Positions 1 to 64,000 of a DNA stretch of 64,000 nt are shown here, one piece after another. Below the pieces are notes generated by a model, which ran no database searches, was not told the origin of the DNA, and saw only the letters and a program-made list of their open reading frames with translations. How positions within the stretch are numbered: the first letter of the stretch is position 1; every line of letters starts with the position of its first letter. The stretch comes from Terrimicrobium sacchariphilum (GTDB lineage Bacteria > Verrucomicrobiota > Verrucomicrobiia > Chthoniobacterales > Terrimicrobiaceae), in NCBI RefSeq assembly GCF_001613545.1, contig NZ_BDCO01000002.1, positions 1,302,001-1,366,000 on the forward strand, given 5' to 3'. The position numbers and the translations under genes were made by a program.

Positions 1-284
1 AAGCGCTGGTAATAGCGACGCAGAATGAGCGATGTCCCGAGTGCGAGACTTTCGTTCAAGATGGTGAGAATCAACGCCTTCGGTACATCGAGGTGAAAGA
101 GGCACCGGACGAGGAAGGTCATCATCGCAAAGACCAGCCAGGCGGCCAGATTTACCCTCCAGAAGGAGAGGGAGATGAGCTTGCGGCGGATGACCTGGCG
201 ACGCAGCCAGCGCAGCACCACATCGCCGAACGGAGCGGGCGGCGGATGGGGGGTGGAACGGGGCGCGTTTTGTGGCTGATTCAT
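1..284 (-). CDS. N-terminal part of a probable LytS-type sensor histidine kinase (truncated by window edge)
   Basis: Reading the minus strand from an ATG at 284 gives an open frame of 94 codons that runs off the left edge. The protein has a Pro-rich start, a basic stretch (RRQVIRRK), then two hydrophobic segments at about residues 43-60 and 68-85, ending LILRRYYQR. This short basic N-terminus followed by closely spaced membrane helices and an RRYY-like exit resembles the membrane part of LytS/YpdA-type sensor kinases. No kinase core lies inside the window, so the function is inference; any polytopic membrane protein could begin this way. It is divergent from the chitinase at 361, with 76 bp between start codons, so a link between this sensor and chitinase expression is possible but unproven. 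Confidence 0.55.
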   Translation of the reverse strand, partial: MNQPQNAPRSTPHPPPAPFGDVVLRWLRRQVIRRKLISLSFWRVNLAAWLVFAMMTFLVRCLFHLDVPKALILTILNESLALGTSLILRRYYQR

Positions 285-360
285 CGAGTATCCGCGACGC
301 TTGGTCGAGTTCGCGTGGCCTCCCCTTACATGCCCGGTTAACCCTCCTGCAAAGAAAATT

Positions 361-3300
361 ATGAAGAGGAATCCCCTTTTTCCGCTTATCACCCTCCTGC
401 TGGGGCTGCTGACGACATTCCTGTCTCAGGCCTCGGCCAGCGCGGCTCCCACCGTGGCTCTCTCGGTCGAGAGTAAATGGGACTCCGGTTTTACCGGAAA
501 AGTCACCGTCTCGAACCCCGGCACGACGGCCATCAGTGGCTGGACGCTGGTATTTGACCTGAATCGCACGATCACGAGTTCGTGGAGTGCGGTACAGAAG
601 AGCAAGTCGGGCTCGACCTATACCTTCACCAACGAAAGCTGGACCGGCAACATCCCGGCTGGCGGCTCCGTTTCCTTCGGCATCCAGGTCGATGGTACGG
701 CCAAGGACGCACTGCTGACCAATGCCAAGTTGAACGGCTCCGCCATCGCCAGCTCGACCACCGGGAACACCAGTGGATCGACCACAGATAGCGGCAACGG
801 CTCGGGATCGTCGACCACCACACCTGACATCGTGCTGAATGCCGATGCGCAGGGCGAGGTGCTCCAGCTTTCCCAGGTCCCGGGCGTGCAGAGTTATCCG
901 TTCAAGAACACGGGTACCTATGCAGTCGTGTCGAACAACCCGGATGTCGCCGCGGCAGCCATCGTGAATGGCGCGCTCCAGATCACTGGCAAGAAGGCTG
1001 GTCGCGCCTCGGTGCGCATCAGCGAGTCCACATCGGGCAAGACGCGCGTCCTCGGCGTGCGGATCAACAACGCCGACGGCTCGGCTCCGGGCCTGCCGAA
1101 CTATCTCGCCATCGGCTCGGTGAGCGAAGACTCCACTGCGGATCTGAATTTCTGGTCCGACTTTGCCAACGCCGGGCAGAACAAGCGCGTCGACGTGCGC
1201 TACATCTACCTGAATGGCGGCGCCTCCAATAGCATCGGCGACGGATGGAACTGGCGCGTGCTCAATAACGGCCAGCGCGCCACGCGCTTCGTCGAGGAGA
1301 GCATCAAGCTCGGCATGATCCCGTACTTCGTCTGGTACAACATCCCCGATGGCGGTGAGAGCTACTACACCGACAAGGCGCACATCGAGTCCAAGACCTA
1401 TATGGAAGGCTACTTCGCCGACCTGCGTCACGCGCTGGAGATCACAAAGGAAGCCGCTGGCGATGAGCCCATCGGCTGGGTGCTGGAGCCGGACTTCCTC
1501 GGCTATTTCGCGCAAAACAACACCGGAACGCCCGATACCATCGTCGCACAGACCGACGCGGCCTACTCGAGTGGCGTGCTGGTGAAGGGCGTCGACCCGA
1601 CATTCCCCAACACCCTGCGCGGACTCGTCGAGGCGATCAACTACACCATTGGCAAATACCAGCCCAATGCCATCTTCGGCTGGCAGTTCAACCTCTGGGC
1701 TTCGCCTGCGGGCGGCTTCACCAATGCCGGCATCACCGGCAAGGGCATCGTGCGCCTCACGGATACACTCGGCCTGGCCAAGGGTCGCAATGCGATCTCC
1801 AACGAAGCCAAGGCCATCGCCAACTACTATGTGTCGGCGGGCATCCTGACCCATGGCGCGAAGTTCATCAGCATCGACAAATACGGCCTCGATGCGGGCT
1901 TTGAGAACAAGAACAGCGATCCTCAGCAGTCCACGTGGTTCTGGAATGCGACGCACTGGACGAATTACCTGATCTTCGTCAATGCGCTGCACAACGCCAC
2001 GCAGCTGCCTGTGACTCTGTGGCAGATCCCGGTGGGCCGCATCAACTCGACCACGGCGATCAGCCCGTACACGAATGCGAAGTTCCCGGATCTGACGAAC
2101 ACCACGCAGAACTACGAGGACTCGGCGTCCACGTACTTCTTCGGCGATACCTTCACCACGACGGGATCGCGCGCCACGTACTTCGGCACGACCGACGGCG
2201 GCCAGTCGCTGGTCAGCACGAGCGGGAGCAACCTCACCTGGGGTTCGCACCTGCAACTCGCCCGTGATGCCGGCGTGACCGTCGCGCTCTTCGGCCCCGG
2301 CGTGGGTGACAGCACCGACAACGTGGGCTCGGGCGAGAGCTACTACTGGATCAGCAAGGTGCAGAACTACTACAAGACCCCGGTTGCTCTCGTGAGTTCG
2401 CCTGCCGGTATTCCTCTGCCCGCTGATACGGGTGGAAGCACCGGCGGTAATACGGGCGGCTCGACCGGAGGCGGCACTGGCGGCTCGACGGGCGGGACCG
2501 ATTCCGGCTCGGCCTCGGTTGCGGCGGCCTTTGCGGTCGTGAGCGACTGGGGCAGCGGCTACACGGCCAATGTCACGCTGACCAACAACGGCACCGCTTC
2601 GGTGACCGGCTGGACGGTGAGCTTTGACCTCGGCGTACCGATCACCAGCTTCTGGAGCGCCAAGGGCTCGCAGAACGGCACGAAGGCGACCTTTACCAAC
2701 GAGTCGTGGAATGGCGTGATCGCCCCCGGCAAGTCGGTGACCTTCGGCATCCAGACCTCGTCGAGCGCGGACAAGACGGCGCAGAACTTCGTCATCAACG
2801 GCGCGGCGTCTTCGACCGGCAGCACGGGTGGAAGCACCGGAGGGTCGACTGGTTCGACCGGCGGCACCACCGGCGGAAGCACGGGAGGCACGACGGGCGG
2901 CAGTACGGATACCGGAGGCACAACCGGCGGAACCAGTGGTGGTTCGACCGGTGGTACTACTGGCGGAAGCACGGGCGGTTCGACCGGTGGAAGCACCGGA
3001 GGAACCACAGGCGGCTCGACGGGCGGTGGCAGCACCGCGACGGGCAGCGTGGCCTTTGCGGTCGCGAGCGACTGGGGCAGCGGCTACAGCGCCAATGTCA
3101 CGGTGACGAACAACGGCACGACCTCGCTCTCGAGCTGGACGGTGAGCTTCGACCTCGACGTTCCGATCACCAGCTTCTGGAGCGCGAAGGGCGGCACCAA
3201 GGTGGGCAACCGCTACACCTTCACCAATGAGTCGTGGAACGGCACCATCGCTCCCGGCAAGTCGGTGACCTTCGGCGTGCAGACCTCGTCGAGCGCGGAC

Positions 3301-4506
3301 AAGGTGGCGGAGAACTTCGCCCTCAACGGCGCGACAGCCTCCACCGGTGGAAGCACGGGCGGCACGGATACCGGAGGCACGACAGGCGGCAGCACGGATA
3401 CCGGCGGAACGACTGGAGGCACAGGTAATACTGGTGGCGGCACCGACACGACAGGCGGCGGCTCGACAACGATCCCGGCGACCCGCGCAGTAGTCGGCTA
3501 CTGGCATAACTGGAACAACGCCAGCTCGCCGTACATCCCGCTGCGCAATGTCGACAGCCGTTACAGCCAGGTGAACATCGCCTTTGCCGAACCCGCCACC
3601 TCGGGCGGAGCCGACATGGCCTTTGCCCCGGCGGTGGAGAGCAAGACGCAGTTCAAGGCCGACGTCGCCGCCCTCAAGCAGCGCGGCACCAAGGTCGTCA
3701 TCTCGATCGGCGGCGCCAATGCTCCGATCGAACTCAAGACCACGGCCCAGAAGCAGCAGTTCGTTACCTCGATGAAGGCGATCATTGATGAATACGGCTT
3801 CAACGGTCTCGACGTGGACCTGGAAGGCACATCCGTGATCCTCGACGGCGGCGACACGGACTTCAAAAATCCGAAGACACCGAAGATCGTGAACCTGATC
3901 AGCGCCCTGCGGGAAATCGCGGATGCGTATGGCAGCAGCTTCATCCTCACCGCCGCACCCGAGACGCAGTACGTCCAGGGCGGCTATGGCAACTACGGCG
4001 GAGCCTTCGGCGGGTATCTCCCGATCCTCCACGCGCTGCGCGACAAGCTCACGTTTGTCCACGTGCAGTACTACAACACGGGTTCGCAGTTCGCCTACAC
4101 CGGGGTGAATGATCCCAACAAGGATCTCATCCTGAGCCAGAGCACGCCGGACTTTGTGGTCGCCATGACGGAGATGCTCATCTCGGGCTTCCCGGTGGCG
4201 CGCAATGCAGCCAATGCCTTCCCGGGCCTCGGCGCGGACAAGGTCGCCATTGGCCTGCCCGCGACGCCCTCGGCGGCTCCGGCTGGCGGATACCTCGCCC
4301 CGGACAAGGTGAAGCAGGCTCTCGATTACCTGATCACAGGCAAGTCGGGATATGCCAATACCTACAAGCTCCGCAGCACCACGGGATACCCGGGATTGCG
4401 CGGCGTCATGACGTGGTCGGTCAACTGGGACAAGACGACCGACGGCGGCACCGCCTCGAATGAATTTGTCGCGGCCTACAGCGACTACTTCAGCAAGCTC
4501 AAGTAA
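361..4506 (+). CDS. Secreted multidomain chitinase: CBM2, Ig-like, barrel-like, CBM2, CBM2, GH18
   Basis: Exported enzyme of 1381 residues predicted to hydrolyse chitin or a related beta-1,4-GlcNAc polymer outside the cell. A signal peptide covers residues 1 to about 28 (hydrophobic LLLGLLTTFL, ASA cleavage region), which supports the ATG at 361 over an upstream in-frame codon. In order: CBM2-like module at about 31-132; an Ig-like segment at 156-244; an unassigned barrel-like domain at about 245-690 with a conserved-looking LEPDFLGY motif around Glu376; Gly/Ser/Thr linker; CBM2 at 720-816; long linker; CBM2 at 896-994; linker; GH18 domain at 1042-1381. The GH18 signature is LDVDLEG, with Asp1151, Asp1153 and the predicted acid Glu1155, and SIGG is also present. 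Modules 2 and 3 are near duplicates. A rho-independent terminator follows directly, so it is probably monocistronic. The GH18 assignment is strong; the middle domain's activity is unknown. Confidence 0.93.
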   Translation: MKRNPLFPLITLLLGLLTTFLSQASASAAPTVALSVESKWDSGFTGKVTVSNPGTTAISGWTLVFDLNRTITSSWSAVQKSKSGSTYTFTNESWTGNIPAGGSVSFGIQVDGTAKDALLTNAKLNGSAIASSTTGNTSGSTTDSGNGSGSSTTTPDIVLNADAQGEVLQLSQVPGVQSYPFKNTGTYAVVSNNPDVAAAAIVNGALQITGKKAGRASVRISESTSGKTRVLGVRINNADGSAPGLPNYLAIGSVSEDSTADLNFWSDFANAGQNKRVDVRYIYLNGGASNSIGDGWNWRVLNNGQRATRFVEESIKLGMIPYFVWYNIPDGGESYYTDKAHIESKTYMEGYFADLRHALEITKEAAGDEPIGWVLEPDFLGYFAQNNTGTPDTIVAQTDAAYSSGVLVKGVDPTFPNTLRGLVEAINYTIGKYQPNAIFGWQFNLWASPAGGFTNAGITGKGIVRLTDTLGLAKGRNAISNEAKAIANYYVSAGILTHGAKFISIDKYGLDAGFENKNSDPQQSTWFWNATHWTNYLIFVNALHNATQLPVTLWQIPVGRINSTTAISPYTNAKFPDLTNTTQNYEDSASTYFFGDTFTTTGSRATYFGTTDGGQSLVSTSGSNLTWGSHLQLARDAGVTVALFGPGVGDSTDNVGSGESYYWISKVQNYYKTPVALVSSPAGIPLPADTGGSTGGNTGGSTGGGTGGSTGGTDSGSASVAAAFAVVSDWGSGYTANVTLTNNGTASVTGWTVSFDLGVPITSFWSAKGSQNGTKATFTNESWNGVIAPGKSVTFGIQTSSSADKTAQNFVINGAASSTGSTGGSTGGSTGSTGGTTGGSTGGTTGGSTDTGGTTGGTSGGSTGGTTGGSTGGSTGGSTGGTTGGSTGGGSTATGSVAFAVASDWGSGYSANVTVTNNGTTSLSSWTVSFDLDVPITSFWSAKGGTKVGNRYTFTNESWNGTIAPGKSVTFGVQTSSSADKVAENFALNGATASTGGSTGGTDTGGTTGGSTDTGGTTGGTGNTGGGTDTTGGGSTTIPATRAVVGYWHNWNNASSPYIPLRNVDSRYSQVNIAFAEPATSGGADMAFAPAVESKTQFKADVAALKQRGTKVVISIGGANAPIELKTTAQKQQFVTSMKAIIDEYGFNGLDVDLEGTSVILDGGDTDFKNPKTPKIVNLISALREIADAYGSSFILTAAPETQYVQGGYGNYGGAFGGYLPILHALRDKLTFVHVQYYNTGSQFAYTGVNDPNKDLILSQSTPDFVVAMTEMLISGFPVARNAANAFPGLGADKVAIGLPATPSAAPAGGYLAPDKVKQALDYLITGKSGYANTYKLRSTTGYPGLRGVMTWSVNWDKTTDGGTASNEFVAAYSDYFSKLK
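2821..3036 (+). repeat. Gly/Ser/Thr linker microrepeat between CBM2 modules
   Basis: This stretch encodes more than twenty imperfect GGST/GGTT units that join the second and third CBM2 modules. Related but shorter tracts lie at about 2428-2502 and 3343-3470. The DNA is a degenerate array of 6- and 12-base units (GGCGGAAGCACG-like). Such flexible linkers are usual in secreted modular glycosidases. The repeat could vary in length between strains by slippage or recombination. Confidence 0.9.
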
Positions 4507-4525
4507 CAGGCCAAAGGCAGATACC

Positions 4526-4566
4526 AACGGCAGTCCCGACCCACGGCGGGGCTGCCGTTTTGCTTT
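4526..4566 (+). terminator. Rho-independent terminator of the chitinase gene
   Basis: The 12-bp arms at 4526-4537 and 4548-4559 pair fully apart from one G-T wobble, with a 10-nt loop, and run into TTTTGCTTTT. It begins 20 bases after the chitinase stop codon. The minus-strand side has no U-run, so it should act mainly on plus-strand transcripts. Confidence 0.9.
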
Positions 4567-4577
4567 TCCAGAACGTC

Positions 4578-4919
4578 CTAGGAGACGCCAAACTCCTCCG
4601 CCACGCGGCGGGCCTCCTCCTCCATGCGGCAGCACATCACGTCGCAGAGCTTGTAGACGTTTTTATCCGCGATGCAGTAGCGGGCAAAATTTCCCTCCCG
4701 CTCGCGCGCCACGAAGCGCGCCGTAAGCAGCACGCCGAGGTGCTTCGATACGTTGCCCTGCTTCATCTCCGTCGCCTCGATCAGCTCCGTGACCGTGAGC
4801 GGGCGATCCATCAGGGCGCGCAGGAGTTTCAGCCGCGAGGGTTCCGACAGGATCGAGAACAGCCGGGCGGCCTCGTTGATCTGGGCATCGGACATGGATG
4901 GTTTGTTTTTCCCTTGCAT
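4578..4919 (-). CDS. ArsR-family winged-helix repressor, candidate persulfide sensor
   Basis: Small ArsR/SmtB-type DNA-binding protein of 113 residues from an ATG at 4919; an internal ATG at 4895 is also possible and neither has a clear Shine-Dalgarno. Visible features are the family start (ARLFSILSEPSRLKLLRAL), a recognition helix region at about 42-65 (GNVSKHLGVL) and a basic wing. The classical metal-binding ELCVCDL motif is replaced by TELIEAT, but Cys82, Cys92, Cys96 and Cys97 cluster toward the C-terminus. The gene is divergent from a rhodanese/CoA-disulfide-reductase operon, and a perfect 12-bp palindrome lies between the two. In the BigR/YgaV/SqrR group such proteins repress sulfur-handling genes and respond to persulfides through cysteines; that role here is inference, and a metal or redox signal is an alternative. 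Confidence 0.85.
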   Translation of the reverse strand: MQGKNKPSMSDAQINEAARLFSILSEPSRLKLLRALMDRPLTVTELIEATEMKQGNVSKHLGVLLTARFVAREREGNFARYCIADKNVYKLCDVMCCRMEEEARRVAEEFGVS

Positions 4920-4941
4920 ATTACTGTATCGGAATATAGTT

Positions 4942-4953
4942 GTATACGTATAC
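4942..4953. promoter_or_regulatory. Palindromic operator candidate in the ArsR/rhodanese divergent region
   Basis: GTATACGTATAC is a perfect 12-bp palindrome in the 37-bp gap between the arsR start (4919) and the rhodanese start (4957). Its position only 3 bases before the rhodanese ATG suits repression of both directions by the neighbouring ArsR protein. Confidence 0.55.
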
Positions 4954-4956
4954 CTT

Positions 4957-5532
4957 ATGAATAACTCGACTGCAACCAGCGGAGAGTCAATCCGCAAAGT
5001 CCCGGCGGCGGGCATCGGCAACGCGGTGCTCCTGGATGTCCGGACCCCGGCGGAATATGAAGAAATGCACATCGAAGGCTCGGTGCTGCATCCATTGACC
5101 GAACTCGATCCGAGGGAGGTGAAAACTCTCCTCGGAAACGCTCCGGAGTGCGTGGTCGTGTGCGCCAGCGGTCAGCGGGCCATGCGAGCCGCCGAGCGTT
5201 TGCAAAAGGAACTGGGTGGTGCGGTGAAGCTCTCCGTCCTCGACGGCGGCGTGAAAGCCTGGGACGCTGCGGGGATGCCGCTCATCCGCGGCAAGGGCGT
5301 GATTTCCCTCGAGCGCCAGGTGCGCATTGCGGCGGGTTCCTTTGTGCTCACGGGGGTGGTCCTCGGCTTTCTTGTCAACCCGGCGTGGTTTGCCCTCTCG
5401 GGGTTTGTCGGGGCGGGGTTGGTTTTTGCCGGTGTTACAGACACTTGTGGGATGGGCATGCTGCTCGCCCGCATGCCGTGGAATAATCGCCGTCCGCTCC
5501 CCTCCTGCTGCGTGAAAGGAGGCCGGGCGTGA
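4957..5532 (+). CDS. YgaP-like membrane-anchored rhodanese sulfurtransferase
   Basis: Protein of 191 residues with an N-terminal rhodanese domain (about 18-110) and a C-terminal DUF2892-type membrane domain, the layout of E. coli YgaP. The rhodanese features are DVRTPAEYEE and the active-site loop CASGQR with catalytic Cys69, which would carry a persulfide. Two hydrophobic segments follow at about 133-178, ending in the family motif TDTCGMGMLLARMPWN. The ATG at 4957 is chosen because it gives a complete rhodanese start without running into arsR; no good ribosome-binding site is visible and the leader may be very short. The stop overlaps the GTG of the next gene, indicating translational coupling. 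Likely role: moving sulfane sulfur to or from the partner disulfide reductase at the membrane. Confidence 0.88.
   Translation: MNNSTATSGESIRKVPAAGIGNAVLLDVRTPAEYEEMHIEGSVLHPLTELDPREVKTLLGNAPECVVVCASGQRAMRAAERLQKELGGAVKLSVLDGGVKAWDAAGMPLIRGKGVISLERQVRIAAGSFVLTGVVLGFLVNPAWFALSGFVGAGLVFAGVTDTCGMGMLLARMPWNNRRPLPSCCVKGGRA
5515..5522 (+). promoter_or_regulatory. Strong ribosome-binding site fixing a GTG start
   Basis: AAAGGAGG lies six bases before the GTG at 5529. It supports that rare start, and the 4-base GTGA overlap with the upstream rhodanese gene, over any later ATG. Confidence 0.85.
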
Positions 5533-7187
5533 GCAAGAGAGTCCTTATCGTGGGCGGCGTGGCTGGCGGGGCGGCCTGTGCCGCACGGCTGCGGCGCATG
5601 GATGAAAACGCGGAGATCGTCATCTTTGACCGGGGTTCCTTTGTTTCCTTCGCCAACTGCGGGCTGCCGTATTTCATTGGTGGCGTCATTGAAAAGGAAA
5701 AGAGCCTTCTCGTGGCGGATGAGAAGCTGTTCAAGGACCGCTTCAATATCGACGTCCATACCGAGACCGAGGTCCTGGCGATTGATCGGGAAAAGAAGAC
5801 CGTCTCCGTGATCGACCGCCGGAATGATCGCGTGAGAGTCGAGTCCTACGATGACCTCGTGCTTTCTCCTGGCGCGTCGCCTTTCCGGCCTCCGGTCGAC
5901 GGCATCGATCTGCCCGGCGTGTTTTCGCTGCGGACCATTCCCGACAGTCGGGAGATTCGACAGTGGCTGGAGGAGCGCGAGGTGAAAACTGCGGTCGTTA
6001 TCGGCGGGGGATTCATCGGCCTGGAGATGGCGGAAAACCTCACCCATCGCGGCGTGCAGGTCACCATCGTCGAGATGCTCGACCAGGTCATGCCGCCGTT
6101 TGATGTCGAGATGGCCTCGCTCGTGGCTGAGAAGCTGACACAAAAGGGTGTGCAACTCGCCCTGGGTGATGGTTTGAAGTCCATCGGGCAGACAGACTCC
6201 GGCGCGCTGGTCGTGCATACGCAATCTGGCAAACACCACGAGGCGGGTATCGTGATCCTCGCCATCGGCGTTCGCCCGGAGACGCGGCTCGCCGCCGAGG
6301 CAGGTCTGGTGCTGGGCTCCCGCGGAGGCATTCGCGTCGACCAGCACATGCGCACCAGCGACCCGGCCATCTGGGCGGTGGGTGATGCCGTGGAGGTGAC
6401 GGATTACGTTACCGGCCAGCCTGCGCTCGTGCCACTCGCGGGACCGGCGGCAAGGCAGGGACGCATCGCGGCGGATAACATCTGCGGACGCGACGCGCGT
6501 TTTCGCGGCGTGCAGGGTACGGCGATCTGCGGGGTTTTTGACCTGGAGGTGGCCTGTACCGGCGCGAGCGAAAAGACCCTTCGCCGGCTCGGTGACACCG
6601 ACTTTGAGAAAATCTATCTCCATCCCAACGATCACGCGGGCTACTTCCCCGGTGCCACCGGGATGAGTCTGAAGCTGATCTTTCGTCCCTCCGACGGTCG
6701 CGTGCTCGGCGCGCAGGGCGTGGGAGTGAAAGGTGTGGCCCGACGCATCGACGTCATTGCCATGGCCATCCAGATGGCCGGAACGATCTATGACCTGGAG
6801 GAGGCTGAACTGTGCTATGCCCCGCAATTTGGCGGAGCGAAGGACCCGGCCAATTTCGCGGGAATGATCGCCGCCGACGTGGCGCGCGGAGACATGCCGA
6901 TCACGCACTGGAGCGAGCCGGCCACGCCCGACACCGTGCTGCTCGACGTGCGCAGCCCGGGAGAGTTTGCCCATGGCCATGCTCCCGGCGCGGTGAATTA
7001 CCCGTTGGAAAGCCTGCGTGATTCGCTGGATCGCGTCCCCGCTTCCCCGGATCTGCGGGTTTACTGTGCGGTGGGGCAGCGTGGCTATGTCGCCACGCGA
7101 CTCCTGCGGCAACACGGCATCCCGGCGCGCAATCTCTCGGGCGGACTGACTACGGGCCGCCAGGTGCTGGGCGTGTCAAAGGCCTAA
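5529..7187 (+). CDS. CoA-disulfide reductase/rhodanese fusion (FAD-dependent persulfide or polysulfide reductase)
   Basis: 552-residue flavoprotein of the CoADR-RHD type. FAD and NAD(P)H Rossmann motifs are at 7-14 (IVGGVAGG) and about 156-161 (VIGGGFIGLE). The single redox cysteine of this family is Cys44 in FANCGLPYF. A C-terminal rhodanese domain occupies about 455-552, with DVRSPGEFAHGHAPG and the loop CAVGQRG, catalytic Cys513. Enzymes of this architecture (Bacillus CoADR-RHD, Shewanella Npsr) reduce CoA disulfide or CoA-persulfide and polysulfide with NAD(P)H. Co-transcription with the YgaP-like rhodanese under an ArsR repressor fits sulfane-sulfur detoxification. It ends convergently with the sugar-kinase gene, overlapping by four bases. 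Substrate preference cannot be read from sequence. Confidence 0.9.
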   Translation: MSKRVLIVGGVAGGAACAARLRRMDENAEIVIFDRGSFVSFANCGLPYFIGGVIEKEKSLLVADEKLFKDRFNIDVHTETEVLAIDREKKTVSVIDRRNDRVRVESYDDLVLSPGASPFRPPVDGIDLPGVFSLRTIPDSREIRQWLEEREVKTAVVIGGGFIGLEMAENLTHRGVQVTIVEMLDQVMPPFDVEMASLVAEKLTQKGVQLALGDGLKSIGQTDSGALVVHTQSGKHHEAGIVILAIGVRPETRLAAEAGLVLGSRGGIRVDQHMRTSDPAIWAVGDAVEVTDYVTGQPALVPLAGPAARQGRIAADNICGRDARFRGVQGTAICGVFDLEVACTGASEKTLRRLGDTDFEKIYLHPNDHAGYFPGATGMSLKLIFRPSDGRVLGAQGVGVKGVARRIDVIAMAIQMAGTIYDLEEAELCYAPQFGGAKDPANFAGMIAADVARGDMPITHWSEPATPDTVLLDVRSPGEFAHGHAPGAVNYPLESLRDSLDRVPASPDLRVYCAVGQRGYVATRLLRQHGIPARNLSGGLTTGRQVLGVSKA

Positions 7188-8170
7188 CGGCGCGCCTGCG
7201 TTTCGCCGAGGACGAAGCTGCCGAGTTCGCTGCGGGTCGGCATCGATTCCCAGTCTCCCTGCCCCATGCAGGCCATCGCGCCCATCGCGTTGGCCGTGCG
7301 GAGGGTGAGGGGACGGGATAGCTTCTCCCGGCGGGCGGAGAGGAACCCGGCGTTGAAGGCGTCTCCCGCACCGATGGTGTCGAGCGGCGCGACCTTGAAG
7401 GCCTTGCCATGCAGCGGAGCCTGACCCTTGCGGAATTGCCAGGCACCCTTTCCGCCATCCTTGATGAGGATCTCCTGAACGCCTCCCTGGAGGCATTTCT
7501 TCGCAATATCGGCGACCTTCGTCGCTCCGGTGAGGATGCGGCCCTCCTCGATTCCGACGAAGAGCGTGTGAATACTCGGCAGCAGCGGCGTCAGGCATTC
7601 GCGGAAGGCTTCGCGAGTCCAGAGCTTGCTGCGGAAATTTGCATCGAAATACACCGGCATTTTTTCCGCATAGGCTCGCCGGATGAGTTCCGATCCTGCC
7701 TCCCGGCTTTGCGGGCCGAGGGCCAGGGTGATTCCTGTGGTGAAAAAGATGTCGCCGGGCTGAAACTTTACCCGTTCCGCGACGGCAAGGCTCTCGGAAA
7801 GAAAAGCGGTATCCTTGCGGTAATAGAAGACATCCGGTTCGCGCCAGGCGAAGCAGTTGCGGACGAGCAGGCCGGTCGGTGCTCGACGGCTCGGCGTGAC
7901 ATTGCTTACGTCGAGACGCTCTGCTCGCAGAGTCCGCAGGATGCGCTCGCCGAAGGGATCATGGCCGACGGCCGTATTGAACTGACACGAATATCCCAGC
8001 CGGGCCAGGGCAATGGCCGTGTTGGATTCCGCTCCCGCGATGGAAATGGTGCCGCTCGGCGTGGACTCGATCCGGGACTGGGGTGTTCCGAGAATGAGTC
8101 CCAATACTTCACCGAAGAAGACAAAACGTTCTGTGCTTGTGGGTGGGCGCTCGAAGATGGATTGGTTCAT
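7184..8170 (-). CDS. PfkB-family sugar kinase, probably 2-keto-3-deoxygluconate kinase-like
   Basis: 328-residue ribokinase/PfkB-family kinase that transfers phosphate from ATP to a sugar or sugar acid. Landmarks are GAESNTAIALARLG near the N-terminus, DVFYYRKDTAFL in the substrate lid region, DANFRSKLW, and the C-terminal catalytic motif TIGAGDAFNAGF with the predicted base Asp. The YYRKD segment and overall pattern are closest to KDG kinases, and uxaC lies 3 kb away, but a second and better-placed KDG kinase sits with uxaA/uxaB at 43133. This copy may therefore act on another keto-deoxy acid or be a paralogue. The ATG at 8170 is preferred to an upstream in-frame ATG at 8233 because family members begin at about this point. 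Its promoter faces that of the sulfatase maturase. Confidence 0.82.
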   Translation of the reverse strand: MNQSIFERPPTSTERFVFFGEVLGLILGTPQSRIESTPSGTISIAGAESNTAIALARLGYSCQFNTAVGHDPFGERILRTLRAERLDVSNVTPSRRAPTGLLVRNCFAWREPDVFYYRKDTAFLSESLAVAERVKFQPGDIFFTTGITLALGPQSREAGSELIRRAYAEKMPVYFDANFRSKLWTREAFRECLTPLLPSIHTLFVGIEEGRILTGATKVADIAKKCLQGGVQEILIKDGGKGAWQFRKGQAPLHGKAFKVAPLDTIGAGDAFNAGFLSARREKLSRPLTLRTANAMGAMACMGQGDWESMPTRSELGSFVLGETQARR

Positions 8171-8349
8171 GTCAGGGTCATACCGCCCTGCGACATTCCT
8201 TGCGTTTTCGTGCGGGCAGCGAATCAGTCTCAAAAGGGTGGCAAATCGGAGAGGGGATGTCCAGTCGGGGAGATTTTCCGCAGGGACTAAGCGAGGGAAA
8301 TTATTAGTTTCTGGATCAGATCCGGAGAAAACTTATACTAGGACTTCCT

Positions 8350-9561
8350 GTGAAGAGTGAGTTGTTGCCAGCGCCGGCCTCGGTCCCGAGGCGGCCCCGT
8401 GCATTTCATGTGATGGCCAAGCCCTTCGGGGCGATTTGCAACCTGGAATGTTCCTACTGCTATTACCTGGGCAAAAAGGAGATGTATCCGGCCTCGGAGA
8501 GCTTTCGCATGTCCGATCCTGTGCTGGACCAGTATATCCGGCAATACATCGACTCGCAGGATACGGAGGAGGTCACGTTTGTCTGGCAGGGCGGAGAGCC
8601 GACCCTCCTCGGCCTGGGCTTCTTTGAAAAAGCACTGGAGTTGCAGGCCCGTCATGGTCAGGGCCGCAAGATCAGCAACTCGCTCCAGACCAACGGGACA
8701 AATCTCACCGATGAGTGGTGCGAGTTTTTCCACCGGCACCATTTTCTCATCGGGGTGAGCATTGATGGGCCGCGCAAGATCCACGACCGCTACCGTCTCG
8801 ACAAAAAACAACAGCCGACTTTTGACCGTGTGGTCAACGGCATCGCGCTGCTGAAAAAGCACAAGGTCGAGTTCAACACGCTCACCGTGGTGAACCGCAC
8901 CAATGCCGCGCAGCCGCTCGATGTCTACCGCTTCTTGAAGCGGCTGGGTTCGCGTTATTTGCAGTTCATTCCCATCGTGGAGATCGATCACCAGCGGTCG
9001 ACGCCGGGCCGCACGGTGGTGACCCAGGAGAGCGTGGAGCCGCGGCAGTTTGGCGAGTTTCTCATCCGGATCTTCGACGAGTGGGTGCGCCACGATGTCG
9101 GGCAGACGTTCGTCCAGCTTTTCGACAACACGCTCAGTCGTCACATGGGCCTGCCATCCACTGTCTGCGCCTTTGGGGAAACCTGCGGCGAAGCGATGGC
9201 CATCGAGCACAATGGCGATGTCTTCAGCTGCGATCATTTCGTTTATCCCGAGTATCGGCTGGGTAACATCATGGAGACGCCGCTTGCCGATATCGCGCTC
9301 TCGGAGCGGCAGCAGCAGTTTGGCCGGATGAAAAAGGACGGGCTGCCAAAGTATTGCCGCGAGTGCCATGTGCTTTTTGCCTGCAACGGGGAGTGCCCGA
9401 AGCATCGCTTCCTCAAGACGCACGATGGCGAGGAGGGGCTGAATTACCTCTGCACCGCGTACCAGCGGTTTTTCCACCACACCGATCCCTACATGAAGAC
9501 AATGGCCCACCTGCTGCATCGCGGCAGGCCGGCCTCGGATGTGATGCGGCTGGCGAACTGA
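8350..9561 (+). CDS. Anaerobic sulfatase-maturating radical SAM enzyme (anSME)
   Basis: 403-residue radical SAM/SPASM protein that converts the active-site Cys or Ser of sulfatases to formylglycine. The radical SAM cluster motif CxxxCxxC is Cys30, Cys34 and Cys37 within MAKPFGAICNLECSYCYY, a stretch highly typical of anSME. The C-terminal SPASM part carries the expected cysteines (AFGETCGEAM, CDHFVYPEY, CRECHVLFACNGECPKHRF) for two auxiliary 4Fe-4S clusters. The start is a GTG at 8350 with AGGA eight bases upstream; an ATG at residue 22 is the alternative. No sulfatase is adjacent, but both sulfatases in the window (at 14630 and 47308) carry Cys-type CxPxR sites and are natural clients. This indicates oxygen-independent sulfatase activation. 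Confidence 0.95.
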   Translation: MKSELLPAPASVPRRPRAFHVMAKPFGAICNLECSYCYYLGKKEMYPASESFRMSDPVLDQYIRQYIDSQDTEEVTFVWQGGEPTLLGLGFFEKALELQARHGQGRKISNSLQTNGTNLTDEWCEFFHRHHFLIGVSIDGPRKIHDRYRLDKKQQPTFDRVVNGIALLKKHKVEFNTLTVVNRTNAAQPLDVYRFLKRLGSRYLQFIPIVEIDHQRSTPGRTVVTQESVEPRQFGEFLIRIFDEWVRHDVGQTFVQLFDNTLSRHMGLPSTVCAFGETCGEAMAIEHNGDVFSCDHFVYPEYRLGNIMETPLADIALSERQQQFGRMKKDGLPKYCRECHVLFACNGECPKHRFLKTHDGEEGLNYLCTAYQRFFHHTDPYMKTMAHLLHRGRPASDVMRLAN

Positions 9562-9582
9562 CTTCGCCGTGCGGCGTCGATA

Positions 9583-9957
9583 TCAGCTCACGCCGCCTAC
9601 GAGGAAGCCCTGGCCCTCAAAGAACGTGCGGACGCGCGAGGCCTGGTCGCCTTGCAACTCCAGTTCGCGCCCGTTGAGCGCGCCGCCGCAGCCGAGTGAC
9701 TTGCGCGCGGCCTTGAGGAGATTCTCGAGTTCCGGCGGAGAAAGGTGCGTCGGGAGCTGGCTCACGACGATGACGGTCTTGCCGCCGCGCTGGGCCTTTT
9801 CCTTGCGCAGGACGATGCGGTGGCGCTTCGTGTCCACTTTTTCCGGAGCGGGTTCCGGCGCGATCTCTTGTCCCTCGGGCAGGCCGTCCATCTGGAGGGC
9901 GGCGAAGGGGGACTGGAGCGGGTTCTGTGGCGCGGAGACGGGAATCTTGCGACTCAT
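9583..9957 (-). CDS. SUI1/eIF1-like (YciH-type) translation factor
   Basis: 124-residue protein with a Pro-rich N-terminal tail (1-45) and a SUI1 domain at about 48-122. Diagnostic stretches are RGGKTVIVVSQLP, the LGCGGA turn with following Leu-Asn-Gly, and a final LQGDQASRVRTFFEGQGF. Bacterial SUI1 proteins bind the small ribosomal subunit and may affect start-codon fidelity, but are not essential. It is followed convergently by the sulfatase maturase, only 21 bases away. Family assignment is strong; the cellular role is not defined. Confidence 0.9.
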   Translation of the reverse strand: MSRKIPVSAPQNPLQSPFAALQMDGLPEGQEIAPEPAPEKVDTKRHRIVLRKEKAQRGGKTVIVVSQLPTHLSPPELENLLKAARKSLGCGGALNGRELELQGDQASRVRTFFEGQGFLVGGVS

Positions 9958-9997
9958 GCGGAAAAGGTAGGATGCGGTTTTTCGCGACGCAAGCCGC

Positions 9998-10747
9998 CTA
10001 TGGCATTGCGCCCGAGAGCTTGAGCGCCTCGCGGCGGCTGGAGTCCACCCGCAGCAGCGAGGCGAGATAGGCGTCGGAATTCGGAATGCTCGCCCAGGCG
10101 GCGATCCGCTCCGGGTGCTCGAGCCGGGAAAAGAGCATCCAGGCGATTTTCTTGCGCGAGACGGAGCGCGTACCCATGCCGTCGGGCTTGTTGCTGGACC
10201 AGTATTTCACCATCTCCTGCCCGTTTACGATTTCCGTACCCAGATAGATCACGGAATGTCCGCGTTCATTCTGCCCCACGGCATCCGTCCAGAAGACCTT
10301 GAGAAAATCCCCGGGTCGGGCCTCCCGGATGTCGGTGAAATTCCGGCCGAGGCCGAGTTCGTAAAAGAGCCGCGCCGTGCCGGGACCATTGGCATTCCAG
10401 CGGCCCCAGATGCCCGTGCCATCCGGGAGCGGCTGGGGCCGGATCGCCTCCCATGTCTCGGGCATGATGGTGATCTCCCCACGTTTTTCCAAGTCCTGCA
10501 AGGCCATGAGCAGGGCGAGGTACGTCGCCCCGGAGCAATAGCTGGGCCGCGCCGCCCCTGGCGTGATGCGTGCGCCTGCGTCCGTCACGGAAACCGACCG
10601 CGTCAGCGCCTGATGCGCGCCGGTGTCGGTGGCGTAGCGTCCGCCGCCCGGAATGCGCGAAATCTGCTCGAGCACGACGGCATTGTAGTCCGAGGCCATC
10701 GCCCACCACGGGGCGAGAAGGAGGAAAAAGAGGACTCGCGCAATCAT
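9998..10747 (-). CDS. Exported NlpC/P60-like cysteine hydrolase candidate
   Basis: 249-residue protein with a signal peptide (MIARVLFFLLLAPWWAMA, cleavage near residue 19). I do not recognise a named family. The pattern PSYCSGATY (Cys71) at the start of a helix, a beta-strand RPGDFLKVFW, and GHSVIYLG (His164) is what an NlpC/P60 or CHAP-type papain-fold amidase shows: a helix-borne Cys followed by a GD-strand and a His-strand. A role in trimming peptidoglycan or another peptide/amide is therefore plausible but inferred. The ATG at 10747 is chosen because the signal peptide begins there. Only 25 bp separate it from the start of the divergent C39-like gene, so promoters must overlap coding sequence. 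Confidence 0.55.
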   Translation of the reverse strand: MIARVLFFLLLAPWWAMASDYNAVVLEQISRIPGGGRYATDTGAHQALTRSVSVTDAGARITPGAARPSYCSGATYLALLMALQDLEKRGEITIMPETWEAIRPQPLPDGTGIWGRWNANGPGTARLFYELGLGRNFTDIREARPGDFLKVFWTDAVGQNERGHSVIYLGTEIVNGQEMVKYWSSNKPDGMGTRSVSRKKIAWMLFSRLEHPERIAAWASIPNSDAYLASLLRVDSSRREALKLSGAMP

Positions 10748-10772
10748 GCGACCATGACAATGTTCCTCTCGC

Positions 10773-11405
10773 ATGACTGCAAGGCGGATATTGTCCCTCG
10801 TTCTGTTGTTTCTCCTCGTCTTCGTGGCGTGGACGGGGTGGTGGTTGACGGACTGGCTCGGTCGCCGGCCCATCGATCCCTCGGGCGGACTGTATTTTCC
10901 GTCGCGTTACGTACTCTCCGTCCCGCAGTTCCTTCAGGAGGACCCGCGCTGGGGGCAGGATCAGTTGGCCACAACCCCATCGACGGTGGGCGGCGAGGGG
11001 TGCGCGGTTTCCTCGGCGGCGATGGTGCTGGCCTCGTACGGCGTCGATGTCGACCCGGGCCGGCTCAACAAGTTTCTCACCCAATTACCCGGCGGCTACA
11101 CCCCGGAGGGCTGGATTTATTGGGAAAAGGCGGCGGAGTTCGCTCCCGGCCTGACGGCGAAACTCCTTCCCCATTATGAGGACAAGCCATCGTATTTCCT
11201 CATCGACCGGAACCTCATCCAGGGAAATCCCGTCATCATTCGGCTGCGCTATCCCTCTGGGGTCACGCACTTTGTGGTGATTTGCGGCAAGGACGGTTAC
11301 GACTACCTCATCCGCGATCCCGGTCGCGGGGGAGTCAAGGGCGTGTACCCGCTCAAGGACTTTGGCGGACCCATCGAGGCGCTGCGATTTTACCGGAAGC
11401 CTTGA
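10773..11405 (+). CDS. Membrane-anchored C39-like peptidase family protein
   Basis: 210 residues, with an uncleaved-looking N-terminal membrane anchor (residues 6-25) and a Peptidase_C39_2-type domain at about 48-195. Catalytic candidates are Cys77 in GGEGCAVSSAAMVLASYG, His165 in THFVVICG, and Asp181 in RDPG, spaced as in papain-fold C39-like proteins. The segment VPQFLQEDPRWG is a common opening of this family. It probably faces the periplasm and cleaves a peptide or amide. It is divergent from the NlpC-like gene at 9998, so the two cysteine hydrolase-like proteins may be a functional pair. The uxaC gene follows 42 bp downstream on the same strand but with its own strong ribosome-binding site. 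Confidence 0.72.
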   Translation: MTARRILSLVLLFLLVFVAWTGWWLTDWLGRRPIDPSGGLYFPSRYVLSVPQFLQEDPRWGQDQLATTPSTVGGEGCAVSSAAMVLASYGVDVDPGRLNKFLTQLPGGYTPEGWIYWEKAAEFAPGLTAKLLPHYEDKPSYFLIDRNLIQGNPVIIRLRYPSGVTHFVVICGKDGYDYLIRDPGRGGVKGVYPLKDFGGPIEALRFYRKP

Positions 11406-11447
11406 GGCGGACGGGCAGGCCTGCTTAGTTGGAGGGGACCCCTTAAA

Positions 11448-12854
11448 ATGAAAACCTTCATCTCCGACAACTTCCTTCTGCACAGCGATAGCGCGAAGAG
11501 GTTGTACCACGACTACGCCCGCCAGGAGCCCATTTTCGACTACCACTGCCACCTGCCTCCCGCTGAGATCGCGTCCAACCGGCAGTTTGCCAATCTCTAC
11601 GACATCTGGCTCGGCGGAGATCACTACAAGTGGCGCGCCATGCGCTCCAACGGAGTCGACGAGCGCTACTGCACGGGCGATGCCCAGCCGTTTGACAAGT
11701 TCCTCGCCTACGCCCGCACCGTGCCTCGCACGCTGCGCAATCCGCTCTACCACTGGACGCACCTTGAGTTGCTCCGGTATTTCGGCATCGACGAGATCCT
11801 CAATGAACACAGCGCCCAGTGGATATGGGATCGGTGCAACGAACTGCTGGCGCAGCCGGATTTCTCGACGCAGAGCCTCATCCGTCGCAGCAACGTCAAG
11901 GTCATCTGCACCACCGACGACCCGACCGACGATCTCTCGGCGCACATTTTCCTGCGGGACAATCCTTTCGGCACCAAGGTCTACCCGACCTTCCGCCCCG
12001 ATCGCGCCATGGGCGTGGACAAGCCGGAGTCGTTCAACGCCTGGATCAAGAAACTCGAGGCGGTTTCCGGCGTGGACTGCACGAAGTTCGGCGGATTCCT
12101 CTACGCGTTGGAGAAGCGCCACGACTTCTTCCACGAGATGGGAACGCGGCTTTCCGACCACGGGCTGAGCTATTGCCCCGGAGCCTTTGCCAGCGAGAAA
12201 AAGGCACGTCGCATCTTTGAGGATGCCCGGGCCGGCGAGGGGGCGAATCCCGAGGATTGGGAGAAATTCGCGGGTTTCCTCATGATCTTCTTCGGCCGCC
12301 TCGATGCGCGTCGCGGTTGGGTGAAGCAGCTCCATCTCGGGGCGCAGCGCAATAATAACACCCGCCTCATGCGCAGCCTCGGTCCGGATACGGGCTTTGA
12401 CTCCATCGGCGACTGGCGGCAGGCCCACACGCTGGCCCGCTACCTCGACGTGCTCGACAGCGAGAATTCCCTGCCCAAGACGATCATCTACAACCTCAAT
12501 CCCGCCGATAACTACGTGATGGGGACGATGGTCGGCAACTTCCAGGACGGTTCCGTCCCCGGCAAGGTGCAGTTTGGCAGCGGCTGGTGGTTCCTCGACC
12601 AGAAGGAAGGCATGGAATGGCAGATCAACGCGCTGTCAAATCTCGGCCTGCTTTCGCGCTTCGTCGGCATGCTGACGGATTCCCGCTCGTTCCTCTCCTA
12701 CACCCGCCACGAGTATTTCCGCCGTATCCTGTGCAACATGATCGGCACCGACGTGGAAAAGGGCGAACTGCCATGGGACTTTGATCTGCTCGGCCAGACC
12801 GTGCGCGACATCTGCTACGGCAATGCCGCCGGGTACTTCGGCCTCGAAGCCTGA
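11448..12854 (+). CDS. uxaC: Glucuronate (uronate) isomerase
   Basis: 468-residue cytoplasmic enzyme that isomerises D-glucuronate to D-fructuronate and D-galacturonate to D-tagaturonate, the first step of hexuronate catabolism. Family features are the N-terminal metal-binding FDYHCHLPP, HWTHLELLRYFGI, CTTDDPTDDL, and WWFLDQKEGMEWQ with the C-terminal YTRHEYFRRILCNMIG. Length matches E. coli UxaC (about 470). GGAGG lies twelve bases before the ATG. The following pathway genes uxaB, uxaA and kdgK form a separate operon at 40-44 kb, so regulation of the pathway is split across the window. A strong terminator follows the gene. Confidence 0.96.
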   Translation: MKTFISDNFLLHSDSAKRLYHDYARQEPIFDYHCHLPPAEIASNRQFANLYDIWLGGDHYKWRAMRSNGVDERYCTGDAQPFDKFLAYARTVPRTLRNPLYHWTHLELLRYFGIDEILNEHSAQWIWDRCNELLAQPDFSTQSLIRRSNVKVICTTDDPTDDLSAHIFLRDNPFGTKVYPTFRPDRAMGVDKPESFNAWIKKLEAVSGVDCTKFGGFLYALEKRHDFFHEMGTRLSDHGLSYCPGAFASEKKARRIFEDARAGEGANPEDWEKFAGFLMIFFGRLDARRGWVKQLHLGAQRNNNTRLMRSLGPDTGFDSIGDWRQAHTLARYLDVLDSENSLPKTIIYNLNPADNYVMGTMVGNFQDGSVPGKVQFGSGWWFLDQKEGMEWQINALSNLGLLSRFVGMLTDSRSFLSYTRHEYFRRILCNMIGTDVEKGELPWDFDLLGQTVRDICYGNAAGYFGLEA

Positions 12855-12867
12855 GGAGTTTCCAGCG

Positions 12868-12901
12868 AGGCGCCGGTGGATTTTTCTGCCGGCGCCTTTT
12901 T
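12868..12901 (+). terminator. Rho-independent terminator after uxaC
   Basis: The stem AGGCGCCGG pairs with CCGGCGCCT (12868-12876 and 12889-12897) and is followed by TTTT and, after CG, five more T. It begins 14 bases after the uxaC stop codon. Confidence 0.9.
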
Positions 12902-12972
12902 CGTTTTTACCGGAGGGGTTGCTCAGTGCCCTGGCTGAGGCGCAAGGCCAGGCCAAAGGGCGATCCCTTTGT

Positions 12973-13665
12973 ATGAAGATCAAATCTCTCCTCGCAATCG
13001 CAGTATCTTCCGCGCTCGTTTCGTTGGTTGCGGTGGCGCAGCAAGGCACCACCGGGGCATCGGGTTCCGGCGCGGGAACGGGAAATCCCGGCGGGACCAC
13101 GACCGGTACGGGAGGACAGCGGAATACCTCGCAAAATGGATCGGGCAGCTCGCAAAGCGGATCGGGAAATAGCAGTGCCGCCACCAATTCCCAGCGCTCC
13201 ACCTCCAGCGCTACCGGCGATGCCCAGACCGGCGTGCAGGGCCAGAATGGTATGCAAGGCCAGAATGGCACGCAGGGCAGCAATGGGCAGACCGGCAGCT
13301 CCGGTACGGCGACCGGAACCTCCCAGGAGCCGATGCGCAACCAGGCCGGAGTGCAATCGGGCATGTTGCGTAGTGATGGATCGACCGTCACTTCTACGAA
13401 CAACAACGCCACCCAGGGCAACTCGGGAAGCCAGTACCAGAACGGTCAGGGAGGGACGATCCAGACGAACTCCACAGGAACCGGGACGGGTAATACGTCC
13501 GCGGGTGGAGTGAGCGATACCGTCAACCCCTCGGCGAATACCGGGACGACCAATACCATCTCGCCGACCCCGAGTCCCACCGCTTCGCCGAGTCCTGCTC
13601 CGCGGACGAATTCCTCCGGCGGCGTGAGCACGATCGAGAGCCCGGGCGTCCGGCCCGCACCCTGA
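12973..13665 (+). CDS. Exported low-complexity Gly/Ser/Thr/Asn/Gln-rich protein
   Basis: 230 residues with a signal peptide (MKIKSLLAIAVSSALVSLVAVAQ). The mature part is almost entirely Gly, Ser, Thr, Asn and Gln, with collagen-like local repeats such as GQNGMQGQNGTQG, and ends in a Pro/Ser/Thr-rich tail (SPTPSPTASPSPAP). I recognise no domain and no catalytic residues. Composition suggests a disordered surface or matrix protein, possibly glycosylated on Ser/Thr; this is inference. The ATG at 12973 is chosen because the signal peptide starts there. It sits just after the uxaC terminator and ends convergently with the barrel gene at 13725. Confidence 0.75.
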   Translation: MKIKSLLAIAVSSALVSLVAVAQQGTTGASGSGAGTGNPGGTTTGTGGQRNTSQNGSGSSQSGSGNSSAATNSQRSTSSATGDAQTGVQGQNGMQGQNGTQGSNGQTGSSGTATGTSQEPMRNQAGVQSGMLRSDGSTVTSTNNNATQGNSGSQYQNGQGGTIQTNSTGTGTGNTSAGGVSDTVNPSANTGTTNTISPTPSPTASPSPAPRTNSSGGVSTIESPGVRPAP

Positions 13666-13724
13666 GCGTTCACGGAAGTGAGCAGTCGACCGGTATCGGT
13701 GACCGCTCGACGTAATGACTGATC

Positions 13725-14633
13725 CTAGAAGCGGAAGCCCATCCCGGCGTAGACACCGGGCATGTTCATGCGGAACAGGAAATTGTCCTTGTTGTAATCC
13801 ACGTACATGTAGCGGTATCCCGCCTCGAGGGAGATGTTGCGGGTGATGTTCACCCCTGCGGAACCCTGGGTGAAGAACGCGATGTCCGATCCCGCGCCGA
13901 ACCCGCCGACGTCCGCCTGTCCTGTAAGGAACAGCACGCGAGTGACATTGACCCGGAAACGCAGCCCGAGGATCGGATCGGCCCACCAGCGATCGGCATC
14001 AGCGGAGGTGGGGAATGCCTTTTCCGGGGCGACGCGTTCGCCAATGGCCCGAGCGAGGCGGGTCGCCCGGGTGTCCTTCACCTCGGCTGTTATATCGAGC
14101 CCCATGTAGTAGACGCGGGCCCCGGCGTACGCATCGACGAAGAAGTTCCGCGCGTCGATCGCACGGTAGGCGAGGATGAAGGAGTCCATACTTTGCTGGA
14201 GTTGTGCGCTGGCACTCTTGTAGATCGGGCCGGATGGCGTGAGATCAGCGGAGAACTGGGCAAAAAAACCATCCGCTGCGATGCCCCACCGCCCCTTGCG
14301 GATCTCCGCCTGCATAAATACGCCCCAGTCCAGTTGCTTCAGCACATCGATCGGGCTGGAGTTTACTCCCATCTGGGGAAGGTCCCCGATGCCGACGGTG
14401 CCGTAGACGCCGGGACTCCACAGATACGGCTCCAGCCGGAAGCTCCAGCCGTTTGGGTCCTTGCCCGGTACCTCCTCAAACGGCGCCTTGGGCCGCAGCA
14501 CGTTGTCGGCGAACCAGCTGTTCTGGACGGGCGGAGGTTCCGGCGAGGGTGTTGACTTGTCCCCAGCCATCGCGCTGGCGGCGAGGGAAAAGGCGAGGGC
14601 GGTGGTGAGAATGCAGGAACGATGCAGGATCAT
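13725..14633 (-). CDS. Outer-membrane beta-barrel protein, short paralogue
   Basis: 302-residue protein with a signal peptide (to about residue 23) and alternating amphipathic strands ending in a C-terminal aromatic (GVYAGMGFRF), as in outer-membrane barrels. Segments VPGKDPNGWSF, LEPYLWSPG, KGRWGIAADGFF, AGARVYYMGLDI, WWADPILG, QADVGGFGAGSDIAF and EAGYRYMYVDY recur almost unchanged in the 437-residue protein at 51520, so the two are clear paralogues. Here the loop between AGARVYYMG and WWADPILG is only about 35 residues (about 178-215). The start codon overlaps the stop of the sulfatase at 14630 (ATGA), so the two are translated together. Likely role: pore, or scaffold at the outer membrane for a sulfated substrate; not proven. 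Confidence 0.75.
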   Translation of the reverse strand: MILHRSCILTTALAFSLAASAMAGDKSTPSPEPPPVQNSWFADNVLRPKAPFEEVPGKDPNGWSFRLEPYLWSPGVYGTVGIGDLPQMGVNSSPIDVLKQLDWGVFMQAEIRKGRWGIAADGFFAQFSADLTPSGPIYKSASAQLQQSMDSFILAYRAIDARNFFVDAYAGARVYYMGLDITAEVKDTRATRLARAIGERVAPEKAFPTSADADRWWADPILGLRFRVNVTRVLFLTGQADVGGFGAGSDIAFFTQGSAGVNITRNISLEAGYRYMYVDYNKDNFLFRMNMPGVYAGMGFRF

Positions 14634-16036
14634 GGCTGTTGAGGTACGGCTTCGTCTTCGACCGGGATGGTGGCCGGTCCGAAGGCGCCGGCCATCACGG
14701 CATCCAGCGCCGTGCCAAAGAAGAGAGGCTTGGCCGCCTCTTTCGACAGTTTTTCGATTCGGGCCTGGAGCTCCTGGACGACCTGCGGATTCTCCGCGGC
14801 GACGTTGGTCGTTTCATTCGGGTCCGTCTTGAGATTGAAGAGTTCGACCTGGGTCGGAAGCACGGTACGCCAGACGAGCTTCCAGTCGCCCTCGCGAACG
14901 GCGGCGCGGAAGGGCTCGATGTTGTAGACGATCTCGGAGCGCGGGGACGGACCCTTGCCCGTCAGTGACGCGGAGACATCGGAACCATCGAGTGGCTTGC
15001 AGTTCGCCGTGGAGCCTCCAGAGACGGCGGCGAGCGTCGGCAGCATGTCTGTGATATGATAGAGGCCATTCAACTCTCCTGCCGCGATATGGCCGGGCCA
15101 GAAGATGAATGCCGGCACACGAGTACCTCCCTCATAGAGACCGCCCTTTCCTCCGCGGAGCGGACTGTTGTCGCAGGGGAGTTCCTTGACCTTGCTCTCT
15201 CCGGTGAGGCGTGCGTTGGTTGTACCGCCATTGTCGCTATGAAAGACGATGATGGAGTTTTCCAGCATTCCCTTTTCCTTGAGCGCGGCGACGACGCGGC
15301 CGACCTGGTCATCCATGCACGAGATCATTCCGGCGTAAACGCGACGCGTTTCGTTGGGAATGTTGGCAAACCGGTCGATGTACTTCTGCGGCGCCTGATA
15401 GGGAGCGTGGGGTGCGGTGAAGGCGAGGTAGAGGAAAAGCGGGTTCTTCGTATTATGATCATCGATCACCTTCACGGCATCATCTCCGAGCAGCTCGGTG
15501 ACATAGCCTTTTTCTTTCACGGCCTTGTTATTCCTCTGCCAGTCGAGCACTCCATGGGCCTCGCGGGTGAAGTAGTCGATCTCTCCGAGGACTGCGCCAT
15601 AGAAGTAATCAAACCCGCGCTGCCTGGGCCAGTAGTCGGCATCGGCATGGCCGAGGTGCCACTTGCCTACCATGGCGGTGTCGTAGCCCGCATCCTTGAG
15701 CACCTGCGGGAGAAGGTATTCGTCCTTGGCCAAGCCATAGGAACCCTTGCTGGGAACGACCAGCGTCTGGAGGCCGTAGCGCATGGGATAGCGTCCGGTC
15801 ATGAGGGCCGCCCGCGTCGGCGTGCACATGGGCTGCACGTAAAACTGGTCGAGCTTCGCCGCCTGCGAGGCGAGCTTGTCGATGTTCGGAGTCAGGATGT
15901 CCTTGGCTCCCTGAAAGCCGACGTCCTTCCAGCCGATATCGTCGGCTACGATATAGATGATGTTTGGCTTGTCCTCCGCACGTAGTGAAATGACGGAGAG
16001 AAAGGCCCAGACGGTTAATGAGAGAAATATGCGCAT
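14630..16036 (-). CDS. Cys-type sulfatase (arylsulfatase/GalNAc-4-sulfatase-like), exported
   Basis: 468-residue sulfatase with a signal peptide (MRIFLSLTVWAFLSVISLRA). Metal-binding DD is at 32-33 (IVADDIGWKDVG). The formylglycine site is Cys71 in MCTPTRAALMTGRYPMRYG, matching CxPxR. MVGKWHLGH and FHSDNGG supply the other active-site residues. The overall pattern (CTPTRAALMTGRYPMRYGLQ) resembles family S1 arylsulfatase B-like enzymes that remove sulfate esters from glycans. It needs formylglycine conversion, for which the anSME at 8350 is present. It forms a two-gene operon with the outer-membrane barrel protein downstream (4-base overlap). The natural substrate is unknown; sulfated polysaccharide is most likely. 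Confidence 0.93.
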   Translation of the reverse strand: MRIFLSLTVWAFLSVISLRAEDKPNIIYIVADDIGWKDVGFQGAKDILTPNIDKLASQAAKLDQFYVQPMCTPTRAALMTGRYPMRYGLQTLVVPSKGSYGLAKDEYLLPQVLKDAGYDTAMVGKWHLGHADADYWPRQRGFDYFYGAVLGEIDYFTREAHGVLDWQRNNKAVKEKGYVTELLGDDAVKVIDDHNTKNPLFLYLAFTAPHAPYQAPQKYIDRFANIPNETRRVYAGMISCMDDQVGRVVAALKEKGMLENSIIVFHSDNGGTTNARLTGESKVKELPCDNSPLRGGKGGLYEGGTRVPAFIFWPGHIAAGELNGLYHITDMLPTLAAVSGGSTANCKPLDGSDVSASLTGKGPSPRSEIVYNIEPFRAAVREGDWKLVWRTVLPTQVELFNLKTDPNETTNVAAENPQVVQELQARIEKLSKEAAKPLFFGTALDAVMAGAFGPATIPVEDEAVPQQP

Positions 16037-16198
16037 CGAGAAACCGGTTGTGTATCGCCCGTAAATGGCAGGCAGGGCGACTTAACACAAGGAGCGGGCA
16101 AAACTATCCACTTTGCGCATCACCTGCGGATTACCGCGCTGGATGAAGGGGGATCCACGTCCATCACAACGTTGCGTTGGAACGCCGGTGCGCAGGCC

Positions 16199-16235
16199 AA
16201 AAAAATCCGGGCCGAAGCAGGGAGCCTCGACCCGG
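16199..16235 (-). terminator. Rho-independent terminator of the L,D-transpeptidase gene
   Basis: On the minus strand a 12-bp stem with two G-U wobbles (16224-16235 with 16207-16218) closes a 5-nt loop and is followed by seven U (16205-16199, plus-strand A-run). It begins 25 bases after the stop codon at 16261. Confidence 0.88.
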
Positions 16236-16260
16236 ACGGAAAGTTACGCAGCTTTTGGGA

Positions 16261-16884
16261 TTAATCCCACTGCCACATCCGGCCCTTGCGGGCATCCTGA
16301 AACACCTCGGGGCTGAGGAGATAGGATTTCGGGGGGTTCGGGAGCGGACCGTCGTCGAGCACAGGCAGGGTTTTGCCGATGGTCGCGTCCCATGGCTGGC
16401 TCTTGGCGATGTTGATCGGCGTACCGACCCGGACCACCGAAAAGACCTTGCGGGCCGAATCGATCGGGAGACGCACACAGCCATGCGTGGCCGGGTACGG
16501 TTTGACGAAGCCCCAGTGCAGGCCGTAGGCGGGCTTGAACTCCATCCAGAAGGTCATCGGATAACCCGCATCCGGATTGCTCACGCGGCGGCGATTTTCG
16601 ACCTTGGAGTAAATCGTGTAGGTGCCGAGCGGCGTCGGGCTGGAGGGCGCGCCTACCGTCACGGGCGTGGCGAGCAGGACCTTGTCACCCTCGACGACAT
16701 AGAGGCGCTGGGCTCCGGTGCTCAGGAAGAGCTTCACCTTGGCGGGATTCTTCGGCTGGGTGAGCGGCGGATCGAAATCAAAGGAGTTCTTGCGGCCCAG
16801 CGAAGTCGTTTCGCAGGCGCTCAGGCCGAAAAGGAGAGCGACTGCAGTCGCGGAGGTGAAAAGTTTGATCAGCAGGGATTTCAT
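16261..16884 (-). CDS. L,D-transpeptidase (YkuD) lipoprotein
   Basis: 207-residue lipoprotein. A signal sequence ends in the lipobox LSAC with Cys24, so the ATG at 16884 is preferred over one 30 bases upstream. The YkuD domain covers about 52-150. Its active-site signature is HWGFVKPYPATHGCVRLP, with the family His, Ser/Thr and Cys arrangement and the nucleophile Cys in HGCVR. Such enzymes form 3-3 peptidoglycan cross-links or attach proteins to peptidoglycan in the periplasm. The gene is monocistronic, with its own terminator and a 71-bp gap from the regulator upstream. Confidence 0.92.
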   Translation of the reverse strand: MKSLLIKLFTSATAVALLFGLSACETTSLGRKNSFDFDPPLTQPKNPAKVKLFLSTGAQRLYVVEGDKVLLATPVTVGAPSSPTPLGTYTIYSKVENRRRVSNPDAGYPMTFWMEFKPAYGLHWGFVKPYPATHGCVRLPIDSARKVFSVVRVGTPINIAKSQPWDATIGKTLPVLDDGPLPNPPKSYLLSPEVFQDARKGRMWQWD

Positions 16885-16955
16885 GGCTTCCAGAAGTCCC
16901 GGAGACTGCCCCAACTTCGGCTTCTGTGCAAGTGGCTTGAACTACGAGGCAGAAT

Positions 16956-17999
16956 CTAGGCGGCGGCGGGACGATCGATGCAGGCCATGGCGGCGGCTAC
17001 GCGGTTATCGACGCCGAGCTTTTCAAAGATGTGATCGAGGTGGTTTTTCACCGTGTGCACGCTGATCCCGAGGATCTGCGCGATCTGCTCGTTCGACTTG
17101 CCCTGCGAGAGCCAGTGGTGCACCTCGCGCTCCCGCGCCGTCAGCGTGCAGGCGCGATCGCAGGGGGAATAGGACGTTTCCGATGCGACCACCAGCGCCT
17201 CGGAGCGAAGCGGTATGATCGTGACGGCGAGCTCCGAGTAGCAATGACGGAAATGAATCTGTACCGGGCCCGCGCCCGTGCTGGCGTTGACCGCCTTGAG
17301 GACCTCGCGCGGCAGGAGCCGCTCGGGTTCCGGGAGGTAACGCGCAAGCAGTTCGCGGGTTTTCTGCGTCCAATAGCGCACCTCGCCGCGCTTGTTGAGA
17401 AAAACCAGGCCGCGCTCCATCAGCTCCTCGTAAAGATTCGTTTCGGGCAGGGAGGCTCCCGCCTTGCCTTTCATCGTATGCTCGACAAACCACTCCACGG
17501 AAATATCCACGCCGGTGATGCCGAGGCACTGGCCGTCCATCACGACCGGGGCGATCTGGCTGGTGAGGAGCAGCCGTTTTCCCGCCACGGGGTACATGTA
17601 TGGGTCCATCACGCAGAGCTGTTTCTGGCTGGTCGAGACCCAGTACCAGTTGCCGGGGCCGGGGTATTCGTACCCGGTGACCGGATCGAGCCGTACCTCG
17701 CCGCCGCTGCGATTCCAGAATGGTACGAAGCGCCCCGATTGGTCGTGGCCGGGGGCATTGCGAAACTTCGCATCCTGGCCGTCCAGCGCGTCGGGTTCCC
17801 ACACGCTCCACACGCCGAAGAAATCCGGGTTTTCCTCCAGCGTCTTGCGAAACAGGAGCGAGTACATCTCGCGGTCGCGAATGCCGAGGGTTTGCAGCGC
17901 GACGCAGGCCCGGGCCAGTTCCTCGGCCGGTCGGCCTCTGGGTCTGGCTGGCGCGACGGGAATCTCTCCCGCATCGACCACCTTGAGTGCGTTACCCAT
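16956..17999 (-). CDS. Cytosolic Cache-like sensor/LuxR-type DNA-binding regulator
   Basis: 347 residues with no signal peptide or membrane helix. The N-terminal half contains features of a PDC/Cache ligand-binding domain: a helix with NPDFFGVWSVWEPDALDG, then strands with YWVSTSQKQ, VMDPYMYPVAG and CLGITGVDISVEW. The linker (about 195-280) could be PAS-like. The C-terminal 60 residues are a LuxR helix-turn-helix (LTAREREVHHWLSQGKS, EQIAQILGISVHTVKNHLDH). One-component regulators with a cytosolic Cache domain bind a small molecule directly. It is the last gene of a seven-gene run that encodes transport and hydrolysis of a nitrogenous compound; it starts only 8 bases after the deacetylase-like gene ends, so it probably senses that compound. 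The ligand is unknown. Confidence 0.8.
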   Translation of the reverse strand: MGNALKVVDAGEIPVAPARPRGRPAEELARACVALQTLGIRDREMYSLLFRKTLEENPDFFGVWSVWEPDALDGQDAKFRNAPGHDQSGRFVPFWNRSGGEVRLDPVTGYEYPGPGNWYWVSTSQKQLCVMDPYMYPVAGKRLLLTSQIAPVVMDGQCLGITGVDISVEWFVEHTMKGKAGASLPETNLYEELMERGLVFLNKRGEVRYWTQKTRELLARYLPEPERLLPREVLKAVNASTGAGPVQIHFRHCYSELAVTIIPLRSEALVVASETSYSPCDRACTLTAREREVHHWLSQGKSNEQIAQILGISVHTVKNHLDHIFEKLGVDNRVAAAMACIDRPAAA

Positions 18000-18007
18000 G
18001 CGATATC

Positions 18008-18874
18008 CTATTTACCCGCGAGCCGGTCGAAATCAACCTCCCGCCGGGCCTCCGGCGTCTGGTCGTACCACCGCGCGATCTCCGCTCCGCGCGCAAACCA
18101 CACGCCGGGCTTGGCTTTCATGGCGTTGATTAGTTTTTCCAGCAGCCGCACTCGCGACGGACGGCCCGACAGCCACGGATGCAGCGTGAGCACAAAGCAG
18201 CAGCCAAAATCGTACATGGCTTCAAATTCCTTCCACCAGAGATCGAAGACCTTGTCGCAATTCTCGGGGATCGATCCCCACGCGGGATCGGCGTTGAAGG
18301 CAAACTGCTCCCAATCCTCCAGCATCCACTGGCCGGGGATTTCGATGAGGCCGTTATGATGACGATACGGCACGTCGTCGCCCATGGCGCTGGCGACGTA
18401 AAAGACGCCATTGCGTTGCAGGACTGAAGGCGTCCAGGGATTCAACTCAAACCACGGCGCGCGATAGCCGACAGGGCGCGTCCCGGTGAGATCCTCCAGA
18501 ATGGTGAAGCTCTTTTGCAGAATCGCCTCCTCCTGGGTTTCGTTGAGCGTGATCAGGCGTTCGTGCAAATACCCGTGCAGCCCGATCTCGTGTCCGGCGG
18601 CCTGCACCGCGCGAGTCATCTCCGGATGATGCTCGGCGATGTAGCCGGGAATAAAAAACGTGGCGGGCACCTGGCAGTGGTCGAGCAAGCCCAGCAGGCG
18701 CGGCACGCCCACGGTCGGACCATATTCGCATTGCGACATGGTGGTCAGGCGCTTTGCCAGGGCGGGGTCATGCTCGAGGGCGGTGGTTTCGCCGTCGACG
18801 TCGAAGCACAACATGACGGCCACCTTGGCCCCTCCCGGCCAGGTGAATCGTGGCTGCGGAGAAAATGCATTCAT
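18008..18874 (-). CDS. PuuE-like polysaccharide-deacetylase-fold hydrolase (amide/imide hydrolase candidate)
   Basis: 288-residue cytosolic protein of the polysaccharide deacetylase superfamily (NodB fold). Metal/catalytic features are MLCFDVDGE near the N-terminus, ATFFIPGYIAE, HEIGLHGYLHERL with the two metal-binding His, GYRAPWFELNPWT, and a late HPWLSGRPSR. No signal peptide is present, unlike most true deacetylases. This pattern is closer to allantoinase PuuE and cyclic imide hydrolases, which open N-rich rings, than to peptidoglycan or chitin deacetylases. Its neighbours (amidohydrolase, ABC importer, glutamine synthetase) support an amide- or imide-hydrolysing role. Start and the preceding stop share one base (TGATG), indicating coupled translation. 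Confidence 0.78.
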   Translation of the reverse strand: MNAFSPQPRFTWPGGAKVAVMLCFDVDGETTALEHDPALAKRLTTMSQCEYGPTVGVPRLLGLLDHCQVPATFFIPGYIAEHHPEMTRAVQAAGHEIGLHGYLHERLITLNETQEEAILQKSFTILEDLTGTRPVGYRAPWFELNPWTPSVLQRNGVFYVASAMGDDVPYRHHNGLIEIPGQWMLEDWEQFAFNADPAWGSIPENCDKVFDLWWKEFEAMYDFGCCFVLTLHPWLSGRPSRVRLLEKLINAMKAKPGVWFARGAEIARWYDQTPEARREVDFDRLAGK

Positions 18875-19500
18875 CAGACGGCCCTCCAGAGCGAAGCGAT
18901 TTCCTCGACGGTGACGAGTTGCCCCCAGATGCCGCCCTCCTGGTTCACCATCAGCTCGCAGGCGCGGCGGATCTCCGGGTCAAAGGTCGAGATGGCATCG
19001 CGCACATAATAGCAATCGAAACCCCGGTCAGCCGCTTCCCTGAGCGTGGTGTGGACGCACACATCAGCGGTTACTCCCGCGATGGCGAGGCGGCGCACGC
19101 CTTTTTCTTTGAGTAGCTTTTCGAGGTCAGATTTCGCGAACGCCCCGTAGGTATTCTTATCCAGCACGGTCTCGCCCGGCAGCGGCTGGAGTTCGTCGAC
19201 AAAGTCATGTCCGTACTCGCCACGGATCATCAGGCGGCCGAGCGGTCCCTGGCTGCCATACTCTCCGCCCGCCTTGCGCGAACGCTCCACCCGCACGGGC
19301 GGGCAATCCGACAGATCGGGCGCGTAGCCTTCGCGGGTGTGAACGATGAACGCTCCGGCCTCTCGCGCCTCCTCCAGAAGGCGGATGGCATTGGGCAATA
19401 TAGGCAGCACCCAGTCCAGTCCCCCGCAGAGGTCGCTATAGCCACCCCGGGCGCAGAAGTCCCTCTGGAAGTCGATCATCAAAAGGCCGAAGTCGTTCAT
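18874..19500 (-). CDS. Isochorismatase-fold cysteine amidohydrolase, biuret hydrolase (BiuH)/RutB-like
   Basis: 208-residue cysteine hydrolase. Catalytic triad candidates are the Asp in LMIDFQRDF, the Lys in VLDKNTYGAF and the Cys in GVTADVCVHTTLREA. DFCARGGY, VHTREGYAPDLSDCP and the C-terminal QEGGIWGQL resemble biuret amidohydrolase and ureidoacrylate hydrolase RutB, which cleave small urea-like amides to release ammonia. It sits 7 bases after the transporter binding-protein gene and one base overlaps the deacetylase-like gene, so it is firmly inside the operon. The exact substrate (biuret, carbamoyl compound or other ureide) is not decided by sequence. Confidence 0.82.
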   Translation of the reverse strand: MNDFGLLMIDFQRDFCARGGYSDLCGGLDWVLPILPNAIRLLEEAREAGAFIVHTREGYAPDLSDCPPVRVERSRKAGGEYGSQGPLGRLMIRGEYGHDFVDELQPLPGETVLDKNTYGAFAKSDLEKLLKEKGVRRLAIAGVTADVCVHTTLREAADRGFDCYYVRDAISTFDPEIRRACELMVNQEGGIWGQLVTVEEIASLWRAV

Positions 19501-19507
19501 GACCTGG

Positions 19508-20461
19508 TTATTTGGCGAAGTCGGGAGCGAGCAGCCCGGCCACGGTGGCGTCCTTGTCGACGGACCCCTTGTTCTTGAAGAAAATCAGCAGTTCGTCTGC
19601 GCTCTTCGCGGCTTCGCCCTTCATCTGGGCGGAACTGGCAGCGAGGTCGTAGAGCGTCACCTTGCCGAGCATGCCCTTGATATCCTCGGCAGGAACCTCC
19701 AGAGCCTTGCCCGCGATGGCTGCAGCCTCGTCGGGGTGTGCCTTCACGAATTCCGTCGCCTTGTTCATGGCGGCGAGGAACGCTGCGATTTCCGCTTTTT
19801 TGGCTTTTTCACCCTGTGCGCTGATGACCACGCAATCGGTAAGCACGTTTGGTGCCTGTTTCGAGGTGAAGACCGCATTGGCATTTCCTGCTCCGACGAG
19901 CTGGCTGATCCACGGCTCCCATGTTACGGCGGCGTCGACGTTCCCGGCCTTTAGGGCGGTCCCGGCGGCGTCGGGGTCCATGTTGACGAGGGTCACGTCT
20001 TTTTCGGTCAGGCCTCCAGCTTGCAGGGCCTTTTGCAGGAGCACCTCGTTGCACTCGCCCAGGGTCACGGCGATCTTCCTGCCCTTCAGGTCGGCGGGCG
20101 TTTTCACCGCCGGGCCGCCGAGCACGGCATCGGCTCCGGCCGAGGTGTCGACGAGCGCGACCACCTTGAGGGAACCCGGCGCATTGGCGGAGCGCAGGAT
20201 GGCGGCGTCGACGGTCGAGAGATGGATGTCGAGATCGCCCGAGATCAGGGGCACAAGGCCCTCGCCCGGGGCGCTGAAGACCTTGGGCTGCACATCGAGC
20301 CCGGCTTGTTTGAAGTACCCTTTATCCTGGGCGACGAAGAAGGCGATGAATCCAACCCAGTTGTTGTATCCGACCTTCAGGGGCTTGGTTTCGGCGGCGT
20401 GAGCCGATCCGGTAAGTGCCGCGACCAGGAGTGCGGCGATGGCTTTCATGGTGTGTTTCAT
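19508..20461 (-). CDS. ABC transporter substrate-binding protein, NitT/TauT (SsuA) type
   Basis: 317-residue periplasmic binding protein with signal peptide ([22 protein letters not shown]). The SsuA/TauA-like pattern is GYNNWVGFIAFFVAQDKGYFKQAGLDV, followed by DLDIHLSTVDAAILRSA and AAVTWEPWISQ. This class binds nitrate, sulfonates, taurine, thiamine precursors or small N-rich organics. The gene start overlaps the end of the ATPase gene by 4 bases. With the adjacent hydrolases and glutamine synthetase, a nitrogenous ligand is more likely than a sulfonate; no monooxygenase is present to release sulfite. Confidence 0.9.
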   Translation of the reverse strand: MKHTMKAIAALLVAALTGSAHAAETKPLKVGYNNWVGFIAFFVAQDKGYFKQAGLDVQPKVFSAPGEGLVPLISGDLDIHLSTVDAAILRSANAPGSLKVVALVDTSAGADAVLGGPAVKTPADLKGRKIAVTLGECNEVLLQKALQAGGLTEKDVTLVNMDPDAAGTALKAGNVDAAVTWEPWISQLVGAGNANAVFTSKQAPNVLTDCVVISAQGEKAKKAEIAAFLAAMNKATEFVKAHPDEAAAIAGKALEVPAEDIKGMLGKVTLYDLAASSAQMKGEAAKSADELLIFFKNKGSVDKDATVAGLLAPDFAK

Positions 20462-21339
20462 GGGTGTTGCTGGTTTGTCGTGGTGGTGACCGGCGAGGCG
20501 GTCGTGGCGTGGAAATGCTGGCCGAGGCGCTCGAGGATTTCGGCCCGGCCGGAGGAGGGACGCCCACCTGCGTGGAGCAGGTCGACGAGGCGGCGCTTGA
20601 GGGCGAGAAACTCGGGCGTGAGCTTGATATCGAGGAGGCGGTCCTTGGGGAAGGGGACGATGATTTCCTCCAGGATGCGACCCGGCCGGGCGGAGAGCAC
20701 GATGACGCGATCGGCGAGGTAGATGGCCTCCTCGATGTCGTGCGTCACGAGCAGTGTGGTGGTTTTCTCGTAGAGGCCGAGGAGCAGCATCAGCTCCTGG
20801 AGCTCCTCGCGGGTCTGGGCGTCGAGCGCGCCGAAAGGCTCATCCATCAGGAGGATGCGGGGCTTGTTCGTCAGGGCGCGGGCGATGGCGACGCGCTGCT
20901 TCATCCCGCCGGAAAGCTCGCGCGGGTAGCGATTGCGGAATTGCGCGAGGCCCATGATCTCCAGCAGATGCCCGGCGTACTCGATCTCTCCCATGATCAC
21001 GGCGTTGGGCCGCGCATAGTCCATGTTTGCCTTTAGGCGGAAGGGGAACTTGATGTTCTGCTCCACCGTGAGCCACGGGTAGAGCGTATAGTTTTGGAAG
21101 ACCATGCCGCGCTCCTTCCCCGGACCACGTAGCGCCCGATCGTCCAGCATCACGGTGCCGGAGGTGGCCTCCTCCAGGCCTGCGGCGATGTAGAGCAGCG
21201 TGGATTTTCCGCAGCCCGATGGCCCGATGAGCGAGACAAACTCCCCGTCATTCACGGTGAAGGAGCAATCCTCCAGAGCGCACACTTCGGAGGCGCCGGT
21301 GCGGAAGGTCTTGGTGATGTGGGAAAGTTCCAGCGCCAT
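20458..21339 (-). CDS. ABC transporter ATP-binding protein, NitT/TauT type
   Basis: 293-residue nucleotide-binding subunit. Walker A is GPSGCGKST, signature LSGGMKQR, Walker [13 protein letters not shown], followed by the H-loop VTHDIEEA. The C-terminal extension (about 245-293) is longer than in TauB/SsuB and ends in a His/Thr/Pro-rich tail. Start is separated from the permease stop by two bases, and its end overlaps the binding-protein gene, so all three transporter parts are co-translated. Confidence 0.93.
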
Positions 21340-21341
21340 GA

Positions 21342-22178
21342 TCAGTTGCGGGCGGCGACGTTCCAGCGGAACGCGATTTTGCTGAAGAGCCGGAAGGCGA
21401 GGTCGAGCATCAGGCCGATGACCCCTAGCGCGACGAGGTAGAAAAAGATCTTATCCGTCTGGAGGAAGCGCTGATACTTCACGATGCGGAAGCCCATGCC
21501 CTCATTGGCGGCGACGAGTTCCGCCACGATGAGCCACGACCAGGCCCAGCCGTTGCACAGCCGCAGCGCATCGACGATGCCGGGCCAGGAGGCGGGGAGC
21601 AGCACTTCCGTCACCGCCTCACGCCGCGTGCCGCCCATGGTGTAAACCGCCTGCACCAGATCGTAAGGCACGCGCCGGATTTCGTCCGACACCATGAGCA
21701 TGAGCTGAAAGAAGGTGCCGAGATAGATCAGCATGATCTTCGACGTTTCCTCGATGCCGAAGATCACGATCAGGAGTGGAATCAGGGCCGGGACGGGAAT
21801 GTAGCGGATGAATTCCGTCACCGGCTGAATGAAGGCCTCTCCTATACGGTAGGAGCCGATCATCACCCCGAGCGGAATCGCCGTAAGCGCGGCCAGGGCA
21901 AAGGCCGCCGTGACGCGAAAAAAGCTGATCCGGAGATCGGTGGCGAAATTTTGAAAATCGCGTGCCGCCGGTTCCTGCCCGGTCGCCGCTCCGCGCACCA
22001 TGTTTTGCATCACCTGCCCGACGGCGGCAGGCGAGGGAAAGAGAACCTGTTTTCCCTGTCCCGCATAGTAACCCGCCGCCCATTGCCAGACGCACAACAG
22101 GACGACGAAACCCAGTACCGCGGAGCCCCAGTAAAAGGGCCGCGGTATCGAGCGTCGCGGGCTGAGGAGTCCGCTCAT
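21342..22178 (-). CDS. ABC transporter permease, NitT/TauT type
   Basis: 278-residue inner-membrane permease (BPD_transp_1) with about six hydrophobic segments. FIRYIPVPALIPLLIVIFGIEETSK holds the coupling-helix region typical of SsuC/TauC. It starts 27 bases after the glutamine synthetase gene and is followed by the ATPase with a two-base gap. Confidence 0.92.
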   Translation of the reverse strand: MSGLLSPRRSIPRPFYWGSAVLGFVVLLCVWQWAAGYYAGQGKQVLFPSPAAVGQVMQNMVRGAATGQEPAARDFQNFATDLRISFFRVTAAFALAALTAIPLGVMIGSYRIGEAFIQPVTEFIRYIPVPALIPLLIVIFGIEETSKIMLIYLGTFFQLMLMVSDEIRRVPYDLVQAVYTMGGTRREAVTEVLLPASWPGIVDALRLCNGWAWSWLIVAELVAANEGMGFRIVKYQRFLQTDKIFFYLVALGVIGLMLDLAFRLFSKIAFRWNVAARN

Positions 22179-22205
22179 CTTACCGGACTCCCCGCGCGGA
22201 AACTG

Positions 22206-23558
22206 TCAATACAGTCTGGCGTATTTCTTGATCTCCCATGGCGAGATGGTGAGGTTGTATTCCTCCCATTCGGCGGATTTGTATTTGATGAATTCGTCGC
22301 GGAGTTCCTGGCCGAGCACCTGCGTGATGAAGGGATCGCCCGCGAATGCGTCGATGGCCTCACCGAGTGACCGGGGCAGCGACTGGACGCCGATATTTTT
22401 TAGTTCCTCGTCGCTGTAGGCATAGAGATTCTCCGACCGCGGAGCGCCGGGATCGAGCTGTCCCTCGATGCCCTCCATGCCTGCGGCGAGCGCGAGGGCG
22501 GCGGCGAGATAGGGATTGCAGGCGGAGTCGGCGTTGCGGGATTCCACCCGGCCGCCCGCCATTGGGATGCGCACGGAGTTGGTCCGGTTGTTCGTGCCGA
22601 AGGAGTTGAACACCGGAGCCCACGAGTAGTAGCCCATGAGTCCGCGACGCACGAGGCGCTTGTAGCTGTTCACCGTCGGTGCCCAGGCCGCGCAGAGCGC
22701 GCGGCCATGTTTCAGGATGCCGGCGGTGTACTGGTAGCCGAGTTGGGAAAGACCCAGGCCGTGCGGATCGCTGCGGTCGGCCTGCTTGAAAAGATTCGCC
22801 CCGGTTTCGATGTCGGCGAGCGACATGTTGAAGTGCGCCCCGTTGCCGGTCTTGTCGGCGAATGGCTTGGGCATGAAGGTCGCGATGAGGCCGTGCTTTG
22901 CGGCGATCTTCTTCGCCATGTAGCGGAAGAAAACATAGCGGTCGCACATCGTCAGCGCGTCGGAATACTCGAAGTCGAACTCGAACTGACCATTGCCGTC
23001 CTCGTGGTCGAAGGAATACAGCCCCCAGCCGAGTTCCTCGATCGTGCTCGCGATCTCGTCGATGAGGCCGTAGCTGTCGAGGAATCGCTTCACGTCGTAA
23101 CAGGGCTTCATCAGGTTGTCGTCGGAGTTCTCGACCGCGAGCCCGCCTTCGTCCGTGAGCTTGAGGAAATACACCTCGCACTCGATCCCAAGGTTGAATT
23201 TCCAACCCTTTGCCGCCGCATCGGCGAGCACCTTCTTTAATAGCGTGCGGGTGTTAAGGAGATAGGGTTCGCCGTGATAGGTGTTGTCTGCCGGGAACCA
23301 CGCGACTTCCTTTTGCCAGGGCAGCTGAATGCCTCGCTCGAGATCCGGCACGGAGGCGATCTCGTCATCGTTGGGGCTCTGGCCGAGACCGTCGAGGGCA
23401 TATCCCGTATAGAGTTCCGATCCGGACGCAAAGTCCTCGAAATGCGAAATGGGGACGATCTTGCCTTTCGGCACCCCGTGGATGTCCACGTAGGCTCCGA
23501 TGCAATACTTCACCCCTTTGGCCAACAAATCCTGCTTGATAGCGTCAACAGCGCCCAT
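22206..23558 (-). CDS. glnT: Type III glutamine synthetase (GlnT family)
   Basis: 450-residue ligase condensing ammonia (or a small amine) with glutamate using ATP. Family stretches include [79 protein letters not shown] and [10 protein letters not shown], which follow the GlnT/type III pattern of Rhizobium. The ATG at 23558 is preferred; upstream in-frame starts would be non-ATG. As first gene of the operon it would capture ammonia released by the two hydrolases downstream. A gamma-glutamyl-amine (GMAS-like) activity is the alternative. Confidence 0.88.
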
Positions 23559-23682
23559 GCGGATCACTGTGTCCGCAGGCAGCCAGGGCAACAATAGGAA
23601 GGTCTTCCTATGAGGGGGATAGCCTGGATGGAACCCGCTCAGCCAGAGGGAGAAACGCTTGCCCTAAATCAGGGCGGGAGGA

Positions 23683-24762
23683 TTATCTGCGCGGCCTGGC
23701 CGTGCTTTCGCGCACCACGAGGTCGGGCTTGATCAGGACATTGCGAGAGACCTCGGAGGCCGCAGCGATGCTCTCCTCGACGATGCGGAGGGCTTCACGC
23801 GTATAGCGCTCGAGATCGATCTGGAGCGTGGTGAGAGGCGGGGCGCTGTAGTTGCACAGCGGTGACTCGCTGGCGTAGGTGATCACACTCATCTGGTCGG
23901 GAACCCGGATGCCACGTTCCCGGAACGCATGGAGCGCGGCAAGGGCGCCGGTCCATCCGACACAGAAAATGGCGGTGAAATCCATCGGGTGCTTGTCGAG
24001 CCATTTGCAAAGACGCTCGTAGGAACCTCCGATGGCCTCGGTGCCGGAGGGCACGGAGCAGTCGGCCACGAGGGAATCGATATTCGGAATCCTCGCCCGC
24101 GTCATGGCGCTCCGCCAGCCTTCGAGCCGTGTCGTGCTGGAGGGGTTATAGGGCTCGCTGAGCATGACGGCGATGCGCTTGTGGCCCAGATCCAGCAGGT
24201 GTTTCGTCGCCAGCTTGCCGACCACCTCGTCATCCACCCAGACAGACCCTGCACGGAGAACCTCCCTGGGCTTCTCGCGGAGAAAGACAATGGGTTTGCG
24301 CGATCCATTGATGGCCTCGATCTGGGCCTCGGAGATGCTTCTATCCCCAATGATCAGGCCGGCATCGGCGTCTTTTAGCGCTTGTTCGATATTCAGGCGC
24401 TTCCCATCGGAGTACACGTGCAACCCAAAGCCAAAGTGCTCCTTGAGGCCCATCTCATAGATGCGATTGGTGATCGAGTCAAAATCGGGCGAAGGCCAGA
24501 GAGGACGGATCAGATTGAGTTGGAACCGCGGAGCCAGTCCATCCTGGGCAACCACCAGGCGCATCTTGCCAGATGGACGCTCGATCAATCCCCGGAATCG
24601 CAGCCGGTCGAGCGCCTGGGTAATGGTCGCCTGGGAGCACTTGTAGCGGGATTTCAGCTCATCGATCGTCGGCAGCACATCGCCGGGTCCCATGAGCCGA
24701 ATCTTCTCGGTCAGGAGTTTGGAGATCTTGAAGTGTTTGGTGTGTGCGACGCGCCGGGCCAT
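23683..24762 (-). CDS. GntR/LacI hybrid transcriptional regulator
   Basis: 359 residues. The first 70 form a GntR-type winged helix (FKISKLLTEKIRLMGPGDVLPTIDELKSRYKCSQATITQALDRLRFRGLIER). Residues about 80-350 are a LacI-type periplasmic-binding-like sensor (VWVDDEVVGKLATKHLLDLGHKRIAVM, ATFxxL-like GTEAIGGSYERLCKWL). This combination is common in Verrucomicrobia and Lentisphaerae and usually senses a sugar. The gene lies 124 bp upstream of, and in line with, the glnT operon, so it could be co-transcribed or act on a distant target; its ligand is unknown. Confidence 0.88.
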   Translation of the reverse strand: MARRVAHTKHFKISKLLTEKIRLMGPGDVLPTIDELKSRYKCSQATITQALDRLRFRGLIERPSGKMRLVVAQDGLAPRFQLNLIRPLWPSPDFDSITNRIYEMGLKEHFGFGLHVYSDGKRLNIEQALKDADAGLIIGDRSISEAQIEAINGSRKPIVFLREKPREVLRAGSVWVDDEVVGKLATKHLLDLGHKRIAVMLSEPYNPSSTTRLEGWRSAMTRARIPNIDSLVADCSVPSGTEAIGGSYERLCKWLDKHPMDFTAIFCVGWTGALAALHAFRERGIRVPDQMSVITYASESPLCNYSAPPLTTLQIDLERYTREALRIVEESIAAASEVSRNVLIKPDLVVRESTARPRR

Positions 24763-24802
24763 GGTGCTTGAAGGTGCTTCTATATAGGGAAAGTTGCGAT
24801 GG

Positions 24803-24816
24803 ATTATCGATATAAT
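24803..24816. promoter_or_regulatory. Inverted repeat upstream of the GntR/LacI gene
   Basis: ATTAT and ATAAT are inverted around CGAT, 41 bases before the regulator's start codon, in an AT-rich island of otherwise GC-rich DNA. It may be an autoregulatory operator or part of the promoter. The rest of the gap between 24763 and 25047 shows nothing I can assign. Confidence 0.3.
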
Positions 24817-25047
24817 TTTCGCTTTTTCCTGACGCCCTGCACGTGAATGCGATATCCGGAAGGTGTTGCTCCCGGATGTCCAGATTTCAGGAAATATCGA
24901 GATTCCCAGCCATCGCGCGTCGGCAATGATGTCTTCCTGAGGGACAATCGCGGGAGGGTGCCATTCGATTTCGCAGGTTTTTCAAAACCCGATGCGAGAT
25001 GCAGGGTTTCATGAGGTGTGAGAATACGAAAGATGCGGTCGCAGGGT

Positions 25048-25533
25048 TCAACTGTCCCCGCGAAAGGATTCCTCGAGATTGGATTGGATGCGGTTCAGCC
25101 TGGCCAGGAGATACTGTCTTTGCCCCGCGTCGAGACCCTGGATCGCTATTTCCGAGAGTCTGCTGACCTCCTTTCGGAGCATCTGGTGAATTTTTTCGCC
25201 CTGCGGAGTCAGCGCCAGTTTGACTTTGCGGCGATCGGTGTCGTCTTCCACGCTCGCCAGGAGACCCTGCTCCTTGAGGCTCCGGATCAGCCTGGCGAGT
25301 TGGCCCTTGTCTTTGCCCGTCTCCTCCGCGAGGTCTCCCAGCGTCGATCCGGGATGCCGCGAAAAATACCCGAGCAGCTTTCCCTCCAGATGGGTCAGCT
25401 TATACGGGCCATCGCGCAGGACCCGGTACATCCCTGAACGAAAAAGATGCATCAGGTAATGAATGGATTCGAAGACCTGCTCGGCTTCGCTCAGGGGTTT
25501 CCTGTTGACATTGTCAAGCGATGTGCGACGCAT
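25048..25533 (-). CDS. MarR-family repressor of the adjacent efflux operon
   Basis: 161 residues. The winged-helix core contains LTHLEGKLLGYFSRHPGSTLGDLAEETGKDKGQLARLIRSLKEQGLL and the wing DDTDRRKVKLALTPQGEK, standard for MarR proteins. It is divergent from the TolC-MacA-MacB operon that begins about 215 bp away. Two perfect inverted repeats cover the first codons and the upstream edge of this gene, so it probably represses itself and the efflux genes until a phenolic or drug ligand binds. The ATG at 25533 is chosen; an ATG at 25548 would lie inside one repeat. Confidence 0.9.
   Translation of the reverse strand: MRRTSLDNVNRKPLSEAEQVFESIHYLMHLFRSGMYRVLRDGPYKLTHLEGKLLGYFSRHPGSTLGDLAEETGKDKGQLARLIRSLKEQGLLASVEDDTDRRKVKLALTPQGEKIHQMLRKEVSRLSEIAIQGLDAGQRQYLLARLNRIQSNLEESFRGDS
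25505..25517. promoter_or_regulatory. MarR operator candidate 1 (inside first codons of marR)
   Basis: TTGACA-T-TGTCAA is a perfect 6-1-6 inverted repeat. Its centre is 31 bp from that of the second repeat, about three helical turns. Confidence 0.6.
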
Positions 25534-25535
25534 TG

Positions 25536-25548
25536 TTGATAATATCAA
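25536..25548. promoter_or_regulatory. MarR operator candidate 2
   Basis: TTGATA-A-TATCAA is a perfect 6-1-6 inverted repeat just upstream of the marR start codon, sharing the TTGAYA half-site and spacing with the repeat at 25505-25517. Confidence 0.65.
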
Positions 25549-25747
25549 TGAGTTTTCCTGCCGAAGAAAGCACTATTTTCGAGGTCCGGACGAGGGGGAG
25601 TATCCGCCTGGCGCCTGGTGGAACTCTTGGAAGGGGCGGCATGGCCTTGGCTGGGGGCAAGCGCGATCAAGGCTGGAGGAACGGACTGATACTGTCGTGA
25701 ACGAGATGCGTAGTTGTGAAGTTCCCGGGGGAATCCAAAGCCCTTGG

Positions 25748-27175
25748 ATGGTTGCCACGGTGAGAGTGCTTGTTTCGTGCGCCTTCCTGCTCGCCTTGGC
25801 TTTGGGCTTTGGCTCCTGCGCGAATCACCGCGACCAGTGGAAAGACTCGGTCGATGTTCCGGCGAAATGGAAGGGTTCCAGCCAGAAGGGGGGATCGCTG
25901 GATACGGCGGCTTTGAAGAAATGGTGGAAACGATTCGGCGATCCCACACTCGATGAGTTGATCGCAAAGGCGATGGCGTCGAGTCCCGACATCAAGACGG
26001 CGATTTCCAAGGTGGCTCAATCGCGGGGCGAGCGCAGCGTGCAACTGGCTGGCCTGCTTCCCTCCGTGACGGGAAATGCCTCCGACCGCCTCCAGCGTCG
26101 CGACGAGCAGAGCACTGGCCTGGTTACACGCAGTGAGACTTATAATCTCTCATTGGACATGAGCTGGGAGGTGGATCTCTTTGGACGGCAGATGCAGAAC
26201 CTTTCCGCCGCCACGAAGGATGTGCAGCAGACGATAGACAACTATTATGCTGCGCAGGTGACTTTGACTGGTGACGTGGCGATGGCCTATATCACCTACC
26301 GGGCGGCGCAGGCCCAGCTCGACGTCGTCCGGCGCAATATCGAAACCCGGCGCGAAACCACGGAAATCACACGCTGGCAGCAGGAAGCCGGAGTGAGCGA
26401 CACACTGGAACTCCAGCAGGCTGTCAGCACGCTGGAGCAGGCTCGCGCTGCCATTCCCGCCCTGGAGCAAACCATCTCCGAAACAAAGAACCAGCTGGCC
26501 GTGCTTTGCGGGCAGGCACCTGGAGCGCTCGACCGGCTCCTGGATCGTTCCGGTTCCATTCCCCGCGTCCCCGCGCGGATCGCGGTAGGCATCCCCGCCG
26601 ATGCCCTGAACAACCGGCCCGACGTGCGCGCAGCGGTAAACGGCGTGCTGGCGGCGTATTATCGCAAAACTGCGGCGGAGCTTGAGCGATTTCCCACGAT
26701 CAATCTCGATGGTTCTCTGGGGCTGGAAGCTCTTCGCACCGGCACGATTTTCTCTCCCGAGGCCGCCGCCCGCACTCTCGCCGGCAGTCTCCTCGCCAGC
26801 CTCGCCCAGCCCATTTTTGAGGGAGGAGCCATTACCGCCAATATCCATATCAACGAGGAATTGGCGAAGCAGGCGGTCTATTCCTTCCAATCCACCGTGC
26901 TCTCCGCTCTCTCCGAGGTGGAAGACGCCCTGGTGGCGACCCGCAAGACAGCCGAGAGACTGGACACCCTGCGCAAGGCCGACGCCGCGGCGCAGGAGGC
27001 CTCCCAACTGGCCACGCAGCAGTACCAGGCGGGTGAGGTGGAGCTTTTGACCGTCCTCGATACCCAGCGCACGCAGCTCAGCGTCGAGGAGGAACGTGTC
27101 AATACGGAGGCGGATCAGGTGAAAGCTTATGTGCAACTTTACAAATCTCTCGGAGGCGGGTGGCAGCCGTTATGA
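25748..27175 (+). CDS. TolC/NodT-family outer-membrane efflux lipoprotein
   Basis: 475-residue outer-membrane channel subunit. A signal sequence with lipobox (LALALGFGSC) supports the ATG at 25748; an ATG at 25706 is possible but would give a long n-region. The two repeats typical of the family can be seen: LDELIAKAMASSPDIKTA with ATTIQ-like helices, and the second half with DVRAAVNGVLAAY, LAQPIFEGGAI, SALSEVEDALVA and QYQAGEVELLTVLDTQRT. Its stop overlaps the start of the adaptor gene (ATGA). It forms the exit duct of a tripartite MacAB-type pump whose inner-membrane parts follow. Confidence 0.9.
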   Translation: MVATVRVLVSCAFLLALALGFGSCANHRDQWKDSVDVPAKWKGSSQKGGSLDTAALKKWWKRFGDPTLDELIAKAMASSPDIKTAISKVAQSRGERSVQLAGLLPSVTGNASDRLQRRDEQSTGLVTRSETYNLSLDMSWEVDLFGRQMQNLSAATKDVQQTIDNYYAAQVTLTGDVAMAYITYRAAQAQLDVVRRNIETRRETTEITRWQQEAGVSDTLELQQAVSTLEQARAAIPALEQTISETKNQLAVLCGQAPGALDRLLDRSGSIPRVPARIAVGIPADALNNRPDVRAAVNGVLAAYYRKTAAELERFPTINLDGSLGLEALRTGTIFSPEAAARTLAGSLLASLAQPIFEGGAITANIHINEELAKQAVYSFQSTVLSALSEVEDALVATRKTAERLDTLRKADAAAQEASQLATQQYQAGEVELLTVLDTQRTQLSVEEERVNTEADQVKAYVQLYKSLGGGWQPL

Positions 27176-28461
27176 GTAGCAATCCGGAACTCGCCGACCT
27201 GCTGAAGGCGGAGAAACGCTCCTCTGGGCGCTGGAGGATTTTCGTGATCGCGGGAGCCGTCCTGGCCGTCGTGCTGGGGGCTCTCGCCTGGAAGCTTTCC
27301 GCCGGTGGGGAAAAACGGACGACTTATGTGACCGAGCCGATCGCCCGGGGCAGCATCCGGGTGACAGTCAATGCCACGGGCAACCTCGAGCCGACCAATG
27401 AGGTGACGGTGGGCAGCGAGCTTTCCGGCACGATCAAGGAGGTCTTTGTCGACACCAACGATCAGGTGATCAAGGGGCAGCCCCTGGCCAAGCTGGATAC
27501 GAGCAAACTCGACCAGCAGACCGAGAGCAGCCGGGCGATGGCTGCTGCGGCCCAGGCCAGGGTGGCACAGGTGCAGGCCACGCTCAAGGAGAGCGAGGCC
27601 GCGCTGGAGCGGTTGAAAAAGCTGCACGAGGCGAGTGGCGGGAAGCTTCCTTCCCAGGCCAATATGGACACTGCCGTCGCGACCGCCGACCGGGCCAAGG
27701 CGGACCTCCTGAGTGCTGAGGCCGAGGTGCGCCAGGCCGAAGCCAATGTGGGAACCAATGAAAGCGATCTCCAGAAAGCCGTCATTCGCTCGCCCATCGA
27801 CGGCATCATCCTGACTCGCAACATCGATCCCGGCCAGACCGTCGCCGCCACCATGACCGCGCCGGAGCTGTTTGTTGTGGCCGAGAAACTCGAGAACATG
27901 AAGCTCGAGGTGGCGGTGGCCGAGGCCGATATCGGCCGGGTCAAAGCCGACCAGCACGCTACCTTCACGGTGGATGCGTGGCCGAGCCGCGTCTTCAAGG
28001 CGCTCGTGAAAAAGGCCGAGTTTGGCTCGACCGTCACGGACAATGTCGTGACCTACAAGACCGAGCTTGAGGTGTCCAATGACGACCTCAGCCTGCGCCC
28101 TGGCATGACCGCGACTGCCGAGATTTCTGTAGCCGAGAACAAGGATGTCCTGCTCGTGCCAAACGCCGCCCTGCGCTTCGATCCCGAGGCTCAGCAGGCC
28201 AGGGCGGGCGCCCCGCAGAAAAAGACCTTCGTACAGAGCCTGATCCCGGGCCCTCCGCGTCGCCAATCCGGTAGACCGCAATCGGGTGATGAGAGCCCCC
28301 AGCGACCGGCGGCGGCTGCGCGCATCTGGATCTTGCGCGACGGAAAACCACAGCCGCTTCCCGTCACCGTCGGACTCTCCGATGGCCGCGCCACCGAGAT
28401 TTCCGGCGAGGGCCTCACCGAGGGAATGCCCGTGGTGCTTTACGCTGTGCCTCCCAAATGA
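27172..28461 (+). CDS. MacA-like periplasmic adaptor (HlyD/MFP family)
   Basis: 429-residue adaptor with one N-terminal membrane helix (about 25-45). A lipoyl half-motif (VGSELSGTIKEVFVDTNDQVIKGQPLAKLD), a coiled-coil hairpin (about 105-200, Ala/Glu/Gln-rich) and a beta-barrel with VDAWPSRVFKALV and LRPGMTATAEI are visible. The Pro/Arg/Gln-rich stretch near 340-380 is an unusual insertion before the last strands. GGAGG lies about 15 bases before the start. It links the TolC-like duct and the MacB-like transporter encoded on either side. Confidence 0.92.
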   Translation: MSSNPELADLLKAEKRSSGRWRIFVIAGAVLAVVLGALAWKLSAGGEKRTTYVTEPIARGSIRVTVNATGNLEPTNEVTVGSELSGTIKEVFVDTNDQVIKGQPLAKLDTSKLDQQTESSRAMAAAAQARVAQVQATLKESEAALERLKKLHEASGGKLPSQANMDTAVATADRAKADLLSAEAEVRQAEANVGTNESDLQKAVIRSPIDGIILTRNIDPGQTVAATMTAPELFVVAEKLENMKLEVAVAEADIGRVKADQHATFTVDAWPSRVFKALVKKAEFGSTVTDNVVTYKTELEVSNDDLSLRPGMTATAEISVAENKDVLLVPNAALRFDPEAQQARAGAPQKKTFVQSLIPGPPRRQSGRPQSGDESPQRPAAAARIWILRDGKPQPLPVTVGLSDGRATEISGEGLTEGMPVVLYAVPPK

Positions 28462-29156
28462 CAGACGCTTCGCTCATCGAGCTTCGCGGGATCACGAAGA
28501 CCTACGGCTCCGGCGACGCCGCTTTTCAGGCCTTGCGTGGGATCGATCTTACGATCCGCCGCGGGGATTTTGTCGCGGTGATGGGCCCCAGCGGGTCAGG
28601 GAAATCCACCCTGATGAATCTCCTCGGCTGCCTCGATACCCCGACCTCGGGGCAGTATCTCTATCAGGACATCGCCGTCGAGCGGTTGGACCCCGATCAA
28701 CGTTCCCTGCTCCGGCGTCAGGAACTGGGCTTCATTTTTCAAGGGTTCAACCTGCTGGCCCGTACGAGTGCTCTGGAAAATGTCGAACTGCCCATGATCT
28801 ATCGGGGCATCCCTCGCGCGGAACGTCATCACCTCGCGGCCGATGCTCTCACCTCCGTGGGACTGCCCAACAAGCTCCGCAATACGCCCGCCGAGCTCTC
28901 CGGCGGCCAGCAGCAACGCGTCGCCATCGCCCGGGCCATCGTCACTTCTCCGTCGACGCTTTTTGCCGATGAGCCGACGGGCAATCTCGATTCCACCACG
29001 ACGGTCGAGATCATGGAACTCCTCGCCCGCCTCAATGGCGAGCGCGGCATCACCGTCATTCTCGTCACCCACGAGGACGATGTGGCCACCTACGCGCGCC
29101 GAACCATCCACGTCCGCGACGGCCTTATCGCCTCGGATGAATCCAGACCCTCGTAG
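28458..29156 (+). CDS. MacB/LolD-type ABC ATP-binding protein
   Basis: 232-residue ATPase. Walker A is GPSGSGKST, the LolD/MacB-typical FQGFNLLARTSALENVELPMIY follows, the signature is LSGGQQQR and Walker B is LFADEPTGNLD. It begins inside the end of the adaptor gene (ATGA) and the permease gene follows after two bases. In E. coli MacB the ATPase and permease are fused; here they are separate. Confidence 0.94.
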   Translation: MTDASLIELRGITKTYGSGDAAFQALRGIDLTIRRGDFVAVMGPSGSGKSTLMNLLGCLDTPTSGQYLYQDIAVERLDPDQRSLLRRQELGFIFQGFNLLARTSALENVELPMIYRGIPRAERHHLAADALTSVGLPNKLRNTPAELSGGQQQRVAIARAIVTSPSTLFADEPTGNLDSTTTVEIMELLARLNGERGITVILVTHEDDVATYARRTIHVRDGLIASDESRPS

Positions 29157-29158
29157 CC

Positions 29159-30499
29159 ATGCTGGGAAACGCCTTTCTTATCGCGCTGCGCGAGATTCGC
29201 CGCAACCTCATGCGGGCTTTTCTCACCGTGCTCGGCGTCATCATTGGAGTTGCTGCCGTCGTGACCATGGTCACCCTCGGCCAAGGTACCACCATGGCGG
29301 TGAAGGGCCAGATTTCCAACCTCGGTAGCAACCTCGTCATGCTGCGTCCGGGCATGGGATTCGGGCCTCGCGCATCCTCTGCGGGCGTGCCAAATTTCAC
29401 CCAGCGCGATGTGGATGCGTTGCGCGACCAGGTCTATGGGATTGAAGCCATCGCTCCGGTGAAGAGCTCCAGCCTCAGCACGATCTATCGCCAGAAGGCC
29501 CGCTCCACCAGCGTGACCGGTACGACGCCCTCCTATTTCACCATCAACAACTGGAAAATCGCCGAGGGTCGCTTCTTCGATGAAAACGATCTTCGCGATG
29601 GCAATGCGGTCTGCGTGATTGGCGATACCGCGAAACAGGAGCTGTTTGGCTCGGAAGATCCCATTGGTCGTCTGATTCGCATCGGCGCGCCCAACTCATC
29701 CTCCTCCAGTTCTTCCTCCTCCAAGAAAAGCACCAGCTCTGCGTCTTCGTCTTCCAAGAGCAGCTCCTCCAGCAGTTCTACGAGCAGTTCCTCGAGTACG
29801 GATACCGTTTATTCCTCGACGGTTCAGGTCATCGGCGTGCTTGCAGCCAAGGGGCAGATCGGCATGGGCAACCAGGACGACACCATCATCATGCCGTTGA
29901 CCGCCCTTCAACGCCGCCTCACGGGGCGCACCTCCTCGCGCGACGTTTCCCAGATCGCCATCTCCGCCAAGGAGGGCTCGGATAGCGATCGCCTCGTCTC
30001 GGACATTACGAACCTCATGCGTGCGCGTCGCAACCTCGACCGCAACAAGGACAATGATTTCAACGTCTTCGATACCCGCCAGATCGCGGAAACTCTCAGC
30101 GCCTCCACACAAATGATGACCACTCTGCTCGCCGCCGTGGCCGGGGTGAGCCTGCTCGTTGGCGGCATCGGCATCATGAATATCATGCTCGTCAGCGTGA
30201 CCGAGCGTACGCGCGAGATCGGCATCCGTCTCGCCATCGGCGCCCGCGCTCGCGAGGTGCTCCTGCAGTTTCTCGTGGAGGCGGTCACGTTGTCCTGCAT
30301 CGGCGGGCTGGTGGGTATTGCCGTTGCCTTTGGCCTCTGTGTGGGCATTGCGCAACTCATCCAGGTGCCGTTCATCTTCGATTTGCGCATCAACGTCATC
30401 GCCTTCCTGTTCTCCGCTGCGGTGGGCATCGCTTTTGGCTATGCCCCCGCTCGTCGCGCCGCCGCCCTCGACCCCATTGACGCATTGCGTCACGAGTGA
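29159..30499 (+). CDS. MacB-like permease with a poly-serine insertion in its periplasmic domain
   Basis: 446-residue FtsX/MacB permease: N-terminal helix with ALREIRRNLMRAFLTVLGVIIGVAAVV, a large periplasmic domain (about 50-315), then three helices (VAGVSLLVGGIGIMNIMLVSVTERTREIGIRLAIGAR and the C-terminal pair). Residues 180-213 are an unusual tract of 28 serines out of 34, interrupted by Lys, Thr and Ala. Serine codons are mixed (TCC, TCT, AGC, AGT, TCG, TCA), so this is not a simple DNA microsatellite. It probably transports a macrolide-like drug, lipid or peptide toward the TolC-like duct. It is the last gene of the efflux operon. Confidence 0.93.
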   Translation: MLGNAFLIALREIRRNLMRAFLTVLGVIIGVAAVVTMVTLGQGTTMAVKGQISNLGSNLVMLRPGMGFGPRASSAGVPNFTQRDVDALRDQVYGIEAIAPVKSSSLSTIYRQKARSTSVTGTTPSYFTINNWKIAEGRFFDENDLRDGNAVCVIGDTAKQELFGSEDPIGRLIRIGAPNSSSSSSSSSKKSTSSASSSSKSSSSSSSTSSSSSTDTVYSSTVQVIGVLAAKGQIGMGNQDDTIIMPLTALQRRLTGRTSSRDVSQIAISAKEGSDSDRLVSDITNLMRARRNLDRNKDNDFNVFDTRQIAETLSASTQMMTTLLAAVAGVSLLVGGIGIMNIMLVSVTERTREIGIRLAIGARAREVLLQFLVEAVTLSCIGGLVGIAVAFGLCVGIAQLIQVPFIFDLRINVIAFLFSAAVGIAFGYAPARRAAALDPIDALRHE

Positions 30500-30579
30500 G
30501 TTTGCGGGTCGACCGGGGTGAATGGATTTTACGCTTGCGGGAAACCGCGGCACGGAAGAATCTCCCCGCCATGATCTTG

Positions 30580-30595
30580 CCGGCCTGCAGGCCGG
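30580..30595. repeat. Perfect 16-bp palindrome upstream of tRNA-Leu
   Basis: CCGGCCTGCAGGCCGG is self-complementary over all 16 bases and ends 13 bases before the tRNA gene. There is no U-run, so it is not an ordinary terminator. It could be a cruciform/REP-like element or a protein site. Confidence 0.6.
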
Positions 30596-30608
30596 AAGCA
30601 TCAGCGTC

Positions 30609-30690
30609 GCCCGGATGGCGGAATTGGCAGACGCGCCAGACTTAGGATCTGGTACCGCAAGGTGTGTGGGTTCGAGTCCCTCTCCGGGCA
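30609..30690 (+). tRNA. tRNA-Leu (anticodon UAG)
   Basis: The acceptor arms GCCCGGA and TCCGGGC pair fully. The anticodon stem CCAGA/TCTGG encloses loop CTTAGGA with TAG at 30643-30645. A GGTTCGAGTCC T-loop region is present, and the variable region is a short class II type (about 10-12 nt), as expected for Leu. The CCA end is not encoded. It reads CUA, and possibly other CUN codons. Confidence 0.95.
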
Positions 30691-30763
30691 GTTTCCCTCT
30701 GGTGCGAGAGGGTTGTGTGTCTGGCTCGCCACATCCAGTGGGCGTCTGGTAACATAACTTGCC

Positions 30764-31204
30764 ATGCCATCGGTCCTCTTTCACGCTTCCGGGAAGGATT
30801 TTGATATCCGGTCCTTGGACGACACAGGTTTGAATCCCTATCGTGTATACCAGGTAGGGGAGCGGGCAAGGAGCGGGCGCAGAGGTTTTGTCTACGAAGA
30901 TTCCGGATTTTCCATCGACCTCGGTCCAGACGATAAAGAGGACCTAAATACCCAGATCGAAGCGTCATCCGCATTTCTGGGAATGCACGGCTCTACGATA
31001 AGTCAGCTCACCGGTCTCGACGAGATGAGGTTTGATTTTGGATATATCCCTCGAAAGGGAAAAGACGGTCTCCAAATCATGATCCAGTGCGACTATTTTC
31101 CGGCGGAATTTCTCCGTGAATGCGGCAATCTCGGCATCGGTATTGAACTCTCCCTTTATCTCGTAAGTGAATCTGGAGAAGAAGCTGCGCCGACAAGTGC
31201 GTAG
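30764..31204 (+). CDS. Small cytosolic protein, DUF4279-like
   Basis: 146 residues without signal peptide or membrane helix. The layout (a start FHASGKDFDI, then GLNPYRVYQVGE, a middle helix, and a last strand pair ending ECGNLGIGIELSLYLV) resembles DUF4279 proteins, which are of unknown function and often found beside toxin or accessory genes. No partner toxin is visible here. Base composition looks lower in GC than its neighbours, and it directly follows a tRNA gene, a common spot for acquired DNA, though no integrase or direct repeat was found. Confidence 0.6.
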   Translation: MPSVLFHASGKDFDIRSLDDTGLNPYRVYQVGERARSGRRGFVYEDSGFSIDLGPDDKEDLNTQIEASSAFLGMHGSTISQLTGLDEMRFDFGYIPRKGKDGLQIMIQCDYFPAEFLRECGNLGIGIELSLYLVSESGEEAAPTSA

Positions 31205-31322
31205 GCCATCAAGCCGGAGGTCTATCGGACCTTTCGACATACCGGGATCCGAAGGCAGAGGCCTAAGTTTTCCCATCTCGTACGTGGGCGAATGCGCGGG
31301 CCGCGAATCCCTTGTGATCGGC

Positions 31323-32495
31323 CTATCCCGAGTGGAGGATATGCCGTGACCAACCGGAGCGACTGACAGGTGCTCTCAGGAGGGAAAGCAACTCCGGGAC
31401 AGGTTCCCATGGGTGGCTGCCGACATCGAGTCCCAGCGCAGTGTGGCCAGGCTCGATGGCGAGGCTGGTTGAAACCTGATGAATCGCTTCCACGTGTCGC
31501 GATGCTCGCTTGGCCGGGCAGGCTGATCGGCGTCGTTCTCTCGTGCATTCGATGACGGATGCGAGCATGCGCTCTCGATTGATTTCCTCGAGGTCCAGTC
31601 GCCACGTCGCGAGCCTTGCGCCGCGTTCATCGTACAGGACTGCACCTTCCTCCTGACGCCAGTGGAGGCAGCCCCTCTCGGCTTCAATTTGAATGACAGG
31701 ATTGACGTTTTCTGCCGCGGCGTGCGTGAGCAGACAACTGAGTTCGACCCCGGTTGAGGTCGTCATCTCGATATCCGCCGTGTCAAAAGTCTCGATCGGA
31801 AAAAAACGCAGGAGACGTCCGGAAACGCTCTCCACTACAGCATTATCGTCAGGCGATTCTGCGGCGAAAAATAGCGCGAGATTGAGAAAGTGAGCGAAAG
31901 CGTTATTCAGCGGGGAGTCGAAGACCGGCCTGCCATCGCAATGCGACCGGCCGGCCCAGCGGTTGCGCTGATAGTAGGAGGAGGTACGCGGCCAGCTTCC
32001 TTCGATCGTGATGCTGCGGATTTTGCCGATCACGCCCGCGTCGATGGTCGCCCGGATCTTGTGAACCTGCGGGGCATAGATGTCTTGAAAGCCGACAGAG
32101 ACCAACCGTCCCGAGGACTCTGCCGCCCGAATGATCGCCTTCGCCTCATTGACGCTTCCTGTCAGGGGTTTCTCCACCAGGACATCGCAGCCGGCGTCCA
32201 GCGCCGAGATCGTCATCGGAGCATGCTGATGAATGCTGGTGGGAATAATGCACAGATTGTTCCCTGGTACGACATCGGCCAGCATGGCGGAGTAGTCTGA
32301 ATATATCCGGCATCCCAAGCCTTCGAGCCTTCGGCAGGCATCGCTCTCTTCCTCCCGGTTGATGACTGTTGCGGAAGCCAGCCGGGCATTTGCGTGATCC
32401 AGCACCGAGAGCAGCGAGCGCAGCACGGCTCTCGCGTAGCCGGAGACCCCGATGAGGTGAAGCGAGACGGGCTTCGGATTTTCAGGAAGATTCAT
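31323..32495 (-). CDS. Gfo/Idh/MocA-family oxidoreductase
   Basis: 390-residue NAD(P)-dependent sugar dehydrogenase-like protein. A Rossmann start (HLIGVSGYARAVLRSLL), the family motif VEKPLTGS in DVLVEKPLTGSVNEAKAII and the following GFQDIYAP are visible. The usual GxGxxG is the variant GVSGYA. It is the third gene of a minus-strand operon (25-base gap) after a clan GH-A hydrolase and a lyase-like propeller, so it probably oxidises or rearranges a sugar released by them. Substrate unknown. Confidence 0.85.
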   Translation of the reverse strand: MNLPENPKPVSLHLIGVSGYARAVLRSLLSVLDHANARLASATVINREEESDACRRLEGLGCRIYSDYSAMLADVVPGNNLCIIPTSIHQHAPMTISALDAGCDVLVEKPLTGSVNEAKAIIRAAESSGRLVSVGFQDIYAPQVHKIRATIDAGVIGKIRSITIEGSWPRTSSYYQRNRWAGRSHCDGRPVFDSPLNNAFAHFLNLALFFAAESPDDNAVVESVSGRLLRFFPIETFDTADIEMTTSTGVELSCLLTHAAAENVNPVIQIEAERGCLHWRQEEGAVLYDERGARLATWRLDLEEINRERMLASVIECTRERRRSACPAKRASRHVEAIHQVSTSLAIEPGHTALGLDVGSHPWEPVPELLSLLRAPVSRSGWSRHILHSG

Positions 32496-32520
32496 CTTTG
32501 GCGACGGGCGAGGTCGGGCT

Positions 32521-35193
32521 TCAGGGTGCAGGCTGGGTGCGGATATAGATCGGGAACTTGGTGACGCGGGCCTGCTCGTAAGGAATCACGTTTCCCATCA
32601 GATCTTTTACCTCCGCGATGGCAGAGGCTGGATATACTTTGGACAGCGGAAGGTCGTCGGCCGACCAACAGGCTTCGATTGGGCCACTGGCCGCGCGGAA
32701 GCGCGCGATCTGGATCGTGACATCTCCTATCTTGCGGCTCTCGAATCCCTCCGGCGAGGCATCCTCGGTAAGGGCTACCATGGCGGCATGGGCAGCGATC
32801 CCCGGCCCGGGGATGCCGGTCACATCGATAAACCCGCAGGTGATGTCTTCGTGTACCTTGCGTCCTGCGGGACTGGTTCCGAGTTGGTAGTCGAAGTATC
32901 GCTTCACTCCGGATGCCTTGAAATAAAGCGCTGCCCGGACCATGGAGGCAGCCGCCTCGGAGGGAGTCACGGACGAAGAATGCGGCACGCGATAGGTTTC
33001 CAGCCAGCTCTGGCTGCCCTGGAGGAAAGCTCCACCCTCTGTATGCCAGAGCGGCATCGGGAGACCTTCTCGGTTGGAAAATGTCCGGTAGCGAGCGAGC
33101 AGGGGAGTGACATATGCGGTGTCAGGCGATCCGCCGCCTGCCTCCAGGCTGTAAAAATGAAATGAGAATGCATCGAGGAATCGGCCGGTTCCCATTTCCA
33201 GGATATCCCACCCGAGAGGCGCATTGATGCTGGCGAGAGCAGGTCCTATGAGGGTGGCTGGCTTGCCATTGGCATCGAGAGCTTCCCTGGTGGCCTGGAG
33301 GATTTGCGCATAGACAGTGGCCTTATCCTGACCGGGGCGGACACGCAGATAATCGCCATCCGGTTCGTTCCAGACCTCCCATGCATCCACCTGGGGGTAA
33401 AACGCATTGAAGCACCGTGTGACATATTCCTTCCAGCGTGCCATGTCGGCTGGAGGATAGCTGCGCGACCACCGGGGACGCTCGGGATCCTTGGGATTCA
33501 TGTCCGCGGCGAAGCTTGGAGCCGTCGCGAAAACGCCGAGCAACCGGAAACCTTCTCTGCGTGCGCGAGCTGCGCCCTCGGTCCGAAAATTCCATTGTCC
33601 AGGGTGATGTTCGACCGACATCCAGAGCGTGCTGAGCGGCGGATACAAACGCAGCCAGCGAAATCCTCCTTTGCGTGCGATTTCCAGATTGTAGTTGGTG
33701 AAGTCCACGTGACCGCCGAAGAAGGAATCAGGCCGGTCTCCGGGGGGAGGCAATGCGGGGAGCACGCTGTAGATTTGCTCGGCGGCAATCTCCGAGGGAG
33801 CGCTCTTCTGCCGCCCCTTTACGAGGCTCGTCATCCAGGCGAGGAATCCCGAGGTTTCGGTGTTGATCCGACGAGCCTCCAGCCGGAACGCTCCGAAGCG
33901 CTCTGTGGGTACGGTAAATGCCGACTCCCCGGCCCCGGTTTCATCCGGTTGAAGCTGCACGGTTTGCTGTGCGATCGGGCTGCCGGTGAAATCATACACG
34001 GTCACTTGATATTCCCCGGATTGACGAGGAGTCATACCCGCAGCCAGAAGGCGAAACCGTGCCGGTTGGTGCTGATCGTACAGATGGGCGACGGGAGCAT
34101 CGGCGGAAGGCTCGATGGCGAGGGATGCGGGGAAGAGTTCTTCGGGCGCCGTATCAGCTTCGACGATCGAAACGGCATCAAGGTCGTAACGACCGGAAGC
34201 ATTGAAGTCGAAGTCAATACAGTAGCTTCCGCCCGGGGCTGCCTTGAGCGTCACGGGCACCTCGTAGGTCTTCCACTGGGGCGTGGCCTTCAGCGTGGTA
34301 CGTCCGTCGAATCGTGTATTCGCATTCTTCCCCGACCCGATCGCCACTTGAAAATCCTTTTCACTGTCTGAGCGCAGGGAAAACGTCAGCCGCATGGGAT
34401 GGCCGTACCTCGCGGAGAAGTATCCCGACGAGAGCGTCGCCCGGCATTCCGGATCGACCTGCATGGATAGAAACTTGCTCCCATGGGGTGCATCGGGTTC
34501 GGAGCGGATATTCAGGACGGCGTCTTCTGGCGAAGGGCTGTTTGACCCGCTTTCCTCCCACGGTGTGCCAAACTCACGTTCGCGGAATGAAGCCGTCCAG
34601 CCGTCGCGCCCGACCTCGAAGGAACCGTTGCGTAGCGGACTGGCGACGGGCGGGGCTCCGCCCTCCACCCCGGGGAGTTCGACGATAGACACATCGTCGA
34701 TCCACACCTGGCCGGGGGCCTTGATCAGAAAGACGAGTTGGCAATTTCCCGCGTCTACTGTGGCGGGCAGCGTCATCGTATAGGCAAACTCCTGCCATTG
34801 CTCGACCGGCACCGATTCCGCCCGGAAATACGTGGGATACGGCTCGCTTCCTTTACGGAGAATGATGTGAAGGGGCGGGCCGTTGCTGATGCCCCGGGCC
34901 CAGTAGCTGATTCTGAGCGTCTGCCCCGCTTTGATCGCAAGCTGTGGATAAAAGAACTGCAGGGCCGAGCCGCCGATCGCCCGGCGAAAATGCATCTTGT
35001 AACTGAATGCTCCCGAGTGGGGGTTTACCGGGTCGCGTTCAAACCGGGCGTCATTTTTCAACCAGTTATTTTCCTGCCAGGGAGCACTTCCATTTTCAAA
35101 TCCCGGATTCGTGATCAGGTTTTCGCCAGCCGGGGAATGGGAAGCAATCAGGAACCACAAGCCGAGAAAGGCACCGAGGGAGAGTCTGTTCAT
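32521..35193 (-). CDS. Exported clan GH-A glycoside hydrolase (GH39-like) with two CBM4/9-like modules
   Basis: 890 residues with signal peptide (MNRLSLGAFLGLWFLIASHSPAG). Two jelly-roll carbohydrate-binding modules open with ENLITNPGFENGSAPWQ (about 23-180) and LRNGSFEVGRDGW (about 200-360). An Ig-like linker follows. The catalytic barrel (about 515-850) has the acid/base Glu610 in WEVWNEPDG and the nucleophile candidate Glu719 in PLWHTEGGAF, the arrangement of GH39/GH5-type retaining enzymes. The ATG at 35193 is chosen because the signal peptide starts there. Likely target: a beta-linked plant or algal polysaccharide. The GH39 label is by pattern only; another clan-A family is possible. Confidence 0.82.
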   Translation of the reverse strand: MNRLSLGAFLGLWFLIASHSPAGENLITNPGFENGSAPWQENNWLKNDARFERDPVNPHSGAFSYKMHFRRAIGGSALQFFYPQLAIKAGQTLRISYWARGISNGPPLHIILRKGSEPYPTYFRAESVPVEQWQEFAYTMTLPATVDAGNCQLVFLIKAPGQVWIDDVSIVELPGVEGGAPPVASPLRNGSFEVGRDGWTASFREREFGTPWEESGSNSPSPEDAVLNIRSEPDAPHGSKFLSMQVDPECRATLSSGYFSARYGHPMRLTFSLRSDSEKDFQVAIGSGKNANTRFDGRTTLKATPQWKTYEVPVTLKAAPGGSYCIDFDFNASGRYDLDAVSIVEADTAPEELFPASLAIEPSADAPVAHLYDQHQPARFRLLAAGMTPRQSGEYQVTVYDFTGSPIAQQTVQLQPDETGAGESAFTVPTERFGAFRLEARRINTETSGFLAWMTSLVKGRQKSAPSEIAAEQIYSVLPALPPPGDRPDSFFGGHVDFTNYNLEIARKGGFRWLRLYPPLSTLWMSVEHHPGQWNFRTEGAARARREGFRLLGVFATAPSFAADMNPKDPERPRWSRSYPPADMARWKEYVTRCFNAFYPQVDAWEVWNEPDGDYLRVRPGQDKATVYAQILQATREALDANGKPATLIGPALASINAPLGWDILEMGTGRFLDAFSFHFYSLEAGGGSPDTAYVTPLLARYRTFSNREGLPMPLWHTEGGAFLQGSQSWLETYRVPHSSSVTPSEAAASMVRAALYFKASGVKRYFDYQLGTSPAGRKVHEDITCGFIDVTGIPGPGIAAHAAMVALTEDASPEGFESRKIGDVTIQIARFRAASGPIEACWSADDLPLSKVYPASAIAEVKDLMGNVIPYEQARVTKFPIYIRTQPAP

Positions 35194-35219
35194 TTTCAAA
35201 TATTCCTTGAGGATGCGGT

Positions 35220-36461
35220 CTACAGCGTGCGCGAGATCAGCTCTCCGACCTCGACAAATGCGACGTCCACCCTCCCTCTCACATTGGTAGTATAGCAGAC
35301 AAAGCGATCCTGCAGGCAAAACTGAGGGTGGGGGTGAATATGATAGCGTGACAGCGAGGACGGGATCTGGTCGAGATGCGTCACGATCTCCACCTGTTTT
35401 CCGGTCGCCAGATTATAAAACAAGACCTGATGCTTGTCGGGCGCCTCCGGCGGCAACGCATCGGCCACCAGCCAGTTTTCCCCCCGATCGACATGGGCGT
35501 GAGAGAGCAGCGACTTTCGCCAGACGACTTCTTCTTCCCCACCTCCGACGGGCACTCGTGCCACCCCGGTACCATAATGGACATACCACACGTGCTGACC
35601 GTCAGCACTCCACCACTCGTGGCCAAGAAGGGCGCGTTCGTCGGAGATAATGCGGGCGGCGTCGTTGAAGTAATGCGGGTTGCCCCCGACCCGTCGTGGC
35701 GCGCTCGTCAAGGGAGTCGGAAAGATCGGGCATGCGGTGTGCCCCCGCCTGATGACCCACAGCCGGTTCTGATAGCCGATCGATTTGCCGCTGACCGGAT
35801 GAATCGAGTGATCCTGCGCGATCAATTGCAGATCGGGATCGACGGGGTTGAACTGGGCATGGTTGAAACACTGGTCAAACTTTTGCCAGAGCACGAAATC
35901 CCCTCCATCCAGCGGAAGGTGCCCGATGTACCACTCGGAGCCGATCTCGACGTCGATGTTCAGCGCCTGCCGGTCTGCGGAAAAGGTCAGGTGAGTCGCA
36001 AGGCGCCACGGACGACGATTGCTCGCTATCTCGGGTGGGAAGCGATTGACGAAGACGGGGACGGCATCCGGTTCCGGCCGGCGTTTCCAGATCTCCAGGC
36101 CCGAGCACCAGTACGCCTCGCCGGTACGCTCGTCGACAACCGGTGACGCATCGGTGAAGGCCGTCTCGGAAAAGTGGGTGAGCGTCTTTTGCCAGAGGTC
36201 CACCACGCCAAGCGAGCGCCCCTGATTTGCGCTCCCTGCCGGCGGGAATGCGCAGTAAAACCAGTAGTAGCGTCCATCGGAAGAGAAGCTTGTATTGACG
36301 AAATAAAAGCTCTGCTGAATGGGAGCCACCTGCCCGGCGAGGATGTGGCTGGTCACTCCACTGACCGGGTCGATCCATCGCTCAAACAAGGGAGAATCTA
36401 GCGGCAATGCCGGGTGAGGAGGATGAATATCCCGGATCGGGGAGGGACCTGAAGCTAACAT
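35220..36461 (-). CDS. Beta-propeller protein resembling oligogalacturonate lyase (PL22)
   Basis: 413 residues without signal peptide. Repeated blade-like strands (SFSSDGRYYWFYC, HLTFSADRQALNID, HEWWSADGQHVWYVH, and the final FCLQDRFVCYTTNVRGRVDVAFVEV) indicate a seven-bladed propeller. CFNHAQFNP, SHAHVDR and YHIHPHPQF supply the His residues that would hold the metal in PL22 oligogalacturonate lyases. The operon with a glycosidase and an oxidoreductase, in a genome fragment encoding galacturonate catabolism, supports a pectic-oligosaccharide role. It is a divergent member, so a different uronide or no catalysis remains possible. First gene of the LacI-flanked operon. Confidence 0.68.
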   Translation of the reverse strand: MLASGPSPIRDIHPPHPALPLDSPLFERWIDPVSGVTSHILAGQVAPIQQSFYFVNTSFSSDGRYYWFYCAFPPAGSANQGRSLGVVDLWQKTLTHFSETAFTDASPVVDERTGEAYWCSGLEIWKRRPEPDAVPVFVNRFPPEIASNRRPWRLATHLTFSADRQALNIDVEIGSEWYIGHLPLDGGDFVLWQKFDQCFNHAQFNPVDPDLQLIAQDHSIHPVSGKSIGYQNRLWVIRRGHTACPIFPTPLTSAPRRVGGNPHYFNDAARIISDERALLGHEWWSADGQHVWYVHYGTGVARVPVGGGEEEVVWRKSLLSHAHVDRGENWLVADALPPEAPDKHQVLFYNLATGKQVEIVTHLDQIPSSLSRYHIHPHPQFCLQDRFVCYTTNVRGRVDVAFVEVGELISRTL

Positions 36462-36507
36462 GGGTCCCAGATTAAGCCCGAAAGAAAGGTCTGCCAGTAA
36501 CTCGGAG

Positions 36508-36520
36508 GTTAAGCGTTCAC
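36508..36520. promoter_or_regulatory. LacI operator candidate upstream of the propeller/hydrolase operon
   Basis: GTTAA-GCG-TTCAC is an imperfect 5-3-5 inverted repeat 46 bases before the propeller start. Its core TTAAGCGTT recurs (inverted) immediately upstream of the lacI gene at 37616-37628. Confidence 0.6.
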
Positions 36521-36537
36521 CAGTTTCTGGAAATCAA

Positions 36538-37614
36538 CTACGAGATCTTTCGCCGAACTCTTTCGCGCCAATCCTCTCGTTCCCGTTTCCACTCCGTAAA
36601 ATCCTCCACCCACTGGCCTTCGATGGAGATGATCTGAGGATGTGACGGCAGGCCGATTTCATTGCGCTGCAACTGGGCGACCAGGTGCTCGCAGGCGAGG
36701 CGACCGATGATTGGTGTCAGCTTGTCGATCCCATTGGCTCTTCCGTCGGTATAAGCGATATTCAGATTTGCGTAGCGGATATCCGAGGGAGGCTGTCTGC
36801 CGGTCACCTTCTCATAATCCACACAGAAGTCGCCAAATCCGGCACTTACCACGGCATCGGGACGCACTTTCTCCATCCATGCAGCCAGATTGCCTCGGCC
36901 ATCGGGAGAGAAGTTCACAGGCAGCCGCCGGCTTTTGGGCAGGTACTCCTGATGGCGTAGATAGGCGGAGTGCCATAGACCCAGCACCTTGGCGTCGTCC
37001 CCGCTGTTGGCATTGAGCGCGATGCGTTGGCACCCGGCGCGGGAAAGCCGTTCGAGCAGGGCCAACATCTCGTTGTAATGATTATTCGCCGCCCGGTGGA
37101 GAAGGGGAGATTGGAGCGAGTAGTCAAATGCGACTGCCGCAAAGTTCTTCCAATCGAGATCGAGTGAAACACCGAGCTTGTCGAATCCGCCGACGAGCAG
37201 TCCCCGGATGCCGCGGCTCACCAGCAGGCGGCTCATGCGGGCCGGCGTCATGTCTGGAGCCGAGAGATGAAATAAATCCAGGCGATAACCGAGCTCCAGC
37301 GCACGCTCGGCTGCACCCAGATAGTAATCATGGTGTGGCATCCAGTTCCACGCATCATAGGAAGGATAGCTGCTGAGATAAGCCAGCGTCTCCCGATATT
37401 CCGAGGCACCTTGCGCCCGCAGGTGCTGCATGAGCGTGGCGATCTTTGGGTCGGGATGATAGTCGAGGCGCTTCGCGATCTGTTGGACCTTGAGGCGCGT
37501 TGCAGCCGAGATGCGCGGGTTGTTGCGCAATGCCAGCGATGCTGCGGCCAGGGAGAGTCCTGCTTCGCGAGCAATGTCACGCAACGTTGGCCGAGAGGAA
37601 CCGGAGGAAGGCAT
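36538..37614 (-). CDS. LacI-family transcriptional regulator
   Basis: 358 residues. The N-terminal helix-turn-helix (TLRDIAREAGLSLAAASLALRNNPRISAATRLKVQQIAKRLDYHPDP) is followed by a periplasmic-binding-like sensor domain that senses a sugar. Related inverted repeats lie directly before its own start and 18 bases beyond its stop codon, ahead of the propeller/hydrolase/oxidoreductase genes. It is also divergent from the PEP-CTERM/LamG/pseudopilin genes. It therefore probably controls both sides and itself. Confidence 0.93.
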   Translation of the reverse strand: MPSSGSSRPTLRDIAREAGLSLAAASLALRNNPRISAATRLKVQQIAKRLDYHPDPKIATLMQHLRAQGASEYRETLAYLSSYPSYDAWNWMPHHDYYLGAAERALELGYRLDLFHLSAPDMTPARMSRLLVSRGIRGLLVGGFDKLGVSLDLDWKNFAAVAFDYSLQSPLLHRAANNHYNEMLALLERLSRAGCQRIALNANSGDDAKVLGLWHSAYLRHQEYLPKSRRLPVNFSPDGRGNLAAWMEKVRPDAVVSAGFGDFCVDYEKVTGRQPPSDIRYANLNIAYTDGRANGIDKLTPIIGRLACEHLVAQLQRNEIGLPSHPQIISIEGQWVEDFTEWKREREDWRERVRRKIS

Positions 37615-37615
37615 A

Positions 37616-37628
37616 GTTAACGCTTAAG
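37616..37628. promoter_or_regulatory. LacI operator candidate at the lacI start
   Basis: TTAA-CGC-TTAA (37617-37627) is a perfect inverted repeat that begins three bases before the lacI start codon, in the 78-bp gap shared with the divergent PEP-CTERM gene. The reverse complement reads TTAAGCGTTAA, matching the site at 36508 in eleven of thirteen positions including flanks. Confidence 0.65.
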
Positions 37629-37692
37629 CAGTAGAGCGTTTGCCGGGAGAAATGGCAAGGCCTACGCTTGGCGCAATCCTCGATTCCCCTAT

Positions 37693-38442
37693 ATGAAACA
37701 CACCTTCCTGCTGCCCGTTGTTGCTCTTTTCACCCTGGCTTCGGCTCCTGCTGTCCATGCGCAGCTCATCACCTCCGTGTCGAGCACGGCCCCCGCGACG
37801 GATGTCGCCATTAGTTTTACCACGGCAAACTATTCTGCCACCTCCGTAAACACGGTCGGCATGGGGTGGAAGGGCGATACGGGAAGCCGTCGGGACATGG
37901 GACAAACCTTCACGACGACAACCTCGTTCCTTCTGGATCGCATCACTGTGCAACTGCAATTCGTTGGCACGAGCGCTCCTGGTGCGAATTACTCTCTGTC
38001 TCTGTACGAGTTCCCTTCGGCTGGAAGCCTCACTGCTTCGAGCACGGTGGGTACCTGGACCGGGACGCTGCCGGGTTCGTCGACTCTCGCTCCGGCGACA
38101 TATACGTTTAGTAATGGCACGGTCGGTCCATTCCTGACCTTCGACATGCCTAATGTGACTTTGTCAGCCAGTACGACCTATGGCTTTGTTTTGAGCTTCA
38201 CCACGCTGGCCAGCAACGAGTCGCTGAATTTCTGGACCAAGGGCGGCGGCGCCTACGCGGGGGGCCAGCAGATCCAGACGGGTACGGCAGGGGCGACGAC
38301 GTTCACCTCCAGCGGTAATGATGTGCTGTTTTACGTTCAGGCTGTGCCGGAGGGCTCGACTTTTGCGATGGTCTTGGGGGGCGCTCTTCTCTTATTCTGG
38401 GTTCGCCGTCTTCGCCGTACCGCATCCCCCGCCTCCCGGTAA
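37693..38442 (+). CDS. PEP-CTERM exported surface protein
   Basis: 249 residues. A signal peptide ends at VHA (about residue 22). The C-terminus has the sorting tail VPEGSTFAMVLGGALLLFWVRRLRR: motif, hydrophobic helix and basic end, here VPEG instead of the usual VPEP. The body is Thr/Ser-rich with beta-strand character and no recognised domain. Such proteins are trimmed by an exosortase-type enzyme and released or anchored at the surface. It is divergent from lacI across the operator and heads a run of three exported or pilus-like proteins. Confidence 0.88.
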   Translation: MKHTFLLPVVALFTLASAPAVHAQLITSVSSTAPATDVAISFTTANYSATSVNTVGMGWKGDTGSRRDMGQTFTTTTSFLLDRITVQLQFVGTSAPGANYSLSLYEFPSAGSLTASSTVGTWTGTLPGSSTLAPATYTFSNGTVGPFLTFDMPNVTLSASTTYGFVLSFTTLASNESLNFWTKGGGAYAGGQQIQTGTAGATTFTSSGNDVLFYVQAVPEGSTFAMVLGGALLLFWVRRLRRTASPASR

Positions 38443-38462
38443 CTTCCACCCTTGTCGTAACT

Positions 38463-39296
38463 ATGAAATTCCGGCACCTCTTCGTGGTTCTGGTCTCCCT
38501 TGCTTCAGCGCATGTCGTCCACGCGCAACAGGAGCTCCTGCGCTATTCATTTAATGATCCTGATCTTCAGACGACAACAACTGCCGATGCGGGGCCGGAC
38601 GGTCATACGCTCACGATGTACTCCGCCGATGGGGAGGCCGCCGCGCTTCAGACGGGATCAGGAGTGAGCGGAAAGGCGGGGGACCATTCATTCAACAACT
38701 CAAGGGCCACCGGCATGGGACGGAACGGACAGGGAGGATGGGCTGAGGGGTCCATCCGTGGGGAGGAAACCATTTGGCAGCGGGGAATGACATCATTTAC
38801 CGTGACGGGGTGGTTCCAGCCGACCGAAAGTCAGCCTAGCGATACCGCCCGGATCGTCTATATCCAACCCAGTCTGAACGGAAACGCGATGACCGTCTGG
38901 GCCGTCGGCGGGGGACGATTGGAACTTAGGTTGGATAAGCAGGTGGATGGAGGGCAGAGCGACCCTGTCTTTGGCAGCAAGCCGGGAGAGTGGAACTTCT
39001 TTGCCGTCACTTTTGATGCGACGAAAAGGTCGGACAATATCCATTACTATGCAGGTACCGATTCCTCGTCCGTTCGTGAAGTGGGAGTGGGAACCCTCGC
39101 AATGGACCGATGGACGCCGGCGCGCGATGGATCGCACACGCCGCTGTGCATCATTGGCAATGGTGGTCGGGATGTGCAGCGTCCCTTTCAGGGTCATATT
39201 GATGAGATCCGGCTGTTCGGGGCGGAGAGTGGATCGGGCGGTGCCTTGAGCCAGGAAAAGTTGGAGGAGATTCGCTGCGAGGCGCTTGTTCCCTGA
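38463..39296 (+). CDS. Exported LamG-like (concanavalin-type) protein
   Basis: 277 residues with a signal peptide (MKFRHLFVVLVSLASAHVVHA). The body resembles a LamG/laminin-G or pentraxin-like jelly-roll: RYSFND start, SFTVTGWFQP, EWNFFAVTFDATK and HIDEIRLFGAE at the end, which are the usual landmarks. Likely binds a glycan. There is no catalytic motif. The gap to the PEP-CTERM gene is 20 bases and to the pseudopilin 20 bases, so these three are one unit. Confidence 0.82.
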   Translation: MKFRHLFVVLVSLASAHVVHAQQELLRYSFNDPDLQTTTTADAGPDGHTLTMYSADGEAAALQTGSGVSGKAGDHSFNNSRATGMGRNGQGGWAEGSIRGEETIWQRGMTSFTVTGWFQPTESQPSDTARIVYIQPSLNGNAMTVWAVGGGRLELRLDKQVDGGQSDPVFGSKPGEWNFFAVTFDATKRSDNIHYYAGTDSSSVREVGVGTLAMDRWTPARDGSHTPLCIIGNGGRDVQRPFQGHIDEIRLFGAESGSGGALSQEKLEEIRCEALVP

Positions 39297-39316
39297 GAGA
39301 CTTCATAGATTCCCCC

Positions 39317-40018
39317 ATGAGCTCTTCCCTGACAGGCTGGCGTTGCTCGAAAAGCCGGCATGCGTTTTCCCTTATGGAATTGCTGGTGACGATTGCGCTC
39401 ATCGGTGTTCTTTCCGCGATGCTGGCAGGAGGAATGCGGGCTTTTAACGAGAACGGGAAGCGCCTGAAGTGCGCCTCCCAGTTGCGGCAGATTTACGAAG
39501 CGATCGCGCTTTACCGGGCGGAAAACAATAACTCCTATCCGCCTGCCAATCCGTGGAATGCCGAGACAGGAGATGCCGGGTGGCTGGCCTGGCACACAGC
39601 CAATGAGAAGTATGGGAAGGAGTCTCCTCTCGCCGTTTATGTGGGAGGGGTGGAGTCCCTGCGCAAACTAAGTGTTTGCCCGGCCAACGGCACCAAGTTT
39701 GCAGGTGCTGTGCCGGATCAGGTGCACAACGCATACGGGTACCCATATACGGTCAACTACAACGTCATGGTGGACTCTTTGTCGGGCGGAAAAACCGCGA
39801 AAAGCGCAAACACCATTACGCGCCCCGGAAGCACGATCCTGATGGCCGATTCGACTGCCACCCCGTCGGGATGGGGGCCGGGATTTGCCGACACGGGATG
39901 GTCTAGCTTTCAGAGAATCGCAAAACCGCATGGCGAGAAGACAAGCCTGCTCTGGTGCGATGGTCACGTCACCCTGCAATCGCCGGCTACTATCGATAAC
40001 AAAAACCTCTACCCCTAG
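39317..40018 (+). CDS. Pseudopilin with N-terminal methylation motif and H-X9-DG tail
   Basis: 233 residues. The prepilin motif HAFSLMELLVTIALIGVLSAML contains the conserved Glu five residues after the processing site. The C-terminus has PHGEKTSLLWCDGH, exactly a His, nine residues, Asp-Gly, which defines the prepilin-associated H-X9-DG family found in large numbers in Verrucomicrobia, Planctomycetes and Lentisphaerae. These are thought to form type II secretion or pilus-like surface structures; individual roles are unknown. The link with a sugar-responsive regulator and exported binding proteins suggests a glycan-handling surface assembly. Confidence 0.9.
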   Translation: MSSSLTGWRCSKSRHAFSLMELLVTIALIGVLSAMLAGGMRAFNENGKRLKCASQLRQIYEAIALYRAENNNSYPPANPWNAETGDAGWLAWHTANEKYGKESPLAVYVGGVESLRKLSVCPANGTKFAGAVPDQVHNAYGYPYTVNYNVMVDSLSGGKTAKSANTITRPGSTILMADSTATPSGWGPGFADTGWSSFQRIAKPHGEKTSLLWCDGHVTLQSPATIDNKNLYP

Positions 40019-40060
40019 GCTGAGTGCTCGAGGCTTATCCAGCCCTCCGCCTTTGCACCA

Positions 40061-40073
40061 GGGAAAGTTTCCC
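40061..40073. repeat. Short palindrome in the convergent pseudopilin/uxaB gap
   Basis: GGGAAA-G-TTTCCC is a perfect 6-1-6 inverted repeat between the stops at 40018 and 40088. It is too tight to form a normal hairpin loop; function not evident. Confidence 0.4.
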
Positions 40074-40087
40074 GTTTCCGCGACCGG

Positions 40088-41572
40088 CTATGGCAACGCA
40101 GCCTTTGCTCCTTGAACGAGGATTTTTTCGAGATCGGCAGCCACGGCTTTCGTCAGCCCTGGAACGTCGTTGAGATCCTTGCTGTTCCAGAGCGCTGAGT
40201 GGCCGAGGACGGCCTTGGTGACGGCTTCGGCGGAGGTGTCGGGACGCGTCCAGACATCGCGGAAGAACTCCAGCACCTCGGGGCTGTCCTTGATCGGGTA
40301 GGCTCCATCCTTGGCGCGAGTACCGATGAGCGCGCCGTCCGCGATCTCGGTGCCGCGATAGAAGGCGACGAGAGCCGCCAGAGAATAGACCAGCCGCGCG
40401 GGCAGCTTGCCCCGCCGGTCGAGATAGGTGAGCAGCGAGGGCAGCACGCGGGCGGTGAACTTGCTCGTGGAGTTGAGCGAGATGCTGAGCAGCGGATGCT
40501 TGACGAAGGGATTGGCAAAACGCTCCAGCACGGCGGCGGCGAAGGCATCGAGATCCGAGCGTGGCAGGTCGAGGGTGGGGATGATCTCCTCGTTGAGCGC
40601 ATCGCGCAGGAAGCTGGCAAACGCCGGATCGTCGAGGCACTCCTTTACCAGGTCATGCCCGGCGAGAAAGGCGGCGAGGACGGTGGAGGTGTGCGCGCCG
40701 TTGAGGATGCGCACTTTGCGATCCCGATAGGGTTTGTAGTCCCGGGTGAAAATGACGTTGAGGCCCGCCTTGTCGAGCGGCAGTTCCTCCGCCAGCGAGG
40801 CAGGACCTTCGATCACCCAGGCGTGGAAGACTTCCGAAGTGTTGAGCAGCGTATCCTCGTAGCCAAGCTTGGCGCAGATTTCCGCCGCTTCTTCGCGCGG
40901 GTAACCTGTCACGATGCGATCGACGAGCGTGTTGCAGAAAACGACGTGCGTCTCGATCCAGGAAATCATGGCGGCATCGAGTTCCCATTTAGCCGCGGTC
41001 TCCAGCACGCAGCGCCGGAGGTTGGTTCCGTTGAACTCGATCAGTTCGCAGGGGAGGATGACGAGCCCGCTTTCCGCCGTGCCGCCAAAGGCCTGAAAAC
41101 GCTCCAGCAGCAGACGGGTCAGCTTGCCGGGAAACGAGACCGGCGGCTGCGCGTCGATGCGGTCATCTGGGTGGCAGGCAATACCGGCCTCGGTGGTGTT
41201 CGAGACGACGAAGCGCAGGTCAGGATTGCGGGCGGTGGCGAGGAAGGCATCGAAGTCCGCGAAAGGGTTGATTCCGCGCCGGATGGAGCCGACGACCTCG
41301 GTCTCCTCCACCAGCTTTCCGTCGACCACGCCGCGCAGGATGTGGGTGAAAAGCCCGTCCTGCGCGTTGAGCGCGTCGACGAGGCCATTGGCCAGCGGCT
41401 GAACCACCACGACCGACCCGTCGAAAAGCGCCTGCTTGTTGAGCTGGTGCACCATCCAGTCGACGAATCCCCGGAGGAATGCGCCTTCGCCGAATTGCAG
41501 GATGCGTTCCGGGCGGGTGTTGGTTGGGATGTCGAGGGTGGCGGCGTTCAGCTTGGGCAGGGGCGAGGACAT
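40088..41572 (-). CDS. uxaB: Tagaturonate reductase (altronate oxidoreductase)
   Basis: 494-residue member of the mannitol dehydrogenase family. It reduces D-tagaturonate to D-altronate with NADH. Landmarks are RILQFGEGAFLRGFVDWMV at the start, SNTTEAGI, CELIEFNGTNLRRCV, FCNTLVDRIVTGYP, KVRILNGAHTSTVL and FANPFVKHPLLSISLNSTSKF, all typical of UxaB. It is the third gene of the minus-strand kdgK-uxaA-uxaB unit, 32 bases after uxaA. Together with uxaC at 11448 it gives the galacturonate branch to altronate. No mannonate pathway genes (uxuA/uxuB) are seen here. Confidence 0.94.
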   Translation of the reverse strand: MSSPLPKLNAATLDIPTNTRPERILQFGEGAFLRGFVDWMVHQLNKQALFDGSVVVVQPLANGLVDALNAQDGLFTHILRGVVDGKLVEETEVVGSIRRGINPFADFDAFLATARNPDLRFVVSNTTEAGIACHPDDRIDAQPPVSFPGKLTRLLLERFQAFGGTAESGLVILPCELIEFNGTNLRRCVLETAAKWELDAAMISWIETHVVFCNTLVDRIVTGYPREEAAEICAKLGYEDTLLNTSEVFHAWVIEGPASLAEELPLDKAGLNVIFTRDYKPYRDRKVRILNGAHTSTVLAAFLAGHDLVKECLDDPAFASFLRDALNEEIIPTLDLPRSDLDAFAAAVLERFANPFVKHPLLSISLNSTSKFTARVLPSLLTYLDRRGKLPARLVYSLAALVAFYRGTEIADGALIGTRAKDGAYPIKDSPEVLEFFRDVWTRPDTSAEAVTKAVLGHSALWNSKDLNDVPGLTKAVAADLEKILVQGAKAALP

Positions 41573-41604
41573 GGTCGGGTTATTCCGTGGGGAGCGGTGG
41601 GTTT

Positions 41605-43119
41605 CTAGAGAGTCACGCCGTCTTTCCAGATGGCGATTTCGCGGTGGCCGCGGGTTTCGTTGCGGGTATGGGCTTCGCCCGAGGCGATGGCCACAATCTG
41701 TCGCCAGAGTTGCTCGGTGAGCTCGGGAAAGTCAGCCGTGCCGTCGGCCACGGGACCGGCGCTGAAGTCGATCCAGTGCGGCTTGCGTGTGGCGAGGTCG
41801 GAGTTGCTGGAGATTTTCACCGTCGGGACCGGGAAGCCCATCGGGTTGCCTCGGCCTGTGGTGAAAAGCAGGATGTGCGCTCCGGCGATGGTCATGGCCG
41901 TGCCGGAGACTCCGTCGTTGCCAGGACCCTGGAGCAGGGAAAGGCCGCCGAGTCCGGGATTCGCCGTGGCTCCGTAAGGAAGCACCTGGCGCACCGGGGC
42001 CTGTCCGCCCTTTTGCACACAGCCGAGGGATTTGTCGGCCAGTGTGGTGATGCCGCCCGCCTTGTTGCCCGGGGACGGGTTTTCATCGATGGGCTCGTTG
42101 TGCTTCTGGAAATAGGCGCGGAAATCATTGACCAGGTCGATGACGCCATTGAAGACGCTTTCGTCGCTGGTGCGCTCGAGCAGCATCCGCTCCGCGCCGA
42201 ACATCTCGGGCACCTCGGTGAGGAGCACGGTGCCGCCATGGGACGTATGGAGGTCCGCGATGCGGCCCACCAGCGGGTTGGCCGTGATGCCGGAGAAGCC
42301 ATCGGAACCGCCGCACTTCATGCCCAGGATCAGCTCGGAAACCGGAATCGGCTCGCGCCGGAACTGGCGCACATAGTCGGCCAGCTCCCGCACCGCCTCG
42401 ATGCCGGACTCGATCTCATCCGTCACCTGCTGGGCGTTGAACCAGCGGATGCGCTCGGCAGCCTGCGGACCGACGACTTCCAGGAAGTCGTTCATCTGAT
42501 TGTTCTCGCATCCCAGACCGAGCACGAGGACGGCGGCGGCATTGGGATGGCGGACCAATCCCGCGAGTACCTTCTGGGTGTGCTGGAGGTCGTCGCCGAG
42601 CTGGGAGCAGCCAAAGGGATGGCTGAAGGTGTAAACACCGTCGATGCCCGAGCCGGGCGTCGCCAGTTCCGCATGGGCGGCCGCCGCGATCTTCTCGGAG
42701 GCGATATTGACGCATCCCACCGTGTTGACGATCCAGATTTCATTCCGGGTCGCGGCGCGGCCATCGGGTCGTCGGTATCCTAGGAAGGTTTCCTGCGTCT
42801 CGCTTTCCGAGCGGGAAGCGTGCTGAGGCTTGGCGACTTCAGCGTAGCGCAGGTCGGAGAGCTTTTCCGCCAGGTTGCCCCGGACGTTGTGGCTGTGCAC
42901 ATGGACCCCGGCGGGAATGGCTTCCGAGGCGACGCCGATCGGGTAGCCGTACTTGATCACCGGCTCGCCCACCGCGATCGGGCGGATGGCGAGCTTGTGA
43001 CCGGCCGGGATGGGTTCGGTGGCAGGGACTCCGTCGTAGGTGTCGCCCTGCGCGGCAGCGCGCAGAGCGACGACGACGTTGTCCGACGGATGGATTCGCA
43101 GGAAGACCGGTGCGGACAT
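41605..43119 (-). CDS. uxaA: Altronate dehydratase
   Basis: 504-residue dehydratase converting D-altronate to 2-keto-3-deoxygluconate. Both family parts are present: an N-terminal SAF-type segment (VFLRIHPSDNVVVAL, VHVHSHNVRGNL) and the main part with GYRRPDGRAATRNEIWIVNTVGCVN, FSHPFGCSQLGDD, LGCENNQ, ILGMKCGGSDGFSGITANPLVG and GGNPxxNKxGG-like SPGNKAGGI. Its metal site is iron or manganese dependent in known members. The gap to the kdgK gene is 13 bases and to uxaB 32 bases, so it lies mid-operon. Confidence 0.95.
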   Translation of the reverse strand: MSAPVFLRIHPSDNVVVALRAAAQGDTYDGVPATEPIPAGHKLAIRPIAVGEPVIKYGYPIGVASEAIPAGVHVHSHNVRGNLAEKLSDLRYAEVAKPQHASRSESETQETFLGYRRPDGRAATRNEIWIVNTVGCVNIASEKIAAAAHAELATPGSGIDGVYTFSHPFGCSQLGDDLQHTQKVLAGLVRHPNAAAVLVLGLGCENNQMNDFLEVVGPQAAERIRWFNAQQVTDEIESGIEAVRELADYVRQFRREPIPVSELILGMKCGGSDGFSGITANPLVGRIADLHTSHGGTVLLTEVPEMFGAERMLLERTSDESVFNGVIDLVNDFRAYFQKHNEPIDENPSPGNKAGGITTLADKSLGCVQKGGQAPVRQVLPYGATANPGLGGLSLLQGPGNDGVSGTAMTIAGAHILLFTTGRGNPMGFPVPTVKISSNSDLATRKPHWIDFSAGPVADGTADFPELTEQLWRQIVAIASGEAHTRNETRGHREIAIWKDGVTL

Positions 43120-43132
43120 GGCAGGTTGGCGC

Positions 43133-44230
43133 TTAGCGCACCACGCGGGCTCCGCCGCCCTTCATGAGCTTCTCGACTTCCTTGCGGGTTGCCATCGAGG
43201 TATCGCCCGGGGTGGTCGAGGCAAACGCGCCATGGGCCGCGCCGTAGTCGACCGCGAGCTGCGGGTCGTTGAACTCCATGAAGCCAAACTGCAGGCCCGA
43301 GGCGAAGGAGTCGCCGCCGCCGACGCGGTCGAGGATTTCCAGCTCCGGGTACTTGCGGCTTTCGTGGAACTGTCCATCGTGCCAGAGGATGGCCGACCAG
43401 TCGTTCTTCGTGGCGGTGATGACGCGGCGCAGCGTGGTGGCAGCGACCTTGAAGTTCGGGAACTCCGCCACCGCCGTCTCGATCATGGCCTTGAAGGCGT
43501 CGATCTCGATCTTGGAGAGGTTGTGGTCCGCGCCCTTTACCTCAAAGCCGAGGGAGGCCGTGAAGTCCTCTTCGTTGCCGATCATCACGTCGACGTACTT
43601 TGCGATCTCGCGGTTGACCTCCTGGGCCTTGGCGAGGCCGCCGATCGACTTCCAGAGCGACGGACGGTAGTTGAGATCGTAGGAAACGATCACCCCATGC
43701 TTCTTGGCGGCCTTCACCGCCTCGATGGTCAGCTCAGCCGTGGTGGACGAGAGCGCGGCAAAGATGCCGCCCGTGTGGAACCAGCGGGAGCCGAGTGTGC
43801 CAAAGATGTAGTCCCAGTCGAAGTCACCGGGCTTGAGCTGCGAGGCGGCCGTGTTGCCGCGATCCGGCACGCCCACCGCGCCGCGAATGCCATAGCCGCG
43901 CTCGGTGAAGTTCAGGCCATTGCGGACAGTGCGGCCGATGCCGTCGTCATCGCGCCACTTGATGAAATCGGTGGCGACGCCGCCTTGCATGATGAAGTCC
44001 TCGACGAGGTGGCCGACTTCGTTGTCGACGAAGGCCGTGCAGACGGCCGTCTTGTAGCCGAAGCACTTGCGCAAGCCGCGCGAGGTGTTGTATTCGCCGC
44101 CGCCCTCCCAGGCGGTGAAGGAACGGGCGGTGCGCACGCGTCCTTCGCCGGGATCGAGGCGAAGCATGACTTCACCCAGGGAAACTTGGTCGAATACCGT
44201 AGACTTTGCAGGTTTGAGAGGAAGGCTCAT
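43133..44230 (-). CDS. kdgK: 2-keto-3-deoxygluconate kinase (PfkB family)
   Basis: 365-residue PfkB kinase that phosphorylates 2-keto-3-deoxygluconate to KDPG. Landmarks are GEVMLRLDPGEGRVRTA, GGEYNTSRGLRKCFGY, WFHTGGIFAALS, SYDLNYRPSLW, MIGNEEDF and the catalytic end RVGGGDSFASGLQFGF with the base Asp (usual GAGD is GGGD here). It is first in the operon with uxaA and uxaB, which gives the assignment. KDPG aldolase, the next step, is not in the window. The second PfkB gene at 7184 is a separate paralogue. Confidence 0.9.
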   Translation of the reverse strand: MSLPLKPAKSTVFDQVSLGEVMLRLDPGEGRVRTARSFTAWEGGGEYNTSRGLRKCFGYKTAVCTAFVDNEVGHLVEDFIMQGGVATDFIKWRDDDGIGRTVRNGLNFTERGYGIRGAVGVPDRGNTAASQLKPGDFDWDYIFGTLGSRWFHTGGIFAALSSTTAELTIEAVKAAKKHGVIVSYDLNYRPSLWKSIGGLAKAQEVNREIAKYVDVMIGNEEDFTASLGFEVKGADHNLSKIEIDAFKAMIETAVAEFPNFKVAATTLRRVITATKNDWSAILWHDGQFHESRKYPELEILDRVGGGDSFASGLQFGFMEFNDPQLAVDYGAAHGAFASTTPGDTSMATRKEVEKLMKGGGARVVR

Positions 44231-44287
44231 TGCCCGCCATTGAATGATAGAAACGGGGTGCGGGCGAAGAGTTTTCTTTTGTCACCT

Positions 44288-44306
44288 GTCCAGACTCCCT
44301 CTGGAC
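44288..44306. repeat. Short perfect hairpin between the kdgK start and the S8 peptidase stop
   Basis: GTCCAGA and TCTGGAC form a 7-bp stem around CTCCC. No U-run follows on either strand. It could mark the 3' end of the peptidase transcript or be an operator for the hexuronate operon. Confidence 0.4.
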
Positions 44307-44339
44307 CATATGCTGTCCCAGCGGCTTTTGAATGTGACT

Positions 44340-46115
44340 TCAGGCGAGGATGAGCCTCCTGCGGATCACCCATCCAACGATCACGCCGGCCAGGACGAGC
44401 ACCCACGCCGCAGGCTCAGGGACTGCCTCCGCCTGCCAGGCCAGGGCGTAATCCGTATCGTTCGGAGCCAGATCGAGATCGTAGATCATCCCGAGAAAGG
44501 CGACGCGGATTGCATACTCGCCCGGAGTATCCAGCGCGATACGGAGAAACTCCGCGTTGTTATAGAGGCTGATCGACTCGGCAACCTTGTTCCCCAGCTC
44601 ACCGTCGATGATTTGCCAGACTTCCAGGTTCAGATTGGCGAAACTCAACGACCGGCCAATGTCATTTTCGTCGAAATCCATCCCGGTAAACCAGTTCAGC
44701 GAGATGGTGAGCTCCACCTGCCCGGTAAAGGAATCGGTGAACCGGTATTCATTCGCACCGCCTTCTGCCAGTTGCCCGTAATCCCAGCCTTTGCCCGAAA
44801 TCGCGCCTCCGCCGAGTCCAGCGACATCCTGGGTCCCGGAGAGCAGGTAGATATCCGCAGTTTTTTCGAGGTTCATCGCGCCTGCGCCGGTAGCGTAGTC
44901 CAGCGACTGGGTGGTGGTAATGACGCCGTTCTGTTCCGTCTGGCCGTTGTTCCAGCCCTCGGTGCGGGTAGCCCCTGCCATGAGGACGGACTTCACCACC
45001 CGCGTATCCAGAGTGTAGGCGGAAAGCGGGACTAGGTTCTCCTCGTAGTAATGCACCACGTCCTTGAGCAGCCCGATGCCGCCTGCGACGATCGGCGCTG
45101 AGAAACTGGTGCCGCTCATTCCGGGGAAGTAGAGATCCGAGGGCGAGACGTCCTGTACGAGATCAGTCCGGGGCGTCAGGCCTCCTGTCTTGCCGAGGTA
45201 AGCGGCGAGAGCGAGATTTTCTCCCGGGGCGGCGATGTCCACGGCGGCACGAACGCCCGCGATCGTCTCGCCTGTGGCGGGATTATAGAAATCGACCGCC
45301 TCGCGCGAGCTGAAGTCCGAGGGCGTGAGGAAATGCGTGCCGCCGACCGAGCCGACCGTGATGTTGTTGTAGCCGCTGCCCGGAGCCGAAACCGGGAAAT
45401 CTCCCGAGTTGCCTGCGGAGACCACGAACGCCACCGTGGAGTTTTCCCGAGCCAGGGCGTCGATCGTGCGGGTGGTTTCTGCGGTGGCCCCCGGGTCATC
45501 GCCGCCCCAGCTGCTGTTGATCACATCGGCCTTCCGGCCTGCAATGCCACGGAAGAAGGTCCGGTACGGCGAGAGGGTCGCTTCCGTGGTGGTGGAAAAG
45601 CTACCGATATCCTCGGGGGAGAAGCTGGTCGCAATGGCGCCCGACCAGAGCTCTGCAAACGGCGCGATGCCAGCTTTGACGAACGGAGAGACATCAGCTG
45701 CACCATAGTCAAACTGGCCTCCATTTTCCGCAGTATACCCTGTGCCAGCCAGTACGTGACCGACCATGGTCGCGTGAAAATCGTATTCCGGCGTTATGCT
45801 GGCATCTGCCACATAGTGGGTCACGGCAGCCGAAACCCCGAGTTCCGCAGGGATCTGGGAACGGTCAAATACCTCGTGCACGTTCCAGATGTAGCCGGCC
45901 TCCACGTTCGCGATCACGCTGCGCTGCCCGTAGAAGCCCTCGTTGTAAAAGAGCATCGCGCCGACGACTTCATTCGTGAAGTAGTTGGTCGTGAGATTGT
46001 TGGTTCCGACCTGCTGAGTGATCAGGAGGCTCCGGGCGTTTTCATCCGCATGTCCGGCGCCAAGACCGAGGAGCATCGCGCAAAGACAGGACAGGCTGGA
46101 GCGGGGGAACAACAT
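44340..46115 (-). CDS. PEP-CTERM exported S8 (subtilisin-like) peptidase with Glu in place of catalytic Asp
   Basis: 591 residues with signal peptide (to about residue 23). S8 core: His114 in HATMVGHVLAGTG (usual HGTHVAG), oxyanion Asn236 in VVSAGNSGD, and catalytic Ser337 in GMSGTSFSAPIVAGG are clear. The Asp motif (DTG) is replaced by NVEAGYIW, with Glu72 in the Asp position. Beyond the catalytic domain is a P-like beta region, and the C-terminus has the sorting tail VPEPAAWVLVLAGVIVGWVIRRR. The start at 46115 is chosen because the signal peptide begins there. Activity is likely but not assured given the changed residue; it probably acts on surface proteins. Confidence 0.87.
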   Translation of the reverse strand: MLFPRSSLSCLCAMLLGLGAGHADENARSLLITQQVGTNNLTTNYFTNEVVGAMLFYNEGFYGQRSVIANVEAGYIWNVHEVFDRSQIPAELGVSAAVTHYVADASITPEYDFHATMVGHVLAGTGYTAENGGQFDYGAADVSPFVKAGIAPFAELWSGAIATSFSPEDIGSFSTTTEATLSPYRTFFRGIAGRKADVINSSWGGDDPGATAETTRTIDALARENSTVAFVVSAGNSGDFPVSAPGSGYNNITVGSVGGTHFLTPSDFSSREAVDFYNPATGETIAGVRAAVDIAAPGENLALAAYLGKTGGLTPRTDLVQDVSPSDLYFPGMSGTSFSAPIVAGGIGLLKDVVHYYEENLVPLSAYTLDTRVVKSVLMAGATRTEGWNNGQTEQNGVITTTQSLDYATGAGAMNLEKTADIYLLSGTQDVAGLGGGAISGKGWDYGQLAEGGANEYRFTDSFTGQVELTISLNWFTGMDFDENDIGRSLSFANLNLEVWQIIDGELGNKVAESISLYNNAEFLRIALDTPGEYAIRVAFLGMIYDLDLAPNDTDYALAWQAEAVPEPAAWVLVLAGVIVGWVIRRRLILA

Positions 46116-46241
46116 GAGCCGCTCAATACTTCGAAACAGCAGCGGAGGAGTCAAGTTCTCACGGAAGGGTTCCGGCAAGGAATCCGACAGGCGTGAGGGG
46201 CCTTTTCCGCCACTCCTGAAGGGGTGTTCCCTGCGGGAGAT

Positions 46242-47219
46242 CTATCTCCGGCGGGCGTCGTCAGATGGCAGGGTGCCAAAATACTGTCGGTAGCTCGCCG
46301 AAAACCGCCCGAGATGACTGAACCCCCAGGCTGTCGCAATGTCGGTGACACCGCGTCTCTTGCGTCGGAGCAGTTCTCGCCGCACTCCGGCCAGCCGCAC
46401 GGCAAGCAGGTACTTCATCGGAGAGGTGCCATAGACTTCGAGGAATCCCAAGTGCAGGGTTCGGCGGCTTGATCCCACAGCCTCGCAAAGATCGCCGATG
46501 CTGAGTTCCTCATGGCAGCGTTCGTGGATCACATTTGCTGCTCGACGCGCCAGCCAGCGCCGCGCGATGGCGCCATCCGGCGGCCGGGGTTCTTCCAGGT
46601 TGCAGAGCAGGGCGTTCAGGAGATCTTCCTCCATGGCTTGGCCCCGCTGTGGACTGGAGAGCCCACTACCGGCAGAGGTCGCATTTTCGATGGCTTCGCA
46701 AAGAAACTGATTCACCTGCGCGGCGCGTTCGGTCGAGGTAAACTGCAACGTGCGGGTGAGCAACCGGCTGGCATCGGTCTGCCAGAGTTGGGAAAGGCGG
46801 GTGCGGATCAGTTCCTGGCTGACGGCCACGCTGATGATCTCCATCTCCTCCGCATAGGAAATATCGAGACCATTGACGCAGTCCTGGCAGATCAGGTCGC
46901 GGGCTTCGATTGGCGCACCGTGAAATTGCATCACCCGTCCGCGCGTCACCGGAGTCGCCAGGATGACCGTGCCCGGAGGGATCTCTCCATCGAGGCGGGA
47001 ATTGTTTTTATGCCGGACCCTGCTGACCTGCATGCGTGTCGTATGAAAGGCGACGAGGTCACAGTGGTATCTCTGTCTGCCCAGTTGGGTGACCTTGAGA
47101 TTCCAAAACTTAGCCATCTCCTCCATTTCGTCGGGGCTGGACGGCGACTCTCTTAAAATCAAACCCGCCGGGAAAGGCCCGTCTGCAGCGCCGGTTTCTT
47201 CGGGAATGAGGTTTTGCAC
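46242..47219 (-). CDS. AraC-family transcriptional regulator
   Basis: 325 residues from a GTG at 47219. The N-terminal sensor part shows a cupin-like strand set; the last 100 residues contain the double helix-turn-helix (LSIGDLCEAVGSSRRTLHLGFLEVYGTSPMKYLLAVRL; VTDIATAWGFSHLGRFSASYRQYFGTLPS). It is divergent from the arylsulfatase at 47308 with 88 bp between starts, so it probably activates the sulfatase-DUF1254-barrel operon. Confidence 0.92.
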   Translation of the reverse strand: MQNLIPEETGAADGPFPAGLILRESPSSPDEMEEMAKFWNLKVTQLGRQRYHCDLVAFHTTRMQVSRVRHKNNSRLDGEIPPGTVILATPVTRGRVMQFHGAPIEARDLICQDCVNGLDISYAEEMEIISVAVSQELIRTRLSQLWQTDASRLLTRTLQFTSTERAAQVNQFLCEAIENATSAGSGLSSPQRGQAMEEDLLNALLCNLEEPRPPDGAIARRWLARRAANVIHERCHEELSIGDLCEAVGSSRRTLHLGFLEVYGTSPMKYLLAVRLAGVRRELLRRKRRGVTDIATAWGFSHLGRFSASYRQYFGTLPSDDARRR

Positions 47220-47307
47220 AGGAAATCGGCTCGCTACTAAACCGATTGCACAAAATGGATAGCACGCCTTCAGAACTTGCGTCTAGAGAAAGACGCAACC
47301 GTCGCCG

Positions 47308-49851
47308 ATGAAGTCCATTTACCTGCCTGATAGTATCCTGGAAGCCTGCCGTCAGTATCTCGGCTTTGGAGTGCTCGCCGCGTCTCTTTCCCTCGCCCAT
47401 GCGGAGACGCCGTCTCCCACGCCTCTCCAGACGACCGGGGTTTCCGGCTCCCCGAGTGCGACGACGACGATCAGCAACGCCCAACTCCCGGCGCCGGATC
47501 CCAAGTTTGGCGGGGTGATCAAGCAGGACGCTCTCCAATCCAAACCCTGGTGGGCGCCTCGCATCGTTCCGCCTAAGCAGGCCCCCAACATCCTTCTCAT
47601 CATCACCGACGATGCCGGGTTTGGCGTACCGAGCACCTTTGGCGGCGTGATCCCGACCCCGACGATGGATCGGGTGGCCAATAATGGCCTGCGGTATAAC
47701 AATATCAACTCGACGGCACTCTGCTCGCCGACCCGCGCGGCGCTGATCACGGGGCGCAATCACCATTCGGTGGGGTTCGGCGTGATCTCCGAGCAGTCGA
47801 CGGGCTTCCCCGGCTACAACAGCATCATCACCAAGGACAAGGCCACCATCGGGCGCATCCTCCTGGATAACGGCTATGCCACGGCATGGTTCGGCAAGGA
47901 TCACAATACCCCCGCCTTTGCCGCCAGCCAGGTAGGGCCTTTCGACCAGTGGCCGACGGGCATGGGCTTTGAGTATTTCTATGGTTTTGTCGGCGGCGAC
48001 GCCAACCAGTGGCAGCCAAATCTCTTCCGCAACACGACTCAGATCTATCCCTTTCAGGGCAAGCCAGACTGGAACCTCATCACCGGCATGGCTGACGACG
48101 CGATCGACTACATCAATCGCGTCAACCAGATCGATCCCGCCAAGCCCTTCTTTATCAAATACGCGCCTGGCGCGACCCACGCCCCGCATCACCCGACGAA
48201 GGAGTGGGTCGACAAGATCACGGCGATGCACCTCTTCGACGATGGCTGGAACAAGCTTCGCGATCGCATCTTTGAAAACCAGAAGCGCCTCGGCGTGATC
48301 CCGCAGAATACGCAGTTGGAACCCTGGCCCGCCAATGTCATCAAGAACTGGGACGACTGTACGCAGGAGGAAAAGAAACTCTATGTCCGGCAGGTTAATG
48401 TTTTTGCCGCTTATGCCGCCTACAACGATCACGAGATCGGCCGCGTCATTCAGACCATTGAGGACATCGGCAAGCTCGACAATACGCTCATCATTTACAT
48501 CAACGGCGACAATGGAACGAGTGCCGAGGGCGGACCGCTGGGCACGCCCAACGAAGTCGCTTTCTTTAATGGCGTAAGCGTTCCCGTGGCCGAACAGATG
48601 AAGTGGTATGACGTGTGGGGTACCGAGCAGACCTACAACCACATGTCGGCCGGTTGGTCGTGGGCGTTTGACACGCCGTTTACCTGGTTCAAGCAGAACG
48701 CCTCCCGGCTGGGCGGCGTACGGCAAAACATGGCCATCTCCTGGCCCGCCCGCATCACGGACAAAGGTGCTTTGCGACAGCAGTTCTGTCACGTGATCGA
48801 TGTCGTGCCGACCCTGCTGGAGGTCACAGGCATCCAGCCGCCGGATTATGTCGATGGCATCAAACAGTCGCCGATCGAGGGCACGAGTTTTGCCTATACC
48901 TTCGATGCGAAAAACGCCAATGCGCCTTCCCAACACAAGGTGCAATACTTTGAAATGATGGGCCAGTGGTCGATCTACGATGACGGTTGGCTCCTGAGTA
49001 CAAAGGTGAACCGCGCGCCATGGGATGCGTTTGGCCCGGCGAATACGGACCCTCTGAATAATCAGGTCCTGGAACTCTATAATCTGAACGAAGATTTCAG
49101 CCAGTCGCAGGATTTGGCCGCCAAGTACCCGGACAAAGTTGCGGAACTGAAAAAGGTCTTCATCCAGGAAGCGGAGAAATATCAGGTTTTCCCGTTGGAC
49201 GCCTCGGTGGCGGCACGCATCGTTGCGCCACGTCCTAATATCACCGCCGGACGCACGGAGTTTAACTACACCGTACCGATGACCGGACTGCCGCAGGGTG
49301 ATTCGCCATTCATCCTGAATACCTCGTACTCGATCACCGCGGATGTCACCGTGCCGGAAGGCGGCGGCGATGGCATGATCGTCACGTCGGGCGGCCGGTT
49401 TGGCGGCTATGGCTTCTACCTCCTGAAAGGCAAGCCGGTATTCCTCTGGAATCTCGTCGATCTCAAGCGCATCAAATGGGAGGCACCCGACGTCCTGGCT
49501 CCAGGACGGCACGTGCTCGAGTATGATTTTGCTTATGACGGCATGGGTGCAGGCACGCTGGCCTTCAATAGTTTCAGCGGCGTCGGGCGCTCCGGCACCG
49601 GTACCCTGAAGGTCGATGGCAAGGAAGTGCAAACCATCAAAATGGAACAGACGCTTCCGATGATTCTGCAGTGGGACGAATCGTTCGATGTCGGGTCGGA
49701 TACCCTTACCGGAGTGAACGATGCTGATTACCTGCCGCCCTTTCCGCTCACGGCAAAGCTTAACAAGGTGTCGATCAAGGTTGATCGTCCCCAACTGACT
49801 CCTGCTGACGAAAAGCGCCTGATGGAGGCTGCTTCAAAGGCGGGTGACTAG
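47308..49851 (+). CDS. Large Cys-type arylsulfatase, exported
   Basis: 847 residues with an N-terminal hydrophobic stretch (YLGFGVLAASLSLAHA) that looks like a signal peptide. The sulfatase core has LLIITDDAGFG (metal DD), Cys139 in LCSPTRAALITGRNHH (formylglycine site, CSPTR), FGKDHN (usual GKWH), and INGDNGTSAEGG. Overall it resembles the roughly 800-residue Pseudomonas/rhizobial arylsulfatases with a C-terminal beta domain (about 650-847). Maturation would use the anSME at 8350. A 140-bp gap separates it from the DUF1254 gene; the following barrel gene is a paralogue of the one next to the other sulfatase. Substrate: a sulfate ester, aryl or glycan, not determined. Confidence 0.92.
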   Translation: MKSIYLPDSILEACRQYLGFGVLAASLSLAHAETPSPTPLQTTGVSGSPSATTTISNAQLPAPDPKFGGVIKQDALQSKPWWAPRIVPPKQAPNILLIITDDAGFGVPSTFGGVIPTPTMDRVANNGLRYNNINSTALCSPTRAALITGRNHHSVGFGVISEQSTGFPGYNSIITKDKATIGRILLDNGYATAWFGKDHNTPAFAASQVGPFDQWPTGMGFEYFYGFVGGDANQWQPNLFRNTTQIYPFQGKPDWNLITGMADDAIDYINRVNQIDPAKPFFIKYAPGATHAPHHPTKEWVDKITAMHLFDDGWNKLRDRIFENQKRLGVIPQNTQLEPWPANVIKNWDDCTQEEKKLYVRQVNVFAAYAAYNDHEIGRVIQTIEDIGKLDNTLIIYINGDNGTSAEGGPLGTPNEVAFFNGVSVPVAEQMKWYDVWGTEQTYNHMSAGWSWAFDTPFTWFKQNASRLGGVRQNMAISWPARITDKGALRQQFCHVIDVVPTLLEVTGIQPPDYVDGIKQSPIEGTSFAYTFDAKNANAPSQHKVQYFEMMGQWSIYDDGWLLSTKVNRAPWDAFGPANTDPLNNQVLELYNLNEDFSQSQDLAAKYPDKVAELKKVFIQEAEKYQVFPLDASVAARIVAPRPNITAGRTEFNYTVPMTGLPQGDSPFILNTSYSITADVTVPEGGGDGMIVTSGGRFGGYGFYLLKGKPVFLWNLVDLKRIKWEAPDVLAPGRHVLEYDFAYDGMGAGTLAFNSFSGVGRSGTGTLKVDGKEVQTIKMEQTLPMILQWDESFDVGSDTLTGVNDADYLPPFPLTAKLNKVSIKVDRPQLTPADEKRLMEAASKAGD

Positions 49852-49991
49852 CGGAAAGAAGGCCTCGAACATGGCGAAAATATCAGGGCGAAAATCCCAT
49901 GATTAGTTTCTGGCGTTTCGAAAACGATGCGCTAACTAATTCGCCAGGGCTTGGCCGTGCAAGATGAGATCAGGTCGCAATAAGTAATAAT

Positions 49992-51461
49992 ATGAAAACT
50001 TTAGTTTCCAAGGTGGTTGTAAGCGCCGTGCTATGTGCCGCTGCGTTTCAGGGATGTGATCGGAAGCCGGATGCGGTTGCGACCGCCGAGGCTGCGGATC
50101 AGAAGGCGGGGATCGCTGTGCCCGACCTCGCCGAGGTCAAGGCGATTGCCGAGGAGGGCTTCATTTACGGCCTGCCCCTCGTCATGTGTTACACGGCGGC
50201 TTATGAGTTCTGGGTCGACAAGGATTCCGGTCAGTACAAGAGCCCCATCGGCCAGCTCTTTAACGAGCATCGTGTTTTCACCTATCAGGACACCTCGGTG
50301 GTGACTCCGAATAGCGATACGCCGTATTCCTTTGCCTGCCTCGATCTCCGCGCCGAGCCCTATGTGATTTCGGTCCCCGATGTGGAGAAAGATCGCTACT
50401 ACTCGGTGCAGCTCTGCGACTGGAATACCTTCAACTACGGCTACATCGGCAGTCGTGCGACAGGCAACGAGGCCGGGGATTTCCTCGTGGTCGGTCCGCA
50501 GTGGAAAGGCGAGGTGCCTGCCGGGATCAAGAAGGTGTTTCAATCCAGCTCGGATTTCACGATCGCCCTCTTCCGCACGCAGCTCTTCAACGCCGACGAC
50601 ATGCCCAATGTCATCAAGGTCCAGGACGGCTACCGCGTGCAGCCGCTGTCTTCCTACCTGAAGACTCCGGCTCCCGCGGCGGCGCTCGCCCTGGAGTTTC
50701 CGAAGGCTAATGCGGAACTCGCGAAGACGAACTTCTTTGAGTATCTCGACTTCGTCCTGCAGTTCGCCCCGGCTGGTCCGGGCGAGGAAGAGGTTCGAGC
50801 CAGGCTCGCCCGCATCGGCGTCGGCCCGGGCAAGACCTTTGATTTCAAGTCTCTCTCGCCGGAGCACAAGGCTGCCGTCCTTCTCGGCATGGCGGAGGGC
50901 CAGCGCAAGGTCGACGAACGCGTGAAGACTCTCGGCAAGACGATCAACGGGTGGAATATTGGCTCGGCCTTTGGCGATCGCGCCTTTTACAACGGCGACT
51001 GGCTTCTCCGCGCCGCGGCGGCCAAGGCGGGTATCTTCGGCAACGACGCTGTTGAGGCGATGTATCCCATGTGCCGCACCACGGCGACGGGCGAGACTCT
51101 CGACACAGCCAGTCACAACTACACGCTCACCTTCCCGGCGGGCCAGTTGCCGCCGATCAATGCCTTTTGGTCCGTCACGATGTATGACGGAAAGTCGCAG
51201 CTGCTGATCAAGAACCCGCTCAACCGCTATCTGATCAACTCGCCCATGCTGCCCAGCCTGAAGACCGACGCGGACGGCTCCCTCACGATCTACATCCAGA
51301 AGGACAGCCCTGGCGCGGACAAGGAAAGCAACTGGCTCCCCGCGCCGGACGGCACCGCCTACATCGTGATGCGTCTTTACTGGCCCAAGACGGAGCAGCC
51401 CTCCATCCTTCCGCCGGGGCAGGGTGAATGGCATCCGCCGGGAATCGTTCAGAATCCTTAG
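49992..51461 (+). CDS. DUF1254/DUF1214 lipoprotein
   Basis: 489 residues with a lipoprotein signal (VVVSAVLCAAAFQGC, lipid Cys at about 22). DUF1254 is at about 50-180 (EGFIYGLPLVMCY, VVTPNSDTPYSFACLDL, EKDRYYSVQLCDWNTFNYGYIGSRA) and DUF1214 at the C-terminal end (NAFWSVTMYDG, SLTIYIQKDSPG, WLPAPDGTAYIVMRLYWPK). Function is unknown in the family. It lies between the arylsulfatase and the outer-membrane barrel, all in one direction; this three-gene neighbourhood is the best clue and suggests a role in the outer envelope linked to sulfated substrate use. Confidence 0.9.
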   Translation: MKTLVSKVVVSAVLCAAAFQGCDRKPDAVATAEAADQKAGIAVPDLAEVKAIAEEGFIYGLPLVMCYTAAYEFWVDKDSGQYKSPIGQLFNEHRVFTYQDTSVVTPNSDTPYSFACLDLRAEPYVISVPDVEKDRYYSVQLCDWNTFNYGYIGSRATGNEAGDFLVVGPQWKGEVPAGIKKVFQSSSDFTIALFRTQLFNADDMPNVIKVQDGYRVQPLSSYLKTPAPAAALALEFPKANAELAKTNFFEYLDFVLQFAPAGPGEEEVRARLARIGVGPGKTFDFKSLSPEHKAAVLLGMAEGQRKVDERVKTLGKTINGWNIGSAFGDRAFYNGDWLLRAAAAKAGIFGNDAVEAMYPMCRTTATGETLDTASHNYTLTFPAGQLPPINAFWSVTMYDGKSQLLIKNPLNRYLINSPMLPSLKTDADGSLTIYIQKDSPGADKESNWLPAPDGTAYIVMRLYWPKTEQPSILPPGQGEWHPPGIVQNP

Positions 51462-51519
51462 CATTAGGAATTTCTGGCCCACTGAATCTGGACACGGTAT
51501 TCGCTGCTGATCGATTAAT

Positions 51520-52833
51520 ATGAATAAGTCTTTTTGGGGAATTCAGGCTATCCTTCCGACTTGCCTGATTTTGGGGTGTTCCGCACTGGTTGCGGGCGAG
51601 GTTCCTGCGCCTGCCGCGGCAGAACCGACAAAGCATTCTTTTCTCGAGCCGGTCAGCGACTTCGTCCGCGACGACGTTCTGCATCCGGTCCATCCGTTTG
51701 AAATGGTTCCGGGCAAGGACCCCAATGGCTGGAGCTTTCTCATTGAGCCGTATATCTGGGCGCCCAACGCCTCGGGTCTGACCGGGTTCAGCGGGCTTCC
51801 CGCCCTCCAGGTCAATGCGAGCAACCGCACCATCCTGGAGAACCTCAAGTGGGGCATCATGGGCAATGCCGAGGTGCGCAAGGGGCGCTGGGGCCTCATG
51901 GCGGGCGGTATGTACATGGAGCTGGAGAGCTCGGCTAATCTCGGCGGCAATCTCTATAAATCCGGCACGGTCAGCCTCGATCAGGGCGTCGCCTCCCTCG
52001 CTCTGGCCTACCGGATCATCGACGACTACCGCGGCTTTCTCGATTTCTATGCCGGTGCTCGTTATTATTATCTCGGCATGTCGGCTTCACTGACGACGGA
52101 TTCCTCTGGCATTCAGGCTGTCAGTGATGACATCACCGATGCCGTCGCAGCGCGTATTAACACTCGGGTCGAGGATGCCGTGCAAGCGATCCGCGACCAG
52201 GTGATTGCGGCCATCGATGCGAAAAAAGACGCCTTGCTCGCGGAGATCGCTTCCAATGTGAACGCCGATCTGAAGCGCCGCCTCTTTCGTCGCGCCGCCA
52301 TGAATGACATTTCCAACCGCGCCGATGGCGACCTGGCTCGCTCTGGCGTCGACATTTCCAAGCTGGACCTTTTGCGGAACTTTAACCAGGGAACCCGTGG
52401 AGCCATCGCCGAGTACGTGCGGGCTGTGGTTGCCCGCGATGTCGCCGTCGCCCGCGGCGAGGTCACGTCCGCTATCGATAGTCGCGTGGCTGCGGCGAAG
52501 GCCAAGGTCTCCAAGGAGCTCGCGCAGGATATCGAGAATTCCCTGCCGACCTCGGCGTCAAACGACCAATGGTGGGTCGACCCGATCCTCGGTTTCCGCG
52601 GGCAGGTGAACTTTACACGCTGGCTTTACCTGCATGCGCAGGCGGATGTCGGCGGCTTTGGCGCCGGCTCGCAGATTGCGTGGAATATCATGGCGGGTCT
52701 CGGCGTCAACTTCACCCGCAATGTCTTTGCCGAGGTGGGCTATCGCTACATGTACATCGACTACACGAATAGCGACTTCTTTTACCTGATGAACTTCTAC
52801 GGCATCTACTCGTCGATCGGCCTGAAGTTCTAG
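51520..52833 (+). CDS. Outer-membrane beta-barrel protein, long paralogue with helical insertion
   Basis: 437 residues with a lipoprotein-like or Sec signal (LPTCLILGCSALVAGE). Barrel strands and the C-terminal end GIYSSIGLKF match the 302-residue protein at 13725 (PGKDPNGWSF, KGRWGLMAGG, FYAGARYYYLGMSA, WWVDPILG, QADVGGFGAGSQIAW, EVGYRYMYIDY). The difference is an insertion at about 188-345, where the short paralogue has roughly 35 residues: a helical, Ala/Asp/Lys-rich segment (DAVAARINTRVEDAVQAIRD...) that could form a coiled coil. The insertion could reach outward as a lid or contact site. Downstream of arylsulfatase and DUF1254. Confidence 0.75.
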   Translation: MNKSFWGIQAILPTCLILGCSALVAGEVPAPAAAEPTKHSFLEPVSDFVRDDVLHPVHPFEMVPGKDPNGWSFLIEPYIWAPNASGLTGFSGLPALQVNASNRTILENLKWGIMGNAEVRKGRWGLMAGGMYMELESSANLGGNLYKSGTVSLDQGVASLALAYRIIDDYRGFLDFYAGARYYYLGMSASLTTDSSGIQAVSDDITDAVAARINTRVEDAVQAIRDQVIAAIDAKKDALLAEIASNVNADLKRRLFRRAAMNDISNRADGDLARSGVDISKLDLLRNFNQGTRGAIAEYVRAVVARDVAVARGEVTSAIDSRVAAAKAKVSKELAQDIENSLPTSASNDQWWVDPILGFRGQVNFTRWLYLHAQADVGGFGAGSQIAWNIMAGLGVNFTRNVFAEVGYRYMYIDYTNSDFFYLMNFYGIYSSIGLKF

Positions 52834-53585
52834 CCCGTCTTGCGGCAGATCAGAAGTACCTCGTCGAGGTTACGCGTATGCTCTGTTCCCGGGGCGAACT
52901 TGAGTTCACTTTGGAACATGAGCCCGATGGGCATGAAGATGTTGTTATACCACCACATGCCCTCGCGCGGCCTCCAGGCGAGGAAGCGCATGCCAAAATC
53001 CAGCAGGCGCGAGGACTTGGGCTGCATGCCGTAGCCAGCGCTTTCCTCGATGGTGAAGCCATTGCTCTCCAGCATGGCGAAAAAAACGTCCGGGTCATAG
53101 CGGCGGCAATGCCCCACCAGATCGTCGAAAGGTATCCATCGGTCGGCATGGAGTGGGGCCGAGATGATGAGCCGCGCTCCGGGAGCAGCGACGCGCGCGA
53201 TCTCGGAGAGCACCGCGTGATCGTCCTCCACGTGTTCCACGATATCGAGGGCGCAGACCAGGCCGAAGGTGGCATCCTCGTACGGCAGCGGATCGGAGGC
53301 GCTGCCGGTGCGTGCACTGCCTCCAGCCCTGCGCAGTTGGCGGACCGCCTCGCTGCTCAGGTCAAAGAAATCCGTTCCCTCCAGCGGCAGCCTGGGCCGC
53401 AGTCCTGGCCCGATTTCGAGCCGCCTCCCAGCCTCCCGGGCCATCCCGGAGAACATCTTCCAGGTATGGAAGGACTGGGGCCGTATCAGTTTTGCGCCCG
53501 ACCAGAGCTGGTCGTAAAAAACACGGTTCCGGGTCGTGATCGACTCGCTTTGGGGCGTGCTGGGAAATGTTGTGGAGTCGGACAC
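52830..53585 (-). CDS. SAM-dependent class I methyltransferase
   Basis: 251 residues. Motif I is RRLEIGPGLRPRLP, the acidic end of strand 2 is FFDLSSEA, motif II is LVCALDIVEHVEDD, and motif III is GARLIISAPLHADRW. The C-terminal part (YNNIFMPIGLMFQSELKF) is hydrophobic, which is usual in methyltransferases acting on lipids, quinones or sugars. Substrate unknown. Its stop overlaps the end of the barrel gene by 3 bases in convergent orientation. Confidence 0.85.
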   Translation of the reverse strand: MSDSTTFPSTPQSESITTRNRVFYDQLWSGAKLIRPQSFHTWKMFSGMAREAGRRLEIGPGLRPRLPLEGTDFFDLSSEAVRQLRRAGGSARTGSASDPLPYEDATFGLVCALDIVEHVEDDHAVLSEIARVAAPGARLIISAPLHADRWIPFDDLVGHCRRYDPDVFFAMLESNGFTIEESAGYGMQPKSSRLLDFGMRFLAWRPREGMWWYNNIFMPIGLMFQSELKFAPGTEHTRNLDEVLLICRKTG

Positions 53586-53657
53586 GGCCTCATCAATCCT
53601 GTTTGCAAGCCACAGGCAATACCAATGTGACTCTTCCCGCCCTCGCGGGATCAGCTT

Positions 53658-54293
53658 TTACCTCGACGGAGAAACGATCAGTTTCACCTGCGAGGGCTTC
53701 AGGCCGTTCAATCCCTCGTGCTCGTGGGCGAACGCGATTGAGACCACCTTGCCCTGCTGGCGGGTGATCGTAAGGACAAAAATGCTGTCGTAGTCGGTGT
53801 TGCTCCACGTGGGGACCTCGTTGGGATTGCCTCCGTATTTCTTGAGAAACTCGCGCACAACTTTGCAGATTTCAAGGTGCTCCCAGGCGACGAAGACCGT
53901 GGAGTTCCAGTATTTCGGCTTGCTCAGCTCCCGGCGCAGGGCACCGATATCCGTATACCCGATGCGGACGTTGACCGGCAGGCCGCAGCGGATGGCCGTC
54001 GGTTCGATGGTGGCGAGCGGTCGCAGGTAATAGTAATGCAGCCCGGTGTCGAGTTCCTTCACCTTGGCGAGCGGCGAGGGGGCAAAGATGTAGGCTGGTT
54101 TGCCAAATTTCCCGATCAGCACATCCGGCAGGGCGAGCGAGCGCAGCAGCCCCTGTTCCATGATCTGGCCGTGACCACCGGGAGGGCGTTCGCCATGACG
54201 TACGAAGACCAGCTTTTGCACCTCCGTCTGCGCCTGGGCCAGTCCGCCAAAGACGAGAAGTACCACCAGAAACACCGCGCACCTTTGCTTCAT
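53658..54293 (-). CDS. Exported histidine phosphatase-like protein
   Basis: 211 residues with signal peptide (MKQRCAVFLVVLLVFGGLAQA). The family motif RHGERP is at about residues 32-37 (LVFVRHGERPPGG), and a second His lies in FVAWEHLEI. A member of the histidine phosphatase superfamily, perhaps acting on an extracellular phosphate ester. It is atypical: lengths and the middle loops do not match a named subfamily, so activity is uncertain. Confidence 0.72.
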   Translation of the reverse strand: MKQRCAVFLVVLLVFGGLAQAQTEVQKLVFVRHGERPPGGHGQIMEQGLLRSLALPDVLIGKFGKPAYIFAPSPLAKVKELDTGLHYYYLRPLATIEPTAIRCGLPVNVRIGYTDIGALRRELSKPKYWNSTVFVAWEHLEICKVVREFLKKYGGNPNEVPTWSNTDYDSIFVLTITRQQGKVVSIAFAHEHEGLNGLKPSQVKLIVSPSR

Positions 54294-54348
54294 GTCCGCT
54301 GTTTGGCACATTGGTCTCCTGGCGGCAAGCCTGCCGGAGGCCTATGGG

Positions 54349-54801
54349 TTATTTCGCAGCATCAGCCTGCTTCTTAATGGTAAAGGGCAGACCTTTCTCC
54401 CCGGTTACGAACATGACGAGCTTTGCATCCTCCTTGCCGGGGTTGCGTCCGTTGTGCAGGACATTGACCGCCTCGGCGATGGCCTGGCCAGCGTGGAACT
54501 GCTTCTTCACGCCGCCCTCAAATTCCACCTCCAGCTCGCCGCTCAGGATATAGGCGTAGCAGGGAAAGGGATGCACGTGCCAGCCGGTCTCGACCCCGGG
54601 CGGAATGACCACCGTGACCGCGCGCACCTCGGGGTCCTTGACCTGCGGATAAACGATCGGCTGCCCGGCCTCGGTCGTCTCGGTGAGGAGGAGGGGAGTC
54701 ACCTTCACCGCGGCCTTGTAGCCCTCGGGTTCGGCGGCGTTTGCGGATGCAAATATGGTCAGTGAAACCGCCAGCGCTACTCGGGAAAGGCAGAGTTTCA
54801 T
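54349..54801 (-). CDS. Exported cupin-domain protein
   Basis: 150 residues with signal peptide (MKLCLSRVALAVSLTIFASANA). A single cupin: GWHVHPFPCYAYILSGELEVEF (metal-binding His pair and Glu) and AVNVLHNGRNPG (second motif His). Small periplasmic cupins of this type have no fixed role. It is minus strand, 55 bases upstream of the histidine phosphatase-like gene, and could form a two-gene unit with it. Confidence 0.85.
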   Translation of the reverse strand: MKLCLSRVALAVSLTIFASANAAEPEGYKAAVKVTPLLLTETTEAGQPIVYPQVKDPEVRAVTVVIPPGVETGWHVHPFPCYAYILSGELEVEFEGGVKKQFHAGQAIAEAVNVLHNGRNPGKEDAKLVMFVTGEKGLPFTIKKQADAAK

Positions 54802-54852
54802 CGCCACAGCGGGCCGGAATTTATAATTTCGGGTCATCATATTTCGCTGATT

Positions 54853-55200
54853 ATGGTTGCTCGTGTTGTCTCGGTTTGGTTCTCGGTCTTTGTCTCGTGT
54901 GCGACCGCTCTGCTGGTCTATGTCGGAAAGGATGGGGTCGCCGAGTATTATCGGCAGTCGCTCGGCGGGAGACCTTTGCCATCGCTGACCAGCCTCATGA
55001 TGTACGATGGCTGGTTTCTCTATCTGGTGCCGGTGGTTTTTATCCTTTGGGCGCTGGTGTATTCCTTCTGGTCACGCCGCGACGTCGATCATGCTCTCGT
55101 CCTCTGCATGACCGTGATCGGTTCGACCATCTTCTTTCTCGCGCTGTGCTTTTGCGCGTTTTCCATTCCGCTTGTCTGCCTCAACGCCACTCATGCTTAG
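54853..55200 (+). CDS. Small membrane protein
   Basis: 115 residues with three predicted hydrophobic segments (about 5-22, 54-73 and 84-108). No family recognised. It is divergent from the cupin gene (51-bp gap) and its last 20 bases overlap the end of hrpB on the other strand. Confidence 0.65.
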   Translation: MVARVVSVWFSVFVSCATALLVYVGKDGVAEYYRQSLGGRPLPSLTSLMMYDGWFLYLVPVVFILWALVYSFWSRRDVDHALVLCMTVIGSTIFFLALCFCAFSIPLVCLNATHA

Positions 55201-57700
55201 GATACTTGCGCTGAAGCTCCTGCTTTAGCTTCGGGTAGGATTCCGCCCAGAAGGTCTTCAGGCTTTTGGTGATCTGCACCGGGCGGTGGTTGGGCGCGAG
55301 GACCTGGATCGTGACCGGGACGCGGCCTCCCGCGATCTTGATGTCTTCGGTAACGCCGTAAAGATCCTGGATGCGCGCGCCGAGCACGGGATCGGCATTC
55401 TGCGCGTAGGTGATCTTGGCGCGGCGTCCGCCGGGAAGCTCGAGCCGCTCGGGCGCGTGCTTGTCGACGAGTCGCTGCTGCTCGTGGGTGAGGAGTGAAC
55501 GGGCGAGGGGCAGGATCGGGCGATCCTTGATCTCGCGGTAGCTCGTCGCGTCCTCGCAGGCCATGTGCACGATGAGCTGGCGTTCGGTTTCGCCCATGGT
55601 GGGCAAGCCGAAGTCCGGCGCAGCGGCGGCGAGGAAGTTCACCCGCTCCAGCCACTGGTCGACCGCGTCATCCCATTGGTTCAGCCGCAGATCGCCATCG
55701 AGCACCACGGCGGCGAGGCAGGCGGAGGCGGCGGGGGACGGATCGGCGTCGCGGTCCTGCAACTCGATCACAAGGTCGCGATAGACTTTCTCGCGGCGCA
55801 CGACGACGCGGTTTTGCGAATTGTCAAAGATATGCTGGATGCGCTCCTGGAAGTGCGTTGGGAACATCTCGCGCAGCCACGCCTCCTCGATCTCCGTGAC
55901 CTGCGAAAGGATCACCTGGGCGTCGCCGCCCCGGCCTTCGATCTCGTTGATCTCCGCCGCCACGACGAGGCGGCTGTTTTGCGCCACGCTGGCTCGGGCG
56001 AGCTGGCCGCGTCGTCCATGGACGATGTCGCAAACCAGCGTGCCTCCGCTCTTGCGGCGTGCCACCTGGTCGGCAAACCCGGCCAGCACGCAGCGCGCGA
56101 TGGATTCATCCGGCGCGCCTCCCTCGCCGATCTCGAGTTTTTCCGCCCGCGCGATGTCGAGGAACTGCTCAAAGAGCTTCTTTACCTGCCGGGCCGCCTC
56201 GCCGTGAATGGCCAGCGGTCGGCAGGCGTCCATGCGGAAATCATGCCGCTGCGCATAGGAGTAGGCGCGGATGAGGATGAGGAAATCCGAGATGCCGTGG
56301 CCGAAGATTTCCGCCCGTTCCTCCTCCACGCGGCGGTCGGCGCGCAGGAGCAGATTGCGCGACTGGGTCAGCGCCGCGATGAGCGCGGCGGCGCGCACGC
56401 ATCCGAGATCCTGCGCCGCGAGAAACATGCGGGCGTAGCGCGGATGGACGGGGAAATTGAGCATGCGCCGCCCCACCGGCGTGATGCCGCCTTCCTCGTC
56501 GAGCGCCCCGAGATCGGAGAGCAACTGCTCGGCGCGGGTGAGCGCCTTTTCTTCCGGCTTGTCGATCCAGCGGAACCGGCTCAGGTCGGTAATGCCGACG
56601 GCCTTGAGCGAAAGCACGGTCTCGGCCATGTCGAGGCGCTTGATCTCGGGCAGCTCGCTCGCCGCCCGGATGCCATGGTCGCGCTCGGTCCAGAGGCGAA
56701 TGCACACGCCCGGTGCCGTGCGCCCCGCACGTCCCGCCCGCTGGTCGGCTGACGCGCGGCTGATCTTCTCGATGAGGAGCGTGTTGATGCCGCGATTGGG
56801 GTCGTAGCGAGCCACGCGGGCGAGGCCCGAGTCCACCACCAGCGTCACGCCGTCGATGGTCAGCGAGGTTTCCGCCACGTTGGTGGAGACGATCACCTTG
56901 CGCTGGGAAGTGCGCGCGACCGCCTTGTCCTGCTCGTTGGCCGGGAGTTCGCCATGCAGGGGCAATACGACTGCGCCCGACCGCAGGCGGTGGGTGATCT
57001 CGCGAATGGTGCGCTGGATTTCGTACGAACCCGGCATGAAGACCAGGATGTCGCCCTCGGTGCTGTCAAAGTTCTCCGCCACCGCCTCGGCGGCGAGTTC
57101 CCATGGGGGATCTTCGCGCGGGTCGTGGCGCAGGTACTCGATTTCCACCGGATACGTGCGGCCCTCGGAGGTCAGCGTCTCGCACTTGCCGAGATATTCC
57201 GCCAGTTGTGCGCTCTGGAGCGTGGCCGACATGACCACGATCTTCAGGTCGGGCCGGGTGGTCTCCTGGAGGTCGAGGGCACGGGCGAGGCTGATGTCGC
57301 CGTAGAGGTGGCGCTCGTGAAATTCGTCGAAGATGATGGTCGAAACCCCCGCCAACGTCGGGTCGGCCAGCATGTTGCGGAGCAGGATGCCCTCGGTGAC
57401 GAAGAGGATGCGGGTGTCGCGCGACGAGACGTTGTCGAGGCGGATCTGGTAGCCCACCTCGCCGCCGAGCTGCACGTCGCGTTCCTCCGCGACGCGCTTG
57501 GCCAGCATGCGGGCGGCAAGACGGCGGGGCTGGAGGACGACGCAGCGCCCTTGCCCCAGGATGCCCCCGTCTAGGAGGATTTGCGGCACCTGGGTCGACT
57601 TGCCCGAGCCGGTCGGGGCCTGGAGGATGAGTCGGTTGCCCTCTTGCAGGGCGGAGACGATTTCCTCGTCCAGATCGTAGATGGGTAGCGAATCGTTCAC
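55181..57700 (-). CDS. hrpB: ATP-dependent RNA helicase HrpB
   Basis: 839-residue DEAH-box helicase. Motif I is APTGSGKSTQ (Lys34), motif Ia LQPRRLAAR, motif II DEFHERH, motif III SATL, motif V-like STNVAETSLTIDGV, motif VI DQRAGRAGR. The C-terminal HrpB-specific region (about 480-839) ends ITKSLKTFWAESYPKLKQELQRKYPKHEWR, a typical HrpB ending. Length agrees with E. coli HrpB (about 810). Likely housekeeping or stress RNA work; precise targets are not known. Confidence 0.95.
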   Translation of the reverse strand: MNDSLPIYDLDEEIVSALQEGNRLILQAPTGSGKSTQVPQILLDGGILGQGRCVVLQPRRLAARMLAKRVAEERDVQLGGEVGYQIRLDNVSSRDTRILFVTEGILLRNMLADPTLAGVSTIIFDEFHERHLYGDISLARALDLQETTRPDLKIVVMSATLQSAQLAEYLGKCETLTSEGRTYPVEIEYLRHDPREDPPWELAAEAVAENFDSTEGDILVFMPGSYEIQRTIREITHRLRSGAVVLPLHGELPANEQDKAVARTSQRKVIVSTNVAETSLTIDGVTLVVDSGLARVARYDPNRGINTLLIEKISRASADQRAGRAGRTAPGVCIRLWTERDHGIRAASELPEIKRLDMAETVLSLKAVGITDLSRFRWIDKPEEKALTRAEQLLSDLGALDEEGGITPVGRRMLNFPVHPRYARMFLAAQDLGCVRAAALIAALTQSRNLLLRADRRVEEERAEIFGHGISDFLILIRAYSYAQRHDFRMDACRPLAIHGEAARQVKKLFEQFLDIARAEKLEIGEGGAPDESIARCVLAGFADQVARRKSGGTLVCDIVHGRRGQLARASVAQNSRLVVAAEINEIEGRGGDAQVILSQVTEIEEAWLREMFPTHFQERIQHIFDNSQNRVVVRREKVYRDLVIELQDRDADPSPAASACLAAVVLDGDLRLNQWDDAVDQWLERVNFLAAAAPDFGLPTMGETERQLIVHMACEDATSYREIKDRPILPLARSLLTHEQQRLVDKHAPERLELPGGRRAKITYAQNADPVLGARIQDLYGVTEDIKIAGGRVPVTIQVLAPNHRPVQITKSLKTFWAESYPKLKQELQRKYPKHEWR

Positions 57701-57784
57701 AGTGAAGAAACATCCACTTTACGGCGTGCAAGCCTGTTGCGAAAGTCTCTCGCCAAAATTCCCTGCTTTGTATTATCTGCAATC

Positions 57785-58591
57785 ATGATTCGGATGCGAT
57801 GGTTCTCAGTGGCTGCGCTCGCAGGCCTCGCCGCGCCGTCCGTGGGATTTTCCCAAGACGCTTCGCTGACACCTGAGCAAATTTCGCAAGCTGTTCGCGT
57901 CGAGGCGATAACGATTCCCACTCCAGGCGAGTTTTTTGTAGCCATCGACAAGCAGGGCTCCCCCCAATGGTCTCAGCTCGTCCGCGCCGCCACCCCGGCT
58001 GCCACGGCCAGCCGCGCCCAGATTGCCATGGCGCTCGGCACCCTGGTGGCCGACGGGTACATCGCCGTGGAGGCCCAGGACAGCCAGGGGGTTAAGAACA
58101 TCGGCAAGGAGATCATCAACCTCGCCAAGAAGCTGAATGTCAGCCAGAGCGTCCTCGGTCGCGGCAACAGCATCAACGATTTCGCCCAGGCCAATAACTG
58201 GAGCGCCCTCCGGGAGGAACTCGAGGCCACCCAGAACGAGGTGAAGCTCGACATGGCCGACCAAAAGGACACGAATCTCATCACCCTCGTCACCATCGGT
58301 GCATGGCTGCGCGGCACGGAAATCGCCAGCGGACTGGTGGAAAAAGCCTACACACCGGAATCCGCCCGTCTCCTGCGTCAACCCGCGATCATTACCTACC
58401 TCCTCGATCAGGTCGCCAGCCTCCCGGCTTCCTTGCAGGAAGAGAAGCTCATCAAGGAAATCCGCTCTACGCTGGATTCCGCCAAGGCCTACGTCCAGGC
58501 CGACACGCCTTCCGAACAGAGTGTCAAAGATTTGCACGCATCCGTCGCCAAGGCCGTGAACGACATCGTGACGAAAGGAGTCCAGCAATGA
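57785..58591 (+). CDS. Exported helical protein of unknown function
   Basis: 268 residues with a signal peptide (MIRMRWFSVAALAGLAAPSVGFS). The body is mostly helical, Ala/Leu/Gln/Ser-rich, with no cysteines or recognised domain. The start at 57785 (an ATG 9 bases later is also possible) is preferred because it leaves a short n-region. First gene of a plus-strand run; its stop overlaps the start of the next gene (ATGA). Confidence 0.75.
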   Translation: MIRMRWFSVAALAGLAAPSVGFSQDASLTPEQISQAVRVEAITIPTPGEFFVAIDKQGSPQWSQLVRAATPAATASRAQIAMALGTLVADGYIAVEAQDSQGVKNIGKEIINLAKKLNVSQSVLGRGNSINDFAQANNWSALREELEATQNEVKLDMADQKDTNLITLVTIGAWLRGTEIASGLVEKAYTPESARLLRQPAIITYLLDQVASLPASLQEEKLIKEIRSTLDSAKAYVQADTPSEQSVKDLHASVAKAVNDIVTKGVQQ

Positions 58592-59028
58592 AGCCCCTTC
58601 TCGCCCTGATCTGCTCTCTGACCCTGGCTTCCGCAGCTTTCGCCCAGGACCCCGCCACCCCGACCGATACCGACGTCAGCGCGCGCAGCAAGGCTCTCGA
58701 GGTCGCCGGAGCCTTCAGCAACGACGGCTACAAGATTCGCGACGGCTATTGGGCGGGCGAGATTGACTCCTCCAAGCCCCAGCTCCTCGAGGTCAACCTC
58801 TTCGCGGGCAACGAATACTGGTTCACCGCAGCCGCCACGCCGCCCGCCCGCAGGCTGGCTGTTTCGGTTTACGACGAGGCGGGCAAGCTGGTCGATTTCC
58901 AGACCTACAACGACGGTCCCGCCGCCGCCGCCGGGTTCGTCCCCGAGAAAAGCGGGCGGTATTTCCTCAAGCTCTCGCTGGTCGAAGGCGAGAAGGCTCC
59001 TTTCTGTCTGATCTACTCCTATAAATAA
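58588..59028 (+). CDS. Small exported protein of unknown function
   Basis: 146 residues with a signal peptide (MKPLLALICSLTLASAAFAQ). The body looks like a beta-sandwich (LLEVNLFAGNEYWFTAAA, RLAVSVYDEAGKLV, AAAGFVPEKSGRYFLKLSL), a pattern also found in pre-peptidase C-terminal (PPC)-like domains that bind or stabilise. Start is fixed by AAAGGAG at 58574-58580 and the ATGA overlap with the upstream gene. Confidence 0.75.
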   Translation: MKPLLALICSLTLASAAFAQDPATPTDTDVSARSKALEVAGAFSNDGYKIRDGYWAGEIDSSKPQLLEVNLFAGNEYWFTAAATPPARRLAVSVYDEAGKLVDFQTYNDGPAAAAGFVPEKSGRYFLKLSLVEGEKAPFCLIYSYK

Positions 59029-59032
59029 TCCC

Positions 59033-59494
59033 ATGGCCGTATCTACTGCCGAAAAGCTGAATAGCCCCCAGGTCCGTCAATTCTCCGTGTTCCTGCAGAA
59101 CAAGGTGGGGGCATTGCTGGAAGTCGTGAAACTCCTCAATGAGCGCAATGTCGTCGTGCTCGCGCTCAGCATCCAGGATTCCTCGGAATCCTCCATCGGC
59201 CGCATGGTCGTGAGCGATCCCGACATGGTCGTGGCGCTGTTTGAGGAACACGAGATCCCCTTCAGCGAATGCGAAGTGCTGGTCGTCGAGCTCCCCGAGG
59301 GCGCAGCCGACTTGGCCAAGGTCCTCTCCGCCCTGCTCAAGGCTGAGGTGAATATCTTCTTCAGCTACCCCCTCATGGTGCGTCCCCGTGGACGAGCCGT
59401 CATCGCCATGCATGTCGATGATACCGAATGCTCCAGCTCCGTCCTTGCCGGAGATGGATTCAAGACCCTTACCCAAGCCGACCTCTCCCGCTAA
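59033..59494 (+). CDS. ACT-domain protein
   Basis: 153-residue cytosolic protein with two ACT-like halves (about 13-75: QFSVFLQNKVGALLEVVKLLNERNVVVLALSIQDSS; about 85-150: VVELPEGAADLAKVLSALLKAEVNIFFSYPLMV). ACT domains bind amino acids and regulate enzymes; stand-alone pairs like this are often in acetolactate-type or regulatory systems. The surrounding genes encode exported proteins, so its link to them is unclear; gap to the upstream gene is 4 bases. Confidence 0.85.
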   Translation: MAVSTAEKLNSPQVRQFSVFLQNKVGALLEVVKLLNERNVVVLALSIQDSSESSIGRMVVSDPDMVVALFEEHEIPFSECEVLVVELPEGAADLAKVLSALLKAEVNIFFSYPLMVRPRGRAVIAMHVDDTECSSSVLAGDGFKTLTQADLSR

Positions 59495-59499
59495 ACCTC

Positions 59500-60162
59500 A
59501 TGAAAATCCTCGCACTTCTCGCCGCCATCATCCTCCCGGTATCCCTGGTCCGGGCCGACATCACCATCGTTCAGAACGTCAAGCAGGAGGGTGGGGCGAA
59601 CGGGGTCGACATCAACATGACCATCAAGGTCAAGGACCAGAAGGCCCGTATTGACGTGAATCCCGAGATCTCGACCATCGTCGATCTCGCCAGCGGAGAT
59701 TCCCTCTCGCTTTTTCATTCCCGCAAGGCCGCCATGCGCCTGCCCGGTGCAACGATCAAGGCCATGCAGGCCAAGGTTCAGCAGCAACAAGGTGAGCTCA
59801 AGGCCGATATCCCCAAGGCCACAGGCCGTAAGGAGACGATCAATGGCTTTGCCTGCGAGGAGTACGTGACGACCGTCGACGGCCGCAAGGTCGAGCTTTG
59901 GCTCACCAAGGACGCTCCCGATGCGCAGAAGGCACTCAGCCAGCTCTCGGCACTCTCTGGCAAGGCCGACCCGATCAGCACCTTCATCGAGAAAAATCAG
60001 CTCTCTGGCTTCCCCGTTCGCACGGTCGTTGAGACCCCCATGGGCAAGGTGACCACCACGGTTGTCACCGTGAAGCCCGGTGAGATTGACGCCACCCAGT
60101 TCACCATCCCGTCCGAATACAAGGAAATGCAGGCTCCGGCGATGCCCGGCCTCAGCCAGTAG
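59500..60162 (+). CDS. Exported DUF4412-like protein
   Basis: 220 residues with a signal peptide (MKILALLAAIILPVSLVRA). The pattern (ITIVQNVKQEGG..., conserved FACEEYVTTVDGRKVELWLTKD, and VRTVVETPMGKVTTTVVTVKPGEID) resembles DUF4412, a periplasmic/outer-membrane lipoprotein-carrier-like fold of unknown function. Five bases separate it from the ACT gene, so it belongs to the same unit. The 236-bp gap after it holds only an imperfect hairpin (AAGCCGG...CCGGCTT, 60187-60216) without a U-run. Confidence 0.7.
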   Translation: MKILALLAAIILPVSLVRADITIVQNVKQEGGANGVDINMTIKVKDQKARIDVNPEISTIVDLASGDSLSLFHSRKAAMRLPGATIKAMQAKVQQQQGELKADIPKATGRKETINGFACEEYVTTVDGRKVELWLTKDAPDAQKALSQLSALSGKADPISTFIEKNQLSGFPVRTVVETPMGKVTTTVVTVKPGEIDATQFTIPSEYKEMQAPAMPGLSQ

Positions 60163-60398
60163 GGCGCACGGAGGAGTCCCGCGGATAAGCCGGTGCAGGC
60201 AGGCGCCTCCCGGCTTCGCTCCGCTGATTGTCTGGAAGGGGAGCGTGTGCGAGCCGCCGCCCTTCCGTTCTCCAGGCCACTGAGACTCGCAGAACCACTT
60301 GCGCAACCTGTGCGTTCCTCCCAATTCGCCAGTCATCTTCCGCGACGTTCGGAAATCACGGGAGTTGCCCGGGCCGGACAATTGCGTACCGTAGCGCC

Positions 60399-63300
60399 AT
60401 GTTGAGGCGCGCGGCGGTTTTCGTTTTCACGCTGGGCACCTCTTTTGCCCTCGACCCCTCCGGTCAGCGTCTGGCGGACCGATATTGGACGATTCTCGTG
60501 GCCAATCCCACCCAGACGTCCTCGCTCGAGCGTCTGTGGACACTGTATGACAAGCAGGGAGAGTCGGCGCAATTGATCGCCCTCGCCCGCCAGAGAGCCG
60601 GAGAATCGCCGTTGCTCTGCGCACAGGTCCTGGCGCTGGGCGGTTATCGCGACGAGGCGATAAAGCTCGTCGAACCGCTCGCCGTATCAAGCGGCCCCGC
60701 CGCGCTGTTGCTCGCTGGCTGGACGGCGGATGCCGGGCATCCTGCCGATGCCGCCCGGCTTCTGGAAAAGTCCGCCGTCGCATTGCGGGACCCGGCTCTT
60801 TGGATCGGAGCGGGCGAGATTTGGGCAAAGGCGGGAGATTCTCTCAGTGCATCGAGCGCCTGGAAGCAGGCCCTCAGCCTGGCTCCCGGCGATCTGGCTC
60901 TCCTGGAAAAACTCGCGAAGTCTGCCACTGCGGCCGGAGACTGGAAATCGGCTGCTGCCTACTGGCGCGAAATCGCCGCGACGGTCGCCCCCTCCCAGCG
61001 TGTGGAGGCGTGGGAAGCTGCCTCGCGGGCAGCCGAAAAGGGCGGCGACCTGGATGCCGCTGTCGAGGATCAGGAAAAAGCCCTTTCCCTTCTGGGCGAA
61101 GGCCATTGGAAAACCCGGGAGATCCAGGACCGGGTCTTCTCTCTGGCGGAACGCTCGGGACGCATGCCGCAACTCGAGGCTTCCCTGCTGATGGCGTCGG
61201 CGGCGGAGCCATCAGCCGCCGGCCCGGCGCTTCGCCTTGCGGCATTTTATCAATACCGGGGGGACGGCGCGAAGCGGTTCAAGTGGATCGCGCAGGCGGC
61301 CGCCGTGCGCCCTCAGGATCTCGCCCTTCAGCGCGAGGCAGCCCGACTGGCGCTGGCCATAGGTGATCTCGATGCGGCCGCGGCTCTCTCCCGCAAGGCA
61401 TCCTCCGGCCGTACGCAGGATGCCGACACGCTATTTCTCCAGGCGGAGGTGGATGCCCTCCAGGGCCGGTCCGTCGAGGCGGGGAAAATGGTCGAGCAGT
61501 TCGTCGCTTCGCAAAAGGGGGATGAGGCGATACGCGAGCGGGCGCTCGATTTTTATCGCCGCCTCCACCTCAATGATGCGCTTGAGCGCGAACTCCAGCG
61601 TACCGTCCAGGCAGATCCGCGATCTGTGGATGCGGTGCTGAACCTTGCACGTTTCGAGGCAGATCGGGGAAACCACGATGCTGGCGAAAAGGCGTTGCGC
61701 CGATTCCCCCTGGACAAGCTGACCAAGGAAGAGCAGGGCGCGGCTGCCGCCAGGTTTGTCGCATTTTACCAGGACGCAAATCTCCTTTCTCTGGCGCTTC
61801 CCTGGGCATATCAGGCATTCGCCGCGTCACCTTCCCCTGCAAATGCCCTGGCTCTCTCGCGGCTTCTGGTCCGCAAGGGACAGACCAGCGAGGCGGGTGA
61901 TATTCTCGTTCAGGCGGCGCTGCTCCCGGGCGACATCGGCGAGGAGGCGGAGCGCTCGCTGATTTCCGATTTGCAGGCGATATCGGCCGGGTCTTCCACA
62001 TTCGAACCGGGCGGCCAGAGGCGTCTTCGGTCTGTGATGGATTCCCTTTCGCTGCGCGCCCGTAATGGCGGCACGGAGACGGACTGGCTCCGCCTCGCCC
62101 GCTGGCAGCGCTTCCTCCGCGCCACCGACAGTTACCAGCAGACGCTCGCCACCGGGCTGTCGCTCTACCCGTCATCCCGCCCGCTTCGCAATGCCTTCAT
62201 CGATGCCCTCGTGGCCGACGGACGCTATGACGGCGCGATCGCGCAGCTGAACCGGTTGGTCAAGACAGCGGAACCCTCCGAGATGGTCGCCCTCCAGCGG
62301 CGCATCGGATACCTGGAGATCGAGCGCGGCCAACCTGATCAGGCGCTCGCGATTTTCGAGAGCATCCGGAACGATAATCCCAAGGACTGGCAGGCTCTGT
62401 CGGATGTCGCCTTTGCCCAGCAGGCTGGCGGCAACTGGTTCGCCGCGCTGGAAAGCTGGCTGTTTGCGTATCGACTGGCCCCGCCCGATGCCAAGCGGTC
62501 GCTCGTTCAGTCCATCCTCGGCGCCGCTTCCCGGTTGCAGCAGTTTGCCCGCGTCCTGGATTTCCTGGCCGCTGCCTGCGAGAGCGAGCGCAATTCCGAT
62601 GCCCGGGCCGAGCTGTCGCGGGCGGCTGCGGCGTACTCCAGCGATCACCAGTTGACCGATGCCTGGCTGGAAATCCTCAGGGACAAGGCCGGCCGGTCCG
62701 ACGATGCTTTCTGGAAACAGGCCCAGGCGGATGCGCTCCTTGCCGCCGGGAGGACCGAGGAGGCGCGCGAGGCGGGCGGCGTGTTCACTGCTTCCCTGCC
62801 GCGCGACGAGGAATCGCTGAAAGCCGCCGTCGGCGAGGCGGTCCGGGCTGGGAACTGGGGCGATGCAGCCCGGCTCACGGGATTGCTGATCGCGCTGGAA
62901 AAGGAACCCGATCTTTCTGCATGGCAGCAACGCGCGGAGTATCTGGAAAAGGCCGGGCTGTGGTCCCAGGCGCGGGAAGCATGGGCGGCTGTCTCCAGAC
63001 GGTTTGCGCGAGAACCTGCCGCGCTTCTGGCCGTGGCGCAGTTTCAGGAGCGCGATGGACGTCTCGAGGAGTCCGAGCGCAGTTATCGCATGGCGGGAGA
63101 TCTGGCGGGGAACCCTCCAGCCATCCTCTTCCGGCTTGGACGGCTGGCGCAGGACCGTGGGGACAGGCTTCAGGCAGCGACGGATTTGGAGAAACTGCTG
63201 GCTGTCACTCCGGCCTCCGCGGCGACAGCCCTGCTGCTACCGATCCCTCCGGCTTATGACTCCGGGGATGAAATCTCCGTCGCGTCCGCCACTCCTGTCG

Positions 63301-64000
63301 CCCTGGGCATTCCTCGCGACACCTGGCCACGTCCCGCGGAATCCGATGCCCGTGGTGTCCGTCTCCTGGCGATTCGCGATCTGGCCCGCATGCTGGCCGA
63401 CAGCCCGAAACGCGCGGAATGGATTGCGTCATTGACTGATCCCTCTGAGCGGGTGTGGGCGCTGTATTTCTCCGGGGACAAGGGGGCGGCGATTCGCGAG
63501 GCCTCCGCTGCAGCGGCAAAACACGATGCCTTATCCCCTCGCGGGGAGTACCTGATGATTCTGGCCCTGGATGCCGGAGCGTGGTCGGAACTTTCCTCCT
63601 ATCTCGCCCAGCCGGCCGATCATCGGGCCGCGCGATGGAAATCCTTCCAGACGGCCCTGACCTTTCTCCTGGAGAAAGGGTGGCAGCCTCCATCGAAGGA
63701 GTTAACCACCTTGATCAGCTCTGCCCCTGCTTCTGCGCGTTGGGAGATATGCCGAGCCCTGGCGTCCCAAGGGCAGGGGCGGCTGGCTTGCTGGCTCGCG
63801 GAGTCCATTCCCGCCTCATTTCCCTCGGAGCAGGCCGCCCAGGCATGGATCGATATCGGGACGTGGCGGCTGAACCTTCGCCAGCCCGATGCCGCGAGAC
63901 AGGCTTTCGATAACGCGCTGGCTCTTTCCCCGGGGGATATTTCCTATTCCCGGCCATTTTTTGCCGCCCTTAGGGCGCGCTGGATGCTCACGCCGCCGGC
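60399..64000 (+). CDS. Giant exported TPR-like repeat protein (3' end outside window)
   Basis: From an ATG at 60399 an uninterrupted frame runs to the window end: 1200 residues with no stop. A short hydrophobic start (MLRRAAVFVFTLGTSFA) is a likely signal peptide. The rest is a long series of helical pairs with TPR/SEL1-like spacing, for example GEIWAKAGDSLSASSAWKQALSLAPGDLALLEKLA, GDLDAAVEDQEKALSLLGEG, and near the end RQPDAARQAFDNALALSPGDI. No enzymatic domain appears up to the edge. Such proteins act as scaffolds, often in export of exopolysaccharide or outer-membrane assembly. What lies beyond the edge may decide its role. Confidence 0.85.
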   Translation, partial: MLRRAAVFVFTLGTSFALDPSGQRLADRYWTILVANPTQTSSLERLWTLYDKQGESAQLIALARQRAGESPLLCAQVLALGGYRDEAIKLVEPLAVSSGPAALLLAGWTADAGHPADAARLLEKSAVALRDPALWIGAGEIWAKAGDSLSASSAWKQALSLAPGDLALLEKLAKSATAAGDWKSAAAYWREIAATVAPSQRVEAWEAASRAAEKGGDLDAAVEDQEKALSLLGEGHWKTREIQDRVFSLAERSGRMPQLEASLLMASAAEPSAAGPALRLAAFYQYRGDGAKRFKWIAQAAAVRPQDLALQREAARLALAIGDLDAAAALSRKASSGRTQDADTLFLQAEVDALQGRSVEAGKMVEQFVASQKGDEAIRERALDFYRRLHLNDALERELQRTVQADPRSVDAVLNLARFEADRGNHDAGEKALRRFPLDKLTKEEQGAAAARFVAFYQDANLLSLALPWAYQAFAASPSPANALALSRLLVRKGQTSEAGDILVQAALLPGDIGEEAERSLISDLQAISAGSSTFEPGGQRRLRSVMDSLSLRARNGGTETDWLRLARWQRFLRATDSYQQTLATGLSLYPSSRPLRNAFIDALVADGRYDGAIAQLNRLVKTAEPSEMVALQRRIGYLEIERGQPDQALAIFESIRNDNPKDWQALSDVAFAQQAGGNWFAALESWLFAYRLAPPDAKRSLVQSILGAASRLQQFARVLDFLAAACESERNSDARAELSRAAAAYSSDHQLTDAWLEILRDKAGRSDDAFWKQAQADALLAAGRTEEAREAGGVFTASLPRDEESLKAAVGEAVRAGNWGDAARLTGLLIALEKEPDLSAWQQRAEYLEKAGLWSQAREAWAAVSRRFAREPAALLAVAQFQERDGRLEESERSYRMAGDLAGNPPAILFRLGRLAQDRGDRLQAATDLEKLLAVTPASAATALLLPIPPAYDSGDEISVASATPVALGIPRDTWPRPAESDARGVRLLAIRDLARMLADSPKRAEWIASLTDPSERVWALYFSGDKGAAIREASAAAAKHDALSPRGEYLMILALDAGAWSELSSYLAQPADHRAARWKSFQTALTFLLEKGWQPPSKELTTLISSAPASARWEICRALASQGQGRLACWLAESIPASFPSEQAAQAWIDIGTWRLNLRQPDAARQAFDNALALSPGDISYSRPFFAALRARWMLTPP

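Follow-up and report, generated by a model that had tools for sequence, protein, structure and literature searches.

A conserved pair of candidate operators brackets a LacI-family regulator gene in Terrimicrobium sacchariphilum

Introduction

Which genes are controlled by a LacI-family regulator whose own gene lies between a lyase-like operon and a divergent set of surface-protein genes? The question is raised by a locus of Terrimicrobium sacchariphilum, lying within the 64,000-nucleotide stretch of DNA analyzed here (the window). The regulator gene, lacI (36538-37614, minus strand), encodes 358 amino acids, and its helix-turn-helix (HTH), at residues 10-55, scored 49.8 bits against PF00356 (cut-off 27). 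An original prediction from the DNA letters had placed a related core in both gaps around this gene, and had suggested that one regulator acts at both.

Results

Two Related Sites Flank lacI

The first site, O1 (37617-37627, minus strand), reads TTAAGCGTTAA on the lacI strand, i.e., a perfect TTAA-GCG-TTAA. It lies inside the 78-bp gap between lacI and the divergent PEP-CTERM-type gene, and 2 bp separate it from the lacI ATG (37614-37612); the perfect copy is therefore as originally described (TTAA-CGC-TTAA on the other strand), although its distance from lacI is two bases rather than three. An in-frame TAA within O1, together with an HTH that starts as early as residue 10, means that the start of lacI cannot be further upstream and that O1 truly abuts it. 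The second site, O2 (36509-36519, plus strand), has the core TTAAGCGTTCA inside GGTTAAGCGTTCACC. It is 47 bp upstream of the ATG of the gene for a β-propeller protein, where a second copy had indeed been predicted.

Within the window, TTAAGCGTT matched twice, at 36509-36517 (plus strand) and 37619-37627 (minus strand), which confirms a related core in both gaps. The number of matches expected was 0.13, and two were reached by 1 of 100 shuffles. When up to one mismatch was allowed, O1 and O2 were still the only sites in the window. A genome scan, proposed along with the original prediction, covered 4,751,807 bases in three contigs (the window comes from contig 2). It yielded exactly two matches to TTAAGCGTTNA, both in the gaps bordering lacI, while the reversed pattern, used as a control, gave three. 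The AACGCT/AGCGTT inverted repeat of the O1 gap was absent from the gaps of congeners, and a scan for consensus sigma-70 promoters gave no hits, 0.7 being expected.

The Site Pair Accompanies lacI in Six Genomes

With the LacI protein as query, we searched a set of 384 genomes from the class, itself taken from a larger group, and obtained matches with E ≤ 1e-40 in 108 of them. A clear ortholog was present in six genomes including that of T. sacchariphilum itself (G000), all at 52% identity or above: G287 (91%), G194 (89%), G089 and G131 (63% each) and G230 (55%). The next best match was 37% identical. The PF00356 profile matched five of five orthologs, and a helix with the pattern SLxAxSxALRN was kept in the five that were aligned. 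A periplasmic-binding-protein-like effector domain, as usual in the family, could not be clearly recognized: Peripla_BP_3 and Peripla_BP_1 matched one of the five each, weakly (E = 0.013 and 0.14, respectively), and for all 16 PDB sequences matched by a profile of the orthologs, the best alignment was restricted to the HTH region.

The motif TKAAGCGTTMA was found before and after lacI at every ortholog locus, i.e., in 12 of 12 gaps, whereas it occurred at none of the 24 loci encoding LacI homologs of 34-39% identity, which were all the further loci returned by the protein search (with flanks of about 1.5 kb to either side, one locus being shorter). This lends considerable weight to the proposal that a single regulator acts in both gaps. 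All 12 copies carried a GCG triplet between the half-sites. In G230 both sites read TGAAGCGTTCA, and in G089 and G131 O1 was TTAAGCGTTCA and O2 was TGAAGCGTTCA. Their placing was equally constant: at all six loci O1 was 1-2 bp from the lacI ATG, and O2 was 47-55 bp from the next start codon, including that of an MGH1-like hydrolase in G230.

Comparison of the gaps of G000, G131 and G230 with one another gave the operator as the best ungapped 15-mer in six of six pairs. In five of these pairs a fraction of 0.01-0.045 of 200 shuffles reached the score of the match, the match between the downstream gaps of G000 and G131 not being significant alone (0.15). When the O1 gap of a genome was compared with its own reversed O2 gap, the operator was again the best match in G000 (0.02) and G131 (0.025), but in G230 the best match was a different one (0.315, 200 shuffles). 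Footprints carry little weight within the genus, where lacI of the congeners is 89%-91% identical and much upstream sequence is conserved as well.

Could O1 and O2 be a short, AT-rich word that recurs by chance? A palindrome search did not by itself single out O1 (p = 0.59), within a single genome it is ordinary for 10-11 of 13 bases to recur close to a lacI gene, and 13-mers up to about 1.4 kb from the start of lacI recurred no better than at random places. However, chance does not account for a word that occurs exactly twice in 4.75 Mb, and it is contradicted by the ortholog comparison, in which 12 of 12 gaps kept the site even at 52%-63% protein identity; we consider its probability negligible. 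The weight of the case for O1 and O2 lies in their genome-wide rarity together with their conservation across species.

Over the six ortholog genomes TKAAGCGTTMA occurred 27 times, 12 of these being the sites in the gaps flanking lacI. The remaining 15 were elsewhere, and a listing of the open reading frames (ORFs) around all 15 showed that several overlapped long ones. One extra pair, common to G089 and G131, was within an ORF, towards its 5′ end. Another site, common to the three Terrimicrobium genomes, was a copy of TGAAGCGTTCA inside the tmRNA gene (locus L142, 1471-1824; identified by ARAGORN in T. sacchariphilum, and by alignment in the other two), and since it sits within that gene it needs no regulator to explain it.

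The Sites Persist Where the Neighboring Genes Differ

The order lacI-propeller-hydrolase, with the divergent PEP-CTERM-type gene, was found in five of the six genomes, T. sacchariphilum included. At the G230 locus the divergent side instead carried a different, 282-codon ORF, together with one of pseudopilin type and one whose pectate-lyase-like match was below threshold, and the downstream side carried the MGH1-like hydrolase gene followed, on the opposite strand, by one for a URO-D protein. Of all the arguments for assigning the sites to this LacI, the strongest is that G230 keeps the regulator and both operators while most of the putative targets differ.

The genome contains 44 genes with a LacI-type HTH above the family cut-off, and the binding of this particular LacI to O1 and O2 is a prediction, so that a different transcription factor might own both sites, with lacI merely lying between them. 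Against this, the sites track this lacI lineage in six of six orthologs, even where the neighbors differ, and are missing from all 24 loci of other LacI homologs. We therefore give ownership by another factor very little credence, and the assignment of O1 and O2 to this LacI, made by comparing sequences, appears well supported.

Genes Next to O1 and O2

On the lacI strand, O2 is followed by three closely spaced genes. The first (35220-36461, minus strand) encodes a β-propeller protein resembling oligogalacturonate lyases of family PL22. A structural model built with 15 sequences (pLDDT 85) superimposed on the solved structures 3pe7 (Z = 34.0, rmsd 3.0, 341 aligned residues) and 3c5m (Z = 33.3), while the best match outside PL22 had a Z score of 22.5. 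Foldseek matches to oligogalacturonate lyases had E values of 5e-17 to 9e-17 and TM scores of 0.69-0.70 on the query, and the sequence profile of the propeller matched 3pe7 with E = 4.1e-6. (The query used for alignment and modeling omitted the first Met, with no effect on the result.) The propeller shares only about 17% identity with the PL22 enzyme and fell below the cut-off of Pfam PF14583 (16.5 versus 30 bits), although HEFW-like and HPHP stretches were retained in the profile alignment. The His residues of HEWW, SHAH and HPHP in the propeller aligned with His residues of 3pe7, while a Tyr took the place of the Gln in the 3pe7 stretch RQVTHPHP; we take these His and Gln positions of 3pe7 to be the catalytic His and metal ligands of PL22. 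The predicted fold is thus that of a PL22 oligogalacturonate lyase, and the protein is best termed lyase-like. A literature search on PL22 and manganese gave nothing useful.

The second gene (32521-35193, minus strand), 26 bp after the propeller gene, encodes a glycoside-hydrolase-like protein with a signal-peptide-like start and a CBM_4_9 match. It probably combines this CBM4_9 module with a catalytic domain of clan GH-A: it contains WNEP and TEGG motifs, which we took as pointing to that clan, and gave a weak match to PslG (E = 0.006). The model of the domain was of low confidence (pLDDT 42), and its profile matched none of the PDB sequences at E = 0.01. (The hydrolase query in the profile searches began one codon before the ATG, without effect on the result.) The third gene (31323-32495, minus strand), a further 25 bp downstream, encodes an oxidoreductase of the Gfo/Idh/MocA type (PF01408, 58.8 bits). 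It was kept at two of the six loci (G000 and G287), and was unmatched at the fetched loci of G194, G089, G131 and G230; in G089 and G131 the place after the hydrolase gene is taken by a pseudopilin-like ORF.

On the other side of lacI, the divergent gene (37693-38442, plus strand) encodes a PEP-CTERM-type surface protein with a weak match to NF038129 (27.1 bits, against a cut-off of 65). It is followed after 20 bp by a gene for a LamG protein (Laminin_G_3, PF13385; 38463-39296, plus strand) and, after another 20 bp, by one for a pseudopilin-like N-methylation protein (PF07963 and TIGR02532; 39317-40018, plus strand). The LamG gene, and with it the entire trio, occurred at three of the six loci (G000, G194 and G287), and was unmatched at those of G089, G131 and G230.

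For the propeller gene and the PEP-CTERM-type gene, both the position of the site and the gene order kept in five of six genomes argue for control by this LacI. The oxidoreductase gene and the second and third surface genes, which the original prediction had placed in the same regulon, may share in this control by virtue of their 20-26 bp spacing.

A Model for Regulation

Because the paired sites persist in relatives despite differing neighbors, the most likely arrangement, as judged from comparative genomics, is that LacI controls its own gene, the pectin-lyase-like cluster and the surface-protein cluster. Autoregulation was no part of the original prediction; however, lacI itself heads the operon next to O1, so that O1 would also be an autoregulatory site. 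In the model that we consider likely, LacI binds two GGTKAA-GCG-TTMACC-like sites bracketing its own gene and, when free of ligand, represses from both. At O1, adjacent to its own start codon, it would block lacI and the PEP-CTERM, LamG and pseudopilin genes, while at O2 it would block those for the PL22-like propeller, the hydrolase and the oxidoreductase; binding of a ligand, probably an oligosaccharide, would release it. Presumptive parts of this model are the binding itself, a sign that is repressive rather than activating, a ligand of uronate type and how far the transcripts reach.

Two variants differ in what the bound protein would do. With two sites per locus in six of six genomes, about 1.1-1.2 kb apart, LacI might loop the intervening 1.1 kb of DNA in T. 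sacchariphilum instead of acting at two independent operators. However, the centre-to-centre spacing differs among the six genomes (1108, 1107, 1107, 1099, 1099 and 1202 bp), and each site is positioned for its own gene start. Because the spacing varies, looping is possible but not indicated, and we think it rather unlikely. Alternatively, LacI might activate at O2 and repress only at O1, because a site 47 bp before the gene could be upstream of its promoter (none was located there by the consensus scan). Most characterized LacI-family proteins of local sugar regulons are repressors, and we attach only a slender chance to activation, preferring repression at two independent sites.

What might the ligand be? 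Beyond the surface genes, at 40088-44230 on the minus strand and outside the putative regulon, are genes for a PfkB kinase, a member of the altronate/galactarate dehydratase family and a tagaturonate reductase. The reductase scored above its cut-off, while the best matches of the kinase, which were KDG-kinase-like, were below theirs. These neighbors fit a uronate theme, and we infer that the ligand may derive from pectin or be a uronate. We go no further than this, because the window scan allowing up to one mismatch found no operator copy at these uronate-type genes, and none of them was matched in the fetched G089 and G131 loci. Elsewhere in the window, a large ORF of 847 amino acids (47308-49851), divergent from an AraC-type regulator gene (46242-47219), resembles an arylsulfatase, judging from its CSPTR motif.

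Other LacI Paralogs

The T. sacchariphilum genome yielded 45 LacI matches in all, 44 being above the family cut-off, and the three Terrimicrobium genomes contain 44, 50 and 43 LacI genes. Might the members of this expansion be local switches insulated from one another, each with a private operator, often abutting the start codon and confined to the gaps of its own cluster? One other paralog, L023 (C2:2295676), gave a clear candidate. The word TCAAACTGTTGA, two bases abutting its start region, had six exact matches in the genome, and four of these, together with two having one mismatch, were within 13 kb around the gene. The six TCAAWCTGTTGA sites there are at positions 3063, 3149, 8819, 8870, 14092 and 16042 of locus L284 (G000 C2:2292500-2311500), one of them directly before the ATG of L023. 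When mapped onto the ORFs, four of these sites were in gaps; the remaining two preceded the first ATG of an ORF, at its 5′ end when the earliest TTG is taken as the start. These sites are a candidate for a second private operator set.

When 12-mers in the gaps of 20-kb loci were scored, the own locus was strictly highest for two of the 44 regulators, clearly for L023 and weakly for L026. The mean was 0.89 at the own locus and 0.45 elsewhere, with a large share of the excess coming from L023. This test is weak for regulators with one extra site, since the lacI gene of O1 and O2 was not among the strictly highest. Recurrence of 13-mers at the own locus averaged 10.5 of 13 bases, compared with 10.7 at random places, and the words abutting the starts of L001 and L007 occurred once each in the genome, barring the reverse-strand copy of a palindrome. 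For just one of the 44 LacI starts was the best upstream palindrome with 8-bp arms better than shuffles at p ≤ 0.05.

We also made two exploratory tests, selected after looking at the data, on the 44 paralogs and 20 of the 24 distant loci (four without an ATG near the HTH were dropped). Perfect 6-bp arms with a gap of 0-4 occurred in the last 26 nucleotides before the start in 6 of 64 cases, compared with 0-5 of 64 in five more distant intervals, and GTTA/TAAC was found near LacI starts 22 times, 7.8 being expected. Perfect 6-bp-arm palindromes in the last 26 nucleotides were seen for L006, L007, L013, L029, L045 and L075, several being centered on CAG or CTG. Separately, the distant homolog L063 (in G030) has TTGAACAGTTCA directly before its ATG (about 1487-1497), sharing the odd-centered layout of O1 but with a different centre.

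Private operators as a general rule are a lead rather than a result, because the survey of 44 paralogs was clearly positive for L023 only, and we hold the idea of insulated switches as a tentative one, somewhat less probable than its converse. If it were true, private operators would amount to a natural code that relates recognition helices to operators, and the L023 cluster suggests that the set of LacI paralogs could serve to read it.

Discussion

The Escherichia coli lac operator O1 is an odd pseudo-palindrome with GTGA and GTTA half-sites, near the transcription start. The sites described here share the odd, pseudo-palindromic form and half-sites of this kind, but the target genes are unrelated, and the recognition-helix residues are Leu-Ala in place of the Tyr17-Gln18 of E. 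coli LacI. In a full-text literature search, whose coverage took in few of the subscription papers, we found no operator or regulon study for a LacI of the Verrucomicrobiota. The present pair is well conserved, and offers a candidate operator for one LacI-family regulator of this group, which is rich in LacI genes. It also connects the regulator with a cluster of PL22-like lyase type and with a surface protein of PEP-CTERM type, so that the induction of polysaccharide degradation becomes directly testable in a cultivated soil bacterium.

The broadest basis for comparison is a survey of 1303 LacI regulators (Ravcheev et al., 2014; PMC4052901), whose main text does not mention the Verrucomicrobia. 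As summarized there, 1251 of the regulators had even palindromes, mostly with a central CG, odd palindromes accounting for 4%; more than 75% of sites were 140 to 30 bp before the start; and 72% of regulators were autoregulated, a local regulator with autoregulation being the commonest state. Like the local sugar regulons described in that text, the T. sacchariphilum locus has a LacI-type HTH, a near-palindromic site and few targets, with a site upstream of the regulator and another upstream of adjacent catabolic genes. It differs in the 3-bp GCG centre and imperfect symmetry of the site, where the usual, although not obligatory, form is even and CG-centered, and in the position of O1, which abuts the start codon and is thus outside the usual -140 to -30 zone. 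On the sequence evidence, the regulator would be an autoregulated local one with an uncommon site centre and an uncommon O1 position: a circuit of a normal kind, well resolved in a little-studied phylum.
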